The notes below the pieces were generated by a model, which saw nothing but the letters and a program-made list of their open reading frames with translations, was not told the origin of the DNA and did no database searches. From an uncultured Bacteroidota bacterium (GTDB lineage Bacteria; Bacteroidota; Bacteroidia; Flavobacteriales; Flavobacteriaceae): a stretch of DNA of 64,000 nucleotides. Position numbers and translations under genes: made by a program. The DNA lies in the NCBI GenBank assembly GCA_902557655.1, contig CACEAZ010000004.1, positions 1 through 64,000 on the forward strand, written 5' to 3'. Shown here piece by piece: positions 1-64,000 of the stretch (positions are counted from its first letter, which is position 1; the number at the start of each line of letters is the position of its first letter).

Positions 1-165
1 AATATAGTTGATGAATCGATTATTTCTGAAAAAATTGAAAGAAATATTGATGAGAAAATTGACAATCAACCGGAAAAAACCGAATCAAACAGAAAATTAA
101 CAGTAAAAGAACTGCTAGAACAAAGAAAACAAAATAATAGTAATAAAAGAAAAGTAAAAGATTAG
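1..165 (+). CDS. C-terminal tail of an unidentified protein (partial)
   Basis: An open frame enters from the left edge and stops at TAG 163-165, leaving 54 residues. The tail is hydrophilic, rich in Lys, Glu and Asn, and ends in KRKVKD. Only 27 bases separate it from the OmpH/Skp gene, so the two may share a transcript. In Bacteroidota, bamA and a first ompH copy often precede this position. The tail does not end in an aromatic residue as BamA would, so BamA itself is unlikely. I do not recognise the protein. Confidence 0.5.
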   Translation, partial: NIVDESIISEKIERNIDEKIDNQPEKTESNRKLTVKELLEQRKQNNSNKRKVKD

Positions 166-192
166 TACCTTTACATTCAATAAAATTTAAAA

Positions 193-702
193 ATGGATAT
201 GAAAAAGATTAGAATATCATTAATAGCAATCTTGTTAGCATTTAGTTTTTCAACTTTTGCACAATCAAAAATTGCTCATATTAATACAACTGAGCTTGTT
301 GCTGCAATGCCGGAAATGAATGATGCAAAATCTGAATTAGAAAAACTTGCAAAAACATACGAAACTGATATTCAGACCATGGCTGCTGAATTACAAAGCA
401 AGGTAAAGCAATACGATACAGAAGCTGCTGCTCAAACAGATGAAGAAAATGCTAAAAGACTTCAGGAAGTTCAGGGTATGGAGCAAAGTATTAGACAATA
501 TCAAGCTCAAGCCCAACAAGAATTACAAAAAAAGGAATTTGACTTGCTTAAACCAATTACCGAAAAAGCTCAGGCTGCTATTAGTAAGGTTGCAGATGCA
601 ATGGGATTTGATTATGTGCTAGACTCAACACAAGGACAGGGAGTAATCATATCAAATGGAACGGATTTAATGATTGATGTTAAAAAGGAGTTAGGATTCT
701 AA
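193..702 (+). CDS. ompH: OmpH/Skp family periplasmic chaperone
   Basis: The 169-residue product starts with a signal peptide (Lys-rich start, hydrophobic core, cleavage near FAQS at about residue 25). The mature part begins KIAHINTTELVAAMPE, the usual OmpH opening. A Glu/Gln/Lys-rich stretch at about 40-115 should form the two coiled-coil tentacles. Family members are trimeric chaperones that hold unfolded outer-membrane proteins in the periplasm. A second ATG at 199 (MKKIRIS) is an equally good start. A terminator follows directly, separating it from murI. The family call is firm; which paralogue this is cannot be told here. Confidence 0.9.
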   Translation: MDMKKIRISLIAILLAFSFSTFAQSKIAHINTTELVAAMPEMNDAKSELEKLAKTYETDIQTMAAELQSKVKQYDTEAAAQTDEENAKRLQEVQGMEQSIRQYQAQAQQELQKKEFDLLKPITEKAQAAISKVADAMGFDYVLDSTQGQGVIISNGTDLMIDVKKELGF

Positions 703-721
703 TTTAAAAAAATTTAAGTAT

Positions 722-753
722 AAAAAGCTGTCAACTTAGACAGCTTTTTTTTT
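722..753 (+). terminator. Rho-independent terminator after ompH
   Basis: An inverted repeat, AAAAAGCTGTC then ACTTA-type loop then GACAGCTTTTT, forms a stem of about ten pairs that runs into a T tract. It lies between the ompH stop and the murI ATG at 762, so murI must be reached by readthrough or by a promoter not visible here. Confidence 0.85.
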
Positions 754-761
754 ATCAAAAT

Positions 762-1538
762 ATGAAAAAACCGATAGGAATTTTTGATTCTGGTATTGGA
801 GGATTATCAATCCTAAGTTCTTTGGTTGAAAAATTACCAAATGAAAGCTTTATTTATTTATCTGATAATAAAAATTGTCCATACGGTAACAAGTTGCAGG
901 AACAGATAAAAAATTTTAGTTTAAAAAACTCAAAAAAGTTAATTGAGTTAAATTGTAAAATGATAATTGTAGCATGCAATACAGCAACTACAAATAGCAT
1001 TGATTTATTGAGAGAAAAAATTGATATTCCAATAATTGGAATTGAGCCTGGAATTAGGCCAGCCATATTAAATACAAAAACCAAAAATATAGGAGTATTA
1101 GCAACCGAAAAAACATTAGAAAGTAAATTATTTAACAGTACGTCTAAAAACAACATTAAAGATGGTATTAAAGTTCATGAGCAGATTGGATATGGACTTG
1201 TTAATGAAATTGAAAAGGGCATTAAAGGAAACATTCTGATAGAAAACTATCTAAAAAAATATTTAAGTCCGATGATCAAAAATAATATTGATTATTTAGT
1301 TTTAGGATGTACTCATTATAACTTCTTAGAAGAGAAAATAAATAAAATATTATCAAAAAATATAAAAATAGTTGATACTATCTCGCCTGTTACTAACCAC
1401 GTTATAAAAACCTTAAAAAGTCTTAAAATAGAAAATAAAAACAGATCAAATAATTCAATTGATATAATTTATAACGGCAATAAATTGTCAAAGGAATTTA
1501 TGAAAACTAATTATCAAATAAGCTATTTAGATTTTTAG
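762..1538 (+). CDS. murI: Glutamate racemase
   Basis: The 258-residue protein interconverts L- and D-glutamate in the cytoplasm to supply D-Glu for peptidoglycan. The N-terminal GIFDSGIGGLS holds the conserved Asp (D9). VACNTATT carries the first catalytic cysteine (C72), and LGCTHY carries the second (C183). The length is normal. The ATG lies eight bases after the ompH terminator. The ompH-murI order is common in Flavobacteriia. The gene ends two bases before the convergent PorP/SprF-like gene with no terminator between them. Confidence 0.95.
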   Translation: MKKPIGIFDSGIGGLSILSSLVEKLPNESFIYLSDNKNCPYGNKLQEQIKNFSLKNSKKLIELNCKMIIVACNTATTNSIDLLREKIDIPIIGIEPGIRPAILNTKTKNIGVLATEKTLESKLFNSTSKNNIKDGIKVHEQIGYGLVNEIEKGIKGNILIENYLKKYLSPMIKNNIDYLVLGCTHYNFLEEKINKILSKNIKIVDTISPVTNHVIKTLKSLKIENKNRSNNSIDIIYNGNKLSKEFMKTNYQISYLDF

Positions 1539-1539
1539 A

Positions 1540-2553
1540 CTATTTTAACCACGGGCAGTTACAATTATACCTTTTCTTACGACAACCAAGATTAAATCCT
1601 AATGTAATTTGATGATAACCACCGTTATTAAAAATAATAGAATCTGATTGGTAATTAAATGAATATGCAAAAACAAAACTGTCATACTCAACTCCAATCA
1701 TAGGGGTTATAAAGCTTGATCCCGGTTTTTCGTAAGAACCTGATTCCCTTAAAAAGGGGACATTATCATAACTGCCTCTTAGTGAAAGTCCAGCCCATAA
1801 TCTACCAAAATCCATTTCTCTGTATACTTTTAGATTTAAATCTACATAAGTTTCTTTTGTTGCTTCTTTATGAACCAACATTACTGATGGTTCATAATTC
1901 CAATTTTGCGTGTAGCTGGAAAACAGGTATCCAGTAGTAAATAGATATGTTCTAAGATTATTATAACTTAAACCCTGATCATTAAAATTGATTCCGTCAT
2001 TGTTCAGTAAATTTTTAATGGCTCCGTGTGCGTAAAAATCAAGAAACTGATAGGAGAATCCAAAATCAAGATTAAAATCAGTTGCACTTTGTTCTATACC
2101 AGAAATTAGTGGATCAAAACCACCAGATAAAAATGCAGATTCATCCAGCTTATATTGGATTAGCCCGGCACTTAGGCCAAAGGAAAGCATATCAATATCT
2201 AATTCACTTCTGGAAAACATTATATGATGAGCATAAGTAAAGTATGCTCCGGTTTGAGAATGATATCCGTTCTCATCCTTAAAAGCTATGGCGCCAAGTG
2301 CAGATTTAGAATCACCAACTCTGCCATTAACACTTACTGTCTGAAGATTAGGAGACAAATCCTGATCAATCCATTGTTTTCTGCCAGTGAATCTGACTTT
2401 TGTACAATTTGACACCCCAGCCATTGAAGGATACAAAAGGTAATAATTATCAGTTAAATAATCAGAATAAATAGGCAATCCTTCTTGAGATGAAACTTTT
2501 GAGAATGAAAAAGCCAAAATAATAACTAAAAAAAGAAGGTTCTTATTTCTCAT
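1540..2553 (-). CDS. PorP/SprF family type IX secretion outer-membrane protein
   Basis: The 337-residue product has a signal peptide ending near KVSSQ. It then shows the family's start: a QEGLPIYSDYL block, YPSMAGVSNC and a FTGRKQW motif. The rest alternates aromatic and polar residues as in a beta-barrel of about 14 strands, ending with a Cys-rich tail (CRKKRYNCNCPWLK). PorP/SprF proteins sit in the outer membrane and work with the T9SS and with delivery of particular substrates such as SprB. Several paralogues per genome are usual. None of porKLMN lies nearby, so this is a stand-alone copy with its own promoter at 2577-2607. Confidence 0.85.
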   Translation of the reverse strand: MRNKNLLFLVIILAFSFSKVSSQEGLPIYSDYLTDNYYLLYPSMAGVSNCTKVRFTGRKQWIDQDLSPNLQTVSVNGRVGDSKSALGAIAFKDENGYHSQTGAYFTYAHHIMFSRSELDIDMLSFGLSAGLIQYKLDESAFLSGGFDPLISGIEQSATDFNLDFGFSYQFLDFYAHGAIKNLLNNDGINFNDQGLSYNNLRTYLFTTGYLFSSYTQNWNYEPSVMLVHKEATKETYVDLNLKVYREMDFGRLWAGLSLRGSYDNVPFLRESGSYEKPGSSFITPMIGVEYDSFVFAYSFNYQSDSIIFNNGGYHQITLGFNLGCRKKRYNCNCPWLK

Positions 2554-2576
2554 TATGTTAAGATACTAAACAAACT

Positions 2577-2607
2577 CAAAAATATTTTGAACATGTATAT
2601 CGACCAA
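2577..2607 (-). promoter_or_regulatory. Flavobacterial promoter for the PorP/SprF gene
   Basis: On the minus strand a TTG (2605-2607) is followed after 20 bases by TATTTTTG (2577-2584). This fits the Bacteroidota housekeeping consensus TTG-N17-23-TAnnTTTG. Transcription would start around 2570, about 17 bases before the ATG at 2553. Confidence 0.6.
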
Positions 2608-2665
2608 ATATATAAATTTTAATAGACATATCTTGTTAATTATTTCTGTAAAGACAGATAATTAC

Positions 2666-2673
2666 TATTTTTG
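2666..2673 (+). promoter_or_regulatory. Candidate -7 box for the Nfu gene
   Basis: TATTTTTG matches TAnnTTTG and ends 18 bases before the ATG at 2692. No TTG was found at the proper distance upstream, so the call rests on one element in AT-rich DNA. Confidence 0.4.
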
Positions 2674-2691
2674 CATTTGTAACAACAAATT

Positions 2692-3561
2692 ATGGAGTTT
2701 AAAGTTAATATTGAAAGAACTCAAAATAAGTTCATTAATAAATTTGAGGTTAGCAATTTCATTACTAATCACATAAGTAACGAATACAATAACATTGATG
2801 AGGCTAAGGATTCAAAGTTAGCCCAGGAGCTTTTTTATCTGCCATTTGTAAAAAAAGTATACATAACTCCTTCATTTATTTCTATTGAAAGATTTAATAT
2901 CGTTGAGTGGGGTGATGTAGAAGAGGAAGTAAAAAATTTAATTGAAAAATATTTAAATAGTGGTCAAGAAGTTATTTCAAATATAAAAGAGAAAAAAAAT
3001 AATCCAATCTCTATATATACAGAAAGTACACCAAACCCAGCAGTTTTAAAGTTTGTATCAAACAAATTGATTGTTGAAAACAACTTAGAGTTTAATAATA
3101 TTGATGAAGCTCAAAATATGGAGTTTGCAAAAAAATTGTTTGAGTTTTCTTATGTTAAAAATATTTTTCTAAGCAAAAACTTTGTTTCAATTACTAAATA
3201 TGAAATTAAAAACTGGGATGAAATTGTTAACGAATTAAGAAGTTTCATAAAAAATTACTTAGAGAATAATAAAATACATGAGACTTTAGTTAAAAAAGAA
3301 AAAGTAGATGTTAAATTAGACGATACATCTGAAAAAATAATTTCTATTTTAGACGAATACATTAAACCTGCCGTTTCGTCTGATGGTGGTAATATTTTAT
3401 TTGACTCCTATGATTCTGAAAAAAAGTTAGTGAAAGTTATTTTACAAGGAGCCTGTAGTGGTTGTCCATCATCTACAATAACTCTAAAAAACGGAATTGA
3501 AAATATGTTAAAGGAAATGCTCGAGGGTCAGGTAGAAACCGTTGAAGCCATAAACGGATAG
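2692..3561 (+). CDS. NifU/Nfu-type Fe-S cluster carrier
   Basis: The 289-residue protein has two Nfu N-terminal-like domains in tandem (about 3-95 and 105-200) and a C-terminal NifU domain (about 215-285). The second copy keeps the marker STPNPAVLKFVSN, while the first copy has diverged there. The C-terminal domain has GACSGCPSS, giving the CxxC pair C255/C258 that binds a 4Fe-4S cluster between two subunits. Nfu proteins pass clusters to apo-enzymes in the cytoplasm. The neighbour downstream is the DUF255 gene, 28 bases on, same strand. No iron or stress regulation can be seen. Confidence 0.9.
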   Translation: MEFKVNIERTQNKFINKFEVSNFITNHISNEYNNIDEAKDSKLAQELFYLPFVKKVYITPSFISIERFNIVEWGDVEEEVKNLIEKYLNSGQEVISNIKEKKNNPISIYTESTPNPAVLKFVSNKLIVENNLEFNNIDEAQNMEFAKKLFEFSYVKNIFLSKNFVSITKYEIKNWDEIVNELRSFIKNYLENNKIHETLVKKEKVDVKLDDTSEKIISILDEYIKPAVSSDGGNILFDSYDSEKKLVKVILQGACSGCPSSTITLKNGIENMLKEMLEGQVETVEAING

Positions 3562-3589
3562 AAAGTAATCTATTTTGTATTTTTGAGTA

Positions 3590-5686
3590 ATGAGAAATAA
3601 TTTCTTAGGCATATTAATCTTATTTTTTATTTTAATTTCATGTAATTCAGAAATCTTAATGAATAAAGAAAATAATTTAATAAATGAATCTAGTCCATAC
3701 CTTTTACAACATGCGAAAAATCCTGTTAATTGGAATCCTTGGGATAAGAAATATTTAAATATTGCAGAAAAGCAAAACAAATTGGTAATCATCAGTATTG
3801 GATATGCCTCTTGTCATTGGTGTCATGTAATGGAAAGGGAAAGCTTTCAAGACAGTGCAGTTGCAAAGTTGATGAATGAAAAATTCATATCATTAAAAGT
3901 TGATCGTGAAGAGAGGCCTGATATTGATCAAGTATATATGAATGCTATTCAGCTAATGACTGGAAGTGGAGGCTGGCCGCTAAATGTAATCGCTCTTCCG
4001 GATGGAAGACCAATTTGGGGAGGAACTTATTTTTCAAAAGAACAATGGCTGTCAGCGTTAAATCAAATCTCAGTGATATATGAAAAAGAGCCTGAAAAAT
4101 TTACTTCATATGCTGACAAAGTACAGGAGGGTATAAATTCGTTAAATATAGTTGATCCCGCAATCGATGATTTTGAATCCATTGACCTTTTAAAATATTC
4201 AGAAAAATTAATTGACAGTATTGACTTGAAGTTTGGTGGGTTTAACGGTGCTCCTAAATTTATGATGCCTAACAATCTGGATTTTCTTCTTAGATATAGT
4301 GTGCAAGAAAACAATCTAAAAGCAAAAAATATTATTTTAGAATCACTAGAGAAAATAGCATATGGCGGAATTTTTGATCATATTGAAGGAGGATTTTCTA
4401 GGTATTCAACTGATGAGAAGTGGCACATACCTCATTTCGAGAAAATGCTTTATGATAACGCTCAATTAATGAGTCTTTATTCAAAAGGGTTTAAAGTTTC
4501 TAATAAAAAACACTTTAAAAAAGTAGTTTATAAAATTCATGAGTACATCAATAATGAGATGAAAGATAACTCAGGTGGGTTTTATTCTTCATTAGATGCT
4601 GATAGTAAAATTGATGAAAATAATTATGTAGAAGGTGCGTATTATTCATGGAGTTTTTCTGAGTTAAAAAATTTAATCAGCGAGGATTTTGATCTTTTTT
4701 CAAAATATTACAATGTAAACGATTATGGGTACTGGAAGGAAGAAGACAAATATGTTTTAATTAATAATGTGTCTGACACTGAATTTATTTCTGAACATAA
4801 TTTAACAGAAGAAGTTTTTAATGAAAAATTATCAAATTGGGCATCTATACTTAAAGAAGCAAAAAAAGATAAAAAGAAACCAAGTTTAGACTATAAAATT
4901 GTAACGTCCTGGAATGGATTAATGATATCAGGATATGTAGATGCTTATAAGGCTTTTAATGATGAAATATTTTTAAATGAAGCAATTGAATCAGCTGAGT
5001 TTATCTATAAAAGTTTAACCAAAAATGATGGGGGATTGTTTCACAATTATGTTAATGGTAAAAGTAAAGTTAATGGCTACCTAGAAGATTATGGAACTAT
5101 TATTCAAGCTAGCCTTGATTTATATGAAATTACATTAAATCAGAAATGGATTGAAAGAGCTTTGAAACTTTCTGAATATGTAATTAACAATTTCTCAAAC
5201 GATCAATCAGCTTTGTTTTATTTCACATCAAAAAAAGACGAGGAGTTAATTACTAGAACAATTGAATTTAGAGATAATGTTATCCCATCCAGCAATTCAA
5301 TAATGGCAAAAAATCTTTTTAAATTATATCATTATTTTGATAAACAAGAATATTTTGATTTATCAAAGAAAATGGCATTGAGTGTCACCAACGAATTTGA
5401 AGTATATCCTAGTGGTTATTCAAATTGGTTTGATTTAATTTATAATTTAAAATCAAATTTTTATGAAGTGGCAATTGTAGGGGAAAACGCAATTGAAAAA
5501 GCAACAGAACTTAACAAAAAATATCTTCCTAATAAATTAGTTATTGGATCCGCTACCAGTAATGATCTTCCTTTATTACAAAACCGATTTATAAACGGTA
5601 AAACACTTATCTATGTATGTGTAAACAAAGCATGTAAAATGCCTACAGAAAACTTAGATGAATCAATTAATATGATTAATTTTTAA
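3590..5686 (+). CDS. DUF255 (YyaL/SSP411-like) thioredoxin-domain lipoprotein
   Basis: The product has 698 residues. The start matches the family (NESSPYLLQHAKNPVNW), followed by a thioredoxin-like domain with ASCHWCHVMERESF (C75 and C78, CxxC) and then an (alpha/alpha)6-type barrel, as in N-acylglucosamine epimerase relatives (GGFDHIEGGFSRYSTD-like stretch; WHIPHFEKMLYDN). The extra feature is the N-terminus: a hydrophobic segment ending in LISCNSE, a lipobox, so this copy should be exported and lipidated, unlike cytoplasmic YyaL. The biochemical function of the family is not established. Its 3' end overlaps the convergent tsaB by 11 bases. Confidence 0.85.
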   Translation: MRNNFLGILILFFILISCNSEILMNKENNLINESSPYLLQHAKNPVNWNPWDKKYLNIAEKQNKLVIISIGYASCHWCHVMERESFQDSAVAKLMNEKFISLKVDREERPDIDQVYMNAIQLMTGSGGWPLNVIALPDGRPIWGGTYFSKEQWLSALNQISVIYEKEPEKFTSYADKVQEGINSLNIVDPAIDDFESIDLLKYSEKLIDSIDLKFGGFNGAPKFMMPNNLDFLLRYSVQENNLKAKNIILESLEKIAYGGIFDHIEGGFSRYSTDEKWHIPHFEKMLYDNAQLMSLYSKGFKVSNKKHFKKVVYKIHEYINNEMKDNSGGFYSSLDADSKIDENNYVEGAYYSWSFSELKNLISEDFDLFSKYYNVNDYGYWKEEDKYVLINNVSDTEFISEHNLTEEVFNEKLSNWASILKEAKKDKKKPSLDYKIVTSWNGLMISGYVDAYKAFNDEIFLNEAIESAEFIYKSLTKNDGGLFHNYVNGKSKVNGYLEDYGTIIQASLDLYEITLNQKWIERALKLSEYVINNFSNDQSALFYFTSKKDEELITRTIEFRDNVIPSSNSIMAKNLFKLYHYFDKQEYFDLSKKMALSVTNEFEVYPSGYSNWFDLIYNLKSNFYEVAIVGENAIEKATELNKKYLPNKLVIGSATSNDLPLLQNRFINGKTLIYVCVNKACKMPTENLDESINMINF

Positions 5687-6359
5687 TTTTTTTTCCGCCA
5701 AATTCTTTTAAATATTTTGGTTGAAATTCTGAAATATCTACAAAATCTTTTTTTATAAATTTTAAATGTGAAAGTATCCCCATCTCCTTTGCTGATGGAA
5801 GAGAAAATTCTGAAAATATTGCATTTTTATGATTGATAAAATTCATTATTTTTTCATTAGAATTTCCAATAAAATTTACAGTTGAAGATTTTAAAAATTG
5901 ATGAAATGAATTAGAATTTAAAACCAAAGAATCTGTTTCTACAATTCTTTTAGGAAGCTTATTGTTATTAAATTCAAAAATCGAGTAATAAATTTCATCT
6001 CTCCTGGCATCCATTGCTGAAATAATATACCCCTTTGAACATTCTATTTTTCTTGCTAAGATATACATAGTATCTATTGCTATTAAAGGAATATCTAAAG
6101 CAAAACAAATCCCCTTGGCTGCAGAAACACCTATTCTTAATCCTGTGTAAGACCCAGGGCCTTCAGAAATAGAAACAGCATTTAAATCGCCTAATGGAAT
6201 TTCTGTCTTTTTGAATAACTTATTAATGAAAACGTGTAAAGATTTTGAGTGTGAATATTGATCAAAATTTTGTTCTACAAAATCGACAAGTTTTCCTTCT
6301 TCTGAAATGGAAACTGAACAATTAGTACTTGATGTTTCAATATTTAAAATTATAGACAC
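5676..6359 (-). CDS. tsaB: tRNA threonylcarbamoyladenosine biosynthesis protein TsaB
   Basis: The 227-residue ASKHA-fold protein has the typical N-terminus ILNIETSSTNCSVSI and the SEGPGSYTGLRIG motif at about 65-77. TsaB pairs with TsaD (and TsaE) in the cytoplasm to make t6A37 in ANN-decoding tRNAs; TsaB itself is a non-catalytic partner. It sits four bases after the TolC-like gene on the same strand, possibly as the last cistron of the exporter operon. It overlaps the convergent DUF255 gene by 11 bases. Confidence 0.92.
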   Translation of the reverse strand: MSIILNIETSSTNCSVSISEEGKLVDFVEQNFDQYSHSKSLHVFINKLFKKTEIPLGDLNAVSISEGPGSYTGLRIGVSAAKGICFALDIPLIAIDTMYILARKIECSKGYIISAMDARRDEIYYSIFEFNNNKLPKRIVETDSLVLNSNSFHQFLKSSTVNFIGNSNEKIMNFINHKNAIFSEFSLPSAKEMGILSHLKFIKKDFVDISEFQPKYLKEFGGKKIKN

Positions 6360-6363
6360 TAAA

Positions 6364-7674
6364 CTATCTTTTACCTAAATAGTAATCTAATACTTTTGTT
6401 TTAAATATAAAATCATATTTAGCATTAATTAATGAAGACCTAGCATTTAAAAGTCTAATCCTAGATTGTTCAAGATCAAATGAGTTTAAGGCGCCGAGAT
6501 TAAATCTTTGTTTTGAGTTTTCAAAAGCTAATTCCTGAGAGCCTAAAGATAATTTGGCAGCTTCATAAGCTCTAAAAGCAGCCTTTGCATCAGTGAATGC
6601 TCTTTGAACAGTAGATACTAAATTTATTTTAACTTGATCAAGAGCTAAATTGGTTGTTTCTTCCTGAATTTTAGATTTATTTACTTGGGCTTTTGTCTGA
6701 TTCCTATTAAATATCGGAATTGAAATATTCATATTAACAGAATGGCCTTTATTATCGTTTAATTGATCAATAAATTGGTCATCACTGGTTAAATTTGAAA
6801 AATTTGCTGAAGCATTGAAACCATACCCCATGGATATGTTTGGCAAATATGCACTTTTAGATATTTTAGTACTTAATTTTGACAGCTCAATATCCCTTTC
6901 AGCTACCTTGATTTCATTTCTGTTTTCCATAGCATAATTTATAATGGGCGCTACATCATCATACATTAGATTTGCTGAAGGTGCATCTATTTGAACAACC
7001 TCAACATCAAAATTCTCAAAGGGTAATTGTAATAGTTGAGATAAACTTAAAAGAGATAAAACATGGCTGTTTTCTGCTATTGTTAAGTTTTGAATATCTC
7101 TACTGTATGTTGCCTGTGTTTCAATTAACGTAGACATTGGTTCGGAACCAGCTTCAACTAAAGTTTGTACTTGAGAAACCTGAAATTTAGAAAATTCTAC
7201 CTGCGAATTGGCAAGATCTAAATTTTCTTTATTAAATAAGACATTGAGATATGTATTGGCTACATTTAATGAAATATCATCCTTTAATTTTTCAAGTTCA
7301 TATTGATTCCTCTCTAAACTAAGTTTACTTTGGTTTAATAAATTTATGTTTCTAAATCCGTTAAAAACGCTTTGAGAAAAACCTAATCCAAGAGAAGTTG
7401 AATAGAACTCCCTATCTCTAAATTCACCTGGGAAAACTTCGATATTTCCTAAGCTAGCTCCACCACTAATATTAGAATTAACAGCAGGTAAAAAATTTCC
7501 CTTAGCACTTACAATATCTTGTTCAGAAGACAATAAACTATTTTGTGCCTGAAGAATTGTAATATTATTTTCTAGTGCATGCTTAACACATTGCTCTAAT
7601 GTCCAAATATTATTTTGGGCATATGAAGTGCTAATTAGAAAAAAGTAAGTAGTAAGTATTATAATTTGTTTCAT
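6364..7674 (-). CDS. TolC family outer-membrane efflux protein
   Basis: The 436-residue protein has a signal peptide ending at about residue 20 (TSYAQ). WTLEQCVKHALENN is the usual opening of the outer-membrane efflux protein domain. Two related halves of long amphipathic helices follow (about 22-215 and 230-430), with barrel-forming strands such as VNMNISIPIFN. It should form the trimeric outer-membrane duct of the exporter encoded by the next four genes, whose order (ATPase, permease, permease, adaptor, TolC) runs in the direction of transcription. The substrate is unknown. Confidence 0.92.
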   Translation of the reverse strand: MKQIIILTTYFFLISTSYAQNNIWTLEQCVKHALENNITILQAQNSLLSSEQDIVSAKGNFLPAVNSNISGGASLGNIEVFPGEFRDREFYSTSLGLGFSQSVFNGFRNINLLNQSKLSLERNQYELEKLKDDISLNVANTYLNVLFNKENLDLANSQVEFSKFQVSQVQTLVEAGSEPMSTLIETQATYSRDIQNLTIAENSHVLSLLSLSQLLQLPFENFDVEVVQIDAPSANLMYDDVAPIINYAMENRNEIKVAERDIELSKLSTKISKSAYLPNISMGYGFNASANFSNLTSDDQFIDQLNDNKGHSVNMNISIPIFNRNQTKAQVNKSKIQEETTNLALDQVKINLVSTVQRAFTDAKAAFRAYEAAKLSLGSQELAFENSKQRFNLGALNSFDLEQSRIRLLNARSSLINAKYDFIFKTKVLDYYLGKR

Positions 7675-7689
7675 AATTAATTAATAATT

Positions 7690-8841
7690 TTAATCCTCTA
7701 ATTCTCTTGAGTTCTCATCTTGTCGTCTTCTTGCTTCATCATCATCTTCATCTTCGACAGAATTCCAAACCTTAATTTTATCACCTTCCTTAACCCCCTT
7801 TAGAATTTCAACATTTATTCCATCAGAAATTCCAACTTCTACATCCTTAGTTACAAATGAACCGTTTTCTTTTAGTATCTCAACAAAAGGTTTGTCTGTT
7901 ATTCTATTAAACTGAAGCAAAGACTCGTTAATGCATAAAATATTTTCTTTTTGTCCTATGGACATAATTGCATTTGCACTGTAACCTGCTCTTACATTAA
8001 CACTTTCTGGAATACTTACATCTGCTTTGATTTTGAACTGAACCGCTCCACCTAATTCAATTCCTTTAGGTGCAACAAAGGTTAGCTTTGCCTCAAATTC
8101 ATCCTTTTCTAGTGCTCCGAGTATCACTTTGATTTCAGCTCCCTCTTCAAGCTTTGAAACCTCAGTTTCATCAACTTGTCCTTCAAAAATCATTTTTGTC
8201 ATATCTGCAACTGTAGCTATGGTAGTTCCTGGGCTAAATGTATTACTTTCAGTAATTGGACTACCCTCTCTTATTGGAATTTCTAATATTGTTCCAGAGA
8301 TTTGAGATAGAACATTTGTGTTTGCAGTACTACCTCCTGTCAAAGTTCCTTGTTTAATGATTTTAAAATCATTTTCTGCCTGTTTAAGAGATTCTCTAGA
8401 TTGTTCCATTGACAATTGACTATTTTCAAAGTCCTGTTTAGATATGACGTTCTTTTCAAATAATTTTTCACTTCGGTCATATAATTTTCTAGAATTTTCA
8501 TATGATAATTTTGCCGAATTAATTCTACTTCTAGCACTAAGTAACGCTTGTTCATTAGGAACAACTCTAATATTAGCGATTAAATCTCCTCTCATCACTA
8601 TATCACCCTCTTCAACAAAAATTTTGTCAATAATCCCACTTACTTGTGGTTTCAATTCAATTTCATCTTCGGGGTTTAATTTACCTGTTGCTACAACTTC
8701 TTTTTCAATGGAAGTGTAAAAAGGTTGCTCCGTCTCATAATCAATTATTGAAGCTGAATTTGCATTTTTAAAATAATTTAAAACGTATAATAATGATCCT
8801 ATCACCAGGATTAAAACTACATACTTAATTTGTTTTCTCAT
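7690..8841 (-). CDS. MacA/HlyD-type periplasmic adaptor (membrane fusion protein)
   Basis: The 383-residue protein begins with one membrane helix (about 8-25). Then comes a biotinyl/lipoyl-like domain (ATGKLNPEDEIELKPQVSGIIDKIFVEEGD), a helical hairpin at about 100-160, the second half of the lipoyl domain, and a beta-barrel. The C-terminus is very acidic (EDEDDDEARRRQDENSRELED). Adaptors of this family link an inner-membrane MacB-like pump to TolC. The gene lies between the permease and tolC genes with gaps of 20 and 15 bases. Confidence 0.92.
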   Translation of the reverse strand: MRKQIKYVVLILVIGSLLYVLNYFKNANSASIIDYETEQPFYTSIEKEVVATGKLNPEDEIELKPQVSGIIDKIFVEEGDIVMRGDLIANIRVVPNEQALLSARSRINSAKLSYENSRKLYDRSEKLFEKNVISKQDFENSQLSMEQSRESLKQAENDFKIIKQGTLTGGSTANTNVLSQISGTILEIPIREGSPITESNTFSPGTTIATVADMTKMIFEGQVDETEVSKLEEGAEIKVILGALEKDEFEAKLTFVAPKGIELGGAVQFKIKADVSIPESVNVRAGYSANAIMSIGQKENILCINESLLQFNRITDKPFVEILKENGSFVTKDVEVGISDGINVEILKGVKEGDKIKVWNSVEDEDDDEARRRQDENSRELED

Positions 8842-8861
8842 TTATCTAATATTTAATTTAT

Positions 8862-10100
8862 TTATTCTTCTCTTAAAGCATCAATGGGTTTAATACTTGT
8901 TGCTCTATTTGCGGGAATTAACCCAATTAAAGTCCCAAATACAACTAATATTATTACTGAAATAAATACCACAAGTATCGGGACCGATGCGTTTATTAAG
9001 ACCGAGTCAGGACCGCTTCCAAAAGCAGAATCCATAGCAATCAATATCCAACCTCCGCTGATAATACCAAAAATTCCGGCAATAATAGTCAAGAAAATTG
9101 ATTCTAAAACAATCTGTCTTTTTATCTCAAATGGTGTTGCTCCAATCGCTCTTCTAATTCCAATTTCTTTAGTTCTTTCTTTAACTGTGATCAATAGTAT
9201 ATTCCCAATTGCAAATACCCCAGCAATCAAAGTAGCAATACCTACAAACCAGGTAAGGAATTGCATACCCATTAAAAACCCTTCAAATCTTTCAAATAAC
9301 TCTCCTAAATTAAAACTTCCAAAAGCACGATTGTCATCTGGATGTACATAATTTAAATTTTTCAACACCAATTTTACATCATTTTCTATCTGTCTAATAT
9401 TATATCCATCTTCTCCAGTAACGGTAATCCAGCCAATATTATCTCCTTGATTATAAACATTTTGAAAAGTTGTAAAAGGTATATGCAACTCTCCACCAAA
9501 ATCAAAGTCGCCTTGCTCAAAGACTCCTATGACTTTATAATTGATTTCGTTAATTTTAATAAATTCTCCAATAGCTTTTTCGTCAATATCGAAGAGCTGC
9601 TTGTAAACATCATCAGAAATTACGGCAACTTTTTTATTATCATCAACATCTAACTGATTGATAAACCTTCCGCTTATTAGATTCTTTTTTTGAATTTGAT
9701 CTAACAAGGGGAAATCACCTGAGAGACCAAAATTATCATACTGAACACCTCTTACAACCTGAACATCTCTAGCATTTCTTGGTAAAAGAAACTTAATACC
9801 TTTGACTTGATTTTTAATTTTTTCTAAATGTGAGAATTTAAGTCTAGGTCTACGACCCTCTTGGTAACCTTTAAAAGCTTTACTTGTAGACTGTCCCCAA
9901 ATAAAAACACTGTTTGTGGCATAATCCCCAAACTGAACACTAAACTTGTTTTCAATTCCTTTTGCTGAACCTAAAAGACCTATTAACAATAAAATTCCCC
10001 ACCATACTCCAATCATTGTAATAACAGTTCTCAACTTATTTTTTGTTAAGCTTTCCCTCAATTCTTGCCAGGTGTCTTTATCGATTAAAAATTTAAACAT
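8862..10100 (-). CDS. MacB-like ABC transporter permease (second copy)
   Basis: The 412-residue protein has one N-terminal membrane helix (about 21-45), a large periplasmic MacB-PCD domain, and three C-terminal helices (about 275-400) with the FtsX/MacB signature VKERTKEIGIRRAIGATPFEI. It ends KPIDALREE, the usual family end. MacB-type systems do not move substrate through the membrane but use ATP to drive substrate from the periplasm through TolC. It lies one base downstream of the first permease gene, with which it shares its architecture, so a heterodimer is likely. Confidence 0.92.
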   Translation of the reverse strand: MFKFLIDKDTWQELRESLTKNKLRTVITMIGVWWGILLLIGLLGSAKGIENKFSVQFGDYATNSVFIWGQSTSKAFKGYQEGRRPRLKFSHLEKIKNQVKGIKFLLPRNARDVQVVRGVQYDNFGLSGDFPLLDQIQKKNLISGRFINQLDVDDNKKVAVISDDVYKQLFDIDEKAIGEFIKINEINYKVIGVFEQGDFDFGGELHIPFTTFQNVYNQGDNIGWITVTGEDGYNIRQIENDVKLVLKNLNYVHPDDNRAFGSFNLGELFERFEGFLMGMQFLTWFVGIATLIAGVFAIGNILLITVKERTKEIGIRRAIGATPFEIKRQIVLESIFLTIIAGIFGIISGGWILIAMDSAFGSGPDSVLINASVPILVVFISVIILVVFGTLIGLIPANRATSIKPIDALREE

Positions 10101-10101
10101 A

Positions 10102-11334
10102 TTATTCGTCTCTTAATGCTACAATAGGTTTGATGGATGCCGCTCTTTTAGCAGGAATATATCCAGCAAGGGTTCCTGCAATAACCAATGTTATTGTTGC
10201 TGCTAAAACCAAAGATGTACTAACTCCAGGATCTGTTATCCAATAATCCTCTAAGCTAAAACTGTTTAATACTGCCCCTCCAATAAGGAGTCCAACATAT
10301 CCTGCAATAGCTGTTATAAAAATAGATTCTAAAATTATAATTAGGATAATTGAGTTGGGTGGAGCTCCAAGCGCTTTTCTTATACCAATTTCTTTTGTCC
10401 TTTCCTTTACAATGAAAATCATAATGTTACTTATACCCACGACTCCTGCCACTAAAGTTCCCATACCAATAATTAAAACTAGTATTGCCAAAACTCCGTT
10501 AAATTGAGTAATTTCTTGATTTTCTCTGGCCCTATTTCTTGCTCGAACTGCTGATTGATCATTTTCAGCAACAAAGAAAATATCTTTTATTTTATCAACT
10601 ACTTTATTTCCAAAAGCAATTGCTTCCTGTTCGGAAAGTAAAGGATTATATGTCAGATTTATTTGATCAATGTAATCGTTGTTTCCATATATTTTTTGAG
10701 CAGTTGAAATGGGCATGTATATTACTCTTGCTTCATTACTGTCTGAACCCTCCGTTCTTTCTACAAAAACACCAACTATCTTAAACTTTATCTTATTAAG
10801 ATCAAGGTATTTTCCAATTGGATCTATTTCACCAAATAAGTCTTCGACTACCAGATTTCCTATGACGATATTCTTGGTATTATTTTTTAAATCTAATGGA
10901 TTTATAAACCTGCCCTGTTTCATTTCTGATTTCTCAATAAATTGATGATCTGGATTTACAGCCCTAACCGAATAATTACTTTTTTCAGTTCCAAAACTAG
11001 CAGTAACATTTTTATAGACTCTACCAGTTATAAATTCGATGTCGTCATTAAATTCGTCTTTTATTGTATTATAAAGTTCATTATCAAACTGTATTCTTCT
11101 ACCCGTCTGATATCCCTCAACAGCTTTTGATGTACGACCTGAATAAATAAAAATTGAGTTATTTGCATCACCATTAAATTCATTGTTAAATGTATTTTGG
11201 AAACCATTTGCGATTCCAAATAAAATCGTAAACAACATTATTGCAAATGCAACAGTAAATCCTGATAAAAGAGTTCTAAGTTTATTTTTATTTAAACTTT
11301 GAAATACTTCCCTAAATAACCCAAGATCGATCAT
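10102..11334 (-). CDS. MacB-like ABC transporter permease (first copy)
   Basis: The 410-residue protein has the same plan as its neighbour: an N-terminal helix (about 18-40), a periplasmic domain, three C-terminal helices, and the motif VKERTKEIGIRKALGAPPNSI. It ends KPIVALRDE. The two permeases are clearly paralogues but have diverged strongly in the periplasmic domain, which suggests division of roles rather than a recent duplication. The gene follows the ATPase gene by two bases. Confidence 0.92.
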   Translation of the reverse strand: MIDLGLFREVFQSLNKNKLRTLLSGFTVAFAIMLFTILFGIANGFQNTFNNEFNGDANNSIFIYSGRTSKAVEGYQTGRRIQFDNELYNTIKDEFNDDIEFITGRVYKNVTASFGTEKSNYSVRAVNPDHQFIEKSEMKQGRFINPLDLKNNTKNIVIGNLVVEDLFGEIDPIGKYLDLNKIKFKIVGVFVERTEGSDSNEARVIYMPISTAQKIYGNNDYIDQINLTYNPLLSEQEAIAFGNKVVDKIKDIFFVAENDQSAVRARNRARENQEITQFNGVLAILVLIIGMGTLVAGVVGISNIMIFIVKERTKEIGIRKALGAPPNSIILIIILESIFITAIAGYVGLLIGGAVLNSFSLEDYWITDPGVSTSLVLAATITLVIAGTLAGYIPAKRAASIKPIVALRDE

Positions 11335-11336
11335 TA

Positions 11337-12026
11337 TTATAATCTGTTTTGTTTAATTTTTTTATCCTCCATAATTACACCGTCTTTTAATCTTACAATT
11401 CTTTTACACATCAAAGAAATATCTTGTTCATGGGTGACGATTAAAATTGTTTTTCCTTCATCATTTAATTGCTGAAGAAATTGCATAATTTCATGTGATG
11501 TAGCTGAATCAAGTGCTCCTGTTGGTTCATCTGCTAATAGTAATTTAGGTTCAGCTGCTAATGCTCTTGCAATAGCAACTCTTTGTTTTTGACCGCCTGA
11601 AAGTTCATTTGGTAAATGTGTAGACCAATCAGCTAGACCAACTTTTTCTAAATGAAACATTGCTTTTTCTTGTCTTTCCTTTCTCTTTTGTCCCTGATAA
11701 TATAATGGCAGAGCTACATTTTCAAGTGCGTTTTTGAAGTTTATCAAATTAAAAGATTGAAAAACAAAGCCCAAGAATTTATTTCTGTACTGAGCTGCTT
11801 TCTTTTCGGTTAAATCTTTTATTTCAATACCGTCTAATGTGTATTCACCCGAATCAAGTTCATCCAAGATTCCAATTATATTAAGCAATGTTGATTTTCC
11901 TGAGCCGGAGGACCCCATAATTGCCACCATTTCACCTTTGTCAACATGAAGATCAATTCCCTTGAGAACATGAAGACTTGAGTCTCCCATTTTATAAGAC
12001 TTGTGGAGATTGTTTATTTTAAGCAT
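11337..12026 (-). CDS. LolD/MacB-type ABC transporter ATP-binding protein
   Basis: The 229-residue ATPase has Walker A GSSGSGKST (about 38-46), the signature LSGGQKQR, Walker B LLLADEPTGALD, and the H-loop VTHEQ. These place it in the MacB/LolD/FtsE group. It is the first gene of a five- or six-gene minus-strand operon (ATPase, two permeases, adaptor, TolC, perhaps tsaB) and energises the two permeases. In Proteobacteria the MacB ATPase is fused to the permease; here they are separate genes. No convincing promoter is visible upstream; the nearest -7-like stretch has one base too many. Confidence 0.93.
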   Translation of the reverse strand: MLKINNLHKSYKMGDSSLHVLKGIDLHVDKGEMVAIMGSSGSGKSTLLNIIGILDELDSGEYTLDGIEIKDLTEKKAAQYRNKFLGFVFQSFNLINFKNALENVALPLYYQGQKRKERQEKAMFHLEKVGLADWSTHLPNELSGGQKQRVAIARALAAEPKLLLADEPTGALDSATSHEIMQFLQQLNDEGKTILIVTHEQDISLMCKRIVRLKDGVIMEDKKIKQNRL

Positions 12027-12118
12027 TTACTTCTTTTGTTTTCTAGAGCAAAGGTTAAGAAAAACTCAGTAAATCGATGTTAATTAGTTGTTAAAAGGAG
12101 ATGAGAGATTGTTAATGT

Positions 12119-12328
12119 TTATTTTTTAAATTTTTTATAAACGAAAAATATCATGAAGAAAACGATCAAATAGGGTAAAAATGCTAGGTACATTATCCCG
12201 TTGTTTATTCCTTCTGCCATACCATTATTTTCACTACTTTCTAGTACAGCTCTACACATTGCACATTGCGAAAAACTAGGGATTGATAAAAAAATCAAAA
12301 AAACAGAAGTAAGAATCTTATTTTTCAT
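12119..12328 (-). CDS. Small CxxC membrane protein of the oxidase assembly cluster
   Basis: The 69-residue product starts at the ATG at 12328, which directly follows the DUF420 gene (two bases apart). A longer in-frame extension upstream would overlap that gene and looks unrelated. A signal peptide (MKNKILTSVFLIFLSIPSFS) precedes QCAMCRAVLESSE, placing a CxxC pair right at the mature N-terminus, followed by one membrane helix and a Lys-rich end. I recall similar short proteins near oxidase genes in other Bacteroidota, with no assigned function. A role in copper or thiol handling for the oxidase is inference from context. Confidence 0.7.
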   Translation of the reverse strand: MKNKILTSVFLIFLSIPSFSQCAMCRAVLESSENNGMAEGINNGIMYLAFLPYLIVFFMIFFVYKKFKK

Positions 12329-12330
12329 AA

Positions 12331-12924
12331 TTAAACATAATAAGGAGAAATCATTAAGTAAACAATAACTCCAGTTACTGCTACATATAACCAAATAGGA
12401 AAAGTTATTTTAGCGATTTTTTTATGTTTTTCAAAATCATTTGTAATGGCTCTTACGTATGAAACTAAAACAAAAGGGATAACCGTGATTGACAATAATA
12501 TATGAGAAATTAAAATAAAATAATAAATATATTTTATTAACCCATCCCCTTCGAATTTTGTAGGGTCACTAGTAATATGATAAGCTATGTACATAACCAA
12601 GAAACAAAGAGAAAGACCAATACAAACCTTAATTAAATTTTCATGAATAAGTCTTTTTCCTTTCTTAATAAAATAAACAGCCATAACTAAAATAACAGCA
12701 GTTATTCCATTAATGGTTGCATAAATTGGGGGTAAAAATTTAAGCGGTTTTGCTAACGGTAAATTATCCATCAATATAATGGGTTCAAAGTTTGGGGATC
12801 TTAAATCAAAAATCAATAAGTCAGCATCCCATTTTAAAAAAAGTAACAGTGCTACAACGATAGGAACTAGGACTGAAATGATTATAGTAAGTCTATTATA
12901 CAATTTTATATTAGCTGAATTCAT
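12331..12924 (-). CDS. DUF420 membrane protein (CtaM-like oxidase assembly factor)
   Basis: The 197-residue protein has about five membrane helices, with family-typical histidines facing the membrane (LIHENL, IAYHIT, LISHILL) . DUF420 proteins are related to CtaM, needed for maturation of heme-copper oxidase in some Gram-positives. Its place after SCO and subunits III/IV supports the same role here. It starts one base after the SCO stop codon. Confidence 0.85.
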   Translation of the reverse strand: MNSANIKLYNRLTIIISVLVPIVVALLLFLKWDADLLIFDLRSPNFEPIILMDNLPLAKPLKFLPPIYATINGITAVILVMAVYFIKKGKRLIHENLIKVCIGLSLCFLVMYIAYHITSDPTKFEGDGLIKYIYYFILISHILLSITVIPFVLVSYVRAITNDFEKHKKIAKITFPIWLYVAVTGVIVYLMISPYYV

Positions 12925-12925
12925 T

Positions 12926-13666
12926 TTATTCGTTTAATAATTTTAATAGGTCTTCTTTTAATATTGTAATTTCTTCTGCCTCACCATTATTATCTAATTT
13001 TTCATTAAAATCTACAGACCCTTTATAATATATTTTTGGGTTTCCAAATTCATCGACCCTTGATCTAATGTAACCTTCTTTGTCTATTATTGCAAAATAA
13101 CCTGAATGTTCAAAACCATCCACAAAATCAGAACTTGATGCGGTGTATAAATTAAACCCTTCATTTGCAAGTTTGTATATTTCATTTCTATCCCCGGTCA
13201 TGAGGTGCCAGTTGGGGTTTGTAATTCCGTTATCTTGAGCATATAACCTTAAAACTTTAGATGTATCATATTCTGGATTAATCGAAAAGGATGCAATTCC
13301 AAAGTCAGGAAAAGCTGTAAAACTATTTTGAATATGAACAAGATTAGTATTCATAATTGGACAAATTGTTGTACAGGTTGTAAAAAAGAACTCAACAATG
13401 TATACTTTGCCATGGTAATCTTTATTTGATATTAGTTTTTCATTTTGATTTATAAACTTAAAGTCTGGAACTTTTTTTCTTTCGTTATTTACCAATAAAT
13501 AAGGAAGAAGTTCAATATTTTTTTCAAAATTATCTAATTTTAAGCTCCTACTTTCACTTCGAGAAATATCATCATTTTTAACTCGATCGATTATTCTTGG
13601 AACAAAAACTAAACCAAAGACTAATATCAGTATGATAATTATAATATTTTTTTTATTATCAATCAT
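12926..13666 (-). CDS. SCO1/SenC family copper chaperone
   Basis: The 246-residue protein has one N-terminal membrane anchor (about 6-25) and a thioredoxin-like domain. FTTCTTICPIM carries the copper-binding CxxxC (C98 and C102), and GFEHSGYFAIID supplies the distal His ligand. SCO proteins deliver or reduce the CuA site of oxidase subunit II on the periplasmic side. The gene overlaps the preceding cysteine-free gene by eight bases and is followed by DUF420, so it is tightly bound into the oxidase assembly operon. Confidence 0.93.
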   Translation of the reverse strand: MIDNKKNIIIIILILVFGLVFVPRIIDRVKNDDISRSESRSLKLDNFEKNIELLPYLLVNNERKKVPDFKFINQNEKLISNKDYHGKVYIVEFFFTTCTTICPIMNTNLVHIQNSFTAFPDFGIASFSINPEYDTSKVLRLYAQDNGITNPNWHLMTGDRNEIYKLANEGFNLYTASSSDFVDGFEHSGYFAIIDKEGYIRSRVDEFGNPKIYYKGSVDFNEKLDNNGEAEEITILKEDLLKLLNE

Positions 13667-14372
13667 TTCCTTCCAAATTACTAATTCTTCTTATGTTGGA
13701 ATTAAAATTCCCTTTTCTTTTTTGTCTGTACTCGGTAAATAAAATTCTAATATCATCATTCATTTTTCCTTTGATTTCAGAAACCAGTATTGAGTTGTAT
13801 GAGTATAGTCCGAATAACTTCACCTCGTTTTCAATTTGATCATCATCTCTATCATCAATTCTACCTCTTTGATTTAATAACTTATCTACAATAAATACTT
13901 GGTTAGTATAATTTGAACTGTCCAAATCATAATTAGATCTTAAGGAATTAAAAATTTCATTAATGGACTCTGTATCTGCATATGCAAAATGCCAATATTT
14001 TAATTCGTCAGATTTTAGCAACTCTTTTCTAACTTTTTCTAATTCAAACTCTGAATCCTTTCCTCCGATAGAAATAATTTGAAACTTTTTAAAACCCTTA
14101 AATTTATCATAAACTAGCTCTTTTAAATTCAAAGCGGTAGTGATATTTTTCACAGGATTGTTACCAAGAAAGGATAATATCGTAATGTTGTCCTTAAAAG
14201 TTGATGAATTATTATTAATAAATGTTAATGACTTAGTTTCGTTAATATCTTCACCAACTATGTCTAAAGTATTATAGTTATGGGTTGAGGGGTAAAGAAA
14301 CAATAAAAACACAACTGGCAACAAAAACAGAATTGCCAGAATAAACCATTTTCTGTAAAATTTAGCAATCAC
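13659..14372 (-). CDS. Cysteine-free membrane-anchored protein, possibly SCO/thioredoxin-fold
   Basis: The 237-residue protein has an N-terminal membrane helix (about 9-27) and a soluble part presumably in the periplasm. The soluble part has SCO-like features: ITILSFLGNNP where SCO has its first strand and CxxxC, FQIISI as a second strand, WHFAYADTESINEIFNSL like the SCO region before the His, and NQVFIVDKLLNQRGRIDDR like its end. There is no cysteine anywhere. I infer a degenerate thioredoxin fold; a structure prediction would decide. It lies between subunit IV and the true SCO gene and overlaps the latter by eight bases. Confidence 0.6.
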   Translation of the reverse strand: MIAKFYRKWFILAILFLLPVVFLLFLYPSTHNYNTLDIVGEDINETKSLTFINNNSSTFKDNITILSFLGNNPVKNITTALNLKELVYDKFKGFKKFQIISIGGKDSEFELEKVRKELLKSDELKYWHFAYADTESINEIFNSLRSNYDLDSSNYTNQVFIVDKLLNQRGRIDDRDDDQIENEVKLFGLYSYNSILVSEIKGKMNDDIRILFTEYRQKRKGNFNSNIRRISNLEGND

Positions 14373-14382
14373 GATTTAAAAA

Positions 14383-14772
14383 TTAAAAATCTGTTTTAAT
14401 ATAATTTGATGGATCATCAAACTCGTCAAAAATATATCCAGCTTCTTGAATAAAAATAAAAGAAAGGTATAAAATAAGAAAAACAGCGGTCCATACAACA
14501 ACCCTTCTCAATATTGAGGTCTCATCACGCATATGCATAAAATCCCAGGTTATATAGTAAGCTTTAACAATTGTAAGGATAATAAAAACCCAGTTAAGTA
14601 ATTTTAGATTTGCAAAAGACTGATTTAAAACTTCAGGCTTATATATTCCAAGCACAACTTCTACTAATGTTACTATCGAAAGTAGAATAAGAACTCCGAT
14701 TATTTTTTGTGTGTTAGATTTAAACTTAATTAAACCTCTAAATATTTCCAATTTGTGTGCGTGTTCAGCCAT
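14383..14772 (-). CDS. Cytochrome c oxidase subunit IV family protein
   Basis: The 129-residue protein has three membrane helices (about 22-42, 57-75 and 92-112), the layout of the small prokaryotic subunit IV of caa3/aa3 oxidases. A conserved-looking TWDFMHMRDETS lies between helices 2 and 3. It follows subunit III by four bases. The subunit is accessory and may assist assembly or stability of the complex. Confidence 0.85.
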   Translation of the reverse strand: MAEHAHKLEIFRGLIKFKSNTQKIIGVLILLSIVTLVEVVLGIYKPEVLNQSFANLKLLNWVFIILTIVKAYYITWDFMHMRDETSILRRVVVWTAVFLILYLSFIFIQEAGYIFDEFDDPSNYIKTDF

Positions 14773-14776
14773 ATTA

Positions 14777-15757
14777 TTATACTAAATAGAAAAATGTAAA
14801 AACAAAAACCCATACCAAATCAACAAAATGCCAATACAATCCAACTTTTTCAACCATTTCATAACTTTTTCTTTTTTCATAAGTTCCAATAATCACATTA
14901 AAGAAAATTATTATGTTTAATACTATACCTGAAAAAACATGAAATCCGTGAAAACCTGTAATAAAGAAAAAGAAATTTGCAAAAAGTGGAACTCCATACT
15001 CATTTTCATAAAGATTAGCTCCATTGACAACAGAAACCCCTGTTTCTTTTAATACATTTAATGATTCTTCTCTAGATAAAATAGTTTTATGACCATTCTC
15101 ATCTAAAATTTGTTTTCTAATCAAAATATTTGGGTTTGCTTCAAAACCAGCAATTACCTCTTCGATATTAAAAGTTGGTAAGGTACCTTCATTATCATAC
15201 CATATTCCATTGTAACTTTGATGTTGATCTCTGATACTTGAAAATTCAAATGCAAAATCTTCAACAGATACTCTTTTAGATGTTTCGGCATCCAAGAATT
15301 GTAATATATTTCCACCCTTTGTTTTAACAGCTCCGTAATCACCTTTAATGAACGTTGCCCATTCCCAGGCTTGAGACCCTACAAAAATAATTCCTCCAAT
15401 AATTGTAAGAAACATGTAAAATGTAACTTTTGCTTTTTGCATTTTATGCCCAGCATCTACAGCCATTACCATTGTTACAGATGACATAATCAGAACAAAT
15501 GTCATAAAAGCAACATAGATCATTGGAAGTTCTTTTCCGTGAACAAACGGAACGTGTGTAAACACCTCATCAGCTATAGGCCATGAGTCAGCAAACTTAA
15601 ATCGAGCAAATCCATATGAAACAATAAATCCAGAAAAAGTAAGGGCATCAGAAACAATAAAAAACCACATCATCATCTTTCCATATGATGCATTTAAGGG
15701 CTTGTTTCCTCCATCCCAAATTTTGTCATTTGAAGTAGTGTTAGCAGTAGTTCCCAT
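14777..15757 (-). CDS. Cytochrome c oxidase subunit III (long form)
   Basis: The 326-residue subunit III has the family's helix pattern, with FITGFHGFHVFSGIVLN and YWHFVDLVWVFVF at the C-terminus. Between helices about 135 and 245 there is a long soluble insert rich in charged residues (e.g. VKTKGGNILQF, FEANPNILIR). Long versions of this kind are usual in Flavobacteriia. The subunit binds subunit I and supports proton uptake; it has no redox centre. A second, short subunit III gene lies just upstream. Confidence 0.9.
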   Translation of the reverse strand: MGTTANTTSNDKIWDGGNKPLNASYGKMMMWFFIVSDALTFSGFIVSYGFARFKFADSWPIADEVFTHVPFVHGKELPMIYVAFMTFVLIMSSVTMVMAVDAGHKMQKAKVTFYMFLTIIGGIIFVGSQAWEWATFIKGDYGAVKTKGGNILQFLDAETSKRVSVEDFAFEFSSIRDQHQSYNGIWYDNEGTLPTFNIEEVIAGFEANPNILIRKQILDENGHKTILSREESLNVLKETGVSVVNGANLYENEYGVPLFANFFFFITGFHGFHVFSGIVLNIIIFFNVIIGTYEKRKSYEMVEKVGLYWHFVDLVWVFVFTFFYLV

Positions 15758-15790
15758 AGTTTAATTTAAAGAGATACAAAAGTAATTATT

Positions 15791-16360
15791 TTAACCGAAG
15801 AAAACCAAAAATATAAACAAGTAAATCCATAAAATGTCTATAAAATGCCAAAATATAGAAGCCAGTTCAAAACCTGTTAAATCTTTGCTATTATATAAGC
15901 CTTTTAAATTTTTTATAAACACTACGATTAGCGCAATTAATGCAACCATTACATGTAAAGCGTGAACAAAGGCGATTAAGAAAATAAAAGAACTATTTAT
16001 TGTGCTTGTTGGCCCGGTAAAATGGTACCCGTTATCAATAATTTGATTAAATCCTAAAAATTGTAAGACAATAAAAATTATTCCCAAGAAAATAGTTGTA
16101 AACAAAAGAATTGAAACATTTTTTAATTTGTCATTTATTAAAAAACGTCTGGCAATAATTAAACAAATACTACTTAAAATTATTACCATCAAACTATAGT
16201 AAAATGCATCAGGAAGTTCAAAATTTAAAATCCAATCTTCTCTATTTTTACTAACAATAAAAGCGCTAGTTAATCCAGCAAAAGTCATAAATAATGATCC
16301 TATCCCAAACCAAAGCATCATTTTCAATGCTTTATTTCTATTATTTAATTGTGAACTCAT
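15791..16360 (-). CDS. Cytochrome c oxidase subunit III (short form)
   Basis: The 189-residue protein has five membrane helices and carries the motifs FVHALHVMVALIAL and ASIFWHFIDILWIYLF, typical of heme-copper oxidase subunit III. It lacks the soluble insert of the neighbouring long form. Two different subunit III genes in tandem are seen in many Bacteroidota; whether both are in one enzyme is not known to me. Its start overlaps the end of the heme O synthase gene by four bases (ATGA-type coupling). Confidence 0.88.
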   Translation of the reverse strand: MSSQLNNRNKALKMMLWFGIGSLFMTFAGLTSAFIVSKNREDWILNFELPDAFYYSLMVIILSSICLIIARRFLINDKLKNVSILLFTTIFLGIIFIVLQFLGFNQIIDNGYHFTGPTSTINSSFIFLIAFVHALHVMVALIALIVVFIKNLKGLYNSKDLTGFELASIFWHFIDILWIYLFIFLVFFG

Positions 16361-17232
16361 ATCAGTAAAACTTTATCTAATAAAAATGTTAATTGGACCA
16401 GCGTCAAATAAACAATACTGGTTAGCATTAATCTTTTTGCATTTTCATTGTTACCATCTATAAAAAGTAAATAAGACTTGTACACAAGAAAAACACCCAA
16501 AATAATTACAAAAATTAAACCAAATAAACTTAATCTTAAATTTCCTGTAATTCCAAAAGAAGGAACTATTGAAATAATAACAGCCCATATTGAATAAAAT
16601 AAAATTTGAGCAGAGGTAGACTTATCTTTTTTTCCAGTTGGAAGCATTTTAAATCCAGCCTTTTTATAATCTTCACTTTGTGACCATCCAATGGACCAAA
16701 AATGAGGGAATTGCCAAAAAAACTGCATTAAAAATAATGTAATTCCCTCAATTCCAATTTCATTTGTTGCGGCTACCCAACCAATCATAAAAGGAAATGC
16801 GCCGGGGATAGCTCCAACAAAAACAGCCAATGGACTAACCAGCTTCATCGGAGTATAAATAGCTGTATACAAGAATATAGATACAGCTGCTAAGATTGCA
16901 ACTTTAATATTTATAAGGTACATTAAAATAATACCTAAAACCCCTGTGGTTATTGCTAGTAATAACGCTGTATTTATTTTGATTTTATTGTTAGGCAGTG
17001 GACGATTCTTGGTCCTATTCATTAATTTATCTAAATCTCTTTCAATGATCTGATTAAAAATATTAGACGAACTAACTATTAAAATTCCACCAGTCAAAAG
17101 ATAGGTTAAATCAATAAAGTTGATTGATTCAGAACCTAATATATAACTTATAAATGAAGAGAACACAACGCTTAGAGTTAATCTAAATTTAGTCAGTTCA
17201 TTTATAATTTGTAATGTTAAATTGTTTGACAA
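16357..17232 (-). CDS. cyoE: Protoheme IX farnesyltransferase (heme O synthase)
   Basis: This UbiA-family enzyme adds a farnesyl chain to heme b to make heme O, the precursor of heme A for the oxidase. It has about nine helices. The first Asp-rich motif NIFNQIIERDLDKLMNRT and the following NRPLP are present, as is YTPMKLVSPLAVFVGAIPGAFPF. The longest frame begins with TTG at 17253, but that TTG is the last three bases of a TATATTTG promoter box. I therefore prefer the TTG at 17232, giving 291 residues starting MSNNLTLQIINELTKFRL, which fits the family's N-terminus. Either start is possible. Confidence 0.93.
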   Translation of the reverse strand: MSNNLTLQIINELTKFRLTLSVVFSSFISYILGSESINFIDLTYLLTGGILIVSSSNIFNQIIERDLDKLMNRTKNRPLPNNKIKINTALLLAITTGVLGIILMYLINIKVAILAAVSIFLYTAIYTPMKLVSPLAVFVGAIPGAFPFMIGWVAATNEIGIEGITLFLMQFFWQFPHFWSIGWSQSEDYKKAGFKMLPTGKKDKSTSAQILFYSIWAVIISIVPSFGITGNLRLSLFGLIFVIILGVFLVYKSYLLFIDGNNENAKRLMLTSIVYLTLVQLTFLLDKVLLI

Positions 17233-17250
17233 CTTGAATAAATTAAGTCG

Positions 17251-17258
17251 CAAATATA
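17251..17258 (-). promoter_or_regulatory. Candidate -7 box for the heme O synthase/oxidase cluster
   Basis: On the minus strand TATATTTG fits TAnnTTTG. It lies about 20 bases before the preferred start of cyoE, and may drive the run from cyoE to the small CxxC gene. No spaced TTG element is visible, so support is moderate. Confidence 0.4.
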
Positions 17259-17298
17259 ATATATATTAAAGCCTTAATAAATTGAAACTACGAAAAAA

Positions 17299-18009
17299 TT
17301 AATCTTGTACTTGAAATATAATCGGTAAGGAATAGGGTACTGTAACAGCCACACCTCTTTGCTTTCCTGGTTGCATTTTAGGAAGTAAATTAATAACTCT
17401 TTGCGCTTCTTTTTCTAAACGTGGATGTGGAGCTCTAGCTCTTACGCCAGTGACATCACCAGTTTTATTAATTTTAAATATAACACTAATTCTTTGTCTT
17501 CCCGTTAGTCCTAAATCACCAGCTAAATCAGTATTAAATTTTCTCTGAACAAATTTTGCAATTTTTTCAGACATACATTTTCTCTTTTTATCATTACTTC
17601 CTCTTTCACATCCAGGGAAAATCGGAACATTTTCAATAACTGCAAAAGGGACCTCAACATCTTCTTCAATTTCTTCAATCTCAATTTCTTCGATCTCTAA
17701 TTCCTCATCAGACTCCGTAGATTCAATAATAGTTTCTTCAATTTCTTCTTCATCCTCAACGATCTCTATTACTTCAGGTGCTGGTGGAGGTGGCGGAGGT
17801 GGCGGAGGTGGCTGTACCTGCTCAGTAATTGGCACTTCCTCTTCATCAAGAGCGTCCATGTTAACCTTATCTAAATCTAATGCAGATTTGTCATAAACCT
17901 TATAGTTAATTGTTCCATAAGATAAAAACATCATTAATGCTAGTCCTAACGCAAAATAAAGTGAGCTATTTCTACCAATGTCAGCTTTTGGATTTTTTTT
18001 GTTTTGCAT
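17299..18009 (-). CDS. tonB: TonB energy transducer
   Basis: The 236-residue protein has one N-terminal helix (about 15-33), then ten consecutive prolines (about 69-78), then an acidic stretch of Glu/Ile repeats (about 85-120) instead of the usual Pro-Lys rod. The C-terminal TonB domain (about 125-235) has FPGCERG, the Cys-containing start common in Bacteroidota TonB, and GDVTGVRARAPHPRLEKEAQRVINLLPKM. It transmits proton-motive force from ExbB/ExbD to outer-membrane receptors; exbD genes lie at 62.7-63.8 kb. It starts at ATG 18009 behind a promoter-like pair of boxes. Confidence 0.93.
   Translation of the reverse strand: MQNKKNPKADIGRNSSLYFALGLALMMFLSYGTINYKVYDKSALDLDKVNMDALDEEEVPITEQVQPPPPPPPPPPAPEVIEIVEDEEEIEETIIESTESDEELEIEEIEIEEIEEDVEVPFAVIENVPIFPGCERGSNDKKRKCMSEKIAKFVQRKFNTDLAGDLGLTGRQRISVIFKINKTGDVTGVRARAPHPRLEKEAQRVINLLPKMQPGKQRGVAVTVPYSLPIIFQVQD
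17786..17812 (+). repeat. Three perfect 9-bp tandem repeats (GGAGGTGGC) inside tonB
   Basis: GGAGGTGGC occurs three times without a break and encodes, on the minus strand, most of TonB's poly-proline run. It is a G-rich island in an AT-rich region. Slippage would add or remove three prolines without shifting the frame. Confidence 0.85.
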
Positions 18010-18027
18010 AATTTAGATATGATGAAG

Positions 18028-18059
18028 CTAAAATAACCAATAATTTATAAAAAAAACAA
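18028..18059 (-). promoter_or_regulatory. Candidate promoter for tonB
   Basis: On the minus strand TTG (18057-18059) is followed after 21 bases by TATTTTAG (18028-18035), one base off TAnnTTTG. It lies about 20 bases ahead of the tonB ATG at 18009. Confidence 0.45.
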
Positions 18060-18069
18060 CTTTTTATTT

Positions 18070-18423
18070 TTAATGTTTTTCTAGAGTTATTTTTACAATA
18101 AGATATCCTACTAAGCAGCCTGTAAAATTTGAAATTAAATCATAAAATTCAAATGATCTATAACTTAAATATATTTGAACAAATTCTAAAATTAGTCCAA
18201 ATATCAGTGCGAAAAAAAATACAATTAGTATGGACTTTTTGAATCTATTTTTTAATGAGCTTGACCAAAATAGGACAAATAAAAAATACATTAAAAAGTG
18301 AATAAATTTATCAGAAATAAGAGGACTTTTTACATCGGAAGAATCAAAGTTCCATAAAGAGATGAAAATAACAAATAAGCTGTAGATAATAGGAGTAAAA
18401 AAATTCTTAAATTTATTCTCCAA
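18070..18423 (-). CDS. VanZ-like small membrane protein
   Basis: The 117-residue protein has four membrane helices. The pattern [18 protein letters not shown], then [31 protein letters not shown], is that of VanZ-like proteins (conserved D-K-x-x-H near the first helix and E-x-x-Q in the third). Function outside glycopeptide resistance is unclear. It overlaps the end of gcvH by 11 bases, suggesting coupled translation in the ruvA-sprA-gcvH-vanZ run. Confidence 0.8.
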
Positions 18424-18793
18424 TTAATTGTTGGTATTGCTCTGCATTTAAAAGAGTTGACAAATCATCAATATTTGAAACTTTCATTTTAATCATCCAA
18501 CCATTTGAATAAGGATTTAAATTGACTTCTTCCGGTGTATCCTCAAGAGATTCGTTGAATTCAATTATTTCTCCAGAAACAGGAAGAAAAAGGTCGGAAA
18601 CTGTTTTGACCGCTTCAACAGTTCCAAAAACCTCATCGGCATTAAGTGTTTCGCCTATAGTTTCAACCTCAACATAAACAATATCCCCTAATTCTCTTTG
18701 AGCAAAATCCGTTATACCAACGGTTGCAATATCCCCTTCTAAGGAAATCCATTCATGATCTTTTGTGTATTTAAGTTCACTTGGTATATTCAT
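18413..18793 (-). CDS. gcvH: Glycine cleavage system H protein
   Basis: The 126-residue protein carries the lipoyl group that shuttles the aminomethyl intermediate among the P, T and L proteins. The motif [13 protein letters not shown] gives the lipoylated lysine, K63. The N-terminus [28 protein letters not shown] is typical. The other glycine-cleavage genes are not in the window. It lies 14 bases after sprA, an association I recall from other Flavobacteriia. Confidence 0.96.
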
Positions 18794-18807
18794 TTTTTAT
18801 AAATTAT

Positions 18808-21800
18808 TTAGTTTCCAAAATTGTATCTCATGGTAAAACCAGCTCTTATTGTTGTCTGAGGAAATGCAGTCGAAATAGCATACTCAGAGAACGAATAATC
18901 AAAATAAAATATTCCTGTCAAATTTTGACTAAATGCATAATCTGCTGAATACTTTAAATTTAAAATAGTTTGACCAGAAGTAACCTGATTATTTTCTAAG
19001 TCCAAATATCTTACAATTGTTTTATTATTCCTAATAGAAAAGTCAGCTTTCATATTTAAATCACTCTTAATTAGTTGTCTTGATCCACCTAATCTTGATC
19101 TTATTTGTAAATCTTTAACTCTGTAACCTAGTCCAAAAATATATTCATTGCCTTGAATTTCGGTTAAAAGATTATTGTCAAAACTCAATGAAAGTAGCCT
19201 GTCTTTTCTAATTTCTGTTAAGAATTTAAATGAATTTTTCATTTCTATATCGATCTTGATCAATGGACTAAATTGCTCCATAAGATTAATGTTACTGAAC
19301 AGAGTTTTATTTTTATAGTTGTCCGATTGATCAAAAATATCAGGACTCTGTAATGTATATGTCTGATTAAAATCAGGCTGAGTATAATCTAAGTTGGACC
19401 TAAATTGGTTAATTGTATACATGGAATTATATCCATGAGTGAGTGAAAAACGTTTAAAGTTTTTCCTAAACCATTTCATTTTCATAAAACCAGAATAACG
19501 TATTGACCAATTAGGTATTGGAACATCTCTAAATGCGCCTAAACTAACTTTTGTTGCATCTGTTCCAGAGTATGCTGCTAAAAAGGATGGTAATAGAACT
19601 GACTGGCTTGTCCTTCCAAAACCTAAAGGGAAGCCTTCTAAATTCCCGTCTTCAAAATTATCTGGATTACTAAAGTCTACTCCAGACTGGGCTGCAAGTC
19701 TTCTGGAGATTATCAATCGATTTGACTTGAATGTTTCAAAAACCTCAGAGTTAAACTCATCACTTTTTGAAAAAGCTGTTTTAATTAAGACAGTAGATAT
19801 ATTAAAATTACCTATTGAGTTTTGAATCATGGAATTATATGAATCACTTAATCCATCATTATCTAAATCAATTGTGTTAAAAGATTCAGTTAGATTATCT
19901 GCATAATTTCTCCCAGCGGTTAAATCAATTTTTAAATCATTAATTGGAACAAGGTTTGCGCTGAAGCTAAGATTTGTATTGGTAGTACTTGTGTATTGCT
20001 GATTAAATTCTGGGAATACTGTAAGCCAACCATTTCTAGCAGCCAAGTATCTAATATCTTTTTGACTACCAAATACATATCCGAATGATGGGGTAAATGA
20101 ACCAATAAATCCAGGGGTTTCAAGAAACCCTGGAAGAAAAGAACCATTATTCTCAGAGTAATTTACCTGAATTCTTTTTACCATTGTAATTAAATCTGTT
20201 AATGATTTTAAAATAGGATTTGTTTTCTTTTTGTTGGTTGGAGCATTAAATCCTCTAACCGATTTACCATCCGCACCTCTACTTGAGGATTTATTTAGAC
20301 CCAAGTACTTATATAATTTCTGCATATCTAATGTAGAATTTACATTATGCGTGTTAGCATTAGAAATTGAGTTACCAAGGTCATAAGTTTGTCCATTCAA
20401 GGTTAAATTTCCAAATAAATCAGACCCTTTTTGCCATTGGAAATCTCCAGTATATGAGTATGAGGTTTTTAAAAAATTAAAAGTTGGAATTTTATTTAGA
20501 GGCAAGTCATAATTAATTGCTATTTGCTGTGCCTGTCGATTAGGATCTCCAATATCAAAAAACCTGTCCCAAACATCAAGTTCTGGATCTTGTACTCCGT
20601 TAATTTCATTATCAATAAAATAATTTCTGACAATATTATTATTACCAAGATTGTAATTTATGTTTAAATTTTCTGAAATTGGATAATTGATTGCCATCTG
20701 AAAGTCAAAGGAATAATTTCTTCTGAACAACTCTTGAATTCCAATATTATCTTGAGTTAAATCAACCTCTCTAAATTTTTGTTTGTTAAATTGTCTAATA
20801 TAATCTGTATTAATACTTATTGAGGCAGGTATTAGATTTAGGTTAAAATCTTTAAGAATCTTTAAATATTTTCCGTTAAAAATTGAATCATTCTTTTTAA
20901 AAGGTTCAAGCTTAATTGCGTTAAAATTATAATTATAATTAACTCCGGCTCTGACATTTTGATCAAGCATATTTTCAATTTCATAATCTCTGTGATTTAC
21001 CTCGTTATATGAATAATTGAATGTCATATTTTCAACATCATAAAATCTTGGAGATTTTTCATCATTTGTTCTTTGCTTATTAACCCCAATAAAGTTTATA
21101 CTTTTTCTCTTAGTATAGTCTTCAGACTGTCTTAATATAGCATCCTTATCTTGTTGGTTTTCAGCAAGTTCAATTCTTGAGTCCAAATTTAAATCTCTAT
21201 ATTGCTGATCAAATTCTGGCTTTATATATTCTTCTCCTTGACCAAAATTGAAAGGTATGTTTAATCCCCATTTTTTAGGGAATAATTGTCCAACATTAAT
21301 GTTTGACACGAGGTCGTATTGCTTTCTATCCTCCTTATCTCTCTCACTTGGACCTTGTTCTATATTACCAAAACCACTCGTACTTTGACGAGCTGTAGCA
21401 GAAATGTTCATAAAGTCAGCAATATTTGAATCTACCGCCAATGTAGCCGCCCAACCACCTTCATTATCCATATCTGATAATCTTAGTTCGTTAAACCATA
21501 CTTCTGCGCAAACATCCATATTATCTTGACTTGGATTCTTAACTCCAATCATCAAGGTTCTAATATCCCCAAAGTTGGGGTTTCCTTTAATTGCTATTCT
21601 CTGTTCGCCTACTTCAAGAGGAGAAAATTCTGAAACAGGTTGATCATCAACATTATCATTAATAACATTATAGAATATCGCATCGTTAGAGCCTAACAAT
21701 CCATTTATTATCGATAATGATTTAATTGATTCTAACGCACTTATTGGCAAATCAATTTCGTTAGCGGCAGGCCAAAGAGATTGAGGATCAAGAGAGTTAG

Positions 21801-24800
21801 CTGAAGATTCTTGTAAAGGAATCTCAATTTGATAATAGTTTTCTGATAAATCATTTCCTAATCTTATAAAACCGATTATTTCACCATCTGATAAACCTGG
21901 ACTTGATCCATCCTCAGCATGCATAAACATTCTCAACCTGTTGAATTGGCGCATATCAACACTAATATTCTTATATACTCCCCTAGAATCTTCAGGCTCT
22001 AATTCGCATACATTAAGTACTAATGATTGCTCATTTTGTCTAACAATTGTATTATTATTATTGAATTGTTCTCTCTCTACACCTGGTGGCGAGGCGTAAC
22101 TTTCCTCATTTTCCTGTATCCCAATAACACCCACTGAAAATTCTGTAGTATCATTGTCATTATCAATTTCTTCATCCAGTGTCAACTGATATTTTCTCCA
22201 ATCACTTCTAACCAATTCTAATGTTCCAAATCTAAAGATGGTATTTTGATCAAAGTTTTTCAAGTACATCCGCATAAATCGAATTGATCTAAAATCTGAT
22301 ATTCCACCTATTGATCTGGTTGGCTCATTTATAGGAATTCTAAACTGATACCATTTGACTAGTTCTGAAGTACCGTCAGGGAGAGTAATTGTTTTTTCTT
22401 TTCGATCAATTATATATTCATTGTTAAAATTTGACAAAGAGTTAGGAGAAATATCTAACTCATATTCAAAATAGCTATCGATAGTATTCATGGTATTATC
22501 TCTATTGATATCTTCAACATCAGGAAATGAATTTGAACCTCTGTCAGTATCAGAAATTGTTTCTGGCGAATTACCGTCTAAACCATTGTAATATCTATAC
22601 CTTTCAAAAATATTTCCTGAGCTGCTTAAAAAATATTGATAATTATCATTGGCAGGATCTGCCAATTCAGAAAAAGCGCTAAAATTTGCTGCCTCCTCGA
22701 AATCGTCATATCCATCTAATCCAACGTCTTGGTTAACTCTTCCTTCACCAAGTGAAGAAAATGCGTATACTAAAGCTTGATTTTGTGGAACTACAGAGCC
22801 CCACGATGTTGTCGGTAATAAACTTATATCTCCGTCTTCTGGAAGACCATTTTCATATTGTTTTCTTCCATCTTTTAAGATGTCTTCAGAAATATTTCCA
22901 AGATTAAAAGTTAGCTTACCTCCGTTGTTTTGATCATTTTCTAAAAAGGGATCCATCAACCAAAATTCTAAATACTCAACATTAGACTGTTCAAAATCAG
23001 TTGTATTAATTAATCTTGTTATACCAGCCCAAGAATTTCCTGAGTTATCAATTACTCCGTCTGAAGCAGATGGGTCCATATTATATGGCCCTCTTAAATT
23101 TGGGTAATAATTTAAGTCTAAAGAGTTAATCACTGTTGTCTGTCCTTGTACAATATCAACTTGAGGAAAAATTTCGTCTATAAAGATTCTTCTAGAATAT
23201 AAATTTGATAAGTCTTCATTAGTAATATCTGAAGGTCTTTGGCTACTGTAAAAAATAGGGTCGATGGAATACCAATTTAATAATGCCCTATCGTATCCGT
23301 TTTGGATTCCGTTATCGTCTTCATCTCCTTCAAAATATATATTGCCAAGATTTTTTGGTCTACTTGATAATGACCAAGATTGAGGAGCTAATAAATCAAT
23401 TACATTTTGTGTCCCTTCAAAATCATCAATGTATGAAGTGGCCTCGCCATTAAAGTTATTCCCTTTTGGTGCACCAGGCATTAAATAAGCTACTTCACCT
23501 CTAAGGGATAGATTTGAAGGAACATCAGTCTCTATATTTGGTAATTTATTAACAAGCCTTGTCAATAAAGGAATCTCTTTTGAAAAATTACCATCGAATC
23601 CGACTATTGTATTATTTATAGGCTCTGTTCCAAAATTAGCCTTCTGGGTTAATGGTCTTTCGTGTAAATTCAATAAAGTTCCTGAAATAATAAAGTCTTC
23701 ATTAAACTGGTGTTCAACATTAATTCCAGAAAATCTTTTAGTTTGTTGGCCAAATAAAGCATTATTCTCAACACTTACATTTATCGGGGTATTAGAAGCT
23801 TGTAGTCCAGCATCTAATATCTGAACTGTACCTAATTGATAATTTACTGTATAATCTACCCCTTCAACTAAAACTCTACCCCCAGCTGTAACAGTCACAG
23901 ATCCCCTAGGAACATTATATGCCCCAATAGGAATTCCACCGCCAGATGATGACTTGTATTTTCCTTTAACTAAAAATTTATTTTTTTCAGATTCTTGTTC
24001 AGCAGCTGTTTTTGTTGAATTATATAAAGTGTGGTAAACATATTTTTTCTGATTTAAATTATAGTCTGATTCTAAATTTTGATCTCCATTATAATTTTCA
24101 TTAGGACTTAATCTTAATGACTCAAACAGAAACTCACCAAAAGGCTCAACCTTTGTAAAAAATATTTTTCCTGTTTGCTGAACAACCGTTATTCCAGGAA
24201 CGAAATCAAAAAATCCATCTCCATTTATTTGAGGATCGTTATTATAATTTAATCTATCAAAATTAAAAAAGCTTAATAAGGGACGCTCCTGAATAGGTGG
24301 ATTTCCTGCTATCGGAGTTGGGAATTGTACTCCTTCAACTGGGGTTATATAGTTAAGTTCTGAAGATTCATTATAAAAAATATTTAATTTAAAATCTTCT
24401 CTTTCTAACTGAAAAGCACCTGTATTGTATATATTTTTCATCATCAAATCCCACATCGGTTGGTCTACACTAGTAACCGTACTTTTTAATAGTTTCAATA
24501 CTAGATTGTTTGAATTAACAACAGGGTTTTCTCCATTAAAAGTTACATCTGTTGCTTGTACTCCATCATTTGCAAATTCACCAACCTGAAATACCTGATC
24601 ACCAACAGTGTATTGAAAAGCAACAGCAAGAATTTCGTCATTTTCTAATTTCTGAGTCAAAGAAATATATCCTAATTGTGGATGAATTTCATAATCAATA
24701 TTTTCTCTAAGTTTTTTTGCGTTTTCTAATTTTCCATAATCAATTCCTTCGTTAACATTTGGAACCAAAATCCCAGCTTGAACCGATGCAACATCCCTTA

Positions 24801-25950
24801 CTAAATTTGTTAACTGTGATCCTGCATCTCCTATTGAGGTTGGGTCAAATGCATTGTTTGAATTATCCGGATAAGAATTTGGTGCCGAAAAAATGTTTAC
24901 TTGTGATGAAATATTATCTGTTTCTCCAAGATCTTGAAATGCTAAAATATTTCTTACATCATTAAGCTGATTTGTTCTATTTGTTACCCACACTTCAGCT
25001 CTTGTGATTTGAACATTAGAATTTATGAATGGATAATTCTCTAAAGACTGATCATACTTATTTCTAAAAAAGTGACTTAAAAAAAAATGTCTATTCTCGT
25101 CATAATCTAATGCTCTAAATTCAAATTCCTGAACGGTCCCCCCTCCTTCAGAAACCACAGATCTTGATTCTGATTTTTGCTCTGAAAAAATTGCTTTTAT
25201 ACTGGTTTTACCAAACTTGAGTTCGGTTTTTACCCCAAACAGACTTTGGGCTCCAGAAATGAGAGAACTACTAAGTGGCATACTAACATTACCAATCTCA
25301 ATTTTTTGAATTATATCATCTTCGCTAGGTTCAAATTCCAATTTTAATAGATTTTGAAAATCAAAAGATGACTGAGTATCAAAATTAGCATTTACTTGGA
25401 CCCTGGTTCCTACTTTTCCCAATAAGCTTAATCCTATTCTTTGATCAAAATCAAAAGTTAGATTACTTCTATTTCTAGGCGAGAATGATGGGTTATCCTG
25501 TTTTGTATAAAGTACTCCTAAATCTACTTCTAATGATCCTTGTGGAATAACTTCAATTGTATTTCCACCAAAAATGGATTGAAATAATTGAGAGTTAACA
25601 TATATTTCTGGGATTAGGTTTTTTTGTCCGTCTTCTGAACCATCTTTTTTACCCTCCTCTGCATCAATTTTTTCTTTATAATAATCTTTTAAATCTTCTT
25701 TTAAAATTAATTCCTGGTATTCTTCCGGTGTCAAAATAATTGGATAGCTAATATCATATTCGCCAACTTTTGTGTTAAAATAGTACAAGTCACTTTCAGG
25801 ATCATATTCATAATTATCAACATAACTAGATGGATTAGGGAAATCAATCTCACCAAAAACAGCATCTACTTGTTGAGCATATTTTTGAGTGATTCCTAAA
25901 AAAACAAGAAACGCAAATAAAAAAAATGTAAATTTTGAATTAACCCGCAT
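18808..25950 (-). CDS. sprA: Type IX secretion system outer-membrane translocon SprA (Sov)
   Basis: The 2380-residue product is the largest in the window. It has a signal peptide (cleavage near KYAQQ), an early repeat-rich region with beta-strand patterns, and blocks such as TSFQLEREDF-like and PGITVVQQTGKIFF seen in SprA proteins. Two related segments (about 60-500 and 1050-1550) fit the duplicated SprA N-terminal domain. The C-terminus ends in aromatic beta-strands (AGFTMRYNFGN), as expected for its 36-strand barrel. SprA forms the outer-membrane channel that exports folded CTD-bearing proteins and gliding adhesins. The length matches the family, and no frameshift interrupts it. It lies eight bases after ruvA. 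Confidence 0.95.
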   Translation of the reverse strand: MRVNSKFTFFLFAFLVFLGITQKYAQQVDAVFGEIDFPNPSSYVDNYEYDPESDLYYFNTKVGEYDISYPIILTPEEYQELILKEDLKDYYKEKIDAEEGKKDGSEDGQKNLIPEIYVNSQLFQSIFGGNTIEVIPQGSLEVDLGVLYTKQDNPSFSPRNRSNLTFDFDQRIGLSLLGKVGTRVQVNANFDTQSSFDFQNLLKLEFEPSEDDIIQKIEIGNVSMPLSSSLISGAQSLFGVKTELKFGKTSIKAIFSEQKSESRSVVSEGGGTVQEFEFRALDYDENRHFFLSHFFRNKYDQSLENYPFINSNVQITRAEVWVTNRTNQLNDVRNILAFQDLGETDNISSQVNIFSAPNSYPDNSNNAFDPTSIGDAGSQLTNLVRDVASVQAGILVPNVNEGIDYGKLENAKKLRENIDYEIHPQLGYISLTQKLENDEILAVAFQYTVGDQVFQVGEFANDGVQATDVTFNGENPVVNSNNLVLKLLKSTVTSVDQPMWDLMMKNIYNTGAFQLEREDFKLNIFYNESSELNYITPVEGVQFPTPIAGNPPIQERPLLSFFNFDRLNYNNDPQINGDGFFDFVPGITVVQQTGKIFFTKVEPFGEFLFESLRLSPNENYNGDQNLESDYNLNQKKYVYHTLYNSTKTAAEQESEKNKFLVKGKYKSSSGGGIPIGAYNVPRGSVTVTAGGRVLVEGVDYTVNYQLGTVQILDAGLQASNTPINVSVENNALFGQQTKRFSGINVEHQFNEDFIISGTLLNLHERPLTQKANFGTEPINNTIVGFDGNFSKEIPLLTRLVNKLPNIETDVPSNLSLRGEVAYLMPGAPKGNNFNGEATSYIDDFEGTQNVIDLLAPQSWSLSSRPKNLGNIYFEGDEDDNGIQNGYDRALLNWYSIDPIFYSSQRPSDITNEDLSNLYSRRIFIDEIFPQVDIVQGQTTVINSLDLNYYPNLRGPYNMDPSASDGVIDNSGNSWAGITRLINTTDFEQSNVEYLEFWLMDPFLENDQNNGGKLTFNLGNISEDILKDGRKQYENGLPEDGDISLLPTTSWGSVVPQNQALVYAFSSLGEGRVNQDVGLDGYDDFEEAANFSAFSELADPANDNYQYFLSSSGNIFERYRYYNGLDGNSPETISDTDRGSNSFPDVEDINRDNTMNTIDSYFEYELDISPNSLSNFNNEYIIDRKEKTITLPDGTSELVKWYQFRIPINEPTRSIGGISDFRSIRFMRMYLKNFDQNTIFRFGTLELVRSDWRKYQLTLDEEIDNDNDTTEFSVGVIGIQENEESYASPPGVEREQFNNNNTIVRQNEQSLVLNVCELEPEDSRGVYKNISVDMRQFNRLRMFMHAEDGSSPGLSDGEIIGFIRLGNDLSENYYQIEIPLQESSANSLDPQSLWPAANEIDLPISALESIKSLSIINGLLGSNDAIFYNVINDNVDDQPVSEFSPLEVGEQRIAIKGNPNFGDIRTLMIGVKNPSQDNMDVCAEVWFNELRLSDMDNEGGWAATLAVDSNIADFMNISATARQSTSGFGNIEQGPSERDKEDRKQYDLVSNINVGQLFPKKWGLNIPFNFGQGEEYIKPEFDQQYRDLNLDSRIELAENQQDKDAILRQSEDYTKRKSINFIGVNKQRTNDEKSPRFYDVENMTFNYSYNEVNHRDYEIENMLDQNVRAGVNYNYNFNAIKLEPFKKNDSIFNGKYLKILKDFNLNLIPASISINTDYIRQFNKQKFREVDLTQDNIGIQELFRRNYSFDFQMAINYPISENLNINYNLGNNNIVRNYFIDNEINGVQDPELDVWDRFFDIGDPNRQAQQIAINYDLPLNKIPTFNFLKTSYSYTGDFQWQKGSDLFGNLTLNGQTYDLGNSISNANTHNVNSTLDMQKLYKYLGLNKSSSRGADGKSVRGFNAPTNKKKTNPILKSLTDLITMVKRIQVNYSENNGSFLPGFLETPGFIGSFTPSFGYVFGSQKDIRYLAARNGWLTVFPEFNQQYTSTTNTNLSFSANLVPINDLKIDLTAGRNYADNLTESFNTIDLDNDGLSDSYNSMIQNSIGNFNISTVLIKTAFSKSDEFNSEVFETFKSNRLIISRRLAAQSGVDFSNPDNFEDGNLEGFPLGFGRTSQSVLLPSFLAAYSGTDATKVSLGAFRDVPIPNWSIRYSGFMKMKWFRKNFKRFSLTHGYNSMYTINQFRSNLDYTQPDFNQTYTLQSPDIFDQSDNYKNKTLFSNINLMEQFSPLIKIDIEMKNSFKFLTEIRKDRLLSLSFDNNLLTEIQGNEYIFGLGYRVKDLQIRSRLGGSRQLIKSDLNMKADFSIRNNKTIVRYLDLENNQVTSGQTILNLKYSADYAFSQNLTGIFYFDYSFSEYAISTAFPQTTIRAGFTMRYNFGN

Positions 25951-25958
25951 TAAATAAA

Positions 25959-26540
25959 TTAAATATTTTTCAAAGTCTCTTTAATTATCTCTTCTACTGA
26001 AATATCTAAGTTGTCTTTAATAATCTTATCGACAATTCTCTCTGCAGATCTCTTATTAATACCAAGAACTTCTAAAGCAGATAACGCTTCATCTCTAGTA
26101 GTATTGTTTGAAATTACATTTGCCTCGTCAATATCATAAATTTTTAGAACCTTGTCTCTTAATTCAATAATTAATCTTTGGGCGGTTTTACTTCCAATTC
26201 CTTTAACGGACTGTACTATAGAAACATTATTAGAAGATATCGCATCAATTACTTGGTCAGGAGATAAAGATGAAAGCATAGTTCTTGCCGTGCTTGTTCC
26301 TACACCACTTACAGAAATCAATAAACGAAAAATCTCCCTTTCTTTAATTGTATAAAATCCAAATAACGAATGTGAATCTTCTTTGATTTGTAGGTGAGTA
26401 TATAACTTTATACTTTCCTGATCAGGGATTTGTGAAAATGTAGTTAATGAAATATTAACCCAATATCCAATTCCATTCGTCTCAATTACAACATTCGTGG
26501 GTGATTTTTCTGATAATCGACCTTTAATATGTGTTATCAT
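25959..26540 (-). CDS. ruvA: Holliday junction branch migration protein RuvA
   Basis: The 193-residue protein has the OB-fold N-terminal domain (MITHIKGRLSEKSPTNVVIETNGIGYWVNIS), two helix-hairpin-helix motifs (LISVSGVGTSTARTML and SVKGIGSKTAQRLI), and the C-terminal domain that contacts RuvB (about 145-193). RuvA tetramers clamp the junction and load RuvB. The gap of 92 bases to ruvB contains no terminator, so ruvB and ruvA could be co-transcribed. Confidence 0.96.
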   Translation of the reverse strand: MITHIKGRLSEKSPTNVVIETNGIGYWVNISLTTFSQIPDQESIKLYTHLQIKEDSHSLFGFYTIKEREIFRLLISVSGVGTSTARTMLSSLSPDQVIDAISSNNVSIVQSVKGIGSKTAQRLIIELRDKVLKIYDIDEANVISNNTTRDEALSALEVLGINKRSAERIVDKIIKDNLDISVEEIIKETLKNI

Positions 26541-26632
26541 ATAAGTGTAGTTAATTAAAAAATATTCTTCGGCAAAATACTAATTTCTTTGATAAATAAT
26601 TCTTTAATTAAGGAGTAATTGATAAAGAAAAA

Positions 26633-27655
26633 TTAGAATAGTCCCTTTTGTGATGGCTTAAATTCTTTATTAAGATGTTTGTATGCTAATTCTGTAGCCT
26701 CTCTACCTCTAGGAGTTCTCATTATAAAACCTTGCTGTATTAAAAAAGGCTCGTATACTTCTTCAATAGTTTCAGGATTTTCACTAACAGCTGTAGATAA
26801 AGTGGTTATTCCAACTGGACCACCTCCGAACTTATCTATAATTGTAGATAATATTTTATTATCCATTTCATCAAGGCCACTAATATCAACATTTAGAGCT
26901 TTTAAACTTGTCTTTGTTATACTAATATCAATATTACCATTTCCTTTTATTTGCGCAAAATCTCTAACTCTCCTCAATAGTGAATTTGCGATTCTTGGTG
27001 TTCCCCGACTTCTACCAGCAATCTCAATTGCAGCCTCCATAGATATCTCTACATTTAAAATTTTTGCACTTCGCTGAACAATAGTGGAGAGAAGTTCAGT
27101 ATTATAATATTTTAGCCTATTAGTTATACCAAATCTTGCTCGCATTGGAGCTGTCAAAAGTCCAGATCTGGTTGTTGCACCAACAAGTGTAAATGGCTCT
27201 AAGTTTAGTTCAACTGATCTTGCATTAGGGCCTGATTCAATCATAATATCTATCTTATAATCCTCCATTGCAGAATAAAGATACTCTTCAACTATGGGGC
27301 TCAATCTATGAATTTCATCAATAAATAAGACATCTCTTTCTTGTAGATTTGTTAATAATCCTGCTAGATCAGCGGGTTTATCTAACACAGGTCCTGAGGT
27401 AACTTTAATATCAGCTTCTAATTCTTTAGCTAATATATTAGCCAATGTAGTTTTTCCTAATCCCGGGGGGCCATGAAATAATGTATGATCTAGAGCTTCC
27501 CCTCTTTGATTTGCAGCCTCTACAAAAACTTTTAAATTTTCAATTACGTGGTCCTGACCTTGAAAATCATCAAAAGATGAGGGTCTTAAATTATTCTCAA
27601 ACTCTATCTCTTTGTCAGAAAGATTCTCAGAAGATGGATCTAGATTTTCATTCAT
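26633..27655 (-). CDS. ruvB: Holliday junction helicase RuvB
   Basis: The 340-residue AAA+ motor has Walker [13 protein letters not shown], Walker [10 protein letters not shown], sensor 1 GATTRSGLL and the C-terminal winged-helix domain ending in [16 protein letters not shown]. The longest frame starts at a TTG (27664) that is part of the TATATTTG box; the ATG at 27655 is the sensible start. It drives branch migration with RuvA. Its promoter region overlaps the terminator of the respiratory operon. Confidence 0.96.
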
Positions 27656-27661
27656 ATAAAA

Positions 27662-27669
27662 CAAATATA
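27662..27669 (-). promoter_or_regulatory. Candidate -7 box for ruvB
   Basis: TATATTTG on the minus strand fits TAnnTTTG and ends seven bases before the ruvB ATG, so a transcript would have almost no leader. The -33 region would fall inside the ctaD terminator hairpin, and no TTG is seen there. Confidence 0.4.
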
Positions 27670-27673
27670 AAGA

Positions 27674-27702
27674 AAAAGCCTTTCTAAAATAGAAAGGCTT
27701 TT
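27674..27702 (-). terminator. Rho-independent terminator of the ACIII/oxidase operon
   Basis: AAAAGCCTTTCT and AGAAAGGCTTTT form a 12-pair stem with a five-base loop (AAAAT as read on the plus strand). On the minus strand a T tract (CTTTTTCTTT) follows the stem. It lies 30 bases after the ctaD stop and 19 before the ruvB ATG. Confidence 0.9.
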
Positions 27703-27731
27703 GTGAAGTTTAAATAATATAAATCTTTTTT

Positions 27732-29516
27732 TTAATATTCTTCTTCTCCTTTTTTTAGTGGAATATGTTGTGGAACAAAATCTTCTTTGTACCCAGGTTT
27801 ACTATAATCGTAAGGCCATCTATGAACTTCAGGGATTTTACCTTGCCAATTTCCATGAATGTGTTTTTGAGATGCAGTCCACTCCAACGTAGTTGATTTC
27901 CATGGATTTTGTGGAGCCTTTTTTCCGTAAAACATGCTGTATATAAAATTATATAAAAACACTAATTGAACAGCTGCTCCCATAATAGCAAACATTGTAA
28001 TAATCTGATTCGTATCAGCTAAATCATCGAATAATGGAAAGTTAGAATTTGTGTAGTATCTTCTTGGTAAACCAGCCATTCCTATAAAATGCATTGGGAA
28101 AAATACACCATATGCTGATATAGCAGTTACCCAAAAATGAATATAACCTAAATTTTTATTCATCATTTTTCCAAACATAATTGGGAACCAGTGATACATA
28201 CCCGCCAGCATACCATACAGTGCTGAAATACCCATTACTAAATGGAAGTGAGCAACAACAAAATAAGTGTCATGTACATTTATATCTAAGGCACTATCAC
28301 CAAGGATAATACCTGTAAGCCCTCCTGTAATAAATGTTGAAACAAAACCAATAGCAAAAAGCATCGGAGGGTTAAACTGTATATTTCCTTTCCATAATGT
28401 AGTTATATAATTAAACGCCTTTACTGCTGATGGTATAGCAATTAATAGGGTTGTAAAAGTAAAAACTGATCCAAGGAAAGGATTCATTCCAGTAACAAAC
28501 ATATGATGACCCCAAACAATTGTTGATAAAAAGGCGATAGCAAGGATTGATATAATCATCGCTTTGTATCCAAAAATTGGTTTTCTTGAGTGTGTTGAAA
28601 TAACTTCTGAAGCAATACCAAGTGCTGGTAATAAAACTATATATACCTCTGGATGCCCTAAGAACCAAAATAAATGTTCAAATAAGACTGGGGATCCACC
28701 TTGATAATGAAGTACTTCACCCTGAATAAAAATATCTGATAAGAAAAAAGAAGTTCCAAAACTTCTATCCATAATTAAAAGTAAAGCCGCAGAGAGTAGT
28801 ACTGGAAACGAGATTACTCCAATAATAGCAGTTACAAAAAATGCCCAGATTGTCAAAGGCATTCTTGTTAATGACATTCCCTTAGTTCTTAGATTAAGAA
28901 CTGTCACAATATAATTTAGCGAACCCAACAAAGAAGATGCAATAAAGAATGCCATCGAAACTAGCCAAAGCGTCATTCCTAAACCAGATCCAGGCTGGGC
29001 AAGTTCAAGAGCACTTAAAGGGGGGTAAATGGTCCATCCTGCAGCTGCAGGTCCGGCCTCAACAAATATCGAGATCACCATTAATACAGTAGATACAAAA
29101 AACAACCAGTAAGCAACCATGTTTAGAAATCCTGAAGCCATATCTCTAGCTCCAAGCTGTAATGGAATTAATAAATTACTAAAGGTTCCACTCAATCCAG
29201 CGGTCAAAACGAAAAAAACCATTATGGTTCCATGCATCGTTACCAAAGCTAAATATATGTCAGCATCCATGACTCCTTCAGGAGCCCATTTTCCAAGCAA
29301 GAAATCAAAAATTAAATTAGGCTCTTCAGGCCATGCAATTTGCATTCGCATTAATATTGACATTAAAATTCCAATAATTCCCATGAAAAATACCCCAGTA
29401 AATAAATATTGTTTAGCAATCATTTTATGATCTTGACTAAAAATATATTTAGTTATAAAGGTTTCTTTATGGTGATGTGCATGATGATCTTTATCAAATT
29501 CTATATATTCTGCCAT
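27732..29516 (-). CDS. ctaD: Cytochrome c oxidase subunit I
   Basis: The 594-residue subunit has about 12-14 helices. HLFWFLGHPEVYIVLLPALG holds the CuB histidine and the cross-linked Tyr. WGHHMFVTGM supplies the other two CuB ligands, and HDTYFVVAHFHLVMG carries the hemes' axial histidines; TMHGTIMVFF gives the other heme a ligand. The start is the ATG at 29516 (MAEYIEFDKDHHAHHHKE): an upstream ATG would overlap ctaC. A cytoplasmic His cluster (HHAHHH) sits near the N-terminus. The subunit reduces O2 to water and pumps protons. It is last in the ACIII-oxidase operon. Confidence 0.96.
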   Translation of the reverse strand: MAEYIEFDKDHHAHHHKETFITKYIFSQDHKMIAKQYLFTGVFFMGIIGILMSILMRMQIAWPEEPNLIFDFLLGKWAPEGVMDADIYLALVTMHGTIMVFFVLTAGLSGTFSNLLIPLQLGARDMASGFLNMVAYWLFFVSTVLMVISIFVEAGPAAAGWTIYPPLSALELAQPGSGLGMTLWLVSMAFFIASSLLGSLNYIVTVLNLRTKGMSLTRMPLTIWAFFVTAIIGVISFPVLLSAALLLIMDRSFGTSFFLSDIFIQGEVLHYQGGSPVLFEHLFWFLGHPEVYIVLLPALGIASEVISTHSRKPIFGYKAMIISILAIAFLSTIVWGHHMFVTGMNPFLGSVFTFTTLLIAIPSAVKAFNYITTLWKGNIQFNPPMLFAIGFVSTFITGGLTGIILGDSALDINVHDTYFVVAHFHLVMGISALYGMLAGMYHWFPIMFGKMMNKNLGYIHFWVTAISAYGVFFPMHFIGMAGLPRRYYTNSNFPLFDDLADTNQIITMFAIMGAAVQLVFLYNFIYSMFYGKKAPQNPWKSTTLEWTASQKHIHGNWQGKIPEVHRWPYDYSKPGYKEDFVPQHIPLKKGEEEY

Positions 29517-29520
29517 AATA

Positions 29521-30606
29521 TTAGTTTTGAGCAATTAATGAATTCTTAAAAACTGTTTGTTGATTGTACCAACTTTCAAACTCTTCCTCGGGTTCAACAA
29601 TAATTTTCATTTGCATATTATAATGAGATTTTCCGCAAATTTTATTACATAGAAGTAAATAATCAAACTCGTATGGGTCAAGAGGTTCTTCGCCTTTCGT
29701 AGCAAGTTCTTTACTTTTATCTTCTCTAATATTGTTAATATTAATAACCTTGTCAATCATAGACGGATTTTGTCTCATTTCCTCTGTTGTGACCGTTGGC
29801 GTAAAAGCAAATTTTGTAACCATTCCAGGAACACAGTTCATCTGAGCTCTAAAATGAGGCATATAGGCAGAGTGAAGTACATCTTGAGATCTCATGACAA
29901 ATAGAACAGGTCTATTTACAGGAAGATGTAACTCGGTTGTAATAACATCATCAGCTGAATATACATCACTTTCATCAACTCCTAAAATATTAGCTCTGTC
30001 TATATCAATTAATCTAACATTTGATTTGCCTAAAACATTATCTTTACCTGCGTATCTTGCCTTCCAGTTAAATTGTTGGGCGTATAATTCGACTATCATT
30101 GGATCATCATTTTTTTGCATATTCATAACATCTGACCATGTTAATAGTCCATAAGTAATGAAACCTGTTAAAACGATAGCAGGAATGATAGTCCAAAGAA
30201 GTTCTAATTTATGATTATCCGTATAAAATAAGGCTCTATTATTTTTCTTTCCCTTGTATTTGTAGGCGAAGTAATACAATAAGAATTGTGTTATTGTTTG
30301 AACAATGAAAATCAAAACCATTGTCCAAATCATTAATGTATCAATCTGCTCTCCGTGTTCAGAAGCTGCGTTAGAAATTAGCGGAAACTTTCCATATTTT
30401 ACTAAGGAAAAAATTGTTATTGCATAAATAAAAGCAAGAAAGCCAAGCATTAATTTTGCTTGGGTTTTATTGTCCTTATCATTTGCAATTTGTGAATCAT
30501 CAACTTTAATACCCGAAATAGCTCTTGATAAATCAAAAATCTTGATCATTTGCCATATGGCAATGGTAATAAAAGTTAATATTAAAACAATAAATAAAGT
30601 CGTCAT
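29521..30606 (-). CDS. ctaC: Cytochrome c oxidase subunit II
   Basis: The 361-residue subunit has three predicted helices: an early one (about 3-20), then two at about 50-70 and 85-110. The CuA domain has VLHSAYMPHFRAQMNCVPGM and CNKICGKSHYNMQMKI, the canonical His/Cys/Cys/His/Met ligands. There is no CxxCH, so unlike classic caa3 enzymes it has no fused cytochrome c. Electrons must arrive through a separate carrier such as ActE or ActA. It lies 15 bases after actF. Confidence 0.95.
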   Translation of the reverse strand: MTTLFIVLILTFITIAIWQMIKIFDLSRAISGIKVDDSQIANDKDNKTQAKLMLGFLAFIYAITIFSLVKYGKFPLISNAASEHGEQIDTLMIWTMVLIFIVQTITQFLLYYFAYKYKGKKNNRALFYTDNHKLELLWTIIPAIVLTGFITYGLLTWSDVMNMQKNDDPMIVELYAQQFNWKARYAGKDNVLGKSNVRLIDIDRANILGVDESDVYSADDVITTELHLPVNRPVLFVMRSQDVLHSAYMPHFRAQMNCVPGMVTKFAFTPTVTTEEMRQNPSMIDKVININNIREDKSKELATKGEEPLDPYEFDYLLLCNKICGKSHYNMQMKIIVEPEEEFESWYNQQTVFKNSLIAQN

Positions 30607-30621
30607 ACTATCCGTTCAAGT

Positions 30622-31977
30622 TTAATAATGAAAGTTTTCACTTTCTTTAATCATTGGGTTTCTCTTAGCTAATAATTCTTCTTTTGATAATGAATAAAAA
30701 ACAAGCAACAAAAATAAGCCTAAAAATATTAATATGGAACTAAATTCAGCAATTCCAAAACCGTAACGATCAATTACTGTTGCAGGCATAATCATCATAT
30801 ATACATCCATGTAATGACCAATTAAAATTATTACTCCAGCCATGATTATAAAAATAGGGACTCTCTTATAATCGCTATTCATCAAAACCAAAAATGGGAA
30901 TAAAAAATTCAATGCAAACATTGTAAAAAATGGAATTGGATACATTTCAATTCTTGTAACAAAATAGGTTACTTCCTCAGGGATATTAGCGTACCATATT
31001 AACATAAACTGAGAAAACCATAAGTAAGCCCAAAATACACTAAAACCAAACATGAATTTTGCAAGATCATGTAAATGACTATCATTGACATACTCCAATA
31101 AACCTTTTGATTTAAGATAAATGGTAATTAAAGCAATTACGGTTATTCCACTTACAGCCATACTTGCAAAAACATACCAACCAAAAAGTGTGCTAAACCA
31201 ATGCGGATCAACACTCATAATCCAATCCCATGACATCATGGATTCTGTATACATAAAGAAAACTAAGAATCCTGCAGAGATTTGAAAATTTCTTTTAAAG
31301 TTTTTATTATCATTTGCCTGATCTTGGGCTATAGAGAATTTTCTTGAAAAATATCTGTAAAGAGACCATCCACCAATGTAAATCAATGCCCTTATTAAAA
31401 ATGATGTTTTATTAAGCCATCCTTCTTTTCCTTGAATAATTTCATCATGAGCAACAACTTCAGGATCCATCCATATAAAAATATGTTTATCCCCAACATA
31501 AGCTATAAGTAATACGATAAGAGCACCAGGAAGCAAATAATATGTGATGGCCTCCATAACTCGAAACAAAACAGGTGACCATCCAGCTTGAGAAGCATAT
31601 TGAATAGCGTAAAATGCTAAAACCCCAAGTGAAATCATCATAAAGAAAAATGCAGCAACATATAAAGCAGCATAAGGTCTATTATGTATTTGATGTAAAA
31701 CATGTTCGGCATGCTCATCTTCGTGACCATGTGCATCATCAGAATGCCCATTATGATCTCCTTCATGATGTATATCAGTATTATGGTGCTTCTCATTAGA
31801 ATTTTCCATAGAATGGGTTGTATCAGAATGAGAGCCATGATGCGATTCTTCAGCTAAAAGCTCCTTAACTTGATCTAACGTAAGATGAGACGTAGAATAA
31901 GAATAGTACCAACCTAGTGAGCCTAAAATTATCAAGGATATAGAAAAGATTTTTAATCTGTTAGATAAGATATACAT
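30622..31977 (-). CDS. actF: Alternative complex III subunit ActF
   Basis: The 451-residue integral membrane subunit has about ten helices and is related to ActC/NrfD. It has the motif SWDWIMSVDPHWFSTLFGWYVFAS, which is diagnostic for ActF in Bacteroidota. Between its first helix (about 12-25) and the second lies a strikingly His-rich segment: 16 His among residues 46-98. ActF takes part in quinol oxidation and possibly proton translocation. Gaps to actE and ctaC are nine and 15 bases. Confidence 0.92.
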   Translation of the reverse strand: MYILSNRLKIFSISLIILGSLGWYYSYSTSHLTLDQVKELLAEESHHGSHSDTTHSMENSNEKHHNTDIHHEGDHNGHSDDAHGHEDEHAEHVLHQIHNRPYAALYVAAFFFMMISLGVLAFYAIQYASQAGWSPVLFRVMEAITYYLLPGALIVLLIAYVGDKHIFIWMDPEVVAHDEIIQGKEGWLNKTSFLIRALIYIGGWSLYRYFSRKFSIAQDQANDNKNFKRNFQISAGFLVFFMYTESMMSWDWIMSVDPHWFSTLFGWYVFASMAVSGITVIALITIYLKSKGLLEYVNDSHLHDLAKFMFGFSVFWAYLWFSQFMLIWYANIPEEVTYFVTRIEMYPIPFFTMFALNFLFPFLVLMNSDYKRVPIFIIMAGVIILIGHYMDVYMMIMPATVIDRYGFGIAEFSSILIFLGLFLLLVFYSLSKEELLAKRNPMIKESENFHY

Positions 31978-31985
31978 ATTTAATT

Positions 31986-32540
31986 CTATTTACTTAAGTC
32001 TGATTTTAATTTCATTACATAGCTAGTTACCATCCATCTTTCCTTTTCATTCAATTGATTTGCATATGAACCCATTGTGTTTTTTCCATAATAAATGACA
32101 TGATAGGTACTTCCGGAGGTAATTGCTCTTCCTGGATCTGCGTAGCTTGGGATACCAAGAATTTTTTCTCTTTTTACAAGAATTCCTTGACCCGCACCCT
32201 TACTTCCATGACATACGCCACAGTATACAGTATATAATTCTTTTGCTTTTAACATTTCTTCTTGATTCAGAATGTAAGGATTTGTTAAATTCTTTTTTGC
32301 TGATTCATATCCTTCATTTGTGTCTTCATAGTCGTATAACGAGTATCCTCTTGGAATTGTACCTTCTACAGGTAATCTAGCTGACAAATTATCCTCAAAT
32401 AAATTATTTTCTGAATATGATTCATAACTTAAAGATTCATACATATTAGGCATATATTCATAATTGGGAGCACCCCTATCACCCCAGCATGACTGCATTA
32501 AAACAGCAATTAGAAATAAAATTTTTATATTAAACTTCAT
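31986..32540 (-). CDS. actE: Alternative complex III monoheme cytochrome c subunit ActE
   Basis: The 184-residue protein has a lipobox-like N-terminus (LIAVLMQSCWGD), so it is probably a lipoprotein. Its single heme motif is YCGVCHGSKGAGQG. The later ANQLNEKERWMVTSYVMKL resembles the C-terminal helix of class I cytochromes. A methionine about 20 residues before it (NTMGSYA) may be the distal ligand. ActE passes electrons from the ACIII core to the oxidase on the periplasmic side. It lies one base after actD. Confidence 0.92.
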   Translation of the reverse strand: MKFNIKILFLIAVLMQSCWGDRGAPNYEYMPNMYESLSYESYSENNLFEDNLSARLPVEGTIPRGYSLYDYEDTNEGYESAKKNLTNPYILNQEEMLKAKELYTVYCGVCHGSKGAGQGILVKREKILGIPSYADPGRAITSGSTYHVIYYGKNTMGSYANQLNEKERWMVTSYVMKLKSDLSK

Positions 32541-32541
32541 G

Positions 32542-33075
32542 CTAATGTTCTTTAGGTTTTACTTCATTAATTTCTACAGCGCCTGAATCTTTTAATAACT
32601 TTTTTAAAGCTGCAACAGGCTTATCAGTGCTTATTTCAATCAAAAAATGATCATCTGTAGTTCTTGGGTCAGGATTTTCAGCCTTCTTTAAAGGCCACAT
32701 TCTACTTCTCAAATAAAATGTAATGACCATTAAATGCGCTGCATGAAAAACAGTCATTTCAAACATGATAGGCACAAAAGCAGGCATATTTTCAAGGTAG
32801 CTAAAGCTGGGTTTTCCACCAATATTTTGTGGCCAGTCAGCAATCATAATATAATTCATCATTAATGTGGCAACAGTGATACCTATACAGCCATAAATAA
32901 ACGCTGCAATAGCAATTCTGGTGGGCTCTAATCCCATAACCTTATCTAAACCATGAACAGGAAAAGGTGTATATACCTCTTCAATTTCATAATGCTTTTC
33001 CTTAATAGCCTTTACTGCAGAAAGCAATATGTCATCATCATTATATAAAGCATGAAATGTTTTTGTTGATCCCAT
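32542..33075 (-). CDS. actD: Alternative complex III subunit ActD (DUF3341)
   Basis: The 177-residue protein has an N-terminal soluble part (ALYNDDDILLSAVKAIKEKHYEIEEVYTPFPVHGLDKVMGL) and two membrane helices (about 65-85 and 105-130), the DUF3341 layout. The start is the ATG at 33075, one base after the actC stop; a longer frame would overlap actC. ActD caps the membrane part of the complex and has no cofactor. Confidence 0.93.
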   Translation of the reverse strand: MGSTKTFHALYNDDDILLSAVKAIKEKHYEIEEVYTPFPVHGLDKVMGLEPTRIAIAAFIYGCIGITVATLMMNYIMIADWPQNIGGKPSFSYLENMPAFVPIMFEMTVFHAAHLMVITFYLRSRMWPLKKAENPDPRTTDDHFLIEISTDKPVAALKKLLKDSGAVEINEVKPKEH

Positions 33076-33076
33076 A

Positions 33077-34522
33077 TTACTTTTTATTTTTTTTGATTTT
33101 TGATGTTCTTGGATCAGCTCCCGTACCAACCAATGATTTTCCGCTATCTCTTAATTTCTTGTATTTTTCGCCTGAGCTTTTTAATATAGTTTTTACTTCA
33201 GCCTGGGCAATTACCGGAAAAGTTCGGGCATATAATAAAAATAACACAAAGAAGAATCCAATAGTTCCTACAAAAATACTTATGTCTATAAATGTTGGAG
33301 AAAACATAGTCCAAGATGAAGGTAAATAATCTCTATGTAAAGATGTTACAATGATAACAAATCTTTCAAACCACATACCAATATTAACGACAATAGAAAT
33401 AAAGAATGAGAACATAATACTTGTTCTTAATTTCTTAAACCACATAAATTGAGGAGAAAAGACATTGCAACTCATCATTGCCCAATAAGCCCAAGCATAA
33501 GGTCCAGTTGCTCTGTTTAAAAAGGCATATTGTTCATATTCAACCCCAGAATACCATGCAATAAATAACTCAGTTATATAGGCTACACCAACAATAGAAC
33601 CAGTAATCATAATAACAATATTCATTAATTCTATATGTTGAAGAGTAATGTATTCTTCCAGATCACATACCTTTCTCATGATAATTAATAATGTATTCAC
33701 CATTGCAAATCCAGAAAATATTGCTCCAGCAACAAAATATGGTGGGAAAATTGTAGTGTGCCATCCGGGAATAACAGATGTTGCAAAATCAAAAGATACA
33801 ATTGTGTGAACAGATAATACAAGTGGTGTAGCAAGTCCTGCAAGAACTAATGATACTTCTTCGAATCTCTGCCAATCTTTAGCTCGTCCTGACCATCCAA
33901 AACTAAGTATACTATATATTCTTTTTTGGAAAGGTTTTACAGCTCTATCCCTAATCATGGCAAAATCTGGTAATAATCCTGTCCACCAAAATACTAATGA
34001 AACCGACAAATAGGTAGATATTGCAAACACATCCCAAAGAAGCGGAGAATTAAAATTAACCCAAAGAGATCCAAAACCATTAGGTATTGGCAGCATCCAA
34101 TATGCTAACCAAGGCCTACCCATGTGTATGATAGGAAATAATCCTGCTTGTATAACTGAAAAAATAGTCATAGCCTCAGCAGATCTGTTAATTGCCATTC
34201 TCCATTTTTGTCTAAACAGTAATAAAACAGCAGAAATTAGTGTTCCTGCATGTCCAATTCCTACCCACCAGACAAAATTTGTAATATCCCAGGCCCATCC
34301 AACAGTTTTATTTAATCCCCACACGCCAATTCCCGTTGAAATAGTATAAACGATACATCCAAGACCCCATAAAAACATAGCAAGCGATATTGAGAAAACA
34401 ATCCACCATTGCTTATTAGCTCGGGTTTCGATAGGCTTAGCAATATCAACCGTCACGTCGTGGTAAGATTTTTCTCCAGCGACTAAAGGTCTTCTAATTG
34501 GTGCTTCGTAATGGGATCCCAT
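33077..34522 (-). CDS. actC: Alternative complex III subunit ActC (NrfD-like)
   Basis: The 481-residue protein has about ten helices in the NrfD/PsrC plan, with motifs such as FVWWVGIGHAGTLISA, SVHTIVSFDFATSVIPGWHTTIFPPYFV and MGRPWLAYWMLPIPN. It forms the quinol-binding membrane core beside ActF and contacts the Fe-S protein ActB. It follows actB by nine bases. Confidence 0.94.
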   Translation of the reverse strand: MGSHYEAPIRRPLVAGEKSYHDVTVDIAKPIETRANKQWWIVFSISLAMFLWGLGCIVYTISTGIGVWGLNKTVGWAWDITNFVWWVGIGHAGTLISAVLLLFRQKWRMAINRSAEAMTIFSVIQAGLFPIIHMGRPWLAYWMLPIPNGFGSLWVNFNSPLLWDVFAISTYLSVSLVFWWTGLLPDFAMIRDRAVKPFQKRIYSILSFGWSGRAKDWQRFEEVSLVLAGLATPLVLSVHTIVSFDFATSVIPGWHTTIFPPYFVAGAIFSGFAMVNTLLIIMRKVCDLEEYITLQHIELMNIVIMITGSIVGVAYITELFIAWYSGVEYEQYAFLNRATGPYAWAYWAMMSCNVFSPQFMWFKKLRTSIMFSFFISIVVNIGMWFERFVIIVTSLHRDYLPSSWTMFSPTFIDISIFVGTIGFFFVLFLLYARTFPVIAQAEVKTILKSSGEKYKKLRDSGKSLVGTGADPRTSKIKKNKK

Positions 34523-34531
34523 AATTAATAT

Positions 34532-37500
34532 CTAAACTTTATTTTTTGTATTTCTAACCTTTACTTGATAAACTACATTTGGTTTTGTACCAACTGCATC
34601 TAGCAAGTGATAGGCTCTCTTATTATCTTTTAATTTAGCAATTTCACTACCTTCTTCATTAATATCTCCAAATCTCATTGCTCCACTTGAACAAGCAGAT
34701 GCACAGGCACATGTATCATTAAACTCGCCTTTTGCAACCTGTCTTCCCTCAAGCTTAGCTTTTAAAATAACTGCCTGAGTATTTTGAATACAGAAAGAAC
34801 ATTTTTCCATAACCCCTCTTGATCTAACAGTCACATCAGGGTTAATTACCATTCTTCCCAAATCATTATTCATATGATAATCAAATTCATCATTACCATT
34901 GTACAAGAACCAGTTAAATCTTCTAACCTTATATGGGCAGTTGTTTGCACAATATCTTGTTCCAACACATCTATTGTATGCCATGTGATTCTGACCTTGT
35001 CTTCCGTGGCTAGTTGCAGCAACGGGACAAACTGTTTCACAAGGAGCATGATTACAATGCTGACACATTATTGGTTGGAAGGCAACTTGTGGATTTTCAG
35101 AAGGGTTTTCTAACTCTCCAAAAGAGGATAAAGAGCTTCCTAATCCGCTAATATTATCTTTCTTCTGATCATCCTGATAAAATGAGTCCTCAGATGAGTA
35201 ATATCTGTCAATTCTAAGCCAGTGCATATCACGACTTTTTCTAATTTCACTCTTTCCAACAACAGGTACATTATTCTCAGCGTGACAAGCAATTACACAA
35301 GCACCACAACCTGTACAAGCATTTAAATCAATTGATAAATTAAAGTGATGACCAATTGATCTATCAAATTCTTGCCATAAATCGACATCTGGAGAAGATA
35401 CAGGAGTTTCAATATGATTTAACGAAACTACAGCTTGTGAATTCCAAACTTCAACACTTTCTTTGTTGAATACATCTAAGCTAGTTTCTTTGATTATATC
35501 ACCTCGACCCATTAAAGTATTTTGTAACTGAATACATGCAAATTCGTGAATTTCATCAGTTGAAATAATCTCAACATGTTGAACTGGGTTGAAATCGGAA
35601 TATAAATGGTAAGCATTAACCCCAGTCATCATTTCGTTCTTTACTCCCTTAGTTCTTCCATATCCAAAAGCAAGACCTACTGTTCCACGGGCTTGACCTG
35701 GCTGAATAATCACAGGTGCCATAATCGTTTTGTTACCTAAATTAATTTTAGCATATTTTCCGTTTAGTCCTCCGTTAGCATCATTACTAGATTGATTAAA
35801 AAAGGTGCTAGGTTCTAAAAATAATCCCAATTCTTTTGCATCATACTCAGAAATAGTAAGGTAATTATCCCATGTGGCTCTGGTTAAGGGGTCTGGGAAT
35901 TCTTGAAGCCAAGGATTGTTAGCATGTTGTCCATCTCCCATTCCAGTCTTAGGATAAAGATTTAATTCATATTTATTTTCATCATGATTTACAATCTTAA
36001 AAGTTTGATTAGAATGAATAAAATTAGAAGCTCTTGAAATAATTCTATTTTTTGAGAGCTTAGAAGATTTTTTTACAAAGATTCCGTCATGTAATGCTTT
36101 TTTCCAAGACGCATTGTTTAATATATTCTGAATCCAATTAGATTTAATATAATCATGTAGGTTAGATTTATTATCGGTCCACTTTAATAATAATTCTTCA
36201 AATTGTTTTGTATCAAATAAAGTTTTTATAACCGGCTGAGTTAACGAATATTCATTGTGAGTTAATTCGTAATCTCCCCAGGACTCTAAATAATGATTTG
36301 AAGCAGCAACATAATTAGTTTTTGAAGCTGTTTCGTCACTCTTTGTTGAAAAGCATATTGACAAATCTACTTTCTCCAAAGCATCCAAAAATTCTTTAGA
36401 ACTAGATAAAGTGTAGCCAGGGTTCACACCTGACATTATGATTGCTCCAACATTACCTCTTGACATTGTTTTTATCAAAGAAGTAACATCTTCATCCTTA
36501 CCGTTTCTTTTAAATATTATTTGATGTGGTAAAAAGGATTTACTTTTTATTTTTTCATTAATCTCTAGAACGAGAGATTGGTATTTTTCGTCTTTTATAC
36601 CTGAAATAATTACAGCTCCTTGTTTGCTGGATTTTATTTCAGCAATTGTTTGCTTAACTATTTTGTTAATCTTGTCGGAGATTGATATATCAGATTTGAT
36701 ATTTATATTATTTGAACCTAACAAAGATTTATATATTTCTAATAAAACAAGTTTTTGTTCATTTAGTTTAAGTGGGACTCTATGGTCAGCATTTGCGCCA
36801 GAAAGTGTCATGTTTGATTCAAACTGAATGTGTCTCGACATTTTTCCATTATCAGGAATTCTCCCCTTTGCATAAGAACAATCAAATCCTCCACCTTGCC
36901 AATCTCCCAAGAAATCTGCTCCAACAGAAACAATCAGTTCAGAATTTGAAAAATCATAATTTGCCAAACCACGAGTTCCGTATCTCGACTCAAAAGCATC
37001 AAGAGCCTTAGATTCAGAAATTGCATCGTATATTACGTGTTTAACATTATTATATTTTGCTTTAAAATCTCGAATTAATTTTAATGTTGACGGACTAGCT
37101 AATGTTTGGGTTAGTAAAACAATTTCTTTTGATGTTCTAGAAATTTCATCCAATTTTGCCTTGGTTTCATATTCAAAACCGAACCAAGAAATTGGCATAT
37201 TAGTTTTTGTGGGTTGAGCCAATCTTGCATTATCATAAAGATCCAATATAGAAGCATGAACTCTTGCATTTGCAGCCATAGAGTCAGGAGCCAATTTATT
37301 TTTTTCGACTTTAATCGGCCTTCCTTCCCTATTTTTAATAAGAATATTGGCAAAGTCATATCCGTTTCCAATAGTTGTAGCATAGTAATTAGCTACTCCA
37401 GGGATAATTTCTTTTGGCTGAACAACATATGGAATAGACTTTACGACTGGTCCCTCACATGCAGCTAGTGTAGCGGCAGCAGTGCTGAATCCAATATATT

Positions 37501-37672
37501 TTAGAAAGTCCCTTCTTGATGTAGAACTGTCTGTTAGATTGTCCTTATCAGATAAAAATTCATCAACAGGAATTTCTTCTACAAATTCTTTGTTTTGTAA
37601 CTTGTCAAACACGTCATTATTATCAGAATTTAATTCTGCTAAATTTTTCCAGTATTTTTTATTTTTAGACAT
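34532..37672 (-). CDS. actB: Alternative complex III subunit ActB (molybdopterin-like and Fe-S)
   Basis: The 1046-residue protein is a fusion. A Tat-type signal (SRRDFLKYIGFSTAAATL) leads into a lipobox-like AAC. Residues about 95-740 resemble a molybdopterin oxidoreductase that in ACIII lacks the cofactor. Residues about 770-1010 form a four-cluster ferredoxin domain: CTGCGACVIACHAENN, CQHCNHAPCETVCPVAA, CVGTRYCANNCPYK, and CSFCIQNTQ with CACASACSSGA. ActB sits on the periplasmic face and wires quinol oxidation to the hemes of ActA. The length is normal for the fused form. Confidence 0.95.
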   Translation of the reverse strand: MSKNKKYWKNLAELNSDNNDVFDKLQNKEFVEEIPVDEFLSDKDNLTDSSTSRRDFLKYIGFSTAAATLAACEGPVVKSIPYVVQPKEIIPGVANYYATTIGNGYDFANILIKNREGRPIKVEKNKLAPDSMAANARVHASILDLYDNARLAQPTKTNMPISWFGFEYETKAKLDEISRTSKEIVLLTQTLASPSTLKLIRDFKAKYNNVKHVIYDAISESKALDAFESRYGTRGLANYDFSNSELIVSVGADFLGDWQGGGFDCSYAKGRIPDNGKMSRHIQFESNMTLSGANADHRVPLKLNEQKLVLLEIYKSLLGSNNINIKSDISISDKINKIVKQTIAEIKSSKQGAVIISGIKDEKYQSLVLEINEKIKSKSFLPHQIIFKRNGKDEDVTSLIKTMSRGNVGAIIMSGVNPGYTLSSSKEFLDALEKVDLSICFSTKSDETASKTNYVAASNHYLESWGDYELTHNEYSLTQPVIKTLFDTKQFEELLLKWTDNKSNLHDYIKSNWIQNILNNASWKKALHDGIFVKKSSKLSKNRIISRASNFIHSNQTFKIVNHDENKYELNLYPKTGMGDGQHANNPWLQEFPDPLTRATWDNYLTISEYDAKELGLFLEPSTFFNQSSNDANGGLNGKYAKINLGNKTIMAPVIIQPGQARGTVGLAFGYGRTKGVKNEMMTGVNAYHLYSDFNPVQHVEIISTDEIHEFACIQLQNTLMGRGDIIKETSLDVFNKESVEVWNSQAVVSLNHIETPVSSPDVDLWQEFDRSIGHHFNLSIDLNACTGCGACVIACHAENNVPVVGKSEIRKSRDMHWLRIDRYYSSEDSFYQDDQKKDNISGLGSSLSSFGELENPSENPQVAFQPIMCQHCNHAPCETVCPVAATSHGRQGQNHMAYNRCVGTRYCANNCPYKVRRFNWFLYNGNDEFDYHMNNDLGRMVINPDVTVRSRGVMEKCSFCIQNTQAVILKAKLEGRQVAKGEFNDTCACASACSSGAMRFGDINEEGSEIAKLKDNKRAYHLLDAVGTKPNVVYQVKVRNTKNKV

Positions 37673-37690
37673 ATTTAAGTTTGATCTAAT

Positions 37691-39022
37691 TTAATAATGA
37701 CATTTGCCACATTCTAAACCACCCATCTGAGCAGCTGTTAATTCTTCAACTCCATATTTTTTCGATAATTCTTTGTGAATTCTATCGTAATATTCATTGT
37801 CTTTAATATTGACATTTGTTTCTCTATGACAATTAATACACCACCCCATGGTGAGAGGAGAGTGTTGATACATTATCTCCATTTCTTCTACAGGACCATG
37901 ACATGTTTGACAGTCAATACCGGCAACAGAAACATGCTGTGAGTGATTAAAATAAGCAAAGTCTGGTAGGTTATGGATTCTTACCCATTTAACTGGATAT
38001 GTAACCCCTGTATACTCCTGAGCTTCGTCATCCCAACCAACAGCTTTATATAATTTTTTTATTTCTCCATCGTAAAATTCTTTGGAGTATTCTTCGGTAG
38101 TTTCTCCGTTATACTCATAAATACTTTTGTGGCAATTCATACAAATATTTAGGGAAGGTATTCCTGAATGTTTACTTACTCTTGCAGAGGAATGGCAATA
38201 GTTACAATCTATTTTATTATCTCCAGAATGTATTTTGTGTGAGTAGTGAATTGGCTGAACAGGCATATACCCTTGGTTAACACCAACCTGCATTGTCCAT
38301 CCGTAAAAACCATATGCACTTACCAATAGGAAAATTACTGCAGTGCAAAGCATCAAAAACTGGTTCTCCAAATATGCCTTCCAAATTGGTTTACCTTTTT
38401 TCTTTTCTTCAATTTTTACCCCTTTTAATTCAGCAAGATTTTTTAACGTTTTTGCAACTAAGACCAGGCCAATACTTAATAAGAGAAATAAAATAGCAAA
38501 AACACCAAGTATGATTTGATCAGACAATCCAAGATCATTGGATGGTACATTTGAAACTTGGGTAGCAGCAGCTACTGCAACAGGCACTACTTTTTCCTGA
38601 GCAGTGTAGGCTAAAATATTATTAAGATCAGAGTCCGTCAGCTGGGGATAAGCAGTCATGGCTGACTTGTTATACTCTTCGTATATCTTATTTGCGTAAG
38701 CATCTCCAGATTTTATTAAAGCAGAGCTGTTTCTTATCCAGGCATACAACCATTCTCTGTCAAGGCCTTCGTCTTCTAATAGCCTAGTTTCAACATTCCT
38801 TAACGCAGGGCCGGTCATTTTTCTGTCTAACTTGTGACATGAGGCACAGTTTGTATTAAACAATGCTTTTCCAGCAAATGGATCACCATCTTGAGCAAAA
38901 ATTGTTATAGTTGAAGTAAAAAATAGGGCGAGCAAAAGTGGACCAAATATTTTCGTTTTTAGGTTAGATAGTCGGCTAGACTTAAATAATGAAAATTGTC
39001 TTCTAAGTTCTTTTTGATCCAT
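37691..39022 (-). CDS. actA: Alternative complex III multiheme cytochrome c subunit ActA
   Basis: The 443-residue protein has six CxxCH motifs. The first, CASCHK at 59-63, is in an N-terminal monoheme domain after a hydrophobic signal (about 26-44). Two helices (about 168-190 and 215-238) follow. The C-terminal domain has five: CNYCHSS, CMNCHKS, CQTCHGP, CINCHRE and CGKCHY. The five match the pentaheme ActA described in Rhodothermus; the extra N-terminal domain is a fusion common in Bacteroidota. It is the first gene of the operon. Behind its ATG is a -7 box at 39051-39058. Confidence 0.95.
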   Translation of the reverse strand: MDQKELRRQFSLFKSSRLSNLKTKIFGPLLLALFFTSTITIFAQDGDPFAGKALFNTNCASCHKLDRKMTGPALRNVETRLLEDEGLDREWLYAWIRNSSALIKSGDAYANKIYEEYNKSAMTAYPQLTDSDLNNILAYTAQEKVVPVAVAAATQVSNVPSNDLGLSDQIILGVFAILFLLLSIGLVLVAKTLKNLAELKGVKIEEKKKGKPIWKAYLENQFLMLCTAVIFLLVSAYGFYGWTMQVGVNQGYMPVQPIHYSHKIHSGDNKIDCNYCHSSARVSKHSGIPSLNICMNCHKSIYEYNGETTEEYSKEFYDGEIKKLYKAVGWDDEAQEYTGVTYPVKWVRIHNLPDFAYFNHSQHVSVAGIDCQTCHGPVEEMEIMYQHSPLTMGWCINCHRETNVNIKDNEYYDRIHKELSKKYGVEELTAAQMGGLECGKCHY

Positions 39023-39050
39023 TCAGAAATCGCCTGTTAAAAATCAAGCA

Positions 39051-39058
39051 CAAAAATA
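39051..39058 (-). promoter_or_regulatory. Candidate -7 box for the act-cta operon
   Basis: On the minus strand TATTTTTG fits TAnnTTTG, 28 bases before the actA ATG. No TTG lies at the right distance upstream. The rest of the 169-base gap between actA and the divergent SPOR gene is very AT-rich and shows no other signal I can support. Confidence 0.45.
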
Positions 39059-39191
39059 ACATCTAAAATGTTTTTTTTATTCATAAATTCGCTAAATATT
39101 AAGTGTAAAATACTAATTTATATTCATTCTAAATAAAAAAAAATAATTTATATTAATTAGTCTTTAACTTATATTATAAATTTTCTAAATT

Positions 39192-39617
39192 TTGACAACA
39201 AAAACTAACATAATATCTCTAATTCTACTTCTTTCATTTTTATCAGGATTTAGTCAAAAAGGAGAAGTTCAAATAAATAAAAGTGAAAAACTTGAAAAAA
39301 TAATATTTTTAAAAAAAGAGTTGAATAAAAAGATACAAAACTTAAAAATTCAAATTTATAGTGGCAATAGAGATCAAGCAGAAATAATTAAAGAAGAATA
39401 TGTAAAATTGTTTGATGACTCGACTGCAACGTTGATTTACGAAACTCCAAATTACAAAGTATGGATTGGTAATTTTTTTACTCGCCTTGAAGCGGATAAA
39501 AGTCTTTTAAAAATTAGAAAAAAATATAAAAGTGCTTTTATATTTAGACCAGAATATTATGAAATGGAGTTTGAAGAAGAAAGCAAAGATGAAGAAACAG
39601 ATGAAGAAATTAATTAG
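39192..39617 (+). CDS. SPOR-domain protein (secreted)
   Basis: The 141-residue protein opens with a hydrophobic signal sequence ([17 protein letters not shown]). A Lys-rich helix follows, then a SPOR domain at about 85-125 ([26 protein letters not shown]), ending in an acidic tail. SPOR domains bind denuded peptidoglycan. The start is TTG at 39192; no in-frame ATG exists until near the end, and this TTG is what makes a full signal peptide. Its end overlaps the convergent infB by four bases. Confidence 0.75.
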
Positions 39618-42187
39618 ATTTTCTTTTTTATAGCAACATTAATATATCCTTCAATCTCATCTCCAACTTTAATGTCATTGTAATCTTTAATTTGGAGACC
39701 ACAATCATAACCCTTGGTTACTTCTTTTGCATCATCTTTAAATCTTTTTAATGATGATAAAACACCAGTATAAATCACAACACCTTCTCTAATTAATCTA
39801 ATTTCTGAATTTCTAACAATTTTCCCTTTTGTTACCATACATCCGGCAATGGTCCCAATTTTTGAAATTTTAAATGTTTCTCTAACTTCACAGAGACCTG
39901 TAATCTCCTCTTTGAAGTCTGGTGACAACATGCCTTCCATTGCATCTTTAACGTCATTAATTGCTGCATAAATTATCGAATATGTTCTAATATCAATTTG
40001 TTCCTTGTCGGCAATTTGTCTTGCGTTGCCCATCGGCCTAACATTAAAACCAACGACAATAGCATCAGATGCTGATGCTAATAAAACATCACTTTCGGTA
40101 ATTGCACCAACAGCCTTGTGTATAATATTTACCTGGATTTCTTCGGTTGAAAGTTTTTGCAGAGAATCTGTAAGTGCTTCTACAGATCCATCAACATCCC
40201 CTTTTAGAATAATGTTAAGTTCTTTAAATTCTCCCAATGCAATTCTTCTTCCAATTTCATCTAACGTAATATGTTTTTGGGTTCTTACCGATTGTTCTCT
40301 TTGTAATTGATTTCTCTTATTCGCAATTTGTTTTGCCTCTCTTTCGTCAGAATAAACAGAAAACTTATCTCCTGCCTGAGGAGCACCATCAAGACCAAGA
40401 ATAGAAATTGGAGTTGAAGGGCCTGCCTCTTTAATTTCATTGCCTCTTTCATCATGCATAGCTTTAACCTTACCACTTGTCTTTCCAGCCAAAACAAAAT
40501 CTCCAACTTTTAAAGTTCCTGCCTGTACAAGAATGGTAGAAACATAACCCCTACCCTTATCTAAAAATGCCTCAACTACACTACCTACAGCATCCTTATT
40601 AGGATTTGCTTTTAATTCTAAAATTTCAGCTTCTAACAGAACTTTTTCTAAGAGTTCATTGACACCATCCCCCTTTAACGCAGAAATGTCGTGGGACTGA
40701 ATTTTACCTCCCCAATCTTCTACCAATAAATTCATATTAGAAAGACTTTCTTTTATCTTATCAGGATTTGAATTGGGTTTGTCAATTTTATTTATTGCAA
40801 ATACAATTGGAACAGATGCAGCTTGAGCATGAGAAATAGCCTCTTTTGTTTGAGGCATTATATCATCATCTGCCGCAATCACAATAATAACTAAATCAGT
40901 TACCTGCGCACCTCTTGCCCTCATTGCTGTAAATGCTTCGTGACCAGGTGTATCTAAAAAAGTAATTTTTTGACCGTCTTGAAGTTCAACAGCATAAGCT
41001 CCTATATGCTGTGTGATTCCTCCCGATTCACCAGCAATTACATTTTCTTTTCTTATGTAATCTAATAGGGATGTTTTTCCATGATCAACATGTCCCATTA
41101 CAGTGACTATTGGAGGTCTCGGCATTAAATCTTCAGGAGATTCCTCTATTTCTTCAGCTTCTTCCTCAATTTCAGCAGTTACAAATTCAACTTTATAACC
41201 AAATTCTTCTGCCACAATCGAGAGAGTTTCAGCATCTAATCTTTGATTTAAGGTCACCATCATTCCTAAGGTCATACATGCAGAAATAATTTCGGTTGTA
41301 GAAACATCCATCATGGTTGCAATTTCATTAGCTGTTACAAACTCCGTAACCTTTAAAATTTTACTTTCCTGTTCTTGGGCTGCTATCTCCTCTTCAGACT
41401 TTTGCTTATGTTGATCTCTTTTATCTTTTCTATATTTTGCAGCTTTTCCTTTTGATGATTTTCCCTGGAGCTTTTCAAGGGTTTCTTTAATTTGTTTTTG
41501 AACTTCCTCTTCGCTAGGTTCTTCTTTAACAACCCTGTTTGGCCTACCTTTTTGTTTAAATTTTGTGTTTCCAAAATTATTTTGAGGGGCATTGCCTTTA
41601 TTGGAAACAATTCTTTTCCTTTTCTTTTTTGATTTTGCTTCAGAAGAAACAGTTTCTGGTTTTTTAAATTGATTAAGATCTATTTTTTCACCAGTGGATT
41701 TTAATCCAGTTAATTTTTTATAATTATCTTTTTTGACAGAATCATCACCTGATTCGTCGGGGCTTGAAGGTGATTGTTCTTTTATTTCATTTGTAGGCTC
41801 TTTTTGAGGTTTATAATCAACTTTTTCAGCTTTAATTTCTTTTTTAGTCTCAAGATCTATTTTGCCAACTTTTTTAAATTGAAAAACCTTAGAAGAAGCT
41901 TTAATAACTTCGTTTGAGTTTGAAATAACTGAATTTTGTTCTTTTTCCTGTTTTTCCCTGATCTCTTCCTTTTCTTTATTTTTTGCCTCAACTGCTTCTT
42001 TAGAAGCTAGCTTTTTGTCTGCATCAATTTGAAACTCATCACACAATAAGTTATATAGATCTGTAGAGATTTTAGTTGTAGGTCTTTTCTCAATAACGTG
42101 ACCCTTGGACTCTAAAAACTCCGCGACTCTGTCAATTGAAATATTTAATTCCCTTAAAACTTTATTTAACCTTATTGTATCTGCCAT
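39614..42187 (-). CDS. infB: Translation initiation factor IF-2
   Basis: The 857-residue GTPase starts with an IF2-N-like helix region ([29 protein letters not shown]). A long Lys/Glu-rich low-complexity linker (about 60-280) precedes a second N-domain (about 275-330) and the G domain. G1 is [12 protein letters not shown]3 DTPGHEAF, G4 NKID. Domains II-IV follow to the end. It positions fMet-tRNA on the 30S subunit. It is 14 bases after nusA in the standard rimP-nusA-infB order. Confidence 0.97.
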
Positions 42188-42201
42188 ATAATTGTCAGTT
42201 T

Positions 42202-43434
42202 TTAATCTTCAAATTCTTCTTTTAATATTTTAAGAACATCATTAATCGTTTCTTCCTCAAGATCGGTTCTCTTAACCAAGTCTGCTGCATCCTGTTCAAG
42301 AACACTTTTTGCTGTATCAAGACCTGCTTTTGCAAGTTCATCAATAATCCACGAATCTATTTCATCAGAGAATTCTGTTAATTCAACGTCTTCTTCAGCT
42401 CCCTCTCTAAACACATCAATTTCGTAACCTGTCAATTGTCCAGCAAGTCTTATATTATGACCTCCCCTACCAATTGCTTTACTAACTTCCTCGGGATTTA
42501 AAATCACTTCAACTCTATTATTGTCTTCATCAATTTTCATTGAATTCACTCTTGCCGGATTAAGTGCTCTGGTTATAAATAATTGAAGGTTGTTAGTATA
42601 ATTAATAACATCGATGTTTTCATTTCCAAGCTCCCTAACAATACCATGAATTCTTGATCCTTTCATTCCGACACAAGCTCCAACGGGATCAATTCGGTCA
42701 TCATAAGAGTCAACAGCAACTTTTGCTTTTTCTCCAGGTATTCTTACAACTTTTTTTATTGAAATTAGTCCATCAAAAACTTCAGGAATTTCCTGTTCGA
42801 ACAATTTTTCTAAAAATATCGGAGAGGTTCTGGAAAGTATTATCGATGGTTTTGTTCCTATTAATTCAACACTTTCGATTACTCCTCTAATATTATCGCC
42901 TTTTCTAAAAAAATCAGAGGGTATCTGTTTGTCTTTAGGCATAACGATTTCATTGCCTTCATCATCAAGTAAAATAATTGCCTTATGTCTAATGTGATGT
43001 ACTTCAGCGGTATATATTTCACCTTCTAATTCTTTAAACTTCTTATAAACATTTGTGTTATCATGCTCATGTAATTTTGCAGTTAAATTTTGTCTTAGAG
43101 CTAAAATAGATCTTCTTCCAAGATCAACTAACTTAACTTCTTCTGAAACATCCTCGCCAACTTCAAAATCTGGTTCAATCTTTCTTGCTTCAGTAAGGGC
43201 AATTTCTATATTATCATCTTCAACATTGTCATCCTCGACAACAATTCTATTTCTCCATATTTCTAAATCTCCCTTATCAGGATTAATAATTACATCAAAA
43301 TTTTCATCATCTCCATATTTTCTCCTTAGAGTTGATCTAAAAACTTCCTCAAGAATCGCCATTAGTGTGACTCTGTCAATTAATTTATCATCTTTAAATT
43401 CTGAAAACGATTCAATTAGTGTTAGATTATCCAT
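42202..43434 (-). CDS. nusA: Transcription termination/antitermination factor NusA
   Basis: The 410-residue protein has the N-terminal RNA-polymerase-binding domain (about 1-125), an S1 domain (about 130-200), and two KH domains ([22 protein letters not shown] and [22 protein letters not shown]). The C-terminus is acidic and lacks the repeat domains of E. coli NusA. NusA promotes pausing and intrinsic termination. A hairpin before rimP raises the possibility of autoregulation. It lies three bases after rimP. Confidence 0.97.
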
Positions 43435-43437
43435 ATT

Positions 43438-43899
43438 CTAAAATTTTACTTTAACTTTTGCTTCTTTAATTTTTTTGAAATCAATATCAATTGATTTTTC
43501 TACAGTTACTTTACCCTTACCTATCGGTTTTGGTTGTCTTTCTTTCCATACAAGATTAATCGACTTATCGTCAGTACCAGTAAGTCTTCCTTCATAAAAT
43601 TCATTATCTGTTTTAACCGATAAAATTCTTCCACAATGCTTAGAATATTGTCTGGCAATAAGTAAAGGAGAAGTGGCTCCACAGGATGCTACTTCCAAAG
43701 AAAAATCTAATTCTTCTCTGTCAAAATTTCCTTCAATTGCTCGACTTATAAACATGCAATCTTCAACTTTAACTCCATTATCTCCATCTATTATAACCTT
43801 TATTTCGTTGCTTTCCGAAACGGAGAAATCAATAAGAAAAAGATCACTTCTTTGATCAAAACAGTCAATTAACAATAATTCTATTTTTTCCTTCAACAT
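43438..43899 (-). CDS. rimP: Ribosome maturation factor RimP
   Basis: The 153-residue protein has the RimP N-terminal domain (SNEIKVIIDGDNGVKVEDCMFISRAIEG, then LEVASCGATSPLL, near the usual EVSSPG position) and the Sm-like C-terminal domain. It assists 30S maturation. It begins with ATG at 43899, just ten bases after a terminator-like hairpin. It heads the rimP-nusA-infB operon. Confidence 0.93.
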   Translation of the reverse strand: MLKEKIELLLIDCFDQRSDLFLIDFSVSESNEIKVIIDGDNGVKVEDCMFISRAIEGNFDREELDFSLEVASCGATSPLLIARQYSKHCGRILSVKTDNEFYEGRLTGTDDKSINLVWKERQPKPIGKGKVTVEKSIDIDFKKIKEAKVKVKF

Positions 43900-43909
43900 G
43901 TTCTATAAA

Positions 43910-43934
43910 AAGAGGGGACTCTTAGTCCCCTCTT
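43910..43934 (-). terminator. Strong intrinsic-terminator hairpin in front of rimP
   Basis: AAGAGGGGACT and AGTCCCCTCTT form a perfect 11-pair, GC-rich stem with a three-base loop. Read on the minus strand, a TTTTT tract follows, ending about ten bases before the rimP ATG. It ends the tRNA-Gln transcript and, if the box at 43960 is real, also lies in the rimP leader. On the plus strand an AATTTTTT run follows too, but no plus-strand gene leads into it. Confidence 0.85.
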
Positions 43935-43959
43935 AATTTTTTAATATTAATCAGTGATG

Positions 43960-43967
43960 CAAATATA
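43960..43967 (-). promoter_or_regulatory. Candidate -7 box for rimP-nusA-infB
   Basis: TATATTTG on the minus strand fits TAnnTTTG and lies between the tRNA-Gln gene and the terminator hairpin. A start near 43953 would put the hairpin in the 5' leader. No spaced TTG is visible, so it could be chance in AT-rich DNA. Confidence 0.45.
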
Positions 43968-44003
43968 CAATAAAATATTTATTGATTAGCCATTTGCATT
44001 TAG

Positions 44004-44076
44004 TTGGCCTACTAGGGCTCGAACCTAGACTCTTCTGGACCAAAACCAGACGTGTTACCAGTTACACCATAGGCCA
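44004..44076 (-). tRNA. tRNA-Gln (anticodon UUG)
   Basis: Read on the minus strand, the gene folds fully: acceptor TGGCCTA/TAGGCCA, D arm GTGT/ACAC, anticodon arm TCTGG-TTTTGGT-CCAGA, variable loop AGAGT, and T arm CTAGG-TTCGAGC-CCTAG. The loop gives anticodon TTG, so it reads CAA and by wobble CAG. Discriminator base is A at 44004; CCA is not encoded. It is a single-gene unit with a good promoter (44086-44114) and a terminator (43910-43934). Confidence 0.97.
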
Positions 44077-44085
44077 TTGAGGATG

Positions 44086-44114
44086 CAAATTTAAAATAAT
44101 TTTTATATCAGCAA
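44086..44114 (-). promoter_or_regulatory. Promoter of tRNA-Gln
   Basis: On the minus strand TTG (44112-44114) precedes TAAATTTG (44086-44093) by 18 bases, a full match to TTG-N17-23-TAnnTTTG. It sits ten bases ahead of the mature tRNA 5' end. Confidence 0.75.
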
Positions 44115-44168
44115 TATAATTTCATTAATTATGTTTAATATTTACTATTCTAAAGAATATTTAATTAA

Positions 44169-44176
44169 TAAATTTG
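44169..44176 (+). promoter_or_regulatory. Candidate -7 box for the DUF2723 gene
   Basis: TAAATTTG fits TAnnTTTG. It ends 10 bases before the ATG at 44187, so the transcript would be almost leaderless. There is no TTG at the right spacing. Confidence 0.3.
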
Positions 44177-44186
44177 AAAAAAAAAT

Positions 44187-47100
44187 ATGAAATTAGACGA
44201 TTTTAAAAAACTTAATTTACTTCTTGGATGGATATGTTTTTTAGTATCTTTTTGTGTCTATTTCTCCACTGCTGAGCCAACGGTTAGTTTCTGGGATACA
44301 GGGGAATATATTACTACATCTTCAAAACTACAAGTAGGTCATCCTCCTGGGGCCCCGCTATATCAAATGCTTGGAGCAATATTCTCTGTTTTTGCAATTG
44401 ATAAAGAGAATATTGGTTTTACGATGAATTTAATGAGTGGATTTAGTAGTGCATTGACAATAGCTTTTATGTACTGGAGTATTGTTTTAATTCTCTTAAA
44501 AATAATCAGTACTGATAAATTTACATTAAACAGGCAACTTGCAATTTCTGGAGCAGGATTGGTCGGTGCATTGAGTTTTTCATTCACAGATAGTTTTTGG
44601 TTTAACGCTGTGGAAGCAGAGGTTTATGCCATGGCTACTTTAATAATGTCAATATTATTTTATTTAGGCTTGCGATGGGAGGCTGATATGAATAAACCTA
44701 GAGGTAATAAATGGTTGATACTTATTTGTTTTGTTATCGGATTATCGTTTGGAGTGCATTTTATGGGGCTTTTAACAATTCCTGCCATTGTTCTGATCTT
44801 TTATTTTAAAAACCAAAAAACAATTCGAAGTAGCTTAAAAATAAATTCTTTATACGGGTTCTTGTTTGCAAATATTTTAGGACTATTAATTCTTATGGGG
44901 ATTTTTAAATTGATCCTTCCATATACATTAAGGTTTTTTAGTATGATTGAATTGTTATTTGTAAATAACTTTAATTTACCTTTCAATTCTGGATCTATTG
45001 CCGCATTTATAATCATCGCTCTATCCTTCTATTATTTAATAAATTACACTGCGAAAAAAAACTTAGTAACAATCAACACGTTGGTGCTCTGTTTCTTATT
45101 TATTTTCATTGGCTTCTCGTCGTGGTTAATTCTTCCTATTAGATCAAATGCAAATGTTGTGGTCAATGAAAATAATCCATCAAACGCAAGAGAACTTTTA
45201 GCCTACTATAATCTAGAACAATACCCAAAAACATATCTCTTTTATGGCCCACTATTTACCGACCAGTATTCTGGACTAGACAAGGAGAATCCTTACAAAA
45301 ATGATAATCCAAAATATGAGAAAGATTTAGATAATAATAAATATGTTATTGTAAATGATTATGAAAATGCAATTCAAAACTACAATTCTGAGCACGCTTC
45401 AATTCTTCCAAGAATGTGGAGCTCAGAACATGCCAAAAACTATTTAAATTACACGGGATACCTCAACTTCAAAATAAAATCAAGATATCTAAACGAACCT
45501 GGAATTAAAGATTTTGTTTCTGACTTTAAAAATAAAATAAATGAAGGTGAAGTTGATTATGAGGATTTTGAAAAATTTCTAAAACAATATGGTCAATTTT
45601 TAGAAATTCAAAAACCATCATTGCTTAGTAATCTGTATTATTTATTTGACTATCAAATTGGTTATATGTATCTAAGATATTTCATGTGGAATTTTGCTGG
45701 AAGACAAGACGATATTCAAGGAAAGATGAATTTAAATGGTAATTGGCTAAGTGGGATTAATTTTATTGACGAATGGAATATAGGTGTTTCACAAAAAAAT
45801 CTTCCTGGAGATGTTTTAAACAATAAAGCAAGAAATACATATTACCTATTGCCTCTACTTTTAGGCCTTATTGGTTTGTATTTTTTATATAATTTAAATA
45901 AAGAATATTTTTGGATTCTTCTTGTATTTTTTGTTTTTACGGGGGTTGCAATACAGGTTTACACAAACGTGCGTCCATTTGAACCAAGAGAAAGAGATTA
46001 TTCATTAGTAGGCTCTTTTTATGTTTTTTCGATGGCAATAGGATTAGGAAGTTTCTACCTATCAACATTATTAGAAAAGATAAAATTAAAAAAGAGCTCC
46101 ATTTTAACCACCTTGACGTGCTTACTAATTGTACCTGTTAACCTTGCTGTGAATAATTGGGATGATCACGACAGGAGCGGTAGGTATACCGCTTATTCAA
46201 TGGCTGTAAATTATTTGAATTCCTGTGATAAAAATGCGATTTTATTTACAATCGGTGACAACGATACTTTTCCGCTTTGGTATGCACAAGAAATCGAAGG
46301 AATCAGAACAGATGTTAGAATTGTTAACACAAGCTTGTTAAGTACGGACTGGTATATTGATCAAATGAAAAGACAGGCATATGAAAGTGAACCTATTCCG
46401 TCAAGTTTAACCCACGATAAATACAGGCATGGTACAAGAGATTATATAATAAAAGAAGCAATAACCAACGACACAATAGATGTTGATGTTTTTCTGGATT
46501 TTATTACACAAGATGAAAAAGAATACAAATACGGTGAAATCCTTAAAAGACAAGGTTACGATACTTCTGGACTCAGAAGTCAAGATTTAAATGCCAATTT
46601 TCTCCCTACTGAAAATATAAAAATTCCAGTGAATATCGAAAATGTATTAAAATATAATATTGTAAATAAAGACAAATCTGACTTGATAGAAAATGAAATA
46701 ATTATTAATATAAAATCTCAAGCACTATATAAAAACAGACTGATTATGTTAGATATAATTGCGCAAAATGAATGGAGGCGACCTATTTATTTTACTGGTG
46801 GAGCATTTGGAGATGAAGATTATATTTGGATGAAAGATTATTTACAATTAGATGGAATGTGTTATAAACTGATTCCTATAAAAACCGAAGTTGATGAATC
46901 TAATCCATATGAAATGGGTATGGTAGATTCACAAAAAATGCTATCAATAGTTAAAAATTGGGAATGGGGTTCTAAGGATTCAAATGAGATTTATTTAGAT
47001 GTAGAGTCTAGAAAAAATAGCATTACCTATAGAGGCAATATGTCTAGATTAATAGATCAATTAATTTTAGAAAATAAAATAGATGAAGCAGAAAATATTT

Positions 47101-47420
47101 TGGACATATGTATGGAGAAAATGCCGGTAAATGAATATGGATATTACACTCTTTTAGAACCGTTTTTGAATGCTTACTATTTGATTAACAAACCTAAAAA
47201 AGCAAGAAAAATATTTGACGATATCGCAGTAAAATATCAAGAAAGTTTATTCTATTTTAGCACCGTTTCAAATTCTAATAAAAATAGATACGCAGAAGAT
47301 ATCTACATAGATATTGAAAGATACAGGTCATTAGTAGATGTTATTTTGAATCACGAAGAAGGTGAATATTTAGAAACAAGAATGAAAGAATTCAACGATT
47401 ATTTAGATTTATTCCTTTAA
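44187..47420 (+). CDS. DUF2723 polytopic membrane protein, putative glycosyltransferase
   Basis: The 1077-residue protein has about 12 helices in its first 650 residues and a soluble C-terminal part. DUF2723 marks are clear: PTVSFWDTGEYITTSSKLQVGHPPGAP near the start (acidic pair as in GT-C enzymes), FNAVEAEVYAMATL, and NVRPFEPRERDYSLVGSF. IGDNDTFPLWYAQEIEGIRTDVRIVN lies in the soluble part, with TPR-like helices near the end (about 955-1060). The human DUF2723 protein TMEM260 is an O-mannosyltransferase, and Bacteroidota add O-glycans to exported proteins; a similar role here is inference. It overlaps the convergent thioredoxin-like gene by four bases. Confidence 0.85.
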   Translation: MKLDDFKKLNLLLGWICFLVSFCVYFSTAEPTVSFWDTGEYITTSSKLQVGHPPGAPLYQMLGAIFSVFAIDKENIGFTMNLMSGFSSALTIAFMYWSIVLILLKIISTDKFTLNRQLAISGAGLVGALSFSFTDSFWFNAVEAEVYAMATLIMSILFYLGLRWEADMNKPRGNKWLILICFVIGLSFGVHFMGLLTIPAIVLIFYFKNQKTIRSSLKINSLYGFLFANILGLLILMGIFKLILPYTLRFFSMIELLFVNNFNLPFNSGSIAAFIIIALSFYYLINYTAKKNLVTINTLVLCFLFIFIGFSSWLILPIRSNANVVVNENNPSNARELLAYYNLEQYPKTYLFYGPLFTDQYSGLDKENPYKNDNPKYEKDLDNNKYVIVNDYENAIQNYNSEHASILPRMWSSEHAKNYLNYTGYLNFKIKSRYLNEPGIKDFVSDFKNKINEGEVDYEDFEKFLKQYGQFLEIQKPSLLSNLYYLFDYQIGYMYLRYFMWNFAGRQDDIQGKMNLNGNWLSGINFIDEWNIGVSQKNLPGDVLNNKARNTYYLLPLLLGLIGLYFLYNLNKEYFWILLVFFVFTGVAIQVYTNVRPFEPRERDYSLVGSFYVFSMAIGLGSFYLSTLLEKIKLKKSSILTTLTCLLIVPVNLAVNNWDDHDRSGRYTAYSMAVNYLNSCDKNAILFTIGDNDTFPLWYAQEIEGIRTDVRIVNTSLLSTDWYIDQMKRQAYESEPIPSSLTHDKYRHGTRDYIIKEAITNDTIDVDVFLDFITQDEKEYKYGEILKRQGYDTSGLRSQDLNANFLPTENIKIPVNIENVLKYNIVNKDKSDLIENEIIINIKSQALYKNRLIMLDIIAQNEWRRPIYFTGGAFGDEDYIWMKDYLQLDGMCYKLIPIKTEVDESNPYEMGMVDSQKMLSIVKNWEWGSKDSNEIYLDVESRKNSITYRGNMSRLIDQLILENKIDEAENILDICMEKMPVNEYGYYTLLEPFLNAYYLINKPKKARKIFDDIAVKYQESLFYFSTVSNSNKNRYAEDIYIDIERYRSLVDVILNHEEGEYLETRMKEFNDYLDLFL

Positions 47421-47719
47421 TTTTCACAAAAGTCTTTCAATCTGCCGATTAAAGAATTTGCATCTTCATCTCCACTTTGTCTCCATTTCATTTCTCCTCT
47501 TTTATAAATCATTAAAGTTGGAGTGCCTTTTATTCTTAAAGCTTCGGCTAGTTTGTTGTTTTTTTCTAAATCAATTTTGATAACTTTTGCCTTTTTACCT
47601 AAAGCATTGGCTACATCTTTAAGCACAGGATACATTGTGTTAGAAATTTCATCCTGTTTAATATAGAATTCTAATAAAACAGGTACTTTGATATCAATTA
47701 AATCTCCAAATCTGGCCAT
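47417..47719 (-). CDS. Thioredoxin-fold protein lacking the active-site cysteines
   Basis: The 100-residue protein has a thioredoxin pattern: PVLLEFYIKQDEISNTMYPVL aligns with the thioredoxin strand and active-site helix, and KGTPTLMIYKRGE keeps the cis-Pro (P67). The CGPC position reads DEIS (23-26), so it cannot do dithiol exchange. The only Cys is near the C-terminus (DFCEN). There is no signal peptide, so it should be cytoplasmic. A structural or binding role is possible. A fault in the sequence is unlikely because the frame is intact around the site. Confidence 0.8.
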   Translation of the reverse strand: MARFGDLIDIKVPVLLEFYIKQDEISNTMYPVLKDVANALGKKAKVIKIDLEKNNKLAEALRIKGTPTLMIYKRGEMKWRQSGDEDANSLIGRLKDFCEN

Positions 47720-47887
47720 AAATAAAGCTTGTTTATTTATTAAAGATACTGATTTTATAAAAAATTACTGCTAAAACGATGTTAATCAATTAATTATACG
47801 AATTTGTTAAAATCTTTAAAAACCATAGGTAAATAATAAACTTGTTTTTTATTATTTTAGAACTCTTTAACTAACCTAATAAAATTC

Positions 47888-49534
47888 ATGAAAAATCAAA
47901 ATAATAATTCTGCTTTATATACATTAATCACTGTTTTCTTTTTTTGGGGATTCTTTGGTGCATCAAACGGTGTATTCATTCCCTTTTGTAAAACATATTT
48001 CAAAATTGACCAATTTCAAGCACAGCTTGTAGAATTTGCTTTTTATGGGGCGTATTTTATTGGTGCGTTAATACTATTTATCTGGTCAAGTTATTCAAAA
48101 AAAGATATTTTAAATAATTGGGGATATAAAAAAGGTATAATTTACGGATTGATTATATCAATTTTTGGTGCATTAATTATGTATCCTTCGGTTAATGGAG
48201 CAGAACAAGGGGATACTCAAGTTTTTTACTATGTTCTTTTGGCTTTATTTATTATAGGTCTTGGTTTTTCTTTACAACAAACTGCGGCAAATCCATTTGC
48301 TGTCTCCTTGGGAGATCCTTCAACAGGTTCGAATAGGTTAAACCTTGCTGGAGGAGTAAATTCATTTGGAACAGCTATAGGCCCAATCCTAATCGCATTT
48401 GTTTTATTTGGTTCTGCCACAGAAGTTAATTGGGATGTTATAGAGTTAAGTTCTGTCCAAGGACTTTATATTGCGGTAGCAGTAGCATTTTTGTTAGTTG
48501 CAATATTTTTCTATGTTTCTAAAAATCTTCCTGATGCTAAAAATGATGAGCCTTTTGAGTCGGCTTCAAAAGCGAAAAATATGCTTATTACAATGACTGT
48601 AGTTATGACTTTATGTTTTGGATGGATCTTTTATACATATACTCCTGCTTTTGAAAATGAGCCTGTTGAATCCTTAGAAATGACTAGGTTAATTTTAACA
48701 AGTGTTTGTCTGATTTTTGTATTTGCTTTAATACTACTTGCAAATGCATCAGCTCGTAAAAATTCTCAAGATTGGGGAGCGCTAAAATATCCACAGCTTG
48801 CTTGGGGTATGTTAGCCATTTTTACATATGTAGGTGTTGAAGTTACAATTCAAAGTAACCTTGGGGAGTTATTAAAAGCAGATATTGGGGAAGGACTAAA
48901 TGCTATAGGTCTTCCTGTTTTAGACGAAGCTCAGAGTGCAAAATATATTGCCCTCTACTGGGGTGGGTTAATGATTGGTAGATGGACAGGATCGATTGGA
49001 GCATTTGACATCTCAAAATCCTTGAAACAAATCTTACTTTTTATTACACCCTTTATAGCTTTTGGAGTTGTAATTGGAGTAAATGCACTCAGTAATCCCT
49101 TGACTATTTCTGAGATTGGTATTTTTTCACTTTTAATCGTTATTCAAATTATTGGATTTTACTTGGCTAAGGATAATGCTATAAAAATCATGACAATTTT
49201 TAGTGCTCTAGGAGTTGTTGCTATGTTAATAGGGATATTTGGGTCAGGAGAAATTGCATTATTTGCCTTTCTGACTGGTGGTTTATTTTGTTCTATCATG
49301 TGGCCATGTATATTTTCTTTGAGTATTACGGGGTTAGGAAAATACACATCCCAGGGCTCGTCATTTTTAGTTATGATGATTTTAGGTGGTGCAATCATAC
49401 CTCCTCTGCAAGGAAAGCTTGCAGATATTTTTGGAATGATAACTTCTTACTGGGTAGCAGTACTATGTTTTGTTTTTCTATTAATATATTCAATAACTAC
49501 AAAAAGAATTTTGAGTGGTCAAAAATTAATTTAA
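47888..49534 (+). CDS. MFS transporter, sugar:proton symporter-like (FucP/GluP group)
   Basis: The 548-residue protein has about 12-14 helices. The early FFFWGFFGASNGVFIPFCKTYFKIDQFQAQLVEFAFYGAYF and LQQTAANPFAVSLGDPSTGSNRLNLAGGVNSFGTAIGP are marks of the FucP/GluP/NagP-type group, which carries L-fucose, glucose/galactose or N-acetylglucosamine. It is longer than E. coli FucP (about 440), mainly in the middle. It is four bases from the glycosylasparaginase gene, so GlcNAc or an amino-sugar glycan fragment is a reasonable guess for substrate, but only from context. Confidence 0.85.
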   Translation: MKNQNNNSALYTLITVFFFWGFFGASNGVFIPFCKTYFKIDQFQAQLVEFAFYGAYFIGALILFIWSSYSKKDILNNWGYKKGIIYGLIISIFGALIMYPSVNGAEQGDTQVFYYVLLALFIIGLGFSLQQTAANPFAVSLGDPSTGSNRLNLAGGVNSFGTAIGPILIAFVLFGSATEVNWDVIELSSVQGLYIAVAVAFLLVAIFFYVSKNLPDAKNDEPFESASKAKNMLITMTVVMTLCFGWIFYTYTPAFENEPVESLEMTRLILTSVCLIFVFALILLANASARKNSQDWGALKYPQLAWGMLAIFTYVGVEVTIQSNLGELLKADIGEGLNAIGLPVLDEAQSAKYIALYWGGLMIGRWTGSIGAFDISKSLKQILLFITPFIAFGVVIGVNALSNPLTISEIGIFSLLIVIQIIGFYLAKDNAIKIMTIFSALGVVAMLIGIFGSGEIALFAFLTGGLFCSIMWPCIFSLSITGLGKYTSQGSSFLVMMILGGAIIPPLQGKLADIFGMITSYWVAVLCFVFLLIYSITTKRILSGQKLI

Positions 49535-49538
49535 ATAG

Positions 49539-50510
49539 ATGGATAGGAGAAGTTTTATTAAAAGAACCGGGGTAGCTTCCTTAGGAATTGGATTAAACTA
49601 TCATAAAACTTTTTCAAAAACCAAAAATGGTATTACCCACCCAGTTGTAATTGCAACCTGGGACGTTAAAAAGGCAACCCAAAAAGCTTGGGAAATTCTA
49701 TTAAAAAATGGGGATTCTTTAGATGCAATTGAACAAGGTTGTAGAATTGAAGAAGCCAATGAAAAAGGTCAATCCGTTGGAATTGGTGGTCTTCCGGACA
49801 GAGAAGGTAACGTAAGCCTAGATGCATGTATAATGGATTACAAAGGAAATTGTGGTTCAGTTGTTTATCTCAAAAATATAAAGCATGCCATTTCTGTTGC
49901 CAGATTAGTTATGGAAAAAACTCCACATGTTATGCTGGCTGGAGATGGAGCAAAAAAGTTTGCTATTTCAATGGGGTTTAAAGAGGAAAATCTTCTGACT
50001 GAAAAATCTGAAACTGATTGGGTTAATTGGAAAAAAAATGAAAAATATAATCCAATAATCAATATTGAAAATCACGATACGATTGGAATGTTGGCCATTG
50101 ATAAAAACAACAACATAAGTGGTGGATGTACAACAAGTGGTTTAGCTTATAAAATGCAGGGAAGAGTTGGTGACTCGCCTATCATAGGTTCAGGACTATA
50201 TATTGACAATGAAATTGGTGGTGCTGTAGCAACAGGTTTAGGTGAAGAAGTGATAAAGACAGTTGGAAGCTTTCTTGTGGTAGAACTGATGAGACAAGGT
50301 TATTCACCTGATGAAGCCTGCAAAACTGCTATACATAGAATTGTAAATAAACCAGGAAGTAATTATCAAAATTTTCAGGTTGGTTATATCGCAATTAACA
50401 AGAATGGAGATACGGGTTCTTATGCAATCCAGAAAGGCTTTAGTATGACAAAATATGATAAGAATGGTAATCAAAATATTAGTTCTTTATTTTTTGACAA
50501 AAAAATATAA
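49539..50510 (+). CDS. Glycosylasparaginase (N4-(beta-N-acetylglucosaminyl)-L-asparaginase)
   Basis: The 323-residue Ntn hydrolase begins with a Tat-like signal (DRRSFIKRTGVASLGIGL). The family motif HDTIGMLAID places the nucleophile at Thr181, which becomes the new N-terminus after autocleavage. CTTSGLAYKMQGRVGDSPIIGSGLYID follows. The enzyme splits the GlcNAc-Asn bond left after protein breakdown, as in the Elizabethkingia enzyme. The Tat signal implies periplasmic work. It lies four bases after the sugar MFS gene and abuts polA with no gap. Confidence 0.9.
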   Translation: MDRRSFIKRTGVASLGIGLNYHKTFSKTKNGITHPVVIATWDVKKATQKAWEILLKNGDSLDAIEQGCRIEEANEKGQSVGIGGLPDREGNVSLDACIMDYKGNCGSVVYLKNIKHAISVARLVMEKTPHVMLAGDGAKKFAISMGFKEENLLTEKSETDWVNWKKNEKYNPIINIENHDTIGMLAIDKNNNISGGCTTSGLAYKMQGRVGDSPIIGSGLYIDNEIGGAVATGLGEEVIKTVGSFLVVELMRQGYSPDEACKTAIHRIVNKPGSNYQNFQVGYIAINKNGDTGSYAIQKGFSMTKYDKNGNQNISSLFFDKKI

Positions 50511-53216
50511 ATGAGTGACAAAAAACGCCTTTTTCTAATAGATGCATACGCTTTAATTTTTCGTGGATATTATGCATTTATAAAAAATCCTAGAATCAAT
50601 TCAAAAGGGCTAGATACGTCTGCTATTTTAGGTTTTACAAATTCACTTTTTGATGTTATAAAACGAGAAAAGCCAGATTATATGGCAGTTTGTTTTGACA
50701 AAGGTGGAAGTCAAGACAGAATTGAAATATTCGAAGATTATAAGGCAAACAGAGAAGAAACACCAGAAGGAATTAAAATTGCTGTACCAATCATTGAGGA
50801 TATTTTAAAGTCTTTGAATATCTCAATTCTTGTTAAGGAAGGTTATGAAGCTGATGACATAATCGGAACTATTGCAAAAAAGGCCAAAACACAAAATTTT
50901 GAAACTTATATGGTAACCCCAGACAAGGATTTCGCTCAACTTGTTGAAAAAGATATTTATATGTATCGTCCTGTTTTTGGAGGTGGATATGAAACATGGG
51001 GGGTAAAAGAGGTCTTAGATAAGTTTGAAATATCTCAAACATCTCAGGTCATTGATTTTTTAGCAATGAAGGGCGATTCAGTGGATAATATTCCCGGATT
51101 GCCAGGGGTTGGAGATAAAACTGCAAAAAAATTTTTAAAGGAATACGGATCGCTTGAAAATTTATTGGAAAATACATCAGATTTAAAAGGAAAAATAAAA
51201 GAAAAGATTGAGGCTAATAAAGAATTAGGAATTCTGTCGAAGAAATTGGCCACTATAATAACAAATGTGCCGATAGATTTTGAGATCAATGAATTTAAGT
51301 TAGATGTCAAAAATTTAGAAAAAATTCGTGAAATTTTTGATTTTTTAGAATTTAGAAGGTTAAGTAGTTCCATAAATTCAATTTTTTCAAATGTAGAAAA
51401 ACCAAATCCAGAAATTCAGAATAAAACAGAAGAGATAATAGAAAATGCGGGTCATGGTCAGTTTAATTTATTTGAAAATACCCAGGAAATAAATGTGGTG
51501 TCTGAAAAAAAAGTGATCGATCAAGAGATCATTTCAAATACATCTCTTGTATTATTTCTAAATAGATTAAAAAAGCAGAAGAATGTCAGCTATAGTTTTT
51601 TAACCGAAGGAAACAATTTTGCAAATCTTGAAATTAAAAATATATCCTTTAGCTGGGAAAACAACCTTTCATATTCAATTAATGATGAAAATAGAGACTT
51701 TGATAAAATATTGAAGATCTTTTTTGAAGATAAAAATATAACTAAAATTTCAAATGATATCAAACAAGATATTAAACTACTTTCCAAAAAAAATATTAAA
51801 GTTCGTGGTGGAGTTTTTGACATAAAGCTAGCCCATTATCTGATCAATCCAGATATAAATCATGATATTGTAAATCTCTCTAAAAATTATTTAAATATTA
51901 AATCTAGTGATTTAAAAAGTAGTGAAATTTCAGAACTAGCGTATCAATTAAAACCTTTACTGGAAAAAGATCTTGAAAAATACAATCAAATTGATTTATA
52001 TAACAGAATTGAGATTCCACTTTTAAAAACTTTAGCCCTAATGGAAAATGAAGGCATAAACTTGGATATAAAGTTTTTAGATAAGCTTTCTGAAAAAACT
52101 AAAACTGAGGTTAATGACTTAGCTGAAAAAATTTATAAGGAAGCTGGAGCAGAGTTTAATATTTCTTCTCCAAAGCAGCTTGGAGAAATTTTATTTGACC
52201 AAATGAAAATCAGTAAAAATCCTAAAAAAACCAAAACAGGCCAATATTCAACTTCTGAAGAAGTTCTTTCAGAGCTAGCTAAGGAAAATTCATTTGTTAA
52301 ATTAATTTTAGAATATAGGAGCATTTCTAAGCTTTTAAATACATACATAGATTCTCTTCCAAAGCAAATTTCTAGCAGAACTAACAGAATTCATACTCAG
52401 TATATTCAAACAGTGGCATCTACAGGAAGACTGAGTAGTATAAATCCTAATCTTCAAAATATTCCAATCCGAACAAATAGAGGTAGGGAAATAAGAAAAG
52501 CCTTTATCCCAAAAAACAAAGATTATTTTATTTTGGCAGCGGATTATTCTCAGATCGAACTTAGAATAATTGCATCCCTAAGTGAAGAGGAAAATATGAT
52601 AAATGCTTTTAAAAATAATGAAGACATACATACATCAACAGCTGCTGCAGTTTTCAACGTTCCTATTAAAGAGGTAAGCAGGGAACAAAGATCTAATGCA
52701 AAAGTTGTAAATTTTGGAATAATTTATGGGGTTTCTGCATTTGGATTAAGTAACCAAACCAATTTAAATCGAAAGGAAGCCAAAGAATTAATAGATAAAT
52801 ATTATCTAAAATATCCAAAACTTAAAATGTATATTTCAAATCAGATTTCTTTTGCAAGAAATAAGGGATATGTAGAAACCGTTTTGGGGAGAAGGAGATA
52901 TCTTAAAGATATTAATTCTAGAAATGGCATCGTGAGAGGTGCTTCCGAAAGAAATGCGGTTAATGCTCCGGTTCAGGGAAGCGCTGCTGACATAATAAAG
53001 TTGGCAATGATAAATATTCAAGAAAAAATAAATCAAAATGAATTTAAAAGTAAAATGCTACTTCAAGTTCATGACGAACTGGTTTTTGATGTGTTTAAAC
53101 CTGAATTAAATAATTTTATGGATATGGTAAAACATGAAATGGAAAATGCATTCCAAATAAAAGTTCCTTTAACCGTTGACGTGAACTATGGTTTAAATTG
53201 GCTAGAAGCCCACTAA
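50511..53216 (+). CDS. polA: DNA polymerase I
   Basis: The 901-residue protein has the 5'-3' exonuclease domain (about 1-290; IDAYALIFRGYYAFIKN, GYEADDIIGTIAKKA, GVGDKTAKKFLKEYG), a 3'-5' exonuclease-like domain (about 340-520) and the polymerase domain. Polymerase motifs A (DYSQIELRIIASLS), B (RSNAKVVNFGIIYG) and C (VHDELVFDV) are intact. In the proofreading domain the usual DxE is replaced by LTE (L364, E366), while NDIKQD and YNQID look kept. It acts in repair and Okazaki-fragment processing. ATG directly follows the previous stop. Confidence 0.96.
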   Translation: MSDKKRLFLIDAYALIFRGYYAFIKNPRINSKGLDTSAILGFTNSLFDVIKREKPDYMAVCFDKGGSQDRIEIFEDYKANREETPEGIKIAVPIIEDILKSLNISILVKEGYEADDIIGTIAKKAKTQNFETYMVTPDKDFAQLVEKDIYMYRPVFGGGYETWGVKEVLDKFEISQTSQVIDFLAMKGDSVDNIPGLPGVGDKTAKKFLKEYGSLENLLENTSDLKGKIKEKIEANKELGILSKKLATIITNVPIDFEINEFKLDVKNLEKIREIFDFLEFRRLSSSINSIFSNVEKPNPEIQNKTEEIIENAGHGQFNLFENTQEINVVSEKKVIDQEIISNTSLVLFLNRLKKQKNVSYSFLTEGNNFANLEIKNISFSWENNLSYSINDENRDFDKILKIFFEDKNITKISNDIKQDIKLLSKKNIKVRGGVFDIKLAHYLINPDINHDIVNLSKNYLNIKSSDLKSSEISELAYQLKPLLEKDLEKYNQIDLYNRIEIPLLKTLALMENEGINLDIKFLDKLSEKTKTEVNDLAEKIYKEAGAEFNISSPKQLGEILFDQMKISKNPKKTKTGQYSTSEEVLSELAKENSFVKLILEYRSISKLLNTYIDSLPKQISSRTNRIHTQYIQTVASTGRLSSINPNLQNIPIRTNRGREIRKAFIPKNKDYFILAADYSQIELRIIASLSEEENMINAFKNNEDIHTSTAAAVFNVPIKEVSREQRSNAKVVNFGIIYGVSAFGLSNQTNLNRKEAKELIDKYYLKYPKLKMYISNQISFARNKGYVETVLGRRRYLKDINSRNGIVRGASERNAVNAPVQGSAADIIKLAMINIQEKINQNEFKSKMLLQVHDELVFDVFKPELNNFMDMVKHEMENAFQIKVPLTVDVNYGLNWLEAH

Positions 53217-53258
53217 ATGCCTTTGTTTTCTGATTAAAAAAATAATTTCTTTAACTAT

Positions 53259-53288
53259 TTGCTAATAAAATATATAATTGTAGATTTG
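53259..53288 (+). promoter_or_regulatory. Promoter of rplM-rpsI
   Basis: TTG (53259-53261), then 19 bases, then TAGATTTG (53281-53288), a full match to the flavobacterial consensus. A start near 53295 leaves a leader of about 33 bases with a small hairpin (CTCT/AGAG at 53292-53303 area) before the TTG start codon. Confidence 0.75.
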
Positions 53289-53327
53289 CATGCTCTTTTA
53301 AGAGATGAAAATTTAAATAATTGAATT

Positions 53328-53783
53328 TTGGATACAATAAGTTTTAAAACAATTTCAGCTAACAAGAACACAGTTACAAAAAACTGGGTTTTAGTTGATG
53401 CTGATGGTCAAAATCTTGGAAGATTAGCTTCCAAAGTTGCTATTTTAATTAGAGGAAAGCATAAACCTAACTTTACTCCACACGTTGATTGTGGAGATAA
53501 TGTTATTGTTATTAACTCTAAAAAAATCAATTTGACTGGAAATAAGTGGGAACAAAAAAAATACATTAGATACACTGGTTATCCAGGTGGTCAAAGATCA
53601 TTGAATGCTTCCGAGCAATTTCAAAAAAATCCAAATTCTATTATTGAAAAATCGGTTAAAGGTATGCTTCCAAAAAATAAACTTGGAGCAAAGCTGTTTA
53701 AAAACTTACATGTTTTTTCTGATAACGATCATAAGTTTGAAGCTCAAAAACCTTCAATTATTGACCTAAACAAAGTAAATTAA
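53328..53783 (+). CDS. rplM: Ribosomal protein uL13
   Basis: The 151-residue protein reads DTISFKTISANKNTVTKNW at the start, then VLVDADGQNLGRLASKVA-type and GDNVIVINSKKINLTGNKW motifs and the typical MLPKNKLG. The start codon is TTG, supported by the matching N-terminus of flavobacterial uL13 (MDT..YKTISANK). It is a 50S protein. Its stop overlaps the rpsI ATG by one base (TAATG). Confidence 0.97.
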   Translation: MDTISFKTISANKNTVTKNWVLVDADGQNLGRLASKVAILIRGKHKPNFTPHVDCGDNVIVINSKKINLTGNKWEQKKYIRYTGYPGGQRSLNASEQFQKNPNSIIEKSVKGMLPKNKLGAKLFKNLHVFSDNDHKFEAQKPSIIDLNKVN

Positions 53784-54172
53784 TGGATACAGTTATACAT
53801 AAAATTGGAAGGAGAAAAACTTCAGTTGCAAGAATTTATTTAAAAAAGGGTAAAGGTAAATTTACCGTTAACACAAAAGATTGTAAGGATTATTTTCCTA
53901 CTTCTGCACATCAATTCAAACTAAATCAACCCTTTAAAGTATGTGAAGTTGAAAATAAGTTTGATATGACAGTTAATGTTTACGGGGGTGGAATGACAGG
54001 TCAAGTTGAGGCTATTAGATTAGCTATTTCAAGAGCTTTATGTGAAGTTGATGAAAACAATCGTTCATTACTTAAGCCATTAGGTCTTTTAACAAGAGAT
54101 CCTAGAATGGTTGAGAGAAAGAAATTTGGACAAAAGAAAGCAAGAAAAAAATTCCAATTCTCTAAGAGATAG
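53783..54172 (+). CDS. rpsI: Ribosomal protein uS9
   Basis: The 129-residue protein has IGRRKTSVARIYLKKGKGKFTVN, VNVYGGGMTGQVEAIRLAISRAL, and the long basic tail (RKKFGQKKARKKFQFSKR) that reaches the P-site tRNA. The usual uS9 N-terminal IGRRK start is at residue 7. It is coupled to rplM by the one-base overlap. Confidence 0.97.
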   Translation: MDTVIHKIGRRKTSVARIYLKKGKGKFTVNTKDCKDYFPTSAHQFKLNQPFKVCEVENKFDMTVNVYGGGMTGQVEAIRLAISRALCEVDENNRSLLKPLGLLTRDPRMVERKKFGQKKARKKFQFSKR

Positions 54173-54271
54173 AATTTTAACTAAAATTAGTTTAGCATCT
54201 AAATGCTTAAGGCTTAAATAAAATTTATACCACTTAAGTATTGCTAAAAATAAGAACGTAAACTAAAAATA

Positions 54272-55150
54272 ATGAGTAAAAATCAAGTAAAAGAATTAGT
54301 AGAAGCAGGTGTACACTTCGGTCACCTAACAAGAAAGTGGAATCCTAATATGTCCCCATATATTTATATGGAAAGAAATGGAATTCACATCATAAACCTT
54401 TACAAAACAGTTGCAAAATTAGACGAAGCATCTCAAGCTCTAAAAAAAATCGCAGCTTCTGGAAGAAAAATTTTATTTGTAGCTACAAAAAAGCAGGCTA
54501 AAGATATTGTATCTGAATCTTCCAAAAAGATTAACATGCCTTACATTACTGAAAGGTGGCCTGGAGGAATGCTTACAAATTTTGTAACAATTAGAAAAGC
54601 TGTAAAAAAAATGTCATCAATTGATCGAATGAAGCAAGATGGTACTTTTAATTCACTTTCTAAAAAAGAAAAACTGCAAATTGGAAGGCTTAGAGATAAA
54701 CTTGAAAAGAATTTAGGTTCCATTTCAAACATGACAAGATTACCTGGAGCAATATTTATTGTAGATATTTTAAGAGAAAAGATTGCGGTCAAGGAAGCCC
54801 AAAAGCTAAATATTCCAATTTTTGCAATGGTAGATACAAATTGTGACCCAAGAGGTATTGACTATGTAATCCCTTCAAATGACGATGCTTCAAAATCTAT
54901 TTCAAAAATTTTAGAACATGTTGGTGCGGCAGTATTAGAAGGCTTAGAGGAAAGAAACTCGTCTAAAGAAAAAGAAGAGGATAATTCTAAGACAGAAGAG
55001 GCTCCAGCTCCTAAGCAAGAAGTTAAAGAAGAATCAGAAACTAAAAAAGAAGTTAAAAAAGAGGCAAAGTCAAAGGATGCCAAAGAATCATCAGTTGCTG
55101 AAGAAAGTAAGGGTACTGACGATAAAAAAACTAAAAAAGCAAAAAAATAA
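54272..55150 (+). CDS. rpsB: Ribosomal protein uS2 with long charged C-terminal tail
   Basis: The 292-residue protein has the uS2 core (VKELVEAGVHFGHLTRKWNP; ERWPGGMLTNF; NIPIFAMVDTNCDPRGIDYVIPSNDDA) to about residue 230. It then has about 60 residues of Glu/Lys/Ser low complexity, unlike the shorter E. coli form. Tails of this kind are common in Bacteroidota. A 99-base gap follows rpsI; it is AT-rich with short weak inverted repeats, and I see no clear promoter or leader. Confidence 0.96.
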   Translation: MSKNQVKELVEAGVHFGHLTRKWNPNMSPYIYMERNGIHIINLYKTVAKLDEASQALKKIAASGRKILFVATKKQAKDIVSESSKKINMPYITERWPGGMLTNFVTIRKAVKKMSSIDRMKQDGTFNSLSKKEKLQIGRLRDKLEKNLGSISNMTRLPGAIFIVDILREKIAVKEAQKLNIPIFAMVDTNCDPRGIDYVIPSNDDASKSISKILEHVGAAVLEGLEERNSSKEKEEDNSKTEEAPAPKQEVKEESETKKEVKKEAKSKDAKESSVAEESKGTDDKKTKKAKK

Positions 55151-55153
55151 ATC

Positions 55154-55978
55154 ATGGTAAAAGTAACCGCTTCTGAAGTAAATAAATTAAGGAAAACGAC
55201 TGGTGCAGGTATGATGGATTGTAAAAAAGCACTTGTTGAGGCTAATGGTGATTTCGATTCTGCAATTGAAATTCTAAGAAAAAAAGGGCAAAAAGTTGCT
55301 GCTAAAAGAGCTGATCGTGAATCATCAGAGGGAGTTGCAATTGCTATTTCTAATAAAGAAAATACTACAGCAGTAGGAATTGTTTTAGCTTGTGAAACTG
55401 ATTTTGTCGGAAAAAATGCTGACTTTGTAGAATTGGCTCATAAGATTGCAGAAATAGGTCTGACATGTAATTCAAAAGAAGATTTACTTAAAGCTAGTCT
55501 AGGTGAAATGAGTGTTGAAGAAAAACTTATTGAACAGACAGGAGTCATCGGCGAAAAAATTCAGATTAATGATTTTGCCAGAATTGATTCAAATTACGTA
55601 GGAACATATATTCATGCTGGTAATAAAATTTCTTCTCTAGTTGGTTTTTCTGAAAAAGCTGATAATATCGAAGTTGCTGGAAAGGATATAGCAATGCAAA
55701 TTGCAGCTATGAACCCTATAGCATTGGATGAAAATAGTGTTGATGCGATGGTAATTGAAAAAGAGATAGAAATTGCAAAAGACCAATTAAGAGCTGAAGG
55801 AAAGCCCGAAGAAATGTTGGACAAAATTGCTCAAGGAAAATTAAAAAGATTTTTCAAAGATAACACGTTGGTTCACCAAGCTTTTATAAAAGACAGTAAG
55901 GTTAGTGTTTTTCAGTACCTATCAAGCTACAATAATGATTTGACTATCACTTCATTCAATAGAGTTTCTATAGGCTAA
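55154..55978 (+). CDS. tsf: Translation elongation factor Ts
   Basis: The 274-residue protein has the N-terminal UBA-like domain with KTTGAGMMDCKKALVEANGDFDSAIEILRKKG and the core dimerisation region (ACETDFVGKNADFVELAHKIA). It is the nucleotide exchange factor for EF-Tu. It follows rpsB by three bases, as almost universally. Confidence 0.97.
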   Translation: MVKVTASEVNKLRKTTGAGMMDCKKALVEANGDFDSAIEILRKKGQKVAAKRADRESSEGVAIAISNKENTTAVGIVLACETDFVGKNADFVELAHKIAEIGLTCNSKEDLLKASLGEMSVEEKLIEQTGVIGEKIQINDFARIDSNYVGTYIHAGNKISSLVGFSEKADNIEVAGKDIAMQIAAMNPIALDENSVDAMVIEKEIEIAKDQLRAEGKPEEMLDKIAQGKLKRFFKDNTLVHQAFIKDSKVSVFQYLSSYNNDLTITSFNRVSIG

Positions 55979-56017
55979 TAATAAATTTTCTTATTTTTTT
56001 TCACAATAAATGTGTAG

Positions 56018-56025
56018 TATATTTG
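56018..56025 (+). promoter_or_regulatory. Candidate -7 box for pyrH-frr
   Basis: TATATTTG fits TAnnTTTG. It ends 19 bases before the ATG at 56045. No spaced TTG is seen upstream. Confidence 0.45.
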
Positions 56026-56044
56026 TTTGAAACACTACTTTCAA

Positions 56045-56749
56045 ATGAAATACAAAAGAATTTTACTAAAACTCTCTGGAGAAGCATTAACCGGTGACAA
56101 AAAAAACGGAATTGATCCAGAAATTCTTTTAAAATACGCTGGAGAAATCAAAAAAGTTTATGATCTAGGAATAGAAATTGCTATCGTGATTGGTGGTGGT
56201 AATATTTACAGGGGATTTAATAACGAATATAAAATTGATCGGGTCCAAGGAGATTACATGGGTATGTTGGCAACATTGATTAATGGACTAGCTCTACAAA
56301 ATACACTAGAAAATATTGGACTTCCTACAAGGCTACAAAGTGCAATAAATGTAAATAAGGTGGCCGAACCATTTATCAAAAGAAAGGCAATCAGACATTT
56401 AGATAAAAAAAGGATTGTTATTTTTAGTGCAGGAACTGGGAATCCTTATTTTACAACAGACTCTGCTGCAGTTTTAAGAGCAATTGAAATCGAAGCTGAT
56501 GTTATTCTAAAAGGAACTAGAGTTGACGGAATCTATAATGAAGATCCAAATAAAAATTCAAATGCTTTTAAATTTGAAACTATAACTTTTAAAGAAGCCA
56601 TAAGCAAGGGTCTTAAAATCATGGATACAACTGCTTTTACATTGAGTCATGAAAATAAACTGCCAATTATAGTTTTTGACATGAATAAAAAAGACAATTT
56701 ATTAAAGGTTTTAAACGGAGAAAAAGTTGGTACAATTGTAAATTTATAA
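56045..56749 (+). CDS. pyrH: UMP kinase
   Basis: The 234-residue enzyme phosphorylates UMP to UDP. The N-terminus KRILLKLSGEALTGD is the P-loop-like motif of the family, and IVIGGGNIYRG, DYMGMLATLINGLAL and GTGNPYFTTDSAAVLRA follow. A TTG six codons upstream (56027) sits just after the -7 box, where the transcript would begin, so the ATG at 56045 is preferred. It is eight bases before frr. Confidence 0.96.
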   Translation: MKYKRILLKLSGEALTGDKKNGIDPEILLKYAGEIKKVYDLGIEIAIVIGGGNIYRGFNNEYKIDRVQGDYMGMLATLINGLALQNTLENIGLPTRLQSAINVNKVAEPFIKRKAIRHLDKKRIVIFSAGTGNPYFTTDSAAVLRAIEIEADVILKGTRVDGIYNEDPNKNSNAFKFETITFKEAISKGLKIMDTTAFTLSHENKLPIIVFDMNKKDNLLKVLNGEKVGTIVNL

Positions 56750-56757
56750 TAAAAATC

Positions 56758-57315
56758 ATGAGTGAAGATTTAGAAATTATTTTTGATTTAGCAAAAGATT
56801 CAATGTCTAATGCTATTTCTCATCTTGAAAAAAAACTTTTAAACATTAGAGCAGGAAAAGCTAATCCAAATATGCTTACAAATGTATTTGTTGATTATTA
56901 TGGAACAAGTACCCCCATATCACAAGTTGCAAATGTTAATACACCTGATGGAAGAACACTTATTATTCAGCCTTGGGATAAATCTATGCTACAGGAAATT
57001 GAAAAGGGAATTGAAGTTGCCAATTTAGGCTTCAATCCAATGAATAATGGTGAAAACATTATCATAAATGTTCCCGTTTTGACTGAAGAAAGAAGAAGAG
57101 AGCTTGTTAAGCAAGCAAAAATTGAAGTTGAAGAAGCTAAAATAGCTATTAGAAACGCTAGAAAAGACGCGAATAATGAAATTAAAAAGTCTGAAGATTT
57201 TTCTGAAGATCTAAAGAAAAATTCTGAATTAGATATTCAGGAAATCACTGATAATAATATTAAAAAAGTTGACACAATTTTTGAAAAGAAACAAAGCGAA
57301 ATAATGACTTTATAA
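56758..57315 (+). CDS. frr: Ribosome recycling factor
   Basis: The 185-residue protein has the family motifs LLNIRAGKANPNML, VDYYGTSTPISQVANVNTPDGRTLIIQPWDK, and VLTEERRRELVKQAKIEVEEAKIAIRNARKDAN. It splits post-termination ribosomes with EF-G. It is the last gene of the tsf-pyrH-frr run; the next gene starts 63 bases later and is unrelated. Confidence 0.97.
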   Translation: MSEDLEIIFDLAKDSMSNAISHLEKKLLNIRAGKANPNMLTNVFVDYYGTSTPISQVANVNTPDGRTLIIQPWDKSMLQEIEKGIEVANLGFNPMNNGENIIINVPVLTEERRRELVKQAKIEVEEAKIAIRNARKDANNEIKKSEDFSEDLKKNSELDIQEITDNNIKKVDTIFEKKQSEIMTL

Positions 57316-57378
57316 ATAGTTGTTTTTTCAAAAATTGACAGCACTTATTAGTATCTTTACCTTAACAATATTAAAAAA

Positions 57379-59763
57379 ATGAATAAGAGCCTTTTTTCTG
57401 GTTTTTGGGAAAAAATTTCCAAAATAATTTTAAAAAATAGAGTTCTTATTGTTTTATCCCTATTAACAGCAACCTACTTTTTTACTACTCATTGGGATAA
57501 TATTAGATTTACATATACAGAAGCAAATTTACTTCCTGCAACACATCCTGAAAATATTAAATATAAATCCTTCACTGATAAATTTGGAGAGGAAGGAAAT
57601 CTTATAGTAATTTCTGTAAAAGATTCTACTTTATTTACAATTGAAAAATTAAATGCTTGGAATGAATTGTCTCATTCCTTTAAAGACCACGAAGATGTAT
57701 CAACTGTAATTGCTTTTGGTGACTTACAAAAACTAAAAAAGAATAAATCTTCTAAACAATTTTATATAGAACCTTTTATTAAAGATTCTATATCTGAAGA
57801 ATCAGAATTAGAATTATTAAAAAACGAAATTTTTAATAATTCACCTTTCTATGATAAATTTTTAATTAACTCTGAATCAAAAGCGGTAAGAACAGCAATT
57901 AATTTAAAAACTGAAGTTGTAAATACGGTTTTAAGAGAACAGTTTGTAAATAATGTTTTACTTCCAAGAGTTTCTGAATTCGAGCAAAAATACAATCTTG
58001 ATGTTAGAATTTCTGGAATGCCTTATGTTCGGACCAAGTACTCAGAAACAATTAAAGCAGAATTAGGAAAATTTCTTATTCTTGCCTTAATTGTCACCTC
58101 GCTTATTTTCTTTTTATTTTTTAGGTCATTTAGAGCTACATTGATTTCAATTATTGCGGTTTCTGTAGGAGTAATGTGGACACTTGGTATAGTTGGAATT
58201 TTAGAATATGAATTAACTGTACTTACGGCAATTATTCCTCCTTTGATAATAGTTATTGGAATGCCTAATTGTATTTTCTTGATTAATAAATATCAGCATG
58301 AACTAAATAAACACGGAGATAAATCTTTATCACTTCAGAAAGTAATTACCAAGATAGGTAATGTAACCCTTATGACTAATGTAACAACTGCTTCGGGATT
58401 CGCAACATTCATTACCACTGACAGTAAACTACTAAATGAATTTGGTTTGGTAGCATCGTTAAGTATCTTATCAATATTTATTTTATGCCTACTGATTATT
58501 CCTATTGTTTATAGTTTTCTTCCAAAGCCAGATGAAAAGCATCTTGAGCATCAAAATAAAAAATGGATTAATAATCTTCTTAATTGGATGGTTAGTGTAG
58601 TTAAAACTAAAAGAATAGAAGTTTATATTATTTCTGTAATGCTATTAGCTTTAAGTATAATTGGAATATATAAAATTGAAATTTCTGGTAGCTTCATCGA
58701 TGACATGCCTAGAAATACAGAATTCTTTGATGATATTCTTTATTATGAAAAAGAATTTAACGGTATTTTACCCTTAGAAATATATATAGATTCTAAAAGA
58801 AAAAAATCAATCACTAAGCTTTCTACCATTAAAAAAATGGAGATTGTTGAAAATCTAATAACTAAATTTCCTGAGCTATCAAGGCCAATTTCAGTGGTAA
58901 GTCTTGTAAAATATTCTAAACAAGCCTTTTATAATGGAAATCCAAAATACTATCAAGTTCCAACTTCACAAGAAAATAGCTTTATTCTTTCTTATGCTAA
59001 AAATTCAACTTCAGATGTTGACCTTTTAAACAATTTTGTTGATAGTACCGGCCAGTATACAAGAATTACAACTTTCATGAAAGATATGAAAATTGAAAGG
59101 ATGGAAAGAATTGAAGAAGAGTTAAATGCTGAAATAGAGAAAGTTATGCCATCAGATAGGTTTGAGGTATTCTTGACCGGAAAAGCTTACCTCTTTCAAA
59201 AGGGAACTTATTTTTTAGTTGAAAATCTTGTTTGGTCACTAGGTTTAGCAGTGGTTTTAATTTCTTTATTTATGGCTTATTTATTTAGAAATTTTAGAAT
59301 GATTATTATTTCGCTCATCCCTAACCTACTTCCGCTTTTAATAACGGCTGGATTAATGGGTTATATTGGGATACCTATTAAGCCTTCAACAATTTTAATA
59401 TTTAGTATTGCATTTGGAATTTCTGTTGATGATACAATTCATTTCTTGGCAAAATATAGACAAGAACTTCAGGAAAACAAATGGCAAGTAAAAAAATCTG
59501 TTTATAACTCTGTTAGGGAAACAGGGCTAAGTATGTTTTATACGTCGATAGTACTATTTTTTGGATTTTCTGTTTTTATAGTTTCAAATTTTGGCGGTAC
59601 GGTTGCTCTTGGTTCTTTGGTTTCTGGAACGCTTCTGCTTGCAATGCTGTCTAATCTTTTATTGTTGCCTTCTCTTTTATTAACTCTTGACAAGTCAATA
59701 GCAAATGAAAAAGTTCTGAAAGACCCTAAAATTAAAATCCTTTCTGATCAAGAGGAATTATAA
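57379..59763 (+). CDS. MMPL/RND family transporter (HAE3-like, Patched-related)
   Basis: The 794-residue protein has two repeats: a helix at about 15-38, a periplasmic loop, then five helices (about 240-390), and the same again (about 415-435, 630-780). The second half carries ISVDDTIHFLAKYRQEL, the acidic helix of the proton relay. In the first half the same place reads VIGMPNCIFLINKYQHEL, without acids. The families known here export lipids, sterols or hydrophobic compounds. Substrate cannot be told. TATCTTTA at 57352 may be a weak -7 box. Confidence 0.88.
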   Translation: MNKSLFSGFWEKISKIILKNRVLIVLSLLTATYFFTTHWDNIRFTYTEANLLPATHPENIKYKSFTDKFGEEGNLIVISVKDSTLFTIEKLNAWNELSHSFKDHEDVSTVIAFGDLQKLKKNKSSKQFYIEPFIKDSISEESELELLKNEIFNNSPFYDKFLINSESKAVRTAINLKTEVVNTVLREQFVNNVLLPRVSEFEQKYNLDVRISGMPYVRTKYSETIKAELGKFLILALIVTSLIFFLFFRSFRATLISIIAVSVGVMWTLGIVGILEYELTVLTAIIPPLIIVIGMPNCIFLINKYQHELNKHGDKSLSLQKVITKIGNVTLMTNVTTASGFATFITTDSKLLNEFGLVASLSILSIFILCLLIIPIVYSFLPKPDEKHLEHQNKKWINNLLNWMVSVVKTKRIEVYIISVMLLALSIIGIYKIEISGSFIDDMPRNTEFFDDILYYEKEFNGILPLEIYIDSKRKKSITKLSTIKKMEIVENLITKFPELSRPISVVSLVKYSKQAFYNGNPKYYQVPTSQENSFILSYAKNSTSDVDLLNNFVDSTGQYTRITTFMKDMKIERMERIEEELNAEIEKVMPSDRFEVFLTGKAYLFQKGTYFLVENLVWSLGLAVVLISLFMAYLFRNFRMIIISLIPNLLPLLITAGLMGYIGIPIKPSTILIFSIAFGISVDDTIHFLAKYRQELQENKWQVKKSVYNSVRETGLSMFYTSIVLFFGFSVFIVSNFGGTVALGSLVSGTLLLAMLSNLLLLPSLLLTLDKSIANEKVLKDPKIKILSDQEEL

Positions 59764-59781
59764 TATTTAGTTGCAAAGACA

Positions 59782-59789
59782 TATATTTG
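59782..59789 (+). promoter_or_regulatory. Candidate -7 box for asnS
   Basis: TATATTTG fits TAnnTTTG and ends 16 bases before the asnS ATG at 59806. A TTG is present nearby (59771) but at only eight bases, too short for the -33 element. Confidence 0.4.
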
Positions 59790-59805
59790 AATAAATTATT
59801 TAACG

Positions 59806-61242
59806 ATGAATCATATTTCTATAATTGATATACTTAATTCTGAGGATTATTTCAGTAAAGAAGTCAATATTTGTGGATGGGTAAAAACTTTCAGAGCAAA
59901 TAGATTTATTGCTTTAAATGACGGATCAAGTATAAAAAATATTCAATGTGTTATCGATTTTGAAAACACAGATCCTGATAAATTAAAAAAAATATCTACT
60001 GGTGCTGCATTGTCAATTAACGGGGATGTTGTAAACAGTCAGGGGTCAAAACAATCTATTGAAATTCAGGTCAATAATTTTGAAATACTTGGTGAATCTG
60101 ATGCTGAAGTTTATCCGATACAGCCAAAAAAACACTCGTTTGAATTTTTGAGAGAAAATGCTCACTTAAGAACAAGAACAAATACCTTTAGCGCTGTCAT
60201 GAGAATTAGATCATCATTGTCTTTTGCTATTCACAATTATTTTAATTTAAACGGTTTCTATTATGTGCATACACCGATAATCACAGCTAGTGATGCTGAG
60301 GGTGCTGGAGAGCAATTTCGAGTTACTACCTTGGATTTGAAGAACACACCAGTTGACGAATCAGGAACGATAGATTTTAAAAAGGACTTTTTTGGAAAAG
60401 AAACAAATTTAACCGTTTCTGGTCAGTTAGAGGCAGAGGCCTATGCAATGTCATTAGGAAAGGTTTATACTTTTGGGCCAACTTTTAGAGCTGAAAACTC
60501 TAATACTTCAAGACATCTTTCTGAATTTTGGATGATAGAACCAGAAGTTGCTTTTATGGATATCAATGGCAACATGAAATTGGCTGAGGACTTTCTTAAG
60601 TATATAATTGATTATGTTTTAAAAAACAATAGTGAAGATCTGGAATTTTTAGAGACCAGATTACTTAACGAAGAAAAGCAAAAACCACAAAATGAAAGGA
60701 ATGAGCTAAGTTTAATTGAAAAATTAAATTTTGTTTTAGAAAACAAATTCAAAGTGATTACTTATACTGAGGCAATAGATATCTTGAGAAATTGTAAACC
60801 TAATAAGAAGAAGAAATTTAAATATCTGATTAATGAATGGGGTACAGATTTACAAAGTGAACACGAGAGATTCCTTGTTGAAAAAGAATTCAAATGCCCT
60901 GTTGTAATCTATAATTATCCTGCAAAAATCAAATCATTTTACATGAAATTAAATGAAGATGGCAAAACAGTAAGAGCTATGGATATACTATTTCCAGGAA
61001 TTGGCGAAATTGTGGGAGGATCTCAAAGAGAAGAAAGATTAGATGTATTATTAAAGAGGATAGAAGAAATAGGAATTGATAAAAAAGAATTATGGTGGTA
61101 TACCGATCTAAGGAAATACGGAACTGCTGTTCACTCTGGCTTTGGTCTTGGATTTGAAAGATTAGTTATGTTTGTTACTGGTATGTCAAATATCAGGGAT
61201 GTAATTCCATTTCCAAGAACACCACAAAATGCTGAGTTTTAA
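59806..61242 (+). CDS. asnS: Asparaginyl-tRNA synthetase
   Basis: The 478-residue class II enzyme has an N-terminal OB-fold anticodon-binding domain (about 15-105) and the catalytic domain. Motif 2 is FRAENSNTSRHLSEFWMIEPE and motif 3 GFGLGFERLVMFVTGMSNIRDVIPFPRTP. The residues HTPIITASDAEGAGEQF are typical of AsnRS rather than AspRS. It is five bases from rpoN and probably co-transcribed. Confidence 0.96.
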   Translation: MNHISIIDILNSEDYFSKEVNICGWVKTFRANRFIALNDGSSIKNIQCVIDFENTDPDKLKKISTGAALSINGDVVNSQGSKQSIEIQVNNFEILGESDAEVYPIQPKKHSFEFLRENAHLRTRTNTFSAVMRIRSSLSFAIHNYFNLNGFYYVHTPIITASDAEGAGEQFRVTTLDLKNTPVDESGTIDFKKDFFGKETNLTVSGQLEAEAYAMSLGKVYTFGPTFRAENSNTSRHLSEFWMIEPEVAFMDINGNMKLAEDFLKYIIDYVLKNNSEDLEFLETRLLNEEKQKPQNERNELSLIEKLNFVLENKFKVITYTEAIDILRNCKPNKKKKFKYLINEWGTDLQSEHERFLVEKEFKCPVVIYNYPAKIKSFYMKLNEDGKTVRAMDILFPGIGEIVGGSQREERLDVLLKRIEEIGIDKKELWWYTDLRKYGTAVHSGFGLGFERLVMFVTGMSNIRDVIPFPRTPQNAEF

Positions 61243-61247
61243 TAACT

Positions 61248-62675
61248 ATGAAACAATTTTTAAAACTTAAATTATCTCAAAAATTATCTCCTCAACAAAT
61301 TCAATTAATGAAATTGATTCAACTTCCAACCCTGGATTTTGAACAAAAAATTCAAAGAGAAATTGAAGAAAACCCAGCTCTAGAACAGGGTCAAAATTCA
61401 TCTGATGAAAATAATGATGAAGGTCAGGATGATTACTCCGATTCAGACGATCTAAATATTGATGATTATATCAATTACGATGATACACCCTCATATAAAT
61501 TAAGTTCAAACAATTCAGGAAATCAAGAAGATAAAAACATTCCCTTTGCATCAGGAATTTCATTTACACAGCATCTTTTAACACAGCTAAAACCAATTAG
61601 TTTAAGTGAAAAGAAGATGAAAATAGCAGAATTTCTTGTTGGTAGTATTGACGAATCAGGATATATAAGGCTTGATCCTGATGAAATAATCGACGATTTA
61701 GCATTTACACAAAATCTAATTGTATCAAATGATGAGTTAGAAGAAGTTCTAAAAATTGTTCAAGAATTTGATCCCCCCGGAGTTGGTGCTCTTTCCTTAC
61801 AAAATTGTCTAATTCTACAATTAAAAAGAAAAAAAAGTTCCGTCTCGATAGATTTAGCAATTGAAATTATTGAAAATTCATTTGAACAATTTTCAAAAAA
61901 ACATTTTGAAAAATTAATGAATAAATATTCAATTAATGAAGAACAATTAAAGGAGGTGATAACCATTATATCAAAACTAAATCCAAAACCTGGTGGATCG
62001 TACTCTGGTGGAGGGAAGCCCGTTGAACAAGTAATCCCAGACTTTAAAATATCAATTGAAAATAATGAACTTATTCTAGAGCTAAACTATAGAAATAGTC
62101 CTACACTAAACATTTCAAGAGATTATGACGAAATGCTAAGAGGGTACAAACTTGAAAAAAATAAATCTAAATCTCAAAGGGAAGCAATTCAATTTATAAA
62201 ACAAAAATTAGATTCTGCAAAGTGGTTTATTGACGCGGTAAAACAAAGACAACAAACACTCTTCATTACTATGCAGGCAATTATGAATTACCAAAAAGAA
62301 TACTTTATCACTGGTGATGAAAGAAAAATAAAACCAATGATCTTAAAAGATATTGCTAATGAGATTGAAATGGATATATCTACTATTTCAAGAGTAGCTA
62401 ATAGCAAATATGTTGATACTCCATACGGAACAAAACTTTTGAAAGAGTTTTTTAGTGAATCTATGAAGACAACTAGTGGAGAAGAAATTTCAACTATTGA
62501 GATTAAGAAAATTTTAGAAAAGATTATTTCTAACGAAAATAAAAGAAAGCCTGAAACAGATGAAAAGCTTGTAAAATTATTAAATGAAAAAGGCTACAAA
62601 ATTGCTAGACGAACAGTCGCTAAATATAGGGAGCAACTAAATATTCCTGTTGCTAGACTAAGAAAAGAAATTTAA
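61248..62675 (+). CDS. rpoN: RNA polymerase sigma-54 factor
   Basis: The 475-residue protein has region I (LKLKLSQKLSPQQIQLMKLIQLPTLDFE), where activators are sensed, then an acidic region II (about 45-95), the core-binding region, and the RpoN box ARRTVAKYREQLNIPV near the C-terminus. Sigma-54 needs an AAA+ activator and recognises GG-N10-GC promoters. No activator gene is seen in the window. It converges with exbD over a ten-base gap without a terminator. Confidence 0.95.
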   Translation: MKQFLKLKLSQKLSPQQIQLMKLIQLPTLDFEQKIQREIEENPALEQGQNSSDENNDEGQDDYSDSDDLNIDDYINYDDTPSYKLSSNNSGNQEDKNIPFASGISFTQHLLTQLKPISLSEKKMKIAEFLVGSIDESGYIRLDPDEIIDDLAFTQNLIVSNDELEEVLKIVQEFDPPGVGALSLQNCLILQLKRKKSSVSIDLAIEIIENSFEQFSKKHFEKLMNKYSINEEQLKEVITIISKLNPKPGGSYSGGGKPVEQVIPDFKISIENNELILELNYRNSPTLNISRDYDEMLRGYKLEKNKSKSQREAIQFIKQKLDSAKWFIDAVKQRQQTLFITMQAIMNYQKEYFITGDERKIKPMILKDIANEIEMDISTISRVANSKYVDTPYGTKLLKEFFSESMKTTSGEEISTIEIKKILEKIISNENKRKPETDEKLVKLLNEKGYKIARRTVAKYREQLNIPVARLRKEI

Positions 62676-62685
62676 ATAGTACTTT

Positions 62686-63168
62686 TTAATTCTTATTCAA
62701 AGAAACATCACCGATTCTAGTGGTGTAGTTAATCTTTAAGGCATTTACTTTTCTAAGCTCCTGTTTAATATCTCCAATGATACCCATATTTGTCTCTTTA
62801 TCAACTTTAAGTGCAGTAGTTAAAAAAGGTCTTAATTCTTCTCTTTTTGATTCTCTCTCTGCATATATAAATGCTGGAATATCAGAAACTTCAGAAAACT
62901 TATCGTTTAACTGTAGTCTAGCTTCTGTTCCAAACTTAGATTGATATCCAAAATTGGGTTTACCTGCATATATATACATAACCAACTCCTTTTTATCAAG
63001 CTTTTCAACTTGATTAGCTGCAGGAAGTTCATTTTTGATTTTTAATTCATTATCTCTCATTACGGTAGCTACCATAAAAAAGAACAAGAGCATAAAAACA
63101 ATATCAGGAAGAGATGCTGTATTTACAGCTGGTAAATCTCCTTTTTTCTTTTTATTAAATTTTGACAT
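62686..63168 (-). CDS. exbD: ExbD/TolR family proton-channel protein (shorter copy)
   Basis: The 160-residue protein has one helix (about 22-42, IVFMLLFFFMVATVM) with the key Asp (LPDIVFMLLFFF) that conducts protons with ExbB. The rest is the periplasmic domain, with an insert around 80-130. It lies 16 bases after the longer exbD. Together with TonB at 17.3 kb it energises outer-membrane transport. Confidence 0.93.
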   Translation of the reverse strand: MSKFNKKKKGDLPAVNTASLPDIVFMLLFFFMVATVMRDNELKIKNELPAANQVEKLDKKELVMYIYAGKPNFGYQSKFGTEARLQLNDKFSEVSDIPAFIYAERESKREELRPFLTTALKVDKETNMGIIGDIKQELRKVNALKINYTTRIGDVSLNKN

Positions 63169-63184
63169 AATTGTTTTCTCTTAA

Positions 63185-63781
63185 TTATTGAACTTCAGAA
63201 AGTTTCTGTGGGTACTCCTTACGAAGTCTATTAATATTTTCTTTTAACTTGTCTTTACTTCCAGGCCAATTAACGTCTTTGTAATTTTTCATCATTTCAG
63301 AGTAACTTGTTCCATATAATTCTTGAGCTCTGATATTTCTAAGATGGGTGTATGCAGCAACTAATTCATTTTGAACAGAAATATATGTCGCATAAGAAGT
63401 TTCCCTCTCGTTTTTTAATGAAATAATTGCTTTATCAGGATTATCAGAAGATTTTTTATCTCTTTCCCCTTTACAGTAATCACAAGCATCCTCACCTGAT
63501 CCTCCACCATTGTCAAGGAAATTAATTGCAGCTTCTCTTAAGTTCTCTAATTCCATTAACTCATCTTCAACTAAGAGCTGATCTTTACCATTTAACAAAA
63601 CAGTAAAAATATTTTTTTGTTTAATAACTACATCTTCTTCAGATTCTTCCATTGGTGGAAGTTTCCTACTGATACCTGAATCTGTTTCAATAGTTGTAGT
63701 TACTAAGAAAAAAATCAATAATAGGAAAGCAATGTCAGCCATTGATCCTGCATTAACTTCTGGTGATGATCTTCTTGCCAT
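63185..63781 (-). CDS. exbD: ExbD/TolR family proton-channel protein with CxxC insert
   Basis: The 198-residue protein has a helix (about 13-33, MADIAFLLLIFFLVTT) with the proton-relay Asp. Its periplasmic domain has an insert beginning GGGSGEDACDYCKG (CxxC at 63473-63484) that is absent from E. coli ExbD; I recall similar inserts in other Bacteroidota. It is the first of two tandem exbD genes, which differ in length and are not recent duplicates. It lies six bases after the small membrane protein gene. Confidence 0.93.
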   Translation of the reverse strand: MARRSSPEVNAGSMADIAFLLLIFFLVTTTIETDSGISRKLPPMEESEEDVVIKQKNIFTVLLNGKDQLLVEDELMELENLREAAINFLDNGGGSGEDACDYCKGERDKKSSDNPDKAIISLKNERETSYATYISVQNELVAAYTHLRNIRAQELYGTSYSEMMKNYKDVNWPGSKDKLKENINRLRKEYPQKLSEVQ

Positions 63782-63787
63782 GTTAAA

Positions 63788-63997
63788 TTATTTTCTGTTT
63801 TTATAACCGAAAAATAACATTGTACCACTAGCTATTATAATAAGTGAGTAGAACATAAATAATGCTGCTCCTATAAACTTAGAACTAGTAGCTGATAATA
63901 TTTTTCCCTCTCTCATTAAAGTTTCTTCTCCAGATGCTAAAATAAAACAAAGAGCAAATAGCCCGATAAATGAACCAATCATTTTGAGAGTAGTCAT
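63788..63997 (-). CDS. Small two-helix membrane protein preceding exbD (start uncertain)
   Basis: At least 63 residues remain in frame: two hydrophobic helices (GSFIGLFALCFILASG and GAALFMFYSLIIIASGTMLFFGY) and a Lys-rich tail. Candidate starts are ATG at 63997 and 63982; the frame stays open to the right edge, so the gene may extend beyond the window. In Flavobacteriia a short membrane protein of unknown function usually lies between exbB and exbD, which fits this place; exbB would then be just off the edge. Confidence 0.6.
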   Translation of the reverse strand: MTTLKMIGSFIGLFALCFILASGEETLMREGKILSATSSKFIGAALFMFYSLIIIASGTMLFFGYKNRK

Positions 63998-64000
63998 CAA

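Follow-up and report, generated by a model that had tools for sequence, protein, structure and literature searches.

The 64,000-nucleotide stretch of DNA analysed here (the window) carries, in a cytochrome c oxidase operon of an uncultured member of the Flavobacteriaceae, the gene of a protein (hereafter PS) that is derived from SCO1/SenC and has kept the fold, with its copper and thiol chemistry gone. PS is held by purifying selection, at a level as in the copper-binding SCO whose gene it overlaps. A second SCO-derived gene that is ligand-less yet under strong selection suggests a split chaperone, and we propose, with a probability of about 60%, that two proteins now share what a single ancestral SCO did, PS docking on and holding the client and the adjacent SCO handling copper. 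An initial annotation had described the protein encoded at 13659-14372 as a possible pseudo-SCO coupled to the true SCO gene, and this description holds: its 237 residues contain no cysteine, the eight-base overlap with the SCO gene lies at 13659-13666, and the anchor helix corresponds to a predicted helix of residues 2-25. The features of the locus and of its probable client are as follows.

12119-12394, minus strand: small membrane protein with QCAMC (CxxC), probable start near 12328
12331..12924, minus strand: DUF420, CtaM-type oxidase assembly protein (domain search)
12926..13666, minus strand: SCO (PF02630), 246 aa, without PS-type anchor and tail
13106-13108, minus strand: ligand His of SCO
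13361-13375, minus strand: CxxxC of SCO (CTTIC)
13659..13666, minus strand: overlap of PS stop and SCO start, 8 bases
13659..14372, minus strand: PS, SCO-derived protein without ligands, 237 aa, GTG start, no Cys
13710..13784, minus strand: C-terminal tail helix of PS, residues 197-221, common to many single-copy SCOs, not to the adjacent SCO
13902..13937, minus strand: former 'Sco loop' of PS, residues 146-157, shortened and without the ligand His
14130..14165, minus strand: former copper loop of PS, residues 70-81, CxxxC positions taken by other residues
14298..14369, minus strand: N-terminal anchor helix of PS, residues 2-25 (predicted model and N-end comparison)
14383..14772, minus strand: cytochrome c oxidase subunit IV (COX4_pro; domain search)
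14777..15757, minus strand: cytochrome c oxidase subunit III (domain search)
15791..16360, minus strand: cytochrome c oxidase subunit III, second gene (domain search)
16357..17253, minus strand: UbiA-family prenyltransferase (domain search)
29521..30606, minus strand: COX2 with intact CuA site (DVLHSA..PHF, CNKICGKSHYNM)

PMC9145763 describes SCO as holding copper via CxxxC and a His and as serving CuA assembly in COX2, PCuAC as joining SCO in this task in some bacteria, and CtaM as a DUF420 protein; the ligand His is placed in the 'Sco loop' in a review (PMC6696091). In the window, the UbiA-family gene is read from its setting as CtaB haem O synthase, and COX2 and COX1 lie about 13-16 kb from PS, COX2 being the probable client of PS and SCO. 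The genes beside COX2/COX1 look, judged from their ORFs, like an alternative complex III. The gene overlap recurs at 8-17 nt in 45 of the 79 orthologous loci with both genes, when the SCO start is assumed to be the first ATG of the frame; the named orthologous loci are nearly all from Flavobacteriaceae or uncultured Bacteroidetes, and the family of the window's genome, f1, is therefore taken to be Flavobacteriaceae. The small CxxC protein, whose CxxC comes directly after a signal-like segment, matched no Pfam or NCBIfam family over cut-off. Most of the fetched cox operons have it behind SCO/DUF420, PS present or not, and CxxC is found in 152/152 frames labelled as this protein (duplicate genomes counted).

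The membership of PS in the SCO family was assessed from structure and from profiles. An AlphaFold2 model built on 41 aligned sequences (pLDDT 85.2, pTM 0.78) predicts a thioredoxin-type domain preceded by a helix (residues 2-25), and this helix together with the N-end score described below indicates a single N-terminal membrane anchor. The SCO-like fold, at first a match by eye, was recovered by structure prediction and search: the best match in VIA-align was SCO1/SenC 4hde (Z 15.2, rmsd 2.4, 152 residues), and BsSco 1xzo gave Z 14.3 and rmsd 2.6 over 152 residues, ahead of the best non-SCO match 2ls5 (Z 12.9), human SCO1 (12.5) and peroxiredoxins (from 12.3). The window's own SCO, as a yardstick, reached Z 18.4 with 4hde and 17.7 with 1xzo. 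The Foldseek ranking of PS mixes SCOs with other thioredoxin-fold proteins at E values of 4e-5 to 1e-3. In profile-profile comparisons, PS matched 34 single-copy operon SCOs of other Bacteroidia at E 1.7e-37 over 220 columns, nearly its full length, the adjacent SCOs at E 3.2e-16 over 146 core columns and the second type of SCO in the family (4 rows) at E 4.6e-9, and four unrelated operon genes used as controls remained below 1% probability. A single-query phmmer search with PS found true SCOs of other families (L127-L132, E 6e-10 to 5e-5) and gave no match to its own neighbour SCO. The structure ranking and the profile matches thus identify PS as SCO-derived. The profiles put PS nearer to the single-copy SCOs of other families and so do not favour a tandem copy whose nearest relative is the neighbouring SCO. 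At the level of family models, PF02630 was matched neither by PS (E up to 1) nor by any of the 41 members (E up to 0.1), no Pfam or NCBIfam family exceeded its cut-off for PS, and Thioredoxin_8 stayed below it (E 0.22); the catalytic cysteine(s) of thioredoxins and peroxiredoxins are absent from PS.

The cysteine-free state is not a signal in itself and was rejected as such, since composition predicts it in roughly one ORF in four of this kind: at a Cys frequency of 0.0059, that of the window, a protein of 237 residues has a chance of 0.24 of containing none, and of the 18 ORFs in the window with 180-300 aa, 5 have no Cys. Chance does not account for the lack of all three copper ligands in 25/25 divergent PS orthologues aligned from four families. 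The first Cys column is occupied by N, D, E and others and the second by K, N, H, Y and others, never by C (n=25), and the column of the ligand His is a gap in 24/25 and Ser in 1/25. The adjacent SCO has C, C and H in 25/25, as do the single-copy operon SCOs in 34/34 when the two of family f29 are set apart. The Sco-loop stretch has a median of 38 residues in PS vs 44 in the adjacent SCO. Over the whole set, the best-matching frame lacks CxxxC in 80/80 orthologous loci, and a CxxxC SCO is also present in 79/80, the remaining contig ending there. Neither outcome that the initial annotation had named as refuting it, a fold unrelated to thioredoxin or orthologues with CxxxC, was thus obtained. 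The absence of CxxxC is based on this best match taken without a filter, because a separate zero count in frames labelled PS would be circular, frames with CxxxC not having been labelled PS. The PS rows of the tree were picked without CxxxC, and the unfiltered best matches gave the same frames; the adjacent SCOs were picked with CxxxC for the alignment and the tree, and without a filter CxxxC is found in every SCO of loci L002-L126 having one (two end before the motif). After rough trimming to the anchor, 22/80 PS orthologues are free of cysteine altogether. Without CxxxC and His, PS cannot perform the known copper chemistry of SCO in the known way.

The CuA ligands are intact in 23/23 COX2 sequences (the window, 11 PS carriers, nine non-carriers and two from f29), so loss of CuA in COX2 was rejected as the cause of the copper-site loss. 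As a separate observation, the CuA motif of all 23 sequences, from PS carriers and non-carriers alike, is CNKIC, the usual COX2 motif being CSE[LI]C, and in the window COX2 a long stretch separates, by eye, the first His from the Cys pair.

Purifying selection on PS is evident from dN/dS values of 0.06-0.14 against 13 relatives (dS estimable in 8/13 pairs), the same range as for SCO with the same relatives (12/13 pairs estimable), several dS values being above 1 and hence uncertain. When 80 genomes were searched (the 100 relatives less 20), strong PS-profile matches were obtained in 43/44 f1 genomes; the exception, G043, a single contig of 2.6 Mb, gave no PS, SCO or COX2 match. In the full set of 100 genomes, 5/61 f1 genomes have no PS match, namely G043 and four same-genus genomes that are 65-68% complete. 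Some PS-profile match was obtained in 66/100 genomes, a few of these being true SCOs; outside f1, PS was recognized by reading in 4/36 genomes (G069, G071, G072, G083), and the weaker matches read proved to be CxxxC SCOs, f29 excepted. In a class-wide set of 296 genomes, strong PS matches occurred in 11/11 f1 genomes among the matches listed. PS thus co-occurs with SCO and mostly with a CuA oxidase; in G022 and G045, both carriers, no match at threshold was obtained with PF00116, a model that detects this type of COX2 poorly.

The search for PCuAC was negative in 38/38 genomes, with 3/14 control genomes responding, and Cox11 gave no match in the window's own genome (G000; 1.39 Mb, 45 contigs, 81.7% complete). 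Since PCuAC was not found, the small CxxC protein becomes a candidate copper/thiol factor of CuA assembly in Bacteroidia. In families lacking PS, the operon has a single SCO and, where tested, there is no PCuAC; PS is therefore not generally required. A second CxxxC SCO of G000 (L001, C8:33040-33435) belongs to a distinct group that is present in other family members.

In an unrooted tree of 95 SCO-type proteins, PS forms one side of a 98/99 branch and is thus one tree group. Because the tree does not root the copies, the question of which copy inherited the operon position was approached through the protein ends, the profile scores and the slot. Loci of PS genomes that are long enough read cox4-PS-SCO-DUF420 (DUF420 is missing in one locus); several of them are one genome from two collections and thus dependent. 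In PS-less genomes the order is cox4-SCO-DUF420 or similar. The single-copy SCOs (f7, f8, f11, f14, f15, f18, f19, f25 and others) stand after cox4 in 33/34 and are followed by DUF420 in 26/34, otherwise by p91 or a contig end, so that they occupy the slot of PS; they have a similar anchor and tail and, unlike PS, keep CxxxC and His throughout. The anchor motif of many of them, 'LLP..Y...tGKHNF..LP', and the tail motif, 'DDIKVL.AEYNL.LKKN', are kept in PS. The adjacent SCO has a different anchor, and its sequence stops straight after the core.

These impressions were quantified with an N-end model built from the 55-residue ends of the 34 single-copy SCOs, on which the training rows score 11.3-88.9 bits. 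The PS N-ends reached a median of 36.2 bits (range 17.8-51.0), compared with a median of 3.7 and a maximum of 14.1 for adjacent-SCO N-ends and at most 7.5 for 52 control ORFs of the window. Mean identity to the single-copy SCOs is 0.32 for PS vs 0.19 for the adjacent SCO in the N-end, and the reverse holds in the core, 0.19 for PS vs 0.41 for the adjacent SCO. A C-end HMM (medians: PS 24.2, adjacent SCO 13.7, SCO2 44.2 bits) was confounded because its 45-residue window took in the end of the core, and tail length and alignment were used instead; the tail-length medians are 23 for PS, 8 for the adjacent SCO and 21 for the single-copy SCOs, one of whose rows is cut by a contig end. Conservation within f1 PS is best in the anchor (0.50), first strand (0.50), first core helix (0.52), last strands (0.61) and tail helix (0.54), and low in the two former ligand loops (copper loop 0.27, Sco loop 0.32), with the linker lowest at 0.22.

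The 34 single-copy SCOs were mostly fetched via PS-profile matches, which favours look-alikes, and a selection control was therefore made on 18 genomes of the class without a PS-profile match, in which 30 of the 40 listed PF02630 matches were read. Twelve oxidase-operon SCOs among them, assigned to the operon from their neighbouring genes, of which the frame L208 may start too early, have N-ends of 13-77 bits (median 43.4), and 18 other frames have at most 31.2 bits (median 12.3), the latter including L230 and L231, which match weakly, lack CxxxC and may not be SCOs; with 70-residue ends vs 55, these scores are only roughly comparable to the preceding ones. Five of the 12 (L204, L206, L208, L209, L227) score low, at 13-33 bits, and several of these look lipid-anchored. 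The control scores indicate that the anchor type tracks the operon slot without PS-based selection; the PS type is common in this slot, not universal, and its 'ancestral' status is an interpretation. By its ends and its operon slot, PS appears to be the heir of the operon's ancestral SCO, the adjacent copper-binding SCO looks like the copy that lost the PS-type anchor and tail, and the two look, at the level of sequence, like complementary halves of one operon SCO. Gene conversion or replacement could have shuffled the SCO ends. By eye, the adjacent SCO of f10 and f13 looks like a lipoprotein; operon SCOs of this look (L133, L134 and L125 from f13 and f10, and also L204, L209 and L227) have a Cys following a short signal in place of a helix anchor, as if the anchors of operon SCOs had been swapped several times.

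Family f29 presents a possible second case. Its operon SCO (L168/L174 in G112, L173 in G152) lacks both cysteines and the ligand His, keeps the anchor and the tail, and is accompanied by a CxxxC SCO elsewhere in the genome; in being ligand-less, in the operon and intact at both ends it resembles PS. Its core identity to the single-copy SCOs is 0.31 vs 0.19 for PS, and the free tree places it with f18, apart from PS. An independent loss is thus favoured by the free tree, not proven, as one clade of f29 and PS is not rejected (AU p 0.24). If independent, the loss in f29 would be a repeat of the same evolutionary step.

In the division of work that we propose, PS and SCO would be produced together from overlapping genes, PS would dock on apo-COX2 and/or SCO in the periplasm and hold the client, and the adjacent SCO would supply copper or reduce the CuA cysteines of COX2. 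The position, co-occurrence and overlap make PS a plausible partner of SCO in CuA assembly; the docking, the heteromer with SCO and the action in CuA assembly itself are what we infer from these features. The parts of PS still under selection are the fold, the anchor and the tail, and a docking or holding factor would be the simplest reading. In a stricter form, which we put forward tentatively, at close to even odds, the ancestral SCO would have split, in Flavobacteriaceae and some neighbouring families, into two obligate partners that act as one heteromeric SCO on COX2; the copper-free docking half would keep the anchor and tail recognizing the oxidase, and the copper-carrying half would have lost them.

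PS might instead belong to the mature oxidase or its alternative complex III supercomplex as a structural or accessory subunit, an SCO that remained attached and turned into a permanent component of the enzyme, which we consider rather unlikely. The conserved anchor and tail, the position of the gene directly after that of structural subunit IV and the co-occurrence with SCO and mostly with a CuA oxidase would agree with it, and an unassigned component is possible in the Flavobacterium johnsoniae supercomplex, for which a table in a review gives a map only (EMD-7447). Nevertheless, the single-copy SCOs in the same slot have the same ends, which therefore need not mean permanent residence. A sequence search of solved structures with the PS profile returned no chain at E <0.4, which is weak evidence against a subunit because the window COX2 fares likewise (best 2yev, 55.8 bits).

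A role in redox or oxidative-stress defence or in copper sensing rather than in CuA assembly appears improbable, and its model is Arabidopsis HCC2, which like PS is an SCO homologue without copper ligands beside an active SCO (HCC1). In PMC3971200, PMC6696091 and PMC6307045, HCC2 is described as interacting with the metallochaperone module, as non-essential for COX activity and as rescuing the yeast sco2 sod1 double mutant, behaviour that keeps a stress-related role for PS open; yet the window PS has no cysteine and its orthologues no CxxxC, so that thiol-pair chemistry of the kind proposed for HCC2 could not take place. Furthermore, PS is fixed inside the oxidase operon and is missing in G043, the f1 genome in which SCO and COX2 likewise went unmatched. 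By the same accounts HCC2 also differs from PS in being mitochondrial, in keeping other cysteines and in not being needed for COX activity; PS is bacterial, belongs to an oxidase operon, overlaps the active SCO and has the anchor and tail of single-copy SCOs.

It is still less probable that PS is a metallochaperone that binds copper or another metal via different ligands. One conserved cysteine (Y[N/D]C) precedes the tail in 56/80 orthologous loci and might serve such a function, but 16 same-genus PS frames (L084-L098, L112; two partial) contain no Cys, and the eight invariant columns of a 27-row PS alignment (P19, G70, F97, W127, R169, G170, R171, D207) include no His, Cys or Met. A decaying pseudogene or chance ORF, to which the loss of the family's catalytic site could point, is rejected on dN/dS, on the single tree group and on conservation of a frame present in 80/80 loci (one cut by a contig end); a stop lies inside the first-look PS match of G050, but the open frame there has 228 residues and its profile match is free of stops.

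PS has in common with SCO1/SenC (PF02630; Bacillus subtilis BsSco 1xzo, Bacillus anthracis 4hde) the fold, the single N-terminal anchor, the oxidase-operon setting and the profile homology, and is unlike it in having no CxxxC, no ligand His, a shorter Sco loop and no PF02630 match. Human SCO1/SCO2 and Paracoccus ScoA/ScoB are pairs of SCOs serving oxidases, as the PS/SCO pair would be. In both of these pairs the copper site is kept in each member. Ligand-less SCOs have been described in plants, and PS is a bacterial one fixed in an oxidase operon, apparently as the docking half; full-text searches of open-licence PMC papers returned no account of a ligand-less bacterial SCO, a scope in which reports published elsewhere could be missed. 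A review calls the complementation of other SCOs by HCC2 in spite of the missing ligands 'very surprising' and states that finding its function needs further research (PMC6696091).

In PS, evolution has removed the copper chemistry and kept the gene family-wide in the oxidase operon beside an active copy. This natural split, with the ends in PS and the copper site in SCO, predicts which parts of SCO dock. F. johnsoniae is described as genetically tractable, with an assayable cytochrome aa3 activity, in PMC8552683, which makes a copper-free function of SCO directly testable. If the stricter reading, with PS and the adjacent SCO as two obligate partners, is true, SCO would have a separable, copper-independent function in CuA assembly.

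Follow-up and report, generated by a model that had tools for sequence, protein, structure and literature searches.

A conserved terminator hairpin in the rimP-nusA-infB leader of Bacteroidia, a probable NusA-responsive attenuator

We propose that a conserved hairpin in the short leader of the rimP-nusA-infB operon is an intrinsic-terminator attenuator through which NusA probably limits expression of its own operon. The hairpin was examined in a 64,000-nucleotide stretch (the window) of the incomplete, ~1.4 Mb genome of an uncultured Flavobacteriaceae bacterium, and in related genomes. On the minus strand of the window, a tRNA-Gln gene is followed by the promoter-like box TATATTTG, the hairpin, rimP, nusA and infB (Table 1), and the rimP-nusA-infB calls made in a preliminary description of this DNA were confirmed by RimP_N, NusA_N/KH and IF-2 domains. 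The perfect hairpin with a T tract that the description placed about ten bases before the rimP ATG is present as claimed, with 11 pairs (six of them G-C), a loop of 3 nt and TTTATAG directly after it; the gap between the stem and the ATG (43899) is 10 bases (43909-43900). The box TATATTTG does lie upstream of the hairpin and fits the Bacteroidota -7 promoter consensus, TAnnTTTG; the window locus shows no clear -33 TTG at the customary spacing from it. A further box, TAAATTTG, which was absent from the description, precedes the tRNA-Gln gene and is retained in nearly all same-genus loci. Divergent from tRNA-Gln lies a gene for a TMEM260-like protein O-mannosyl-transferase (44187-47420, plus strand), and, judging from the sequence upstream, such a neighbour apparently also occurs in genome G024 and in the rimP-less f6 genomes.

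Table 1. Features of the tRNA-Gln and rimP-nusA-infB region, in window coordinates.
Feature	Position	Strand	Basis
tRNA-Gln (anticodon TTG)	44003..44076	-	ARAGORN; Rfam RF00005, 65.3 bits
TAAATTTG, promoter-like box of the tRNA-Gln gene, Bacteroidota -7 type	44086..44093	-	Sequence; putative promoter role
TATATTTG, promoter-like box of the rimP operon, TAnnTTTG	43960..43967	-	Sequence; putative promoter role
rimP 5' leader, ~54 nt, if transcription starts ~7 nt beyond the box	43900..43953	-	Predicted from Bacteroidota promoter geometry
Leader terminator hairpin, AAGAGGGGACT-AAG-AGTCCCCTCTT	43910..43934	-	Sequence, fold, conservation with compensatory changes
U tract TTTTTATAG after the 9-pair core stem; distal part broken by A	43903..43911	-	Sequence
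rimP	43438..43899	-	ORF; PF02576 (RimP_N)
nusA	42202..43434	-	ORF; NusA_N and KH_5
infB	39614..42187	-	ORF; IF-2 domains

The window hairpin folds at -18.2 kcal/mol (z = -4.1), ranks best among 12 terminator-like sites in the 16 kb scanned, and is the single match to the stem pattern in the window, where 0.03 would be expected by chance. Across 84 Flavobacteriaceae leaders the median hairpin energy is -15.2 kcal/mol, and -8 kcal/mol is reached by 98% of the real leaders versus 0.8% of shuffled ones.

Alignment of relatives, proposed earlier as a check on the hairpin, showed that it is conserved in the family and throughout the class Bacteroidia. Every same-genus locus with upstream sequence (14/14) keeps tRNA-Gln, box and hairpin, and a hairpin precedes rimP in every Flavobacteriaceae genus examined. 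The pattern GGGGACN{2,10}GTCCCCTCTTTT has exactly one site, beside rimP, in 108 of 149 Flavobacteriaceae genomes, and its reversed control gave zero matches in the same 149 genomes. In the 31 further genomes where rimP was detected, this place is taken by variant hairpins with T tracts, including GTCCTC with a G-U pair, GAGCGGAC/GTCCGCTC, GGGGAT/ATCCCC, GGGGC/GCCCC, and bulged stems with T8-T10. Overall, the stem GAGGGGAC/GUCCCCUC (GAGGGGAC/GTCCCCTC) is near-invariant in sequence over more than 100 genera, with at most one site per genome. A TAnnTTTG box stands 26-39 nt upstream of the stem in 83 of the 84 family leaders, and the distance from stem end to start codon is mostly 10-20 nt. Seven leaders (L078, L083, L088, L094, L096, L100 and L101) have a bulged or mismatched stem (e.g., GAGGCGAC/GTCCCTC) together with T tracts of exceptional length (8-10), and in three others (L029, L087 and L080) the rimP start lies ~100 nt past the hairpin, beyond a long additional stretch of leader.

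A covariance model built from the Flavobacteriaceae leaders and run on the genomes of the order found one site each in 70 of 148 genomes, in ~10 families; all 20 model sites examined from other families of the order are upstream of rimP or nusA. Moreover, a G-rich hairpin, usually GGGGAC/GTCCCC, precedes rimP in all 30 loci sampled across the class, lying further upstream in L179 and having a weak U tract in L176. The stem pattern has at least 118 sites in named genomes, and among the sites listed 108 precede rimP by HMM, seven more resemble rimP leaders by eye (diverged, cut or matched in antisense), and the remaining three are unrelated. Matches in Clostridia, Selenomonadales and Rhodospirillaceae records were set aside, as they are not upstream of rimP. 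In the other classes of the phylum (L332-L359), rimP leaders contain terminator-like hairpins with lineage-specific stems, such as TCGCCCC/GGGGCGA or AGTGGGGATCCCCACT; outside Bacteroidia, the position of the predicted leader hairpin is thus kept while its stem sequence changes between classes. Weak matches to the leader model cluster on both strands of G206:C1:106353-107713, possibly as repeated hairpins.

Several lines of evidence indicate that selection acts on the hairpin as RNA. In 73 leaders, 97.2% of the cells in the pair count are paired and three pairs have changed on both sides (e.g., GAGCGGAC/GTCCGCTC), and the covariation score exceeds that of every shuffled and slid control, the shuffles ignoring relatedness. 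The stem for the pair counts was set by hand, because the helix returned by RNAalifold on alignment A1 was register-shifted and without covariation. TTTT follows on the rimP-sense side in 79 of 84 leaders versus 11 of 84 on the other side. Furthermore, weak stems go with longer T runs (mean 8.5 versus 5.1; Spearman 0.54, relatedness ignored), and the weak-stem leaders, as judged by eye, fall into three or more sequence groups. A perfect inverted repeat that is almost invariant and close to the transcription start could also be a DNA operator for a dimeric repressor, a reading to which we give almost no credence: the half-sites lie 4 to 7 nt apart, depending on the leader, G-U substitutions and swapped pairs spoil the symmetry or sequence of the DNA while RNA pairing is kept, and the T tract lies on the sense side after the stem. 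The pairing, spacing and T-tract data fit selection on termination rather than on a DNA operator. Proximity of the hairpin end to the start codon (10-20 nt in most genera) would likewise suit a main effect on rimP translation or mRNA stability, for instance by obstructing ribosome access or shielding the 5' end, but a few genera separate hairpin and start by ~100 nt (L029, L087), the T tract is strongly kept, and stem and T run compensate for one another, which makes such a role highly unlikely.

We also considered the proposal, raised in the preliminary description, that the hairpin merely ends the tRNA-Gln unit and that rimP is read by leakage. Within the window genus this has some appeal, since all 14 same-genus loci with upstream sequence have tRNA-Gln adjacent and no second terminator is visible between tRNA-Gln and rimP. 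Beyond the genus, the tRNA order is rarely kept: a tRNA occurs within ~400 nt upstream in only 4 of 30 sampled Flavobacteriaceae genera, whereas the hairpin is present in all 30. In addition, the tRNA is followed at once by a terminator of its own in five loci (L020, L024, L031, L081 and L093) that nonetheless retain the rimP hairpin, and a promoter-like box lies between tRNA and hairpin. As a general account, termination of the tRNA unit alone is therefore very improbable. The narrower part of the proposal holds up better, as the lack of another terminator after tRNA-Gln in the window's lineage means that the hairpin probably ends the tRNA transcript too, and would there serve both the tRNA-Gln and the rimP units. 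Two loci have a different layout: in L220 (4829-4853) and L244 (4941-4965), ~20 nt separate the end of the tRNA from the GAGGGGAC hairpin and contain no TAnnTTTG box, so that rimP would be read there only via the tRNA unit, much as from the E. coli promoters ahead of metY.

Genomes that lack rimP bear directly on which gene the element serves. In 12 genomes from seven families, nusA is present and rimP is undetectable with either PF02576 or a more sensitive 19-sequence RimP profile, and all 12 have a hairpin with a U tract upstream of nusA; the family model scores a site before nusA in nine of them. G024, G256 and the f6 genomes show tRNA-Gln, box, hairpin and nusA, that is, the window order minus rimP. 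In incomplete genomes the absence of rimP could partly reflect missing data, yet the contigs that carry the hairpin continue into nusA. No such hairpin was found before nusA in the strongly reduced genomes G182 and G332, and the complete 3.8 Mb Flavobacteriaceae genome G060 gave neither a NusA_N nor a RimP_N match over the cut-off, which may or may not be a genuine absence. Retention of the hairpin before nusA in genomes without rimP points to nusA as the controlled gene, and these genomes are the strongest new evidence, favouring an element that belongs to nusA and not to rimP. The earlier suggestion that a transcript from the box would carry the terminator in its rimP leader is also supported, as box and hairpin are kept as a unit with or without the tRNA, and before nusA where rimP is missing.

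The attenuation that we propose would operate as follows. Transcription would start just beyond the TATATTTG box, ~20 nt upstream of the stem, and polymerase would meet the GAGGGGAC/GUCCCCUC hairpin and its U tract ahead of the coding region; part of the transcripts would end there and the remainder would continue into rimP-nusA-infB. Abundant NusA would stabilise the hairpin-paused complex and increase termination, while scarce NusA would let more polymerases pass, giving negative feedback on nusA. With just ~20 nt between the predicted start and the stem, the leader appears too short for a competing antiterminator structure, which we therefore rejected in favour of control by a protein bound to the polymerase or to the hairpin. 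Throttling by NusA would fit all of the evidence presented here as well as published work in other phyla. One published basis for it is the proposal of Naville and Gautheret (2010) for the rimP leader (PMC2965389). In B. subtilis, NusA is reported to stimulate an intrinsic terminator in the 5' leader of nusA and thereby to restrict how much transcription enters the gene (reviewed in PMC12288461), an arrangement that resembles ours in having an intrinsic terminator in the leader, with a NusA effect that is reported there and proposed here for Bacteroidota. In E. coli, terminators lie upstream of rimP and NusA regulates its own operon (PMC6511841), in agreement with the parallel drawn in the preliminary description to an operon behind the metY tRNA gene with terminators between. 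The E. coli metY-rimP-nusA-infB operon shares with the window locus a tRNA gene, promoter, terminators and rimP, and it differs in that the tRNA is an initiator tRNA instead of tRNA-Gln and that two terminators stand in tandem ahead of rimP; a linked tRNA, moreover, is only occasional in Bacteroidia. Distal interruption of the U tract is a described feature of NusA-dependent terminators (PMC8060035), and the window U tract, UUUUUAUA, has one, which is weakly consistent with NusA dependence.

General NusA action may not be the whole explanation, because a stem near-invariant over more than 100 genera exceeds what a generic NusA-responsive terminator needs and makes a sequence-reading factor possible. 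Naville and Gautheret regarded the conserved GGGc/gCCC stem of the rimP leader as an oddity and argued for a specific protein (PMC2965389). An attenuator run by another reader of the GGGGAC/GUCCCC stem (RimP, IF2 or some further RNA-binding protein, for instance) nevertheless seems unlikely to us: the hairpin stays with nusA after loss of rimP, which argues against RimP, variants with a changed stem persist, and other classes use different stems. Tentatively, GGGGAC/GUCCCC might be read specifically, by the RNA-binding domains of NusA or by another factor, which would make the element a dedicated switch for termination, sequence-specific and linked to nusA throughout Bacteroidia, rather than an ordinary terminator that happens to be NusA-responsive; we regard this as possible but doubtful. 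Our preferred reading thus stays with NusA as the most likely agent of attenuation.

The rimP-leader kind of element is already known. According to Naville and Gautheret (2010), it has an intrinsic terminator near the rimP start, for which they proposed an attenuator role, and their rimP-leader resembles the element described here in its G-rich 5' arm and C-rich 3' arm, conserved stem, operon and, mostly, absence of an antiterminator (PMC2965389). The same anatomy is found in the window, where a predicted terminator of hairpin and U tract stands 5' of rimP-nusA-infB and the G-rich/C-rich stem GAGGGGAC/GTCCCCTC is conserved in sequence; the signature is operon-specific, with one site per matching genome, beside rimP. 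By this anatomy and the operon-specific conserved stem, we assign the predicted element to the rimP-leader kind, outside RF01770. That Rfam family represents the gammaproteobacterial rimP leader, from which the window differs in its GAGGGGAC/GUCCCCUC stem and TAnnTTTG-type promoter; a covariance search left the window unmatched to RF01770 even at E up to 10, while the E. coli leader, as positive control, scored 102 bits. Other Rfam matches of the window at permissive thresholds were sub-threshold and to unrelated hairpin-bearing RNAs, and were discarded. The main text of PMC2965389 contains no word starting with Bacteroid or Flavobacter. A structured 5' element of rimP in F. psychrophilum was reported in 2021 as new, kept in other Flavobacteriaceae and without an Rfam match, in a main text that gives no structure, mechanism or wider distribution for it (PMC9723704), and it is very probably the same element as the window hairpin. 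Our additions to the rimP-leader kind are a Bacteroidia-wide form, its signature sequence, pair-level evidence and the attachment to nusA.

These observations offer a clean comparative case in which selection holds a terminator stem and its U tract together. The protein served by the rimP-leader attenuator has so far been unclear, and the lineages that have lost rimP are natural experiments that favour nusA. With a short, near-invariant element that each genome carries once, the question is open to a single-reporter test in a tractable Flavobacterium.
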